Source: a virus. Taken from it: a stretch of 20,422 bases of DNA. A model generated the notes under the pieces. It saw only the letters and a list, made by a program, of their open reading frames with translations, was not told the DNA's origin and did not search any database. Where the stretch lies: IMG/VR virus record IMGVR_UViG_3300010885_038235, positions 1-20,422 of that record. One strand, written 5' to 3'. Below are positions 1-20,422 of this stretch, piece by piece (position 1 is the stretch's first letter; each line of letters starts with the position of its first letter). A program made the translations under genes and the position numbers.

Positions 1-2
1 CC

Positions 3-149
3 GATCTGCGGGCGCTGCTCAAGACGATCAGGACACGCCTTGACGAGTTGGAGACGCGCCGGCGTGACATCGAGTCGTCGCTGACGGAATGGCGTAAAGC
101 GGAAGCGCTGATCTTGCGATATGCTCGACGCAAGGGAGGAGTTTTATGA
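3..149 (+). CDS. 3' end of a coiled-coil protein (truncated by window edge)
   Basis: Only the last 48 residues are inside the window, read in frame from base 3 to a TGA at 147-149. The visible part is highly charged and helical: RTRLDELETRRRDIESSL, then a basic tail ending RRKGGVL. Leu/Ile spacing fits a short coiled coil. Its stop overlaps the next start as ATGA, so the two are probably translationally coupled. It lies two genes upstream of the large terminase, where a small terminase subunit is often found, but nothing visible supports that identity. The function is not recognised. Confidence 0.6.
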   Translation, partial: DLRALLKTIRTRLDELETRRRDIESSLTEWRKAEALILRYARRKGGVL

Positions 150-652
150 TGTGGCGCGAGTCGCATCGGGCGGACCTAAAAAGCCGCCTTCTCGCGGACA
201 GGCACTACAACCGACAGAAACCCGGCACGCCTCAGTTCGTACCGCCAGGGCGCTGTGTGGTGTTTTATGCCGGCGTGCCGGGGGCCGAGGCGTTCTGGGT
301 TACGTCTTGGCCGTTTGCGGAGTATGTGAAACACGCATGGGCTGGAGCATGGGTGTGCTCGGCCTTTCGCAACGAGGGAGCCGGACGCGCACAAGACCTG
401 ATCAGACAAGCCGTAGCCGCGACGAAAGCCGTTTGGGAGCCGCCGTCACTAGGAATGATTACCTTCGTGGATAGGCGTAAGGTGAAGCCTACGCTAGTGC
501 GTGGGGCGAAGGTGTGGGGCTGGACTTACCGCAAAGCGGGCTTTCACGAAGTAGGAGAAACGAAGGGAGGCCTACTGGCGCTTCAACTATTGCCGGCCGA
601 CATGCCGCCGGCCGAGCGTGCGCTGCTGGACCTTGAGGTAGGTGGTATTTGA
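146..652 (+). CDS. GNAT-fold protein of a conserved phage family, possibly Mom-like
   Basis: A 168-residue protein. The N-terminus (about residues 14-36) carries ADRHYNRQKPGTPQFVPPGR. The middle has VTSWPFAEY and CSAFRNEG, and the C-terminal half has a hydrophobic strand GMITFVD followed by YRKAGF and a GLLALQLLP strand. The strand plus YRKAGF arrangement is typical of acyltransferases of the GNAT superfamily. The overall pattern matches a family common in phage genomes and usually left as hypothetical. I relate it cautiously to the Mom-type DNA-modifying GNAT relatives, where Mu Mom modifies adenine in phage DNA. That link comes from memory of family patterns; substrate and DNA modification are inference. 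Start ATG 146 overlaps the upstream stop, with GGGAGGAG just before it. Its stop overlaps the terminase TTG. Base composition is visibly less G+C rich than the terminase, which suggests separate acquisition. Confidence 0.6.
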   Translation: MMWRESHRADLKSRLLADRHYNRQKPGTPQFVPPGRCVVFYAGVPGAEAFWVTSWPFAEYVKHAWAGAWVCSAFRNEGAGRAQDLIRQAVAATKAVWEPPSLGMITFVDRRKVKPTLVRGAKVWGWTYRKAGFHEVGETKGGLLALQLLPADMPPAERALLDLEVGGI

Positions 653-2175
653 GCAGCCTGGCACAACGACTCGAGGGCATGTCGGCCGGCGACGAGGCGT
701 GGCTCGACGCCGAGCAGGGCTGGATCAGGGCCGCGCGTCCGAACCAGGTGCTGCCCATCTCGGGCTGGGCACTCGCCATCGCGCAATCGGGCCGCGGCTT
801 CGGCAAGACGATGATGGGCGCCTCGCTGGTGCGACGCTGGGCGGGCATGTTCCCTGGCTGCGTCATCCACGCCATCGCGCCCTCGCACGCCGACTTGATC
901 GGCACGATGTTCAACGGCATCTCGGGCATCATGTCGGTGTGCCCGGCGCCGATGATCGCGAGTGTCAATTTCTCCGACGCCATCCCGACGATCCGCTTCT
1001 ACAACGGCTCCATCGTGCGCGGCTTCAGCTCGGAGTCGCCCGACCGCCTTCGTGGTCCGCAGGCGACGTTCGTGTGGGGCGACGAGATCGCGGCCTGGCG
1101 CAACGCCGAGGAGACGCTGACCAACATCGACATGTCGACGCGTATCGTGTTCCGGCAGGCCGACGGCACGCTGGTTCAGCCGCAGCGCTTCTACACGACG
1201 ACGCCGCGTCCGCTGAAGTGGCTGGCCGACCTGATCAAGCGCGCGGGCAAGTTCGTGATCCGCGGCTCGACCTACGACAACCGCGCCAACCTGGCCGAGT
1301 CGTTCCTGAAGGAGATCGAGCAGTACGAGGAGACGCAGATCGGCCGCCAGGAAATCCATGGCGAGCTGATCGACATAGGCGAGTCGGCGATCATCAAGCG
1401 GAGCTGGCTGAAGCTGTGGCCCAACGCGCAGCCGCTGCCGTGGTTCGAGTTCGTCATGGTCAGCATGGACACAGCGTTCACCGAGAAGGCCTACGACAAG
1501 AAGTCGTTCGAGGCCGACCCCACCGCCTGCGGGACATGGGGCGTGTTCATGCACGACAAGAAATGGAACCTGATGCTGCTCGAGTTCTGGAAGGACCACC
1601 TCGGCTTCCCGGCGCTCGTCGCCGCCGCGCGCAAGGAGATGCGGGCGATCTACGGCCGGCGCCGCGAGATTCTGTTCAAGCCAGTCGTCGGTTCGCGGCA
1701 CGAGTTCGAGCAGATCAAGCGCCCCGACCTGCTGATCATCGAGGACAAGGGCTCGGGCATCTCGCTGCGCCAAATGCTGGCGCAGGAAGGCCAGGACAGC
1801 TACCCCTACAACCCCGGCAATGCCGACAAGATGAGCCGCCTGCACTCGGTGTCGCATGTCGCCGCCGGCGGGCGCATCTGGTTGCCGGAGAGCAGCCGCA
1901 ATCCCGGCAATCCGCGCGACTGGGTCGAGCCGATGCTCGACGAGCTGTGTGTCTACTCGGGGCCGGGCACGACTCCGCACGACGACGTCGTCGATATGGC
2001 AAGCCAGGCGTGGCGCGTCTTCGCCGACCGCTGGCTGTCGGCGGGTCTCAGTGCTAAGGTAGCGCCGGATGGGCTGTCGATTATCGTCGACCCCGAATTG
2101 ACCGGGATACCGGGCGAGGACCGCCTGCCCGGCGAGTATCACGAGACCCCGAGCGAGGAGTCGGCGTATGGATGA
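649..2175 (+). CDS. terL: Terminase large subunit (packaging ATPase and nuclease)
   Basis: A 508-residue packaging motor, which docks on the portal, pumps DNA into the procapsid and cuts concatemers. The ATPase half has Walker A QSGRGFGKT (residues 46-54), Walker B TFVWGDE with D145/E146, and a coupling-type motif TTTPRP. The RNase H-fold nuclease half shows the expected acidic triad: D274 in VSMDTAF, E365/D366 in IEDKGSG, and D445/D446/D449 in HDDVVD. Length is normal for the family. The start is TTG at 649. It is the first in-frame start after a stop at 634-636, has GAGGT at 635-639 upstream and overlaps the previous stop as TTGA. ATG 679 is a weaker alternative. All key residues are present, so the enzyme should be active. 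Confidence 0.95.
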   Translation: MSSLAQRLEGMSAGDEAWLDAEQGWIRAARPNQVLPISGWALAIAQSGRGFGKTMMGASLVRRWAGMFPGCVIHAIAPSHADLIGTMFNGISGIMSVCPAPMIASVNFSDAIPTIRFYNGSIVRGFSSESPDRLRGPQATFVWGDEIAAWRNAEETLTNIDMSTRIVFRQADGTLVQPQRFYTTTPRPLKWLADLIKRAGKFVIRGSTYDNRANLAESFLKEIEQYEETQIGRQEIHGELIDIGESAIIKRSWLKLWPNAQPLPWFEFVMVSMDTAFTEKAYDKKSFEADPTACGTWGVFMHDKKWNLMLLEFWKDHLGFPALVAAARKEMRAIYGRRREILFKPVVGSRHEFEQIKRPDLLIIEDKGSGISLRQMLAQEGQDSYPYNPGNADKMSRLHSVSHVAAGGRIWLPESSRNPGNPRDWVEPMLDELCVYSGPGTTPHDDVVDMASQAWRVFADRWLSAGLSAKVAPDGLSIIVDPELTGIPGEDRLPGEYHETPSEESAYG

Positions 2176-2187
2176 TGGAGCAAGACA

Positions 2188-2454
2188 TTGGCCGTGAACC
2201 CCGACGTATTGGTGAGCGTCTGGTCTTTCGACGACTTCTCGCGCCGCGTCGCGACGAAGTTGTTCCAGGACTTGGAGTCGGATGACGGGGGCATCAAACG
2301 GAAGGCGCAGTACGCGATCCTTGCATTGGCCTCGACGCTCGACGCGCTCGAACATGATGACGCAGGCCAAGTACGAAAAGCCAATGCGTATCTCGAAATC
2401 ATATACCCGACACCTCTTCCCGCCGATGCGGGATCAACGGATGACTTCTCATGA
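2188..2454 (+). CDS. Small helical protein of unknown function
   Basis: An 88-residue acidic protein, mostly predicted helix (WSFDDFSRRVATKLFQDL; AQYAILALASTLDALEHD), with no membrane segment and no motif I recognise. I choose TTG 2188 because GGAG at 2177-2180 lies 7 bases upstream; GTG 2194 would be too far from it. It begins 12 bases after the terminase stop and ends by overlapping the ATG of the DHH gene (ATGA at 2451-2454). Its codon use is less G+C biased than the terminase, suggesting an acquired accessory gene. Coupling to the DHH gene makes a partner role possible, but that is inference. Confidence 0.65.
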   Translation: MAVNPDVLVSVWSFDDFSRRVATKLFQDLESDDGGIKRKAQYAILALASTLDALEHDDAGQVRKANAYLEIIYPTPLPADAGSTDDFS

Positions 2455-3530
2455 CCGACGACAACGTGGTCGACCTCGCCCGCCGCACCGGCGCCTCGAC
2501 GCACGAGGTCTCGACCGAGCCCTTGCCGCGCCTCGCCGACGCGCCGCCCGACCCCAAGGACATCGTCCTGTGCATCTTCCACCGGAACTGCCTCGACGGA
2601 TTCGGCGCCGCCTGGGCGGTGCGCAAGGCGGCGATGCGCGACCGCGTTCCTGTCGAGATCATCGACGCCGCCTACGGCGATGCGCCGCCGCCCGAGGCCG
2701 ACATCGCCGGGCGTCATGTGCTGATCGTCGACTTCAGCTACCCGCGTGCGGCGCTCGAGGAGATGGCGCGTCACGCCCGCTCGGTGATCGTGCTCGATCA
2801 TCACGTCACAGCCCGCGACGCGCTGGTCGGCCTGCCGGAGCCCCTGCGCTACTCGAAGTGGGAGCGCCAGAAGGTCGGCTACGGCTTCGCCAGGACGCTG
2901 CCCGACCTGCCGGTGGGCACGCTGCCGCTGGCGGCGATCTTCGATATGGAGCGCAGCGGCGCGGGCCTCGTGTGGGATTTCTTCTTCCCCTTCGTGAAGC
3001 GGCCCGTCCTGATCGACCAGATCGAGGACCGCGACCTGTGGAAGTTCCGCTTCAAGACCACGCGCGACGTCGCGGCCTGCCTGGCGAGCTACCCCAAAGA
3101 CTTCGGCATCTGGGACCAGATCGCGGCCTCGCTGGAAGACCGCGTGAAGCGCGACATGATCGTGACCGCCGGCAACGCCATCAATCGTAAGCTCCAGCAG
3201 GACATCGCGAGCCTGCTGGCGACGACGGCCCGCCGCATGAAGATCGGCGGCCACGACGTGCCGGTGGCCAACCTGCCGCCGATGTGGGCGAGCGAGGCGG
3301 GCAACATCCTGGCCAAGGGGGAGCCGTTCGCCGCCACCTACTACGACCGCAACGACGGCAAGCGGGCGTGGTCGCTGCGGTCGAGCGACGCCGGTCTCGA
3401 CGTGAGTGAGATCGCGAAGATGTATGCTGGCGGCGGCCACCGAAATGCCAGCGGATTTGCAACTGAATTGGGATGGGAAGGAGACCGCGATGGACTTCAG
3501 CGAAGCACTGACGAGCCTGAAGGCCGGTAA
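2451..3530 (+). CDS. DHH/DHHA1 phosphoesterase (NrnB/COG2404-like)
   Basis: A 359-residue predicted metal-dependent phosphodiesterase of the DHH superfamily. Motif I is HRNCLDGFGAAW (H44, D49), a following strand ends in IVDFSYP (D94), the signature motif is VLDHHVTA (D116-H117-H118), and the C-terminal DHHA1 substrate-binding motif is GGGHRNASGF (327-336). Both catalytic and binding lobes look intact. The motif I wording and layout resemble COG2404, annotated as NrnB oligoribonuclease or cyclic nucleotide phosphodiesterase. Family members cut short oligonucleotides or linear and cyclic nucleotides with Mn2+. The substrate cannot be read from sequence. It overlaps the upstream gene by 4 bases and the Tad2-like gene by 41, so the three are co-translated. 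It could serve nucleotide recycling; given its neighbour, clearing immune signalling nucleotides is also possible (inference). Confidence 0.88.
   Translation: MTDDNVVDLARRTGASTHEVSTEPLPRLADAPPDPKDIVLCIFHRNCLDGFGAAWAVRKAAMRDRVPVEIIDAAYGDAPPPEADIAGRHVLIVDFSYPRAALEEMARHARSVIVLDHHVTARDALVGLPEPLRYSKWERQKVGYGFARTLPDLPVGTLPLAAIFDMERSGAGLVWDFFFPFVKRPVLIDQIEDRDLWKFRFKTTRDVAACLASYPKDFGIWDQIAASLEDRVKRDMIVTAGNAINRKLQQDIASLLATTARRMKIGGHDVPVANLPPMWASEAGNILAKGEPFAATYYDRNDGKRAWSLRSSDAGLDVSEIAKMYAGGGHRNASGFATELGWEGDRDGLQRSTDEPEGR
3478..3483 (+). promoter_or_regulatory. Ribosome binding site fixing the Tad2-like start
   Basis: AAGGAG lies inside the 3' end of the DHH gene, 6 bases before ATG 3490. It decides between ATG 3490 and the longer in-frame start at 3406. 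The 28 residues added by the longer start look like readthrough of the DHH coding region and do not fit the DUF2829 family, which begins right at MDFSEAL. Confidence 0.75.
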
Positions 3531-3735
3531 GCGCGTTGCGCGAGCCGGCTGGAACGGCAAGGGGATGTGGCTCGTCTTGGTCGAAGCGAAGCGGGGCGGC
3601 CACTGGATCAATCAGGCCGTCTACGACACGATGGCCTACATCGGCATGAAACCGGCGGGCGACGGCGTCGCTATCGTGCCCTGGCTGTGCAGCCAGACCG
3701 ACATGCTGGCCGAGGATTGGCAGGCCGTCGGCTAG
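3490..3735 (+). CDS. tad2: Tad2-like Thoeris anti-defence protein (DUF2829)
   Basis: An 81-residue protein matching the DUF2829 pattern end to end. The N-terminus is MDFSEALTSLKAGKRVAR, followed by the signature WNGKGMWL (residues 21-28), then PW (64-65) and the C-terminal SQTDMLAEDW (68-77). Length and termini match the family. Characterised Tad2 proteins are small phage proteins that oligomerise and sequester the glycocyclic ADP-ribose signal made by the Thoeris TIR protein ThsB, which prevents activation of the effector ThsA. Some homologues also bind CBASS cyclic dinucleotides. Activity here is inferred from family membership; DUF2829 is widespread and few members have been tested. It overlaps the 3' end of the DHH gene by 41 bases and has its own strong ribosome binding site, so it is likely made with that enzyme. 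Confidence 0.85.
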   Translation: MDFSEALTSLKAGKRVARAGWNGKGMWLVLVEAKRGGHWINQAVYDTMAYIGMKPAGDGVAIVPWLCSQTDMLAEDWQAVG

Positions 3736-3804
3736 ACCCTGCTTCCCCGATCCCGCATCTTGAGGTAAAGTCGCAACGACTTCCTCCAAGGAGCCGTTCC
3801 GGCG

Positions 3805-6800
3805 ATGGCAAACCCCGTTTTGAAGATCGCCAAATGGGCGGGGGATGCCCTCAAGACGATCCCCCGTGCCGCGGACGAGTCCCGCATCTCGACGCGCTTC
3901 CCGACGGCGGTCAATGCCGTCGAAGACCCGCAGCGGCTCCATCTATCCACGGGTGTCCCAGAGCTGATGCTGTTTCCGAAACTCGCGGAGCACAACACAG
4001 GCCTTATCGACCGGTATCCCGGCTTCCATTCGTCGGACATGCCTGGGATGGAGCCCCGCGAGCGCGCCGCCTCATACATCGATCAGGCCGTCGACAACCT
4101 GCGCTACCTGTACAACCGCGCGCCGCAGGAGATACGCGACAGGGCTCCCCACTGGTACCCCGGCGTCCGCGACCTGAACGGCACCTGGGCGACACGGTAC
4201 GGGGTCCCGCCCGAGGCCGTCGCCGGGGTCAACGCGAGCCTGTCTCCCCAGAAGGACTGGTTTCAGAACGCGTCGCTGGGAGAGCGTGTCCTCGACATCG
4301 TTCACAACCAGCGTCGAACTCCGATGACGCCCGAGATGATTTCGGCGCAGGCGACGCAGAAGAGCCTGAAGGAGCTGCGCAAGCCTGAGACGCAGGAAGT
4401 TTTCGACCGCATCAAGGGCGCACGGTACTCCGACCTCGAAGACCCGGTGGACAAGGCGCTGTGGGTCCGCCTTTACGACGAAGCCCACAACCCTCGTCAC
4501 TACCGGGTCATCAACCCCGAGGGCACCTTCGGCGACTACGCGACGAACCTGAATGGCAAACGATCCGGCGTGGCCTGGGGCTCGCTGCCGACCATCGGCA
4601 AGGCGATCCAGTCCGCGGAGAGTGGCGGCAACATGGACCTGATCAGCAGGCTCATGGGCGACCAGAACAAGGTCCGCAGCTTCTACAACAACGGCATGGT
4701 TCCCCACGACACCCGCTTCGGCGATCTTACTGCCGACACGCACGCCGTGGCCGCCAACCAGCTCCGCGCCCTGTCTGGGAATTCGGAGGCGGTGGCGCAC
4801 AACTTCGGGAGCGGCCTTGAAAAGAAACACCAGCTCCCAGGTTACCGCGGGCCATCCAATTCAACGATCACCGGGGTCAAGGGCACCTACGGCATGAACG
4901 CCGACGCGTATCGGCAGTTCGGCGACGAGCTGGGCGTTCTCCCCCGTGAGGTGCAATCGGTGACGTGGGAGGCTATTCGAAGCCTCTTCCCCGACACGTT
5001 CAAGCAGTCCAAGAAAAACGTCAATATGGTCGACGACATCTGGCGCGCGAAGGACGCGGGGTCGATCAGCCCGTCGGCTGCTCGGGAGATGATCGAGGAG
5101 AAGGCGGGGGGTTTCCGGCTGCCGGATTGGGCCAAGCCTGGTGGCCTCGAGTTTGACCCGTACAGCTACAAGACCTACGCCGAGGGCGGCACTGTCGATG
5201 GCATTGTCGATGGGCCGACCAACGTCCCCGGCCTCGGCTACGACGACTCGATGGGCGCCCCCGACTCGTTCTTCAACACGCCGCCCTCGGACATCACGCT
5301 GCCGCCGGCCCAGGTGTACGCCAAAGGGGGCGCCTTCCGGCACGTTGACCCCCAAGCCTTCAACGAGGCACTGGACGGGCGCCAGACGCCGTGGGCGGAA
5401 CTGGAGCGCTACGAGGCGGCGAAGCGCCAGCACGAGGCCGCGGCGTTGCCTGTCCGCCAGGCCAGCGGCCCCCCGATAAACCTGCACCCGAACGCGCCGT
5501 CGCCTTTCTCTGCCCCGCCGCCGTCGCCGTCGCGCCCCATGCAGCCGATGGAGATTATCAACCGGCTCGCCGGCCGCCCCTCGCCGCCTCCCGAACCAAC
5601 GACCGCCGAGTGGCGTCCTTCGCCGTGGCCGGCTCCTCCCGGAGAGATGCCGCCGATCCATTTCCCGCAGCCTGTTGCCCCCGAGCGCGGCTACTCGCTG
5701 CCGGAGAACCGCGGCCCCGCGTCGGCGATGCCGCGTGGGCAGGAGACGGCACTGGAGATGATGTGGCGGCTGCTGGGGGGCCGCGGCTACGCCGACGGCG
5801 GGCCGGTGCAGCACTACGATGGCGGTGGTGGTGTGAAGGCAGCCCCGGTCAGCGCGCTTCGGAAGACGATCGAAGTCGCCAAGGGCAGCACCCTCGGCGA
5901 CGTGCGCCGTTGGATCGAGAAGTACACGCAGCCTGTCCAGAAAGAGCGCTTCGACAAGCTGGAGTCCCAGGCCGACTTGAGTCGTTTCAACGAGAGCACG
6001 TTGCAACGCCTGTTCGCGGATCGCGACGCCAGCCTGCTGACAACGATGCCGCCCGGCGACTTCGAACGGTTCGCGCCGCGCCTGCCGGCGGATCGCCTCA
6101 ACAGCGTGCCCTACGCGCGCTGGAACAACACCGACACGACGTGGGGCGTGCCGAAGAAGTTGGCGCCGAGCGACATGACCTACGCCAATTTCATGGAGCA
6201 TCTGAAAGGCACCGCAACGGAAGGCGGCGGCTTCGCGCCGACCCGCGAGTATGGCGAATGGAATTCCGGCGTCCCGACGCTGACGATGGGCCGCCACTAC
6301 GGCGATCCCTGGAGCGACATTGTCACGCACAACGGCCGGCATCGCGCTCGAGCGCTGGGTTACATGGGCGATCCGACCATGCCGGTGCAGCTCCAGCCGG
6401 CGAATATTGGCGAGCTGCGCGAGCCCGACGTGGCGACGCGTCTTAAGCAGATGCAGGAGAAGTATTTCCCTCTCGGCCGCGACTCGAAGTTTTTTCCGCA
6501 GCCCGATGGTGCGCCGCGCGACCCGACGACGTTTCCGAAGATGCCCTTCGCCGAGGGCGGCCCAGTCGACGACATGCAGGCCTACCACACCATGTTCTAC
6601 GACCACGGTGGCGCGGTCGGCATGAATAACGGCGGCAAGACTCCGGTTGCTGGCGTCCTCGACATGGCGCGCTGGCTGAAGCGCCTGATGAAGGATGCGC
6701 CGGTCAACATCGCCGTGCCCGAACGCCACGTCGAGGACATCATCAAGGACGGACGCTTCAAGACGCAGTTCGAGACGGGCCACAGCCGCGGCAGCTTCGA

Positions 6801-7764
6801 CCCGGCGTACCGCAGCGATCTCGAGCACCGCCTCTTCGGCACCGATCCCGGCATCGACCCGATGTACCGGCCGATCTACGGACACCTCGGCGATCTCGAT
6901 ACACTGGACAGTGCCGGCCACTACGGAGACATGAAGGCCGTGCTCCACGACGCGGTGAAGCCGCGGTCGACGTTCACGGTTGGCGACAGCTTCGGAATCG
7001 GCGGCGCGGGTGGATTTCGAAAGGGGCCTTTCCGCTTCGCCAAGTTCAGCGACTACGACAACCGTGATCCTGTCACGGCGTGGCTTAACGCGGAGCGCGA
7101 ATTCAAAGCGAACGCCGAGTACCCGCCGACCCTGCCGAGGCTGGCGCGCCAGCACTCATATGTCGAGACGCAGACCCACGGCGGCGTTCCCTGGAGCGCC
7201 GTGAACGCGCTCGTGCATCACTACCCCGACGCGTATCGGTTGAAGCCGCTGCACGAGAAGACGATGCAGGGTTTCGCAGACATGGGCGGCGTCCCGAACT
7301 ACATGCCCGACGTCTTCGGGGGCCATCTTCCACAGGAAGCGGAACGCTGGCTCAAGGCTACGCCGGGCGCCTCGCGCGTCGAGACGATCCCGCGCGAGCA
7401 ACTTGCGGAGATCGGGTATTTGCCGAAGCTGTTCGGGAAGGAGGCGCCGCTGTTTGGGCGGCCCGAGCCATCGTCAACGACGCCGGGACGTGGTGTGCTC
7501 AACGACCGGGATCACGCCGATCTCTTGCGCCAACTAGCCGCCCTCACGGGCAAGGGGGGCGGCGGCGCGGGTTCTCCTGCCGCGCCGCACCTCAGCCCGA
7601 GTGCCTTTGACCTGGAGATGTACCGGTACTTCGACAAGGCCGAGGGCGGATCGACCAACGACGACTTTGCCAAATACGGCGTGATGTACTACGACCACGG
7701 CGGCGAGGTCGCCCCCGGCGCTTACGCCGACGAGGGTGGCTACTTCCGCGGGGCCTACGCATGA
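3805..7764 (+). CDS. Giant multidomain (polyvalent-type) phage protein
   Basis: A 1319-residue protein, the largest in the window. Block 1 (about 30-420) has motifs SPQKDWFQN and KVRSFYNNG...TADTHAVAANQL, resembling a conserved uncharacterised phage domain (possibly DUF7178). Block 2 (about 490-660) is Pro-rich and looks disordered. Block 3 (about 677-910) has HNGRHRARALG, the ParB/sulfiredoxin-type signature. Block 4 (about 945-1250) has RPIYGHL, HYGDMKAVL, RSTFTVGDS and YVETQTHGGV, resembling DUF3626 or other ADP-ribosyltransferase-like domains. Blocks 1 to 4 are separated or followed by [YF]xxGGx[VF] motifs. Such modular proteins fit the polyvalent class, some of which are packaged and injected; that role is inference. 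ATG 3805 has AAGGAG 11 bases upstream. The stop overlaps the portal start (ATGA). No signal peptide or membrane segment is visible. The reading frame is intact throughout; domain names are low to moderate confidence. Confidence 0.75.
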   Translation: MANPVLKIAKWAGDALKTIPRAADESRISTRFPTAVNAVEDPQRLHLSTGVPELMLFPKLAEHNTGLIDRYPGFHSSDMPGMEPRERAASYIDQAVDNLRYLYNRAPQEIRDRAPHWYPGVRDLNGTWATRYGVPPEAVAGVNASLSPQKDWFQNASLGERVLDIVHNQRRTPMTPEMISAQATQKSLKELRKPETQEVFDRIKGARYSDLEDPVDKALWVRLYDEAHNPRHYRVINPEGTFGDYATNLNGKRSGVAWGSLPTIGKAIQSAESGGNMDLISRLMGDQNKVRSFYNNGMVPHDTRFGDLTADTHAVAANQLRALSGNSEAVAHNFGSGLEKKHQLPGYRGPSNSTITGVKGTYGMNADAYRQFGDELGVLPREVQSVTWEAIRSLFPDTFKQSKKNVNMVDDIWRAKDAGSISPSAAREMIEEKAGGFRLPDWAKPGGLEFDPYSYKTYAEGGTVDGIVDGPTNVPGLGYDDSMGAPDSFFNTPPSDITLPPAQVYAKGGAFRHVDPQAFNEALDGRQTPWAELERYEAAKRQHEAAALPVRQASGPPINLHPNAPSPFSAPPPSPSRPMQPMEIINRLAGRPSPPPEPTTAEWRPSPWPAPPGEMPPIHFPQPVAPERGYSLPENRGPASAMPRGQETALEMMWRLLGGRGYADGGPVQHYDGGGGVKAAPVSALRKTIEVAKGSTLGDVRRWIEKYTQPVQKERFDKLESQADLSRFNESTLQRLFADRDASLLTTMPPGDFERFAPRLPADRLNSVPYARWNNTDTTWGVPKKLAPSDMTYANFMEHLKGTATEGGGFAPTREYGEWNSGVPTLTMGRHYGDPWSDIVTHNGRHRARALGYMGDPTMPVQLQPANIGELREPDVATRLKQMQEKYFPLGRDSKFFPQPDGAPRDPTTFPKMPFAEGGPVDDMQAYHTMFYDHGGAVGMNNGGKTPVAGVLDMARWLKRLMKDAPVNIAVPERHVEDIIKDGRFKTQFETGHSRGSFDPAYRSDLEHRLFGTDPGIDPMYRPIYGHLGDLDTLDSAGHYGDMKAVLHDAVKPRSTFTVGDSFGIGGAGGFRKGPFRFAKFSDYDNRDPVTAWLNAEREFKANAEYPPTLPRLARQHSYVETQTHGGVPWSAVNALVHHYPDAYRLKPLHEKTMQGFADMGGVPNYMPDVFGGHLPQEAERWLKATPGASRVETIPREQLAEIGYLPKLFGKEAPLFGRPEPSSTTPGRGVLNDRDHADLLRQLAALTGKGGGGAGSPAAPHLSPSAFDLEMYRYFDKAEGGSTNDDFAKYGVMYYDHGGEVAPGAYADEGGYFRGAYA
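5176..7710 (+). repeat. Recurring aromatic-x-x-Gly-Gly-x-Val/Phe peptide motif
   Basis: Within the 1319-residue protein the pattern [YF]xxGGx[VF] recurs: YAEGGTV (458-464), YAKGGAF (505-511), YADGGPV (662-668), FAEGGPV (915-921), YDHGGAV (932-938) and YDHGGEV (1296-1302). Looser copies are KAEGGST near 1281 and YADEGGYF near the C-terminus. Copies sit between the recognisable domain blocks or after the last one. The same pattern, FRQGGSV (residues 55-61), occurs in the separate 98-residue protein at 11005. Confidence 0.8.
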
Positions 7765-10511
7765 GCAACATATCGGGCGCGACACTCGACCCCTACGCCG
7801 AGGCGGGCGCCTCGGAAGAGGTGACGCGCCTGCGCACGGCCCTGCCGCCCGGCGGCGCCATCACGCTGAACGACGACGGCACTGCCACGGTCAACGACCC
7901 GCAGGACGAGGAGCCCAACGACGTCGAGCACTTCGCCAACCTGGCCGAAGAGATGGACTCGATGGAGCTGGCGCGCATCGCCACCGATCTCCTCGACGCC
8001 ATCGAAGTCGACAAGGAGGCGCGCAAGAAGCGCGACAAGCAATACGAGGAGGCCCTTCGCCGTACCGGCCTGGGCGACGACGCGCCGGGCGGCGCGTCGT
8101 TCAATGGCGCCTCGCGGGCCGTGCATCCGATGCTCACCGAGGCCGCCGTCGACTTCTCGGCGCGCGTCATGTCGGAGCTGATGCCGCCCGATGGCCCCGT
8201 GAAGCAGTGCGTGATCGGCGACCCGACGAACGAGAAGGAAGACCGCGCCAAACGCATCGCGCGGCACATGAACTACCAGATCACGACGGCCATGCCCTCG
8301 GCCTACCACGAGTTCGAGATGGGCCTGACGCAGTGCCCGCTGGCCGGCGGCTACTATACCAAGATGCTGCTCGAGGACGGCCAGCCCGACACGATGTTCG
8401 TGCCTATCGACAAGGTCCACCGGCCCTTCACCGACGGCGACTTCTACAGCCAGCAGCGCATCACCCACGAGCAGGACGTCGACCGCTGGCAGTTCGAGGA
8501 CAACGTCAAGCGCGGCCTGTGGTCGGACGTCGTCAACGCGCTCGGCACTTCCGACTACCTCGACGAGACGCAGTCGGAGATCGCCAACGACCGCATCATC
8601 GGCCGCAACCAGCCGACCGAGAACATCGACGACATCCGCGTCATCTACGAGTGCTCTACGAACCTGGCCCTGACGCCCGACGACGACGTGCTGCCGTACA
8701 TCGTGACCATCGACGTATCGAGCCGCCGTATCTTGTCGATCTACCGAAATTGGAAGCCCAACGACCCAAACCAGAAGCGGCTCGACTTCCTGATCGAGTG
8801 GCCGTTCTGGCCGTGGCGCGGCGGCTATCCTATCGGCATCGCCCACATGATCGGCAGCCTGTCCGGCGTGGCGACGGGCGCGATGCGGGCGCTGCTCGAT
8901 GCGGCGTTCCTCAACAACAGCCAGACCGGTGTGAAGCTCAAGGGTGGCGCCTCGGCCGGTGGCCAGAACGTGCGGCCCCAGGTCGGCCAGACCGTCGAGT
9001 TCCAGGGCTCGCTGGCGATGGACGACATCCGCAAGACCTACATGCCGCTCGAGTTCCCGCCGCCGAACCCGGTGCTGTTCCAGCTCTTGGGTTTTGTCGT
9101 CGATGCCGGCCGCGGAGTCGTCCGCACGACTTTCGACGAGTTCGACAAATTCACGGGCCAGACGCCGGTCGGCACTGCCAACATGATGATCGAGCAGGGC
9201 CTGAAGAATTTCGGCGCCGTGCATGGTCGGCTTCACCGCGCGATGAAGCGCTTCCTCAAGCAGCTCTACGACATCAACGCGCGCACGGTGAAGAACGAGG
9301 AGATCGTCGATCAGTTCGGCGAGCTGCTGGTCACGCGCGAGGACTACAACGGCCCGATGTGCGTGATCCCGGTCAGCGATCCGCGCATCTTCAGCGACAT
9401 GCAGCGCCAGGCGCAGGGCCAGCTCGTGGCGACGCGGGCGCAGATGTGGGCGGCGACCCCAACCCCGGTCTACAAGGTCCGCAACGCCGAGCTGTTCTTC
9501 CTGAAGTCGCAGCGCATCCCGCAGCCCGAAGACCTGCTGATCGACGACCCCAAGGCAACGCAGATGAATGCCGTCGCCGAGAACGTCACGGCCTCGCGCG
9601 GCCTGCCGATCCTGCCCTTCCCCGGCCAGGACCACGAGGCCCATCTGGCGACGCATGCCGCGTACATGCAGGACATGCTCTTCGGCGCCAATCCCATCAT
9701 CGCGCAGAAGTTCCTGCCCATCATCCTGGGCCACCTCGCCGACCACATGGGCATGTGGTACGCTGACGCGACGCTGGATGCCGCCAACGCGGCCCTGCGC
9801 ATCAAGACGGGCAACGAGTCCGTGACCATCGACTCGTTCGCGACGCTGCCGGGTGTCGAAGCCAGCCTCGACCGCCTGCTCGCCGAGCTTCAGCCGGCCA
9901 TCCTGGGCACAGCGCACGAGGTGCTGAAGGACCTGCCGGCGCTGATCGCCAAGGCGCAGATGCTGATGAAGCAGCTCGCGCCGCCGACGCCGATGGACCC
10001 GAGTGTTGTCGCCATGCGCGACGTCGACCGCCAGACGCAGGCCGACCAGGCGAAGACCCAGCTTCAAGTCGTCGAAACGACGAAGAAGGCCGAGCAGCAG
10101 GAGCGACGGGACATTCTCGATGGCCAGAAGGCGGCGGCCGACAATGCCCGAGAGGCCGCTCGTCTGGCACAGGAGACCGCCGATGCCGAGCGCAAGGCGC
10201 AGCAGGAGGCGGCGACCACCGCGGCGCAGCAGCAGCAGCACGAGCAGGACGCCCAGCAGCAGGCCGAGCAGGCCGAGGCCGACCGTCAGATCGAGGAGCA
10301 GCGGGTCGCCGTCCAGGCGCAGGGCAACGAGAGCCGCGAGAATATCGCCGACGGCAACAACGCCTCGCGCGAGAGCATTGCCCAGCAGCACGACTCGACG
10401 ACTATCGAGACGACGCGTATGGATAACGAGACCGCCGAGAGCATCGCGAAGCGTGAGATCGCGGCGGGCAAGAATTCCCGGCTGTCGACCGGCGCGTCGC
10501 TGAACAAGTAG
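7761..10511 (+). CDS. Portal protein with long Gln-rich coiled-coil tail
   Basis: A 916-residue portal, expected to form the dodecameric ring at the capsid vertex through which DNA enters and leaves. About residues 60-650 match the large portal type of short-tailed phages: GASRAVHPMLTEAAVDFSAR, MSELMPPDGPVK, then FLIEWPFWPWRGGYPIGIAH, ALLDAAFLNNSQTG and a stem/clip-like region around residues 410-450. From about residue 760 the chain is Ala/Gln/Glu-rich with coiled-coil character and a run QQQQHEQDAQQQ. It ends in 11-residue repeats. The tail is long and may form an extended barrel; that is inference. The start overlaps the previous stop as ATGA and the gene ends 11 bases before the HNH gene. 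Its position after the terminase insert and before scaffold and capsid genes supports the call. Confidence 0.88.
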   Translation: MSNISGATLDPYAEAGASEEVTRLRTALPPGGAITLNDDGTATVNDPQDEEPNDVEHFANLAEEMDSMELARIATDLLDAIEVDKEARKKRDKQYEEALRRTGLGDDAPGGASFNGASRAVHPMLTEAAVDFSARVMSELMPPDGPVKQCVIGDPTNEKEDRAKRIARHMNYQITTAMPSAYHEFEMGLTQCPLAGGYYTKMLLEDGQPDTMFVPIDKVHRPFTDGDFYSQQRITHEQDVDRWQFEDNVKRGLWSDVVNALGTSDYLDETQSEIANDRIIGRNQPTENIDDIRVIYECSTNLALTPDDDVLPYIVTIDVSSRRILSIYRNWKPNDPNQKRLDFLIEWPFWPWRGGYPIGIAHMIGSLSGVATGAMRALLDAAFLNNSQTGVKLKGGASAGGQNVRPQVGQTVEFQGSLAMDDIRKTYMPLEFPPPNPVLFQLLGFVVDAGRGVVRTTFDEFDKFTGQTPVGTANMMIEQGLKNFGAVHGRLHRAMKRFLKQLYDINARTVKNEEIVDQFGELLVTREDYNGPMCVIPVSDPRIFSDMQRQAQGQLVATRAQMWAATPTPVYKVRNAELFFLKSQRIPQPEDLLIDDPKATQMNAVAENVTASRGLPILPFPGQDHEAHLATHAAYMQDMLFGANPIIAQKFLPIILGHLADHMGMWYADATLDAANAALRIKTGNESVTIDSFATLPGVEASLDRLLAELQPAILGTAHEVLKDLPALIAKAQMLMKQLAPPTPMDPSVVAMRDVDRQTQADQAKTQLQVVETTKKAEQQERRDILDGQKAAADNAREAARLAQETADAERKAQQEAATTAAQQQQHEQDAQQQAEQAEADRQIEEQRVAVQAQGNESRENIADGNNASRESIAQQHDSTTIETTRMDNETAESIAKREIAAGKNSRLSTGASLNK
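10329..10460 (+). repeat. Hendecad (11-residue) repeats in the portal C-terminus
   Basis: Four consecutive 11-residue units cover residues 857-900: ESRENIADGNN, ASRESIAQQHD, STTIETTRMDN and ETAESIAKREI. Units 1, 2 and 4 share the core xx(R/A)E(N/S)IA. An 11-residue period suggests a nearly straight helical bundle or barrel. Confidence 0.7.
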
Positions 10512-10522
10512 GAGGGACGGTC

Positions 10523-11002
10523 ATGTTCCGAGTTCCCTCATCCTGGACAGCCCAACAGAGGCTGGACCACTACTCCATCCCGGAGCCCACTAGTGGCTGC
10601 GTGCTGTGGCTCGGAGGCGTCCTAAATCACGGACACGGCTATTTGCGTTTTCAAGGACGGAAGGTTTTGGCCCATCGTCTGGCGTGGTCCGGGGCGCATG
10701 GCGCTATTCCACAGGGGCTGGAAATTTGTCACTCCTGCGACGTGCCGTCGTGCATCAACCCCCAACATCTTTTTTGTGGGACGCATAAAGACAACATGGA
10801 TGATCGAGACCGGAAAGGGCGTGTGGCGTATGGAGCCCGATTGCCTCAAACGCAACTGTCGGACGCCGACGTCATCGCCATCTCGCAGACGAGCGGTCGG
10901 CAGAAAGATGTCGCCGCCGAATACGGAATCGACCGTGCTATGGTCAGTCTCATACGGGCGCGTAAAACACGGAAACATTTGTTCCACTCCATAGGAGGAT
11001 AG
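10523..11002 (+). CDS. HNH endonuclease with C-terminal HTH (homing-type)
   Basis: A 159-residue HNH nuclease of the HNH_3 type. Key residues are visible: HRLAW (H51), the metal-binding pair C68-H69-S-C71, and C76-I-N78-P79-Q-H81, followed by GTHKDNMDDRDRKGR. Residues about 114-150 (LSDADVIAI...KDVAAEYGIDRAMVSLIRAR) form a helix-turn-helix, as is usual in freestanding phage homing endonucleases that bind the target through the tail. It cleaves one DNA strand or both near its insertion site to spread to related phages. It sits between portal and a small virion-type gene, with AGGAGGG about 6 bases before ATG 10523. Codon use is less G+C biased than the portal, consistent with mobile origin. 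No intron signature was seen. Confidence 0.88.
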   Translation: MFRVPSSWTAQQRLDHYSIPEPTSGCVLWLGGVLNHGHGYLRFQGRKVLAHRLAWSGAHGAIPQGLEICHSCDVPSCINPQHLFCGTHKDNMDDRDRKGRVAYGARLPQTQLSDADVIAISQTSGRQKDVAAEYGIDRAMVSLIRARKTRKHLFHSIGG

Positions 11003-11004
11003 TC

Positions 11005-11301
11005 ATGGCTCGAACCAACGTGTTCACCAAGCTCGGGCGGCCCAAGGGATCGCGCGCAGCCGGACAGCGGCAGATGCCGGACATGGGTACGCCGAGCCTC
11101 GGCGGCATGCCGGGCGGCGGCGCCAGCCCGATGGCCGGCTTCTCGCCGGCGGTGCCGGGCGCGGCCTTCCGTCAGGGCGGCAGCGTCAACGGCTTCAAGA
11201 AGATGGCGAGCCATCACGACGACGAGCGGCTGCGCTCCGGTCACTCCGAGCACGGCCACGAGGACATGCACAACCACTGCCGCGGCGGACGCGCCCGGTA
11301 A
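11005..11301 (+). CDS. Small Gly-rich, His-rich protein with GG motif
   Basis: A 98-residue basic protein with no known fold. Residues 27-45 are Gly/Met/Pro-rich (MGTPSLGGMPGGGASPM). FRQGGSV (55-61) matches the motif repeated in the 1319-residue protein. The tail is His-rich: ASHHDDERLRSGHSEHGH, then HNHCRGGRAR. The His/Cys cluster could bind metal (inference). Similar short proteins with GG motifs and basic tails are common beside portal or capsid genes in phages, with no established role. GGAGGA sits a few bases before ATG 11005, and the gene starts two bases after the HNH stop, so before the HNH inserted it probably followed the portal directly. Confidence 0.75.
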   Translation: MARTNVFTKLGRPKGSRAAGQRQMPDMGTPSLGGMPGGGASPMAGFSPAVPGAAFRQGGSVNGFKKMASHHDDERLRSGHSEHGHEDMHNHCRGGRAR

Positions 11302-11315
11302 CAAAGGAGACGGCT

Positions 11316-11453
11316 ATGGCGAAGACGACCACCCCGAGCGGCCCGGTGCCGCTGCATTACAGCATGGCGACCGGCAAGACCCTGAAGGAAGCCACGGCGA
11401 AGGCGACCGGCGGCGGCACCAAGAAGGATGTGAGCAAGAAGAGCAATAAGTGA
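11316..11453 (+). CDS. Very small Lys/Thr-rich protein
   Basis: A 45-residue ORF, MAKTTTPSGPVPLHYSMATG continuing to a lysine-rich tail KKDVSKKSNK. It has an ideal ribosome binding site (AAGGAGA, 11304-11310) 5 bases upstream, and its stop overlaps the next start as GTGA. Good initiation signals and tight packing argue that it is real. No domain is recognised. The positive charge might allow nucleic acid or capsid-interior binding; that is a guess. Confidence 0.65.
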   Translation: MAKTTTPSGPVPLHYSMATGKTLKEATAKATGGGTKKDVSKKSNK

Positions 11454-11650
11454 TCGAACTGGAGTTCGTTCTCGCGGTTCTCCGCGAGATGAACGCGGAG
11501 GTGCTCGAAATGATCGAGCAGCCCGGCGAGCAGCGTGACGCTTTTGCCTTCGGCAAGGTCCACGGGATGCTCCTGGCCACGAAGACGTTCCAGCAACGTC
11601 TCGAGGCGAAAATCGAGGAAGACCAGGCCAACGAACGCGAAAGGGATTGA
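11450..11650 (+). CDS. Small acidic helical protein of unknown function
   Basis: A 66-residue, probably all-helical protein (LEFVLAVLREMNAEVLEMI, then KTFQQRLEAKIEEDQANERE). It starts with GTG 11450, overlapping the previous stop (GTGA), and ends directly before ATG 11651, so it depends on coupled translation. Only a weak upstream AAGA is seen. The central FAFGKVHGMLLATKTF stretch is a plausible helix pair. No family is recognised. Confidence 0.65.
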   Translation: MIELEFVLAVLREMNAEVLEMIEQPGEQRDAFAFGKVHGMLLATKTFQQRLEAKIEEDQANERERD

Positions 11651-12145
11651 ATGTTGAACGACGTCATGACGCGGGACCACACCGCCTCGATCCGGGCCGG
11701 TCTCTACGCCTCGGCCGGCTCCGTGCTGGCGGCGCTCGGTCCCCGCTACACCGGCGAGCTGAAGCTCGCCTTCCCGGACGTCGATCCGGGCTACCGCATC
11801 TTCGGCTACAACATCCTCTGCCAGATGAAGATGCCGCGGAAAAAGGCGGGAGGCCTGATCCTCCCCGACGAATCCAAGGACGTCGAGAAGTTCCGCACGC
11901 AGGCTGCGCTGGTGCGCGCCATGGGGCCATCGTCCTTCCACCGCCGCGACACGCTGGAGCCGTGGCCGGAGGGCGCCTGGTGCATCCCCGGCATGTTCGT
12001 GCGGGTGCCGATGTACGGCGGCGACCGGTTCGAGGTCGACGTCATGGTCGGCGGCCAGAAGGAGCAGGTCCTGTTCGCCCTGTTCAAGGACACCGATCTA
12101 ATCGCCGAGCGCATCGGCGACCCACTCAGCACGAAGACGAGCTAG
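11651..12145 (+). CDS. GroES-like co-chaperonin
   Basis: A 164-residue protein with the Cpn10 fold pattern in its C-terminal two thirds. GYRIFGYNILCQM (47-59) is the first strand pair. MPRKKAGGLILPDESKD follows, with GGLIL at 67-71 matching the GroES mobile loop that binds GroEL. Later come ALVRAMGP, the dome-like segment WPEGAWCIPGMFVRVPMYGGDRFEV, and a final VLFALFKDTDLIAERIGDP. GroES is near 97 residues, so this has an extra N-terminal region of about 45. By family knowledge, phage Cpn10 proteins such as T4 gp31 replace host GroES to fold the capsid protein with host GroEL. Placement just before scaffold and capsid genes fits that. A structural use of the fold cannot be excluded. It starts immediately after the previous stop, with AAGGGA upstream. 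Confidence 0.75.
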   Translation: MLNDVMTRDHTASIRAGLYASAGSVLAALGPRYTGELKLAFPDVDPGYRIFGYNILCQMKMPRKKAGGLILPDESKDVEKFRTQAALVRAMGPSSFHRRDTLEPWPEGAWCIPGMFVRVPMYGGDRFEVDVMVGGQKEQVLFALFKDTDLIAERIGDPLSTKTS

Positions 12146-12157
12146 AGGAGATAGCCT

Positions 12158-13273
12158 ATGGCACGAGCTGCCACGCAGGCCCGGTCGCGCGACCGGGAAT
12201 TCGAGGACGACCGCGGCACGCGCACGACGCCCCGTGGAAACGACACCGTGATGGTCGGCGGCATGGACGATCTGGTTGCGGGTGCCGACGAGCGAGAGGA
12301 GGAGCACGAGCCTGTTGTTCTTTCGAAGGACCCGCCCGAGCGCCGTGTCGTGGCCGACGTCGAGGACGGGCCGGAAAACGACCAGGACGAGGAGCGCGAC
12401 GCGCGCCTCGCCTACGACGACTCCGAGCAGGATGACGACTCGTCGCGCGGTGTCTCGCGCCGTCAGCGCCGCAACCGCGCCCGCCGGGAAGTCGTCGCCA
12501 GCAGCCAGGCCGAGATCGCCGCGCTGCGGCAGCAGCTCGGCCAGCTCGCGGGCATGGTCGGCCACACGATGCAGGGCCAGGTTGGCGTCGCCTTGCAGAC
12601 CGTCGAGGGGCAAATCGGGGCCGCGCAGCAGGCGCTCCAGCTTGCCGACGCGGAGCTTGGGCGCGCCGTCGAGAGCCAGAACGGGCAGCGCTTCATCGAG
12701 GTCCAGCAGCTCCGTGACGAGGCCATGCGCCGCGTCATGCTCTTGGGCGGCCAGCGACAGCGCCTCATCCAGGAGGCGCAGGGCAGCGGCCAGCAGGCCC
12801 CGCAGCCGCAGCGCCAGCAAAGCGGACGCCCCGCGCCCGATCCGAAGGCCGTCAAGCTCAGTCAGGTGTTCATGGACCGGCACGAGTGGTTCGACCCCAA
12901 CGGCACCGACGAAGACAGCACGCTGGTGAAGGCCATCGACGAGACGCTCGAGGTCGAGGGCTACAACCCCTCGACGCCGATGTACTGGCGCGAGCTGGAG
13001 CGTCGTGTGAAGCGGCGCGGCATTGGCGAGTCGTCCGGCGACGACCAGGATCGCGACAATGGCGGCATGCCGCCGACCAACTCCCGCCGCTCGTCGCGCC
13101 GGCCGGGCACGAAGGGCTTCAACCTCGATCCCCAGATGCGGGAGCATCTCGAGACCGAAGGCCTGCTCGAGCCGAACCTGGCGAAGGAGGACTTGGCGCG
13201 CCGGGACCGCCTGATCCGAGGGTGGCGCGACATGAAAGGCAAGGCCGACCGCGGCGAGCTTCGCAAGACCTGA
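12158..13273 (+). CDS. Probable capsid scaffolding protein
   Basis: A 371-residue, highly charged protein. Residues 1-95 are acidic and probably disordered (EREEEHEP, ENDQDEERDARLAYDDSEQDDD). A basic patch RRQRRNRARR follows, then a long coiled coil from about 113 to 215 (SSQAEIAALRQQLGQLAGM onward) and a Gln/Pro-rich linker. A conserved-looking C-terminal block holds HEWFDPNGTDEDSTLVKAID...GYNPSTPMYWRELERRVKRR. Acidic, helical, sequence-variable proteins just upstream of the capsid gene are typical scaffolds, which guide procapsid assembly and are then expelled or degraded. The YW-ELE block recurs in scaffold-position proteins of other podoviruses by my recollection. GAGGAGA lies before ATG 12158. 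No protease motif is seen. The role rests on position and composition. Confidence 0.6.
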   Translation: MARAATQARSRDREFEDDRGTRTTPRGNDTVMVGGMDDLVAGADEREEEHEPVVLSKDPPERRVVADVEDGPENDQDEERDARLAYDDSEQDDDSSRGVSRRQRRNRARREVVASSQAEIAALRQQLGQLAGMVGHTMQGQVGVALQTVEGQIGAAQQALQLADAELGRAVESQNGQRFIEVQQLRDEAMRRVMLLGGQRQRLIQEAQGSGQQAPQPQRQQSGRPAPDPKAVKLSQVFMDRHEWFDPNGTDEDSTLVKAIDETLEVEGYNPSTPMYWRELERRVKRRGIGESSGDDQDRDNGGMPPTNSRRSSRRPGTKGFNLDPQMREHLETEGLLEPNLAKEDLARRDRLIRGWRDMKGKADRGELRKT

Positions 13274-13299
13274 TATTCAGCCTGAGTTAGGAGACGACT

Positions 13300-13908
13300 A
13301 TGGCCACCACGACGACTGCCAACGTGCCGCTGAAGCGGCCCCCCGAGGAGCGCCTCGGCCGACACGAGGACCGCGACGCGCCGCACAGCGACGACCGCGG
13401 CGACCGCGAGTTCACCAACGCCGACTGGCAGAAGGCCCGCCAGACGACGGACCCCGAGCGCCGCCGGCGCATCCGGGAAATCCTCAACGAGACGATGCTG
13501 CCGAACCTGCCGCGCAAGGCCGGCTGGCATCGCTGCTGGGTCTCGACGTCGCACGCCCTGGATACGCCCCAGCGACGTCAGCGCCTGGGCTACCGGTTCG
13601 TCCAGCTCGACGATCTTCAGAAGGAGGGCGCGGGCTGGACGGCCAGCGCGGAGTCGATCAAGGACGGAGCCGCCATGGGCGCGGTGCGGTGGCGCGAGAT
13701 GGTCGGGATGGAAATCCCCGAGGACGAATGGCTCGACATCATGCGCGAGCTGCACCACGACATGCCGCGCGAGATGTCGGCCGGTATCTACGAGGACCTT
13801 CAGGCTCTATCGGCGACGGCGCGCGACAAGGGTGGCATCATCGACCTCGACGAGGGCTTCCGCGAGATGCAGAAGTTCGTCAGGGCGCCACGTCAGTTCG
13901 AGACGTAG
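13300..13908 (+). CDS. Conserved virion-region protein of unknown function
   Basis: A 202-residue protein. The N-terminal 45 residues are charged and probably flexible. The rest contains LPNLPRKAGWHRCWVSTSHALDTPQRRQRLGYRFVQLDDL, a pattern I associate with an unnamed protein near scaffold and capsid genes of other podoviruses, then a helical C-terminal half with GGIIDLDEGFREMQKFV. Start ATG 13300 has TAGGAGA 5 bases upstream. It is the last gene before a strong terminator, so it ends the transcription unit carrying portal to scaffold. A head-assembly role is inferred only from position. Confidence 0.7.
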   Translation: MATTTTANVPLKRPPEERLGRHEDRDAPHSDDRGDREFTNADWQKARQTTDPERRRRIREILNETMLPNLPRKAGWHRCWVSTSHALDTPQRRQRLGYRFVQLDDLQKEGAGWTASAESIKDGAAMGAVRWREMVGMEIPEDEWLDIMRELHHDMPREMSAGIYEDLQALSATARDKGGIIDLDEGFREMQKFVRAPRQFET

Positions 13909-13930
13909 GCGCCAATTTCTCCGTGACCGA

Positions 13931-13960
13931 AGGCCCCCGAATTCGGGGGCCTTTCTTTTT
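13931..13960 (+). terminator. Strong intrinsic terminator
   Basis: A perfect 22-base inverted repeat at 13931-13952, half-site AGGCCCCCGAA, is followed directly by TTTCTTTTT. The GC-rich stem plus U-tract is a textbook Rho-independent terminator, 23 bases after the stop of the 202-residue gene. It separates the packaging/scaffold genes from the decoration/capsid genes. Confidence 0.93.
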
Positions 13961-13974
13961 GCGCAACGACCCCC

Positions 13975-14002
13975 TTGCAATCTGCCGCCGTTTCAGTACG
14001 AT
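13975..14002 (+). promoter_or_regulatory. Candidate sigma70-type promoter for the capsid operon
   Basis: TTGCAA (13975-13980) and TACGAT (13997-14002) are separated by 16 bases, 15 bases after the terminator. Both hexamers match the consensus well, in a sequence that is otherwise GC-rich. It would give a leader of about 170 bases before ATG 14181 and let the decoration and capsid genes be transcribed more strongly than upstream genes. Confidence 0.6.
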
Positions 14003-14116
14003 CCCGCCTTACGTGGCTCGTGAGAGGCTCGCGGAACGAAAAGGCGTCGCTGCCGGACAAGGGCGTGCGGTGTAATTCGGGAAGCTAGAAGCCGGGACAG
14101 CGCGGTCGAAGACGAT

Positions 14117-14131
14117 GCACGCATGGCGTGC
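14117..14131 (+). other. Small hairpin in the capsid-operon leader
   Basis: GCACGC and GCGTGC pair as a 6-bp GC-rich stem around an ATG triloop, inside the leader between the candidate promoter and the decoration gene. It could stabilise the transcript 5' region. In a GC-rich sequence it may also arise by chance. The remaining leader (14003-14180) holds no gene I can support. Confidence 0.3.
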
Positions 14132-14180
14132 GATCTGTCGCGACGTGTTCCAGACATCACCGTACCCACGGAGCCTCCCC

Positions 14181-14741
14181 ATGAGCAGCACCAATTCTCC
14201 GTACGGCCTGCGCCCGGTTTCGCATCCGTCCGGCACTATTCGGCAGGTCCAGCAGTTGAGCGGCATTGCCAGCGGCTACGCCACTGCGCTCTACACCGGT
14301 ACGCCCATCAAGCCGACCACCGATGGCACGATCATCGCGACCGGCACGGGCGCGGACAGCACCATGGGCGTCTTCCAGGGCTGCCAGTTTGCCTCGGCCG
14401 GCAAGTATTTCGTCCTGCCGTACTGGCCCGCGTCGCAGACCTACGACAGCACTTCTCCGATGTATGCGTACTACGCGTCGGACAAGGAGATCACCTACGA
14501 GGCGCAGTGCGACGGCGCGGTCGCCGCCACGAAGAACTTCGAGACCATCAATCTCGCCAACACTTCGCAGGGCTCGACCTATACCGGGCAGAGCACGCAG
14601 GCCCTCACCGCCACCACGACCGGTGCGTCGGCGGGCACGTTCCAGGTCGTCGGCCTTGCGCCGTATGAGGACAATGCCTGGGGCGACGCCTACACCCAGG
14701 TTCGCGTCCGCATCTCGACCTACTCGGTGCCGGTCGCCTAG
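14181..14741 (+). CDS. Capsid decoration-like structural protein
   Basis: A 186-residue, Ser/Thr/Gly/Ala-rich beta protein beginning MSSTNSPYGLRPVSHPSG. Features include IASGYATALYTGTPIKPTTDG, GVFQGCQF and a C-terminal AWGDAYTQVRVRISTY. Its opening (S-x-x-PYGLRPV-x-H) and the y-x-G-x-P-I...DG layout match a group of small virion proteins encoded immediately before major capsid genes in other phages, probably head decoration proteins. I choose ATG 14181, with GGAG at 14170-14173 at good spacing, over ATG 14115, whose added 22 residues look non-coding and which lacks a good site. It is the first gene after the terminator-promoter pair, so it should be highly expressed with the capsid gene. Confidence 0.65.
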   Translation: MSSTNSPYGLRPVSHPSGTIRQVQQLSGIASGYATALYTGTPIKPTTDGTIIATGTGADSTMGVFQGCQFASAGKYFVLPYWPASQTYDSTSPMYAYYASDKEITYEAQCDGAVAATKNFETINLANTSQGSTYTGQSTQALTATTTGASAGTFQVVGLAPYEDNAWGDAYTQVRVRISTYSVPVA

Positions 14742-14807
14742 CGCGACCGACGCCTCGTTTTTCGATGGCCCCGTAGCTTCTGCCTTCCGATATAGGAGAC
14801 CGCCACC

Positions 14808-15722
14808 ATGGCGATGCCGATGAGTTCCACCCAGTTCCGGGTGATTGTCGAACCGATTCTCAACGAGCACTTCGACGGCGTCTACGACCAGCGCAAGGAC
14901 GAGTACAAGAGCGTCTTCCGCGTCAAGCCGGGCATCAAGCGCGCGTACCATGAGGAGCCGGTGCTGTTCGGCCTCGGCGCCGCCCCGCAGATGGGCGACG
15001 GCGGTCCCGTCACCTACAAGAGCGGCGGCGTGCTGTTCGACAAGCGCTACGTCTTCCGCCAGTACGGCGCGGCCTTCGCTCTCACCAAGGTGTTGGTCGA
15101 GGACGGCGATCACATCAACCTCGGCAAGATTTATTCCGAGCAGCTCGGCCAGGCGATGGTCGAGACCGAGGAGCTGGCCGCGGCCAACGTCCTCAACTAC
15201 GCCTTCAACGGCGCCTACCTCGGCGGCGACGGCCAGTCGCTCTGCTCCGCGTCGCATCCGATCATGGGCGGCACGCAGAGCAACTTGCTCACGACCGCCG
15301 CTGCGATGTCGCAGACCAGCGTCGAGTCGATGCTGATCCAGATTCGCAAGGCGCAGGACAACGACACGAAGAAGGTTCGCATCACGCCGCAGGATCTGGT
15401 GGTCTCGCCGGACAACGAGTTCCAGGCCGAGGTCATCACCAAGTCGGCGCTTCGCACCGGCCAGGCGAACAACGACATCAACCCCGTGATGTCGACGAAA
15501 ATCCTTCCCAAGGGCTACCAGGTCATCACCCGCCTCACGTCGGCGACGGCCTGGTGGGTTCACACCGACGAGCGCATGGGCCTCCAGTTCATCACCCGCC
15601 GCATGGCCGAGAAGAGCATGGAGGGCGACTTCGAGACCGACTCCATGCGCTACAAGGTGACGTCGCGCTGGGACGTGGGCTGGACGAACTTCCGCACCGT
15701 GTGGGGCACGCCCGGCGCATAA
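14808..15722 (+). CDS. Major capsid protein (HK97-fold type)
   Basis: A 304-residue capsid subunit. Pattern: N-terminal helix MSSTQFRVIVEPILNEHFD, a segment GPVTYKSGGVLFDKRYVFRQ, a long spine-like helix region INLGKIYSEQLGQAMVETEE followed by AAANVLNYAF, then DGQSLCSASHPIMGG, SNLLT, ITPQDLVVSPDNEFQAEVI and the C-terminal SMRYKVTSRWDVGWTNFRTVWG. The -SLCSASHP- and -VSPDNE- segments match capsid proteins of the Mu-like and related HK97-fold groups. About 300 residues with no extra prohead-protease domain is normal. AGGAGA stands about 9 bases before ATG 14808, with in-frame ATGs shortly after as alternatives. It follows the decoration gene and precedes two beta-rich proteins. Confidence 0.88.
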   Translation: MAMPMSSTQFRVIVEPILNEHFDGVYDQRKDEYKSVFRVKPGIKRAYHEEPVLFGLGAAPQMGDGGPVTYKSGGVLFDKRYVFRQYGAAFALTKVLVEDGDHINLGKIYSEQLGQAMVETEELAAANVLNYAFNGAYLGGDGQSLCSASHPIMGGTQSNLLTTAAAMSQTSVESMLIQIRKAQDNDTKKVRITPQDLVVSPDNEFQAEVITKSALRTGQANNDINPVMSTKILPKGYQVITRLTSATAWWVHTDERMGLQFITRRMAEKSMEGDFETDSMRYKVTSRWDVGWTNFRTVWGTPGA

Positions 15723-15770
15723 GCGCCGGACTTCCCGCGTCGTCGTCCCCCGAGATCGAGGAGCTTTCCG

Positions 15771-16490
15771 ATGCCGACCCCCACTGTCACCCGCTGGCCG
15801 AACGGCGTTTGCGACGCAACGCAGGACGGCATCTACGCCAACTACGCCGGCATGCGTCCGTTCCGCTACTACAACTGGCTGGAGGATTTTTTCAGCTACA
15901 CGGCGGCGGATTGGGTCGTGACCGAGACCGACGCCGGTTCCACCGAGGCCATCGTCTCGGGCGCCGGCGGCGTCCTCGCCATCACCAATGTCTCGGCGGG
16001 CGCAACCGACGCCGCTCAAATCCAGTGGGCCGGCGGCTCGGGCGCCGTCGTGCTTCCCGCGTTTTGGGACTCGACGAAGGACTTCCTCGTCTACGCCAAG
16101 TTCAAGGTCTCCGACGCCACGAACACGGCGCTGCTGGTCGGCCTTGCCTCGGCGGACACGACCGTGGTGGCATCGCTGCCGACCAACGGCATCTACTTCT
16201 ACAAGGCGAGCGGCGCCACGTCGCTCATCGCCAGCGTCCGCAAGGCCGGCACGTCTAGCAGCGTCACGCTGGGCGCCATGGCCGACGACACCTATGTCGA
16301 GGCGGCCCTGCGCTTCAACTCGACGCTCAACACCTGGTCGGCGCTCCTCAACAACGTGCTGATCGGCACGCTGACGACGGACGCCATCTCGCCGACGGCC
16401 GGCGTCACGCCCAGCATCGGCCTGCTGAACGCATCGGCCGTGGCGCACGTCTTGTCGGTCGACTTTATGCACATCGCGGTCCAGCGATAG
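15771..16490 (+). CDS. Beta-rich virion protein (possible head fibre or decoration)
   Basis: A 239-residue protein, Ala/Thr/Ser-rich with alternating hydrophobic strands. The start MPTPTVTRWPNGVCDATQDG is followed by YNWLEDFFSYTAADWVVTETD. The rest resembles a concanavalin/jelly-roll sandwich: FLVYAKFKVSD, YVEAALRFNSTLNTWSALL and AHVLSVDFMHIAVQR. Such folds are common in head fibres and decoration proteins. GAGGAG lies about 8 bases before ATG 15771. Its place just after the capsid gene supports an accessory virion role; ligand binding is inference. Confidence 0.6.
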   Translation: MPTPTVTRWPNGVCDATQDGIYANYAGMRPFRYYNWLEDFFSYTAADWVVTETDAGSTEAIVSGAGGVLAITNVSAGATDAAQIQWAGGSGAVVLPAFWDSTKDFLVYAKFKVSDATNTALLVGLASADTTVVASLPTNGIYFYKASGATSLIASVRKAGTSSSVTLGAMADDTYVEAALRFNSTLNTWSALLNNVLIGTLTTDAISPTAGVTPSIGLLNASAVAHVLSVDFMHIAVQR

Positions 16491-16503
16491 GAGCGCGCCG
16501 ACC

Positions 16504-16815
16504 ATGTCGGACTTCAGCCTTCGCCAGGTAACGGTCAGCATCTTGGCGGCCAACGTCGCTGCCAACCTGATCGGCGGCCAGCTCGACTACCGTCACGACG
16601 GCATGCAGAACCGCCGCATCGTGACGACCCTGGCCAACGGATCGGACAGCGTGCTCATCGAAGGCACGCTCGACGGCACGAACTGGTTCACCATCGGCAC
16701 CGCGCACACAGGCGCGACGACGCCGTTCATCGACAATCTCTCGGGGCCGTACTACCAGCTCCGAGCGACGAAAACCGGGACCAACGGCGCGGCAACGATT
16801 GTTGCCATTGTGTAG
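16504..16815 (+). CDS. Small beta-sandwich virion protein
   Basis: A 103-residue beta-rich protein, with MSDFSLRQVTVSILAANVAA then RIVTTLANGSDSVLIEG, LDGTNWFTIG and YYQLRATKTGTNGAATIVAIV. The layout (strand, DGTNW turn, strand, YxxLRAT strand) fits a small Ig- or carbohydrate-binding-like sandwich. The LDGT-x-W segment recurs in the next gene's inserted domain (LDGTTWTAL), suggesting a shared module type. GGAG precedes ATG 16504. Probably an accessory structural protein; no family name is secure. Confidence 0.55.
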   Translation: MSDFSLRQVTVSILAANVAANLIGGQLDYRHDGMQNRRIVTTLANGSDSVLIEGTLDGTNWFTIGTAHTGATTPFIDNLSGPYYQLRATKTGTNGAATIVAIV

Positions 16816-16824
16816 GAGCCCTGC

Positions 16825-17889
16825 GTGGCCCTCTCTGGCAGCAACACCGGCCTTCGGGCCTACACCGCCCAGACGCTCCTCGAGGAGGCCTGCTCGCGCG
16901 CCGGCATCCCTCCCGAGCGGCTGACGTCGGAGATCATCGAGAAGGCCCTCGACCAGCTCAATCTCGTCTTCACGAGCCTGCTGAACCGCGGCGTGCAGCT
17001 CTGGAAGCGCCAGCAGCTCATCCTGCCGTGCTACCTCAACACCTACACGATGCCGCTGCCGCCAGGCTACAACACGGTCGTGACCCTCAACCGGCGCTCG
17101 CTGTTCCGTCAGATCGGGACGCCGTTCAGCGACAACGGTGGCGACGCGACGCTGGCCTTCGACGACGATTTCGAGACGGCCTGCACGCAGACGTCGCCGA
17201 ACGGTTCCATCGGCTGCCTGTTCCCCGACGGCGTGTCCGTCACGCAGGTCGGGGTGCTTTTCGGCGCCGCCGGCAGCTTTTCGCTCTTCTACGAGTACAC
17301 GCTCGACGGCACGACGTGGACGGCGCTCGACGCGGCGACGGTCGTCGTCTCGGCCGCTGGCGAGTGGTTCTGGGTCGATCTCAACGGCGGCCCGGCGACC
17401 GCGGTCGGTTGGCGCGTGCGCTCGGTGTCGGACGACGCCTTCTCGGCCGAGGAAATCTTTTTCGGCAACACGCCGCAGGAGATCAACCTTGGCGCCTGGA
17501 ACCTCGACGACTACTCGAACATGCCCAACAAGTCTCAGGGCGGCCAAGTGCTCAACTGGTACCAGCAGCGCAACGTGAGCGGTCCTGTGCTCTACGTCTG
17601 GCCGGTCCCGAACAGCCTCGCCAAGTACGACACGCTGGTGATATGGGCGACGCAGTACCTCGACACGGTGCTCCAGATCACCCAGGCGATGGATGTGCCC
17701 TTTCGCTGGTACGACGCCATCACGGCGATGATGGCGCGCCGGCTGTGCCGCTCGTTGCAGGAAGCGAAGATGGATCGCTATCCGATGCTGGTTGCCGAGG
17801 AGCAGGAGGCCGTGGCACTCGCGGTCGCCGAGGAACGCGACCCCGCGCCGACCAATTACGACATGAACATTTCTCCCTACACCCGGTGA
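16825..17889 (+). CDS. Head-tail adaptor with discoidin-like insertion
   Basis: A 354-residue protein. The N-terminus YTAQTLLEEACSRAGIPPERLTSEIIEKALDQLNLVFTSLLNRGVQLW is the helical pattern of connector/adaptor proteins that sit below the portal, and continues in YTMPLPPGYNTVV. Residues about 100-220 form an apparent insertion resembling a discoidin (F5/8 C-type) beta-sandwich: SIGCLFPDGVSVTQVGVLFG, YTLDGTTWTALDA, GWRVRSV, AEEIFFG. The C-terminus returns to the connector fold (YVWPVPNS, FRWYDAITAMMARRLCRSL). Start is GTG 16825 with TAGGAG upstream. The insertion could be displayed at the neck and bind glycans or the receptor; that is inference. The last 13 bases overlap the convergent HNH gene. 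Confidence 0.7.
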   Translation: MALSGSNTGLRAYTAQTLLEEACSRAGIPPERLTSEIIEKALDQLNLVFTSLLNRGVQLWKRQQLILPCYLNTYTMPLPPGYNTVVTLNRRSLFRQIGTPFSDNGGDATLAFDDDFETACTQTSPNGSIGCLFPDGVSVTQVGVLFGAAGSFSLFYEYTLDGTTWTALDAATVVVSAAGEWFWVDLNGGPATAVGWRVRSVSDDAFSAEEIFFGNTPQEINLGAWNLDDYSNMPNKSQGGQVLNWYQQRNVSGPVLYVWPVPNSLAKYDTLVIWATQYLDTVLQITQAMDVPFRWYDAITAMMARRLCRSLQEAKMDRYPMLVAEEQEAVALAVAEERDPAPTNYDMNISPYTR

Positions 17890-18371
17890 GGAACATGGAC
17901 TCCGAACCGCGCCAGCCCTCGCGATACTGTGGACTTGCTGCGTCCGAGCGCGCGGGCGATGGCGGCCATCGTTTCGCCGCGGCGGTACAGACATGCAGCT
18001 TCCTCGATGCTCCACGTAAGATGTTCCCCCCGATGCTCTCGGCCGTGTTGTGCGGGAGATACCAACTTGAGGTTCTTCAGTCGGTTGTCTGTTTTGTCCC
18101 CGTTCTTGTGATGAACGTGTTCCCTCGTCGCGAGGCGCCGACCAAGGTCCCGCTCAACGACAAGTCGGTGCTCGAGCACACGCGAGCCGTCGTCTCGCGT
18201 GCTTTCTCGATAGCCCTTAATGCGGTCCTTTCTCTTGAAAACAGCATTCGCGCAGCTTCGGCCGCAAAATACGCGGCGACGGTTTTTCGCCTGCCTATTG
18301 GCAATCATGAGATCGCGATGAAACAGGGCGCCGCAATTCTCGCAGCGGAGAGAGACAACTGTTCGGGCCAT
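17877..18371 (-). CDS. HNH endonuclease with zinc ribbon and HTH, antisense
   Basis: A 164-residue nuclease and the only minus-strand gene. An N-terminal zinc ribbon uses C10, C13, C36 and C40. The HNH core has E67-H68-R69, H85-V-H87-H88-K-N90-G-D and NRLKNLKLVS. Residues about 127-155 (EEAACLYRRGETMAAIARAL...STVSRGLARFG) form a helix-turn-helix that probably recognises the target. It is a freestanding homing-type endonuclease of a different subfamily from the one at 10523. I choose the ATG at 18369-18371, just before the zinc ribbon. The open frame extends upstream to 18506, but that would overlap the plus-strand gene and adds unrelated residues. Its stop lies inside the last codons of the adaptor. 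The region is less G+C biased than its neighbours, as expected for a mobile gene. Confidence 0.85.
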   Translation of the reverse strand: MARTVVSLRCENCGALFHRDLMIANRQAKNRRRVFCGRSCANAVFKRKDRIKGYRESTRDDGSRVLEHRLVVERDLGRRLATREHVHHKNGDKTDNRLKNLKLVSPAQHGREHRGEHLTWSIEEAACLYRRGETMAAIARALGRSKSTVSRGLARFGVHVPHRV

Positions 18372-18377
18372 GCGCGT

Positions 18378-18406
18378 AGGATAGATGACTTTGATCCCAA
18401 CTACAA
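18378..18406 (-). promoter_or_regulatory. Candidate promoter for the antisense HNH gene
   Basis: On the minus strand, TTGTAG (18401-18406) and TATCCT (18378-18383) are separated by exactly 17 bases. The ATG at 18371 is only 6 bases after the -10 box and no ribosome binding site is visible, so the transcript would be leaderless or nearly so. Matches to the consensus are partial (3/6 and 4/6). Confidence 0.4.
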
Positions 18407-18420
18407 CGCGCGAGGCTACT

Positions 18421-18726
18421 ATGCCGGGGCATAGATCATCCAAGCCGTATGGTGGCGGCCGACCGGGGCACCCGACGTCGCGGTATCTCAACACGACTGG
18501 GAACACGACGCTGGGGATCGGGGTGTGCCAAAGATGTTGGCTGAAGTTCCCGCTCGGGGAACTTCAAGACGACCCGAACGTGCCCGGTTTCAAGGTCTGT
18601 CGCGAGGATACCGATTCGTATGATCCGTATCGTCTCGCCGCGCGGGCGCCGGACGTGATCAAGCTTCCCTTCGTGCGCCCTGACACGCCGCTCGACACGC
18701 CGCCAACCCCGCCGTGGGAGGAGTGA
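18421..18726 (+). CDS. Small zinc-ribbon-like conserved phage protein
   Basis: A 101-residue protein. The N-terminus is polar and Gly/Pro-rich. The core is VCQRCWLKFPLGELQDDPNVPGFKVC, with C36-x2-C39 and C60. The family pattern I recall ends in a second Cys-x2-Cys; here the fourth position is D63 (CRED), so the zinc site may be altered or use Asp. It continues with YDPYRLAAR and a Pro-rich end RPDTPLDTPPTPPWEE. Similar proteins lie between connector genes in other podoviruses, with unknown role. I choose ATG 18421, with CGAGG about 5 bases upstream, over ATG 18385. It begins only 50 bases upstream of the antisense HNH start and is transcribed away from it. Confidence 0.7.
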   Translation: MPGHRSSKPYGGGRPGHPTSRYLNTTGNTTLGIGVCQRCWLKFPLGELQDDPNVPGFKVCREDTDSYDPYRLAARAPDVIKLPFVRPDTPLDTPPTPPWEE

Positions 18727-18730
18727 GCCC

Positions 18731-19390
18731 ATGCCCGTAGGCGGCGCGACGGCGATGACGTACGACTCCCTGGTGCAGGACATCCAGGACTATCTCGAGC
18801 GCGGGCAGGCGAACGACACGACCGTCGTTCGTCAAATCCCGCGCGTCATCAACAACAGCGAGCGCTCGCTGGCCGACCGCCTCAAAATCCAGGGCTACCG
18901 CGACGTGCTGGTCGGCGCCATGATGAGCCAGAACCCGACGATCACAAAGCCGAATGGCTGGCGCAACACGGTCTCGATCAACTACGGCACGGGCACGAGC
19001 AACAATACCCGCAAGATACTGCGGGCTCGGTCCTATGAGACGATGCGCGCCTACTACCCCGACAACACGGCCTATGGCGAGCCGCTCTTCTACACGGACT
19101 ACGACTTCAATCACTGGTTCGTGGCGCCGACGCCGGACCTCGCCTATCCTTTCGAGGCCATCGTGTATCGGCTGCCCGACCTGTTGAGCCCGAGCAACCA
19201 GCAGAACTACCTGACGCAGTTCACACCATTCCTGCTGCTCTACGAATGCCTGACGGGGATGGAGCCGTTTCTCCGCAACGACTCCCGCATGCCGATGTGG
19301 CAGGCTATGAGGGACGAGGAGCTGAAGAACATCAACGCCGAGGAAATCCAGAAAGTCGTCGACCGCGCCCTCGTCCGGTCAGGAGCGTGA
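18731..19390 (+). CDS. Second neck/connector protein (tail-adaptor type)
   Basis: A 219-residue protein matching a family of short-tail connector proteins. It has a helical start MTYDSLVQDIQDYLERG, VRQIPRVINNSERSLADRLKIQG, then WRNTVSINYGTG, and the characteristic PLFYTDYDFNHWFVAPTPDLAYPFEAIVYRLPDLLS, closing with FTPFLLLYECLTGMEPFLRND and a long final helix. Proteins of this type lie directly downstream of the adaptor and probably form the next ring of the neck or a gatekeeper. GGAGGAG (18717-18723) with 7-base spacing fixes ATG 18731. It ends 4 bases before the fibre-like gene. Confidence 0.7.
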   Translation: MPVGGATAMTYDSLVQDIQDYLERGQANDTTVVRQIPRVINNSERSLADRLKIQGYRDVLVGAMMSQNPTITKPNGWRNTVSINYGTGTSNNTRKILRARSYETMRAYYPDNTAYGEPLFYTDYDFNHWFVAPTPDLAYPFEAIVYRLPDLLSPSNQQNYLTQFTPFLLLYECLTGMEPFLRNDSRMPMWQAMRDEELKNINAEEIQKVVDRALVRSGA

Positions 19391-19394
19391 CGTC

Positions 19395-20422
19395 ATGAGC
19401 TTCACCAACATCTTTGGCGGCAACACGATCAACCCGGTCGGCCTGTCCTACGTCGGCTACTCGATCAGTGCCGATCTCGCCCTCGTGTGGCCCTTCGAGG
19501 CGTTGGATGGCGAGGCGGTCGCGGCGGACAAGATCGACATCATCGCGACGGCACCCAGTCTGTCGATCTCGATGCCGGACGCGACGCTCGTCAGCGTCGG
19601 GCAGGACAATCTGATCAGCAACGTCGGCGTCGAGACCTTCACGGTGCTCGATGCGGACGGCAACACGCTGGGCACGGTGGCCTCGGGCGAGGCGTGGTAC
19701 TTCTACCTCACCGACGACTCGACGGTGTCGGGCACTTGGCGCGCCTTCCAGTTCGGCGCCGGCACGTCGGCAGCCAACGCGGCGTCGCTCGCAGGCTTCG
19801 GACTTCTGGCCGTCGTCACGACGCTCAACCAGAACCTCGTGACGACTTCCCTCAACGCAAGCTACACCGTCGCTGCAAACAATCGCGCCGGCGTCCTGCG
19901 CAACGACGGCGGCTCGGTGACATGGACGTTCCCCAGCGCGGCTACTTTGGGCAATGGCTGGTTCGTCTACGTGATCGACGCGGGCAGCGGCATCATCACG
20001 CTGACGCCGGCCGGCGGCCAGACCATCGACGGCGGCGCGACCAAGGTCATCAATCCGACCGAGAGCTGTGTCATTTTCAGCGACGGCTCGAACCTTTACT
20101 CACTGGGGTACGGCCGATCCATTGTCTCGACGGTGACGGCAACGGCGATCAACGCCGCGGGCACGGGCGACATCGCCCTGACGGCGAACCAGATCGCCGC
20201 GCAAGTCCAGGATTTCTCCGGCGCCCTGACCGGCAACCGCACCGTGACCTATGGCACGGGCTCCGGGTATTGGTTCGTCTACAATAACACCACCGGCGCC
20301 TACTCGATGACCTACCGGGTCAACGGCATCGACCCCGGCGTGGCCGTGTCTCAGGGCAGCTACTCGATCCTGCGCTCGAACGGCACCAACATGACGGTCG
20401 CCTTCACGGCGACGAGCGGCAC
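19395..20422 (+). CDS. Beta-rich tail/fibre protein (truncated by window end)
   Basis: An open frame from ATG 19395 runs to the window end without a stop: 342 residues visible. AGGAG (19381-19385) lies upstream. The sequence is Thr/Ser/Gly/Ala-rich with regular beta strands and no helices except a short linker near 135-155. A module near residues 157-240 (NRAGVLRNDGGSVTWTFPSA, GNGWFVYVIDAG, then LTPAGGQTIDG) is a pattern common in phage tail and fibre proteins. A second related unit (about 250-340) follows with LTGNRTVTYGTGSGYWFVYNNTTG. Position after the neck genes supports a tail spike, fibre or tail-assembly role. The receptor-binding end, if present, lies outside the window. Confidence 0.7.
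   Translation, partial: MSFTNIFGGNTINPVGLSYVGYSISADLALVWPFEALDGEAVAADKIDIIATAPSLSISMPDATLVSVGQDNLISNVGVETFTVLDADGNTLGTVASGEAWYFYLTDDSTVSGTWRAFQFGAGTSAANAASLAGFGLLAVVTTLNQNLVTTSLNASYTVAANNRAGVLRNDGGSVTWTFPSAATLGNGWFVYVIDAGSGIITLTPAGGQTIDGGATKVINPTESCVIFSDGSNLYSLGYGRSIVSTVTATAINAAGTGDIALTANQIAAQVQDFSGALTGNRTVTYGTGSGYWFVYNNTTGAYSMTYRVNGIDPGVAVSQGSYSILRSNGTNMTVAFTATSG

What the first reader, a model, noticed from the sequence alone, without database searches (positions are those of the whole stretch)
3805..7764. 1319-residue polyvalent-type protein with an ADP-ribosyltransferase-like block
Residues about 945-1250 contain RPIYGHL, HYGDMKAVL, RSTFTVGDS and YVETQTHGG, in an order resembling DUF3626 and MuF-associated ADP-ribosyltransferase folds. 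Block 3 has a ParB-type HNGRHRARALG. Multidomain proteins like this can be packaged and injected to act on the new host. Such a protein immediately upstream of the portal is a good candidate for an ejected effector.
Basis: partly seen in the sequence, partly recalled or inferred. Interest (0 to 1): 0.72.

Follow-up and report, generated by a model that had tools for sequence, protein, structure and literature searches.

The report
Phage multi-effector protein with swappable modules
A virus of bacteria carries, next to its DNA-packaging portal gene, a large protein built from interchangeable parts, one of which is predicted to be an enzyme that modifies other molecules with NAD+; related viruses keep this gene position but swap the parts between short repeated connector motifs.

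Summary
The ORF (3805-7764, 1319 aa) is real and intact. It lies between TerL and portal and overlaps the portal start (ATGA).

Residues 962-1138 are a DUF3626 domain. Pfam, a profile search (SopF, E 1.7e-7) and Foldseek on an AF2 model (SopF E 3.6e-7, then DarT) agree on an ADP-ribosyltransferase fold. Residues 690-914 are a ParB-like module that recurs in relatives.

Beyond the finding: in same-clade phages the ORF directly upstream of portal, where covered, holds different module sets (ParB-like, JAMM-like, DUF3626-ART, ART-PolyVal-like, unknowns). Modules are separated by a short motif [YF]A.GG.V: 55 seen versus 2.9 expected, 0 of 56 inside module cores. Close relatives gain or lose whole modules at these motifs. 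A small gene just downstream of portal carries a similar motif in 18/18 phages.

The neighbouring gene encodes a Tad2-like (Thoeris anti-defence) protein. Virion packaging, ejection and enzyme activity are inferred, not shown. The protein is a new variant of the known polyvalent proteins.

The parts
3805..7764 (+). 1319-aa polyvalent-type protein; stop overlaps the portal start codon (ATGA)
3883..5139 (+). Module 1, residues 27-445: DUF7178 / phrog_3842 domain, mostly alpha-helical; strongly conserved motifs SPQKDWFQN, K289..FxNN, T309-D-T-H, Q384-S..WE
   Evidence: Pfam E 2.1e-16; 80 viral loci; conserved residues; AF2 pLDDT 91
5176..5196 (+). connector motif YAEGGTV (residue 458)
5317..5337 (+). 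connector motif YAKGGAF (residue 505)
5338..5787 (+). proline-rich low-complexity stretch between connectors; no family match
5788..5808 (+). connector motif YADGGPV (residue 662)
5872..6546 (+). Module 2, residues 690-914: ParB-like module; signature HNGRHRARALG at about 6328-6360
   Evidence: homologous modules in L240, L229, L239, L228, L223, L188; alignment A6
6547..6567 (+). connector motif FAEGGPV (residue 915)
6688..7218 (+). Module 3, residues 962-1138: DUF3626 / SopF-type ADP-ribosyltransferase domain
6877..6879 (+). Tyr1025 of RPIYG, candidate triad Tyr (Tyr1040 at 6922-6924 is the alternative)
   Evidence: conserved 84/87 and 85/87; role inferred from the ART fold
7165..7167 (+). 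Glu1121 of YVETQ, candidate catalytic Glu
   Evidence: invariant 87/87
3490..3735 (+). upstream neighbour: Tad2-like (Thoeris anti-defence 2) protein
   Evidence: PF11195 84.9 bits, cut-off 25, E 5.5e-24
2451..3530 (+). DHH-family phosphoesterase gene in the same TerL-portal interval
   Evidence: phrog_4771 E 4.8e-92, Pfam DHHA1
649..2175 (+). terminase large subunit (left border of the slot)
   Evidence: PF03237 E 1.5e-12
7761..10511 (+). portal (head-to-tail connecting) protein (right border of the slot)
   Evidence: phrog_1216; homologs annotated portal / head to tail connecting protein
11005..11301 (+). small protein downstream of portal carrying one similar motif (AAFRQGGSV); F..GG kept in 18/18 clade members

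Best explanation
The gene encodes a phage multi-effector ('polyvalent') protein: DUF7178 + ParB-like module + DUF3626 ADP-ribosyltransferase (ART), joined by repeated [YF]A[ED]GG.V connectors. It is probably made late together with TerL and portal, carried in the virion and delivered with the DNA. In the new cell the ART module would use NAD+ to ADP-ribosylate a host (or defence) macromolecule, with Glu1121 as catalytic residue. The ParB-like module would act on DNA or nucleotides. The role of DUF7178 is open. In this phage clade the TerL-portal slot is a cassette position in which whole effector modules are gained, lost and swapped at the connectors, presumably to match host defences. Shown by computation: domain identities, ART fold, slot position, module turnover, motif enrichment. 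Inferred: packaging, ejection, catalytic activity, target.
For: ART: Pfam DUF3626; profile to SopF E 1.7e-7; Foldseek SopF 3.6e-7, DarT 2.6e-3; 87/87 invariant Glu. SopF is an established ADP-ribosyltransferase (PMC10333799) and its annotated domain is DUF3626 (PMC6682159). Other phages place DUF3626 right after portal (DSL-LC01) or in the capsid maturation protease gene next to portal (Tierra). Slot: TerL and portal flank it in the same clade with different module sets. Module turnover at connectors in close relatives L228/L229/L239. Motif 55 versus 2.9 in shuffles (maximum 9), 12 in 90,766 aa of other ORFs; 0/56 inside module cores. Stop/start overlap with portal. Anti-defence neighbour Tad2-like, also upstream of the slot in L223 and L226 and between TerL and portal in several DUF7178 phages such as L030, L032, L034.
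Against: No virion proteomics, no activity data. The ART model is moderate (mean pLDDT 72.5, pTM 0.61; TM-scores about 0.4). The window's domain departs from the family at A1132, where 82 of 87 have D or E. The ParB-like module has no Pfam or PHROG match, so its activity is a guess. DUF7178 has no known function and no solved relative. No isolate with the same slot protein was found; the nearest isolates, Caulobacter phages such as KcrB, have no large ORF there.
Confidence: 0.62

Rival explanations
1. The protein is made in the infected cell and never packaged: an accessory host-takeover or anti-defence protein whose place between TerL and portal only reflects a cargo hot spot (together with Tad2-like and DHH genes).
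For: The interval also holds a Tad2-like sponge, whose relatives act inside the infected cell, and a DHH phosphoesterase. Some relatives lack a large ORF there (L236; KcrB), so it is not an essential structural gene.
Against: Translational overlap with portal; the same motif type in a small gene next to portal; known polyvalent proteins in this context are interpreted as packaged (PMC5512222). None of this is decisive.
Confidence: 0.27
2. The ART-like fold is catalytically dead and serves as a binding module (NAD+, ADP-ribose or nucleic acid).
For: The first triad position is probably not the canonical His or Arg; the family shows mostly Ile or Val in that strand. The window has A1132 where most have D/E.
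Against: SopF works with an I-Y-E triad. Glu, both Tyr and the DS pair are kept.
Confidence: 0.13
3. The connectors are virion-protease cleavage sites, so that the array is cut into separate effectors before or during packaging.
For: They recur at module boundaries and never inside module cores; a similar motif occurs in an unrelated small protein.
Against: No prohead protease was recognised in the window, and the residue before GG varies (E, D, K, R, H, Q, T, A).
Confidence: 0.12
4. Module 1 is an HhH-GPD-type DNA glycosylase.
For: Local likeness to HhH-GPD signatures recalled from memory (SPQKD, K289 and D311 spacing, T.DTHA); highest Foldseek probability in the list is the glycosylase Pa-AGOG at 0.21.
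Against: No HhH-GPD Pfam match even at E<=10; hhalign with E. coli Nth gives 0.1%; Foldseek E 1.1.
Confidence: 0.2

Closest known systems
DUF3626 (PF12294) / SopF-type ADP-ribosyltransferases
   Same: Profile match above cut-off, ART fold nearest SopF, conserved Tyr and Glu positions
   Different: Embedded in a phage multi-domain protein; about 15% identity to SopF over the fold; no ARF-binding or membrane part recognised; target surely different
Polyvalent proteins of phages and conjugative elements (Iyer et al. 2017, PMC5512222)
   Same: Several effector-type domains in one chain, late head-gene context, shares DUF7178 with proteins bearing LPD22, LPD38 and ART-PolyVal
   Different: Carries a SopF-type ART rather than the Tox-ART-HYD2 type described there; modules bounded by a regular short motif and exchanged in one fixed gene slot
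Head-gene-fused ARTs, e.g. Mycobacterium phage Tierra gp9
   Same: Homologous DUF3626 domain encoded next to portal
   Different: No capsid maturation or MuF domain here; ParB-like and DUF7178 modules instead
DarT DNA ADP-ribosyltransferases
   Same: Second-best fold match of module 3
   Different: E 2.6e-3 only, no sequence match; not a toxin-antitoxin setting
GRHR-bearing modules of giant phage proteins / DdrB-type ParB domains
   Same: HEGRHRARAL signature in proteins of up to about 4000 aa
   Different: Window module falls outside Pfam and PHROG models; homology outside the motif to those giants is weak (2 of 999 shuffles reach it), but firm to clade modules

Membership tests
DUF3626 / SopF-type ADP-ribosyltransferase | match to the family model above its curated cut-off | tested here: met
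   35.7 bits against 27
DUF3626 / SopF-type ADP-ribosyltransferase | ART fold | tested here: met
   Foldseek to SopF 3.6e-7, prob 1.00; model pLDDT 72.5 overall, above 90 in the first strands
DUF3626 / SopF-type ADP-ribosyltransferase | catalytic Glu and Tyr positions kept | tested here: met
   E1121 87/87, Y1025 84/87, Y1040 85/87
DUF3626 / SopF-type ADP-ribosyltransferase | I-Y-E triad residue by residue | tested here: inconclusive
   strand 1 is aliphatic as in SopF but no residue-level superposition was available
DUF3626 / SopF-type ADP-ribosyltransferase | NAD+-dependent transfer | not testable with these tools
   needs an assay
Polyvalent proteins | two or more distinct effector-type domains in one chain | tested here: met
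   DUF7178, ParB-like, ART
Polyvalent proteins | domains shared with established polyvalent proteins | tested here: met
   DUF7178 together with LPD22, LPD38, ART-PolyVal, RadC
Polyvalent proteins | delivery into the new host | not testable with these tools
   no proteomics
MuF-domain proteins | MuF domain | tested here: not met
   no Pfam, PHROG or NCBIfam match
ParB-like domain | Pfam/PHROG ParB model match | tested here: not met
   none at E<=5 for the module itself
ParB-like domain | GxHR-type signature in a conserved module | tested here: met
   H.GRHR..A invariant in 8 modules
HhH-GPD DNA glycosylase (module 1) | HhH-GPD model or fold match | tested here: not met
Tad2-like (neighbour gene) | PF11195 match above cut-off | tested here: met
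   84.9 against 25 bits

The most novel reading that the evidence does not exclude
A family of short-tailed phages keeps a dedicated 'effector cassette' gene beside the portal. The [YF]A.GG.V motif is not just a flexible spacer but a functional short signal, shared with a small protein next to portal, that docks or processes the array for head packaging and marks where whole effector modules are swapped: a virion-borne, plug-and-play arsenal that includes two unrelated ART types, JAMM-like, ParB-like and unknown modules.
Probability: 0.3. Interest if true: 0.78.

Novelty: new variant of a known kind. Interest (0 to 1): 0.62.

Why it matters
If true, it links a SopF-type ART to phage infection, where the target would be bacterial. 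It also gives a fixed genomic address (upstream of portal in this phage group) for finding new injected anti-defence or host-takeover enzymes, with sharp module boundaries that make each part easy to clone and test. The shared motif makes the open question of how internal proteins get into phage heads directly testable.

Tried and rejected
(1) Single-sequence scans for modules 2 and 3 found only the window's own virus; alignment-based and motif scans were needed. (2) Joint alignment of block 2 and 3 homologs put the ParB-like rows on block 3, so A3 was dropped and module 2 was not modelled. (3) HhH-GPD glycosylase idea for module 1: not supported; its BFVD matches are only other phage proteins, some with an ART-PolyVal domain. 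(4) Module M1 of relatives ('SDPKTEINRG...ADSH') as a distant DUF7178: hhalign 5%, not shown. (5) Homology of the window ParB-like block to the giants fetched by its own motif is circular; with the motif masked only weak support remained; the clade modules settled it. (6) Connector as a DNA recombination site: codons vary synonymously and follow the gene's codon usage, so conservation is at the protein level, although identical short stretches flank one module gain. (7) Host: the genome scan gave two contigs of uncultured-bacterium MAGs only; no tRNA or Rfam feature. (8) Residue-level superposition on SopF was not attempted; its sequence was not fetched.
Full report
Observation. The ORF at 3805-7764 is intact, starts with ATG behind an AGGAG-like stretch, and its stop overlaps the portal start as ATGA. 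The window is a virus record of 20,422 bases, possibly a fragment. An overlapping contig, L002, matches with one mismatch in 12,175 bases and extends upstream; I read its upstream ORFs as a VapE-like protein and a DNA methyltransferase from their sequence alone.

Domains. Pfam gives DUF7178 (residues 85-197, E 2e-16) and DUF3626 (976-1063, E 6.5e-9), both above cut-off. PHROGs agree (phrog_3842, phrog_8314). DUF7178 extends over residues 27-445 by homology to 80 viral loci. It is 36-50% identical over the module, with 39 invariant columns in 33 sequences, and occurs both in 500-aa proteins and in proteins of 2,500-3,300 aa that also carry LPD22, LPD38, ART-PolyVal or RadC domains. So module 1 is a typical part of polyvalent proteins. 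Its AF2 model is good (pLDDT 91), but no PDB fold matches significantly.

The ART block. The window domain and five phage homologs led to 80 viral loci. Iterated profiles place the core at 962-1138, with up to four copies in one protein (L127). Conservation over 88 distinct rows shows GR.K.QFET..S.G...R...E, RP.YG, YG, R[ST]T..DS and Y.E.Q.HGG, with Glu1121 in 87 of 87 aligned residues. A profile search of PDB sequences finds SopF (E 1.7e-7); the other low-E-value hits in that table match only a short 32-residue helical stretch of repetitive proteins and are ignored. Foldseek with the AF2 model (pLDDT 72.5) ranks SopF first (3.6e-7), then DarT, OspC3 and CopC, all ART-fold enzymes. SopF is an ADP-ribosyltransferase with an I-Y-E triad (PMC10333799) and its annotated domain is DUF3626 (PMC6682159). 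Two lines, sequence profile and fold, therefore agree. Activity is not shown. A1132 departs from a D/E kept in 82 of 87.

The ParB-like block. No Pfam or PHROG model hits it. A scan for its signature returned 48 loci, mostly giant proteins with HEGRHRARAL. That is circular evidence, and with the motif masked the score was reached by 2 of 999 shuffles, which is only modest support. Stronger: modules in the same gene slot of six related phages align over nearly the whole block with H.GRHR..A invariant.

The slot. A portal-based scan gave 20 other phages of the same clade. TerL (E < 1e-170 where present), portal, the small gene, a GroES-like gene, scaffold-like genes and MCP are collinear. Where the contig covers it, the ORF directly upstream of portal is large (822-1699 aa when complete) and its modules differ: L231 JAMM + DUF3626 + unknown M6; L232 JAMM + DUF3626 + JAMM; L221 ART-PolyVal-like + JAMM + M1; L223 ParB + JAMM + M6 + X; L240 ParB + JAMM + M1; L188 (a more distant relative) ParB plus further modules; L236 is an exception with only a short ORF made of GG motifs. 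JAMM assignment rests on an invariant E...HxHP...PSxxD pattern and weak Prok-JAB hits (E 0.006-0.02). The ART-PolyVal hit in L221 is below cut-off (24.1 against 31.2 bits). More distant portal relatives also carry unrelated slot proteins with the motif: DSL-LC04 (PcfJ) and ctpbd312 (GP88).

The connector motif. [YFHMLWI]A.GG occurs 55 times in 17 slot ORFs against a mean of 2.9 and a maximum of 9 in 500 shuffles, and 12 times in 90,766 aa of other frames. With a slightly wider class, none of 56 falls inside a module core, although cores cover 53%. Some module borders were cut with the motif's help and several ORFs are close relatives, so the printed probability is too optimistic; the zero count also holds for the independently defined DUF7178 and DUF3626 modules. 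In close relatives, nucleotide similarity breaks at the motifs: L239 carries an extra module of about 188 aa between FADGG189 and YADGG378 that L228 lacks, and L229 has extra modules bounded by motifs at 36/137 and 286/538. The motif is kept at the protein level with ordinary codon variation. The small gene after portal has a single F..GG motif in 18 of 18.

Context. Upstream lies a Tad2-like gene. Tad2 proteins bind gcADPR, cyclic dinucleotides or His-ADPR (PMC12043709, PMC13299392). Tad2-like genes also sit just upstream of the slot in L223 and L226 and between TerL and portal in several DUF7178 phages; DHH-like genes in L221, L229, L239 and L240. The interval looks like a counter-defence locus.

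Interpretation. The best reading is a polyvalent multi-effector with a SopF-type ART, probably virion-borne. Packaging is inferred from position, overlap with portal and the precedent of T4 Alt, P1 DdrB and N4 vRNAP (PMC5512222). Novelty lies in the SopF-type ART in such an array and in the fixed slot with motif-bounded module exchange; I searched the paper library only briefly and cannot exclude an earlier description.

Noticed in passing
window 3490-3735: Tad2-like (Thoeris anti-defence) gene about 70 bases upstream of the polyvalent gene; also near the slot in L223, L226 and several DUF7178 phages (e.g. L030, L032, L034).
   Followed up: partly
window 2451-3530: DHH-family phosphoesterase (phrog_4771) in the same TerL-portal interval; possibly degrades signalling nucleotides (inference).
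   Followed up: no
window 11651-12145: Probable GroES-type co-chaperonin: weak Cpn10 hit (E 0.11), but genes in the matching position of KcrB, DSL-LC04 and HTVC027P are annotated GroES.
   Followed up: partly
L221:7950-7996, L223:5880-5934, L226:7950-8001 and the C-termini of the small gene (window 11270-11301): Several slot proteins and the small post-portal protein share a C-terminal tail of the type C-x-GG..R (LRYCGGGYAR, LRACGGYAR; HCRGGRAR, CGGGKTR), perhaps a second sorting tag.
   Followed up: no
L127:1272-8816, L134:390-11228: Proteins with four and three tandem DUF3626 ART domains.
   Followed up: no
L236:7657-7977: Slot reduced to a 107-aa ORF with several GG motifs, suggesting that the connectors may have a role without effector modules.
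   Followed up: no
window 10523-11002: HNH endonuclease gene (PF13392) inserted between portal and the small gene; not found at this place in the relatives, a likely homing endonuclease.
   Followed up: no
L172-L219: HEGRHRARAL-bearing modules are common in phage proteins of 1300-4000 aa; the window and clade modules of this type match no Pfam or PHROG model.
   Followed up: partly
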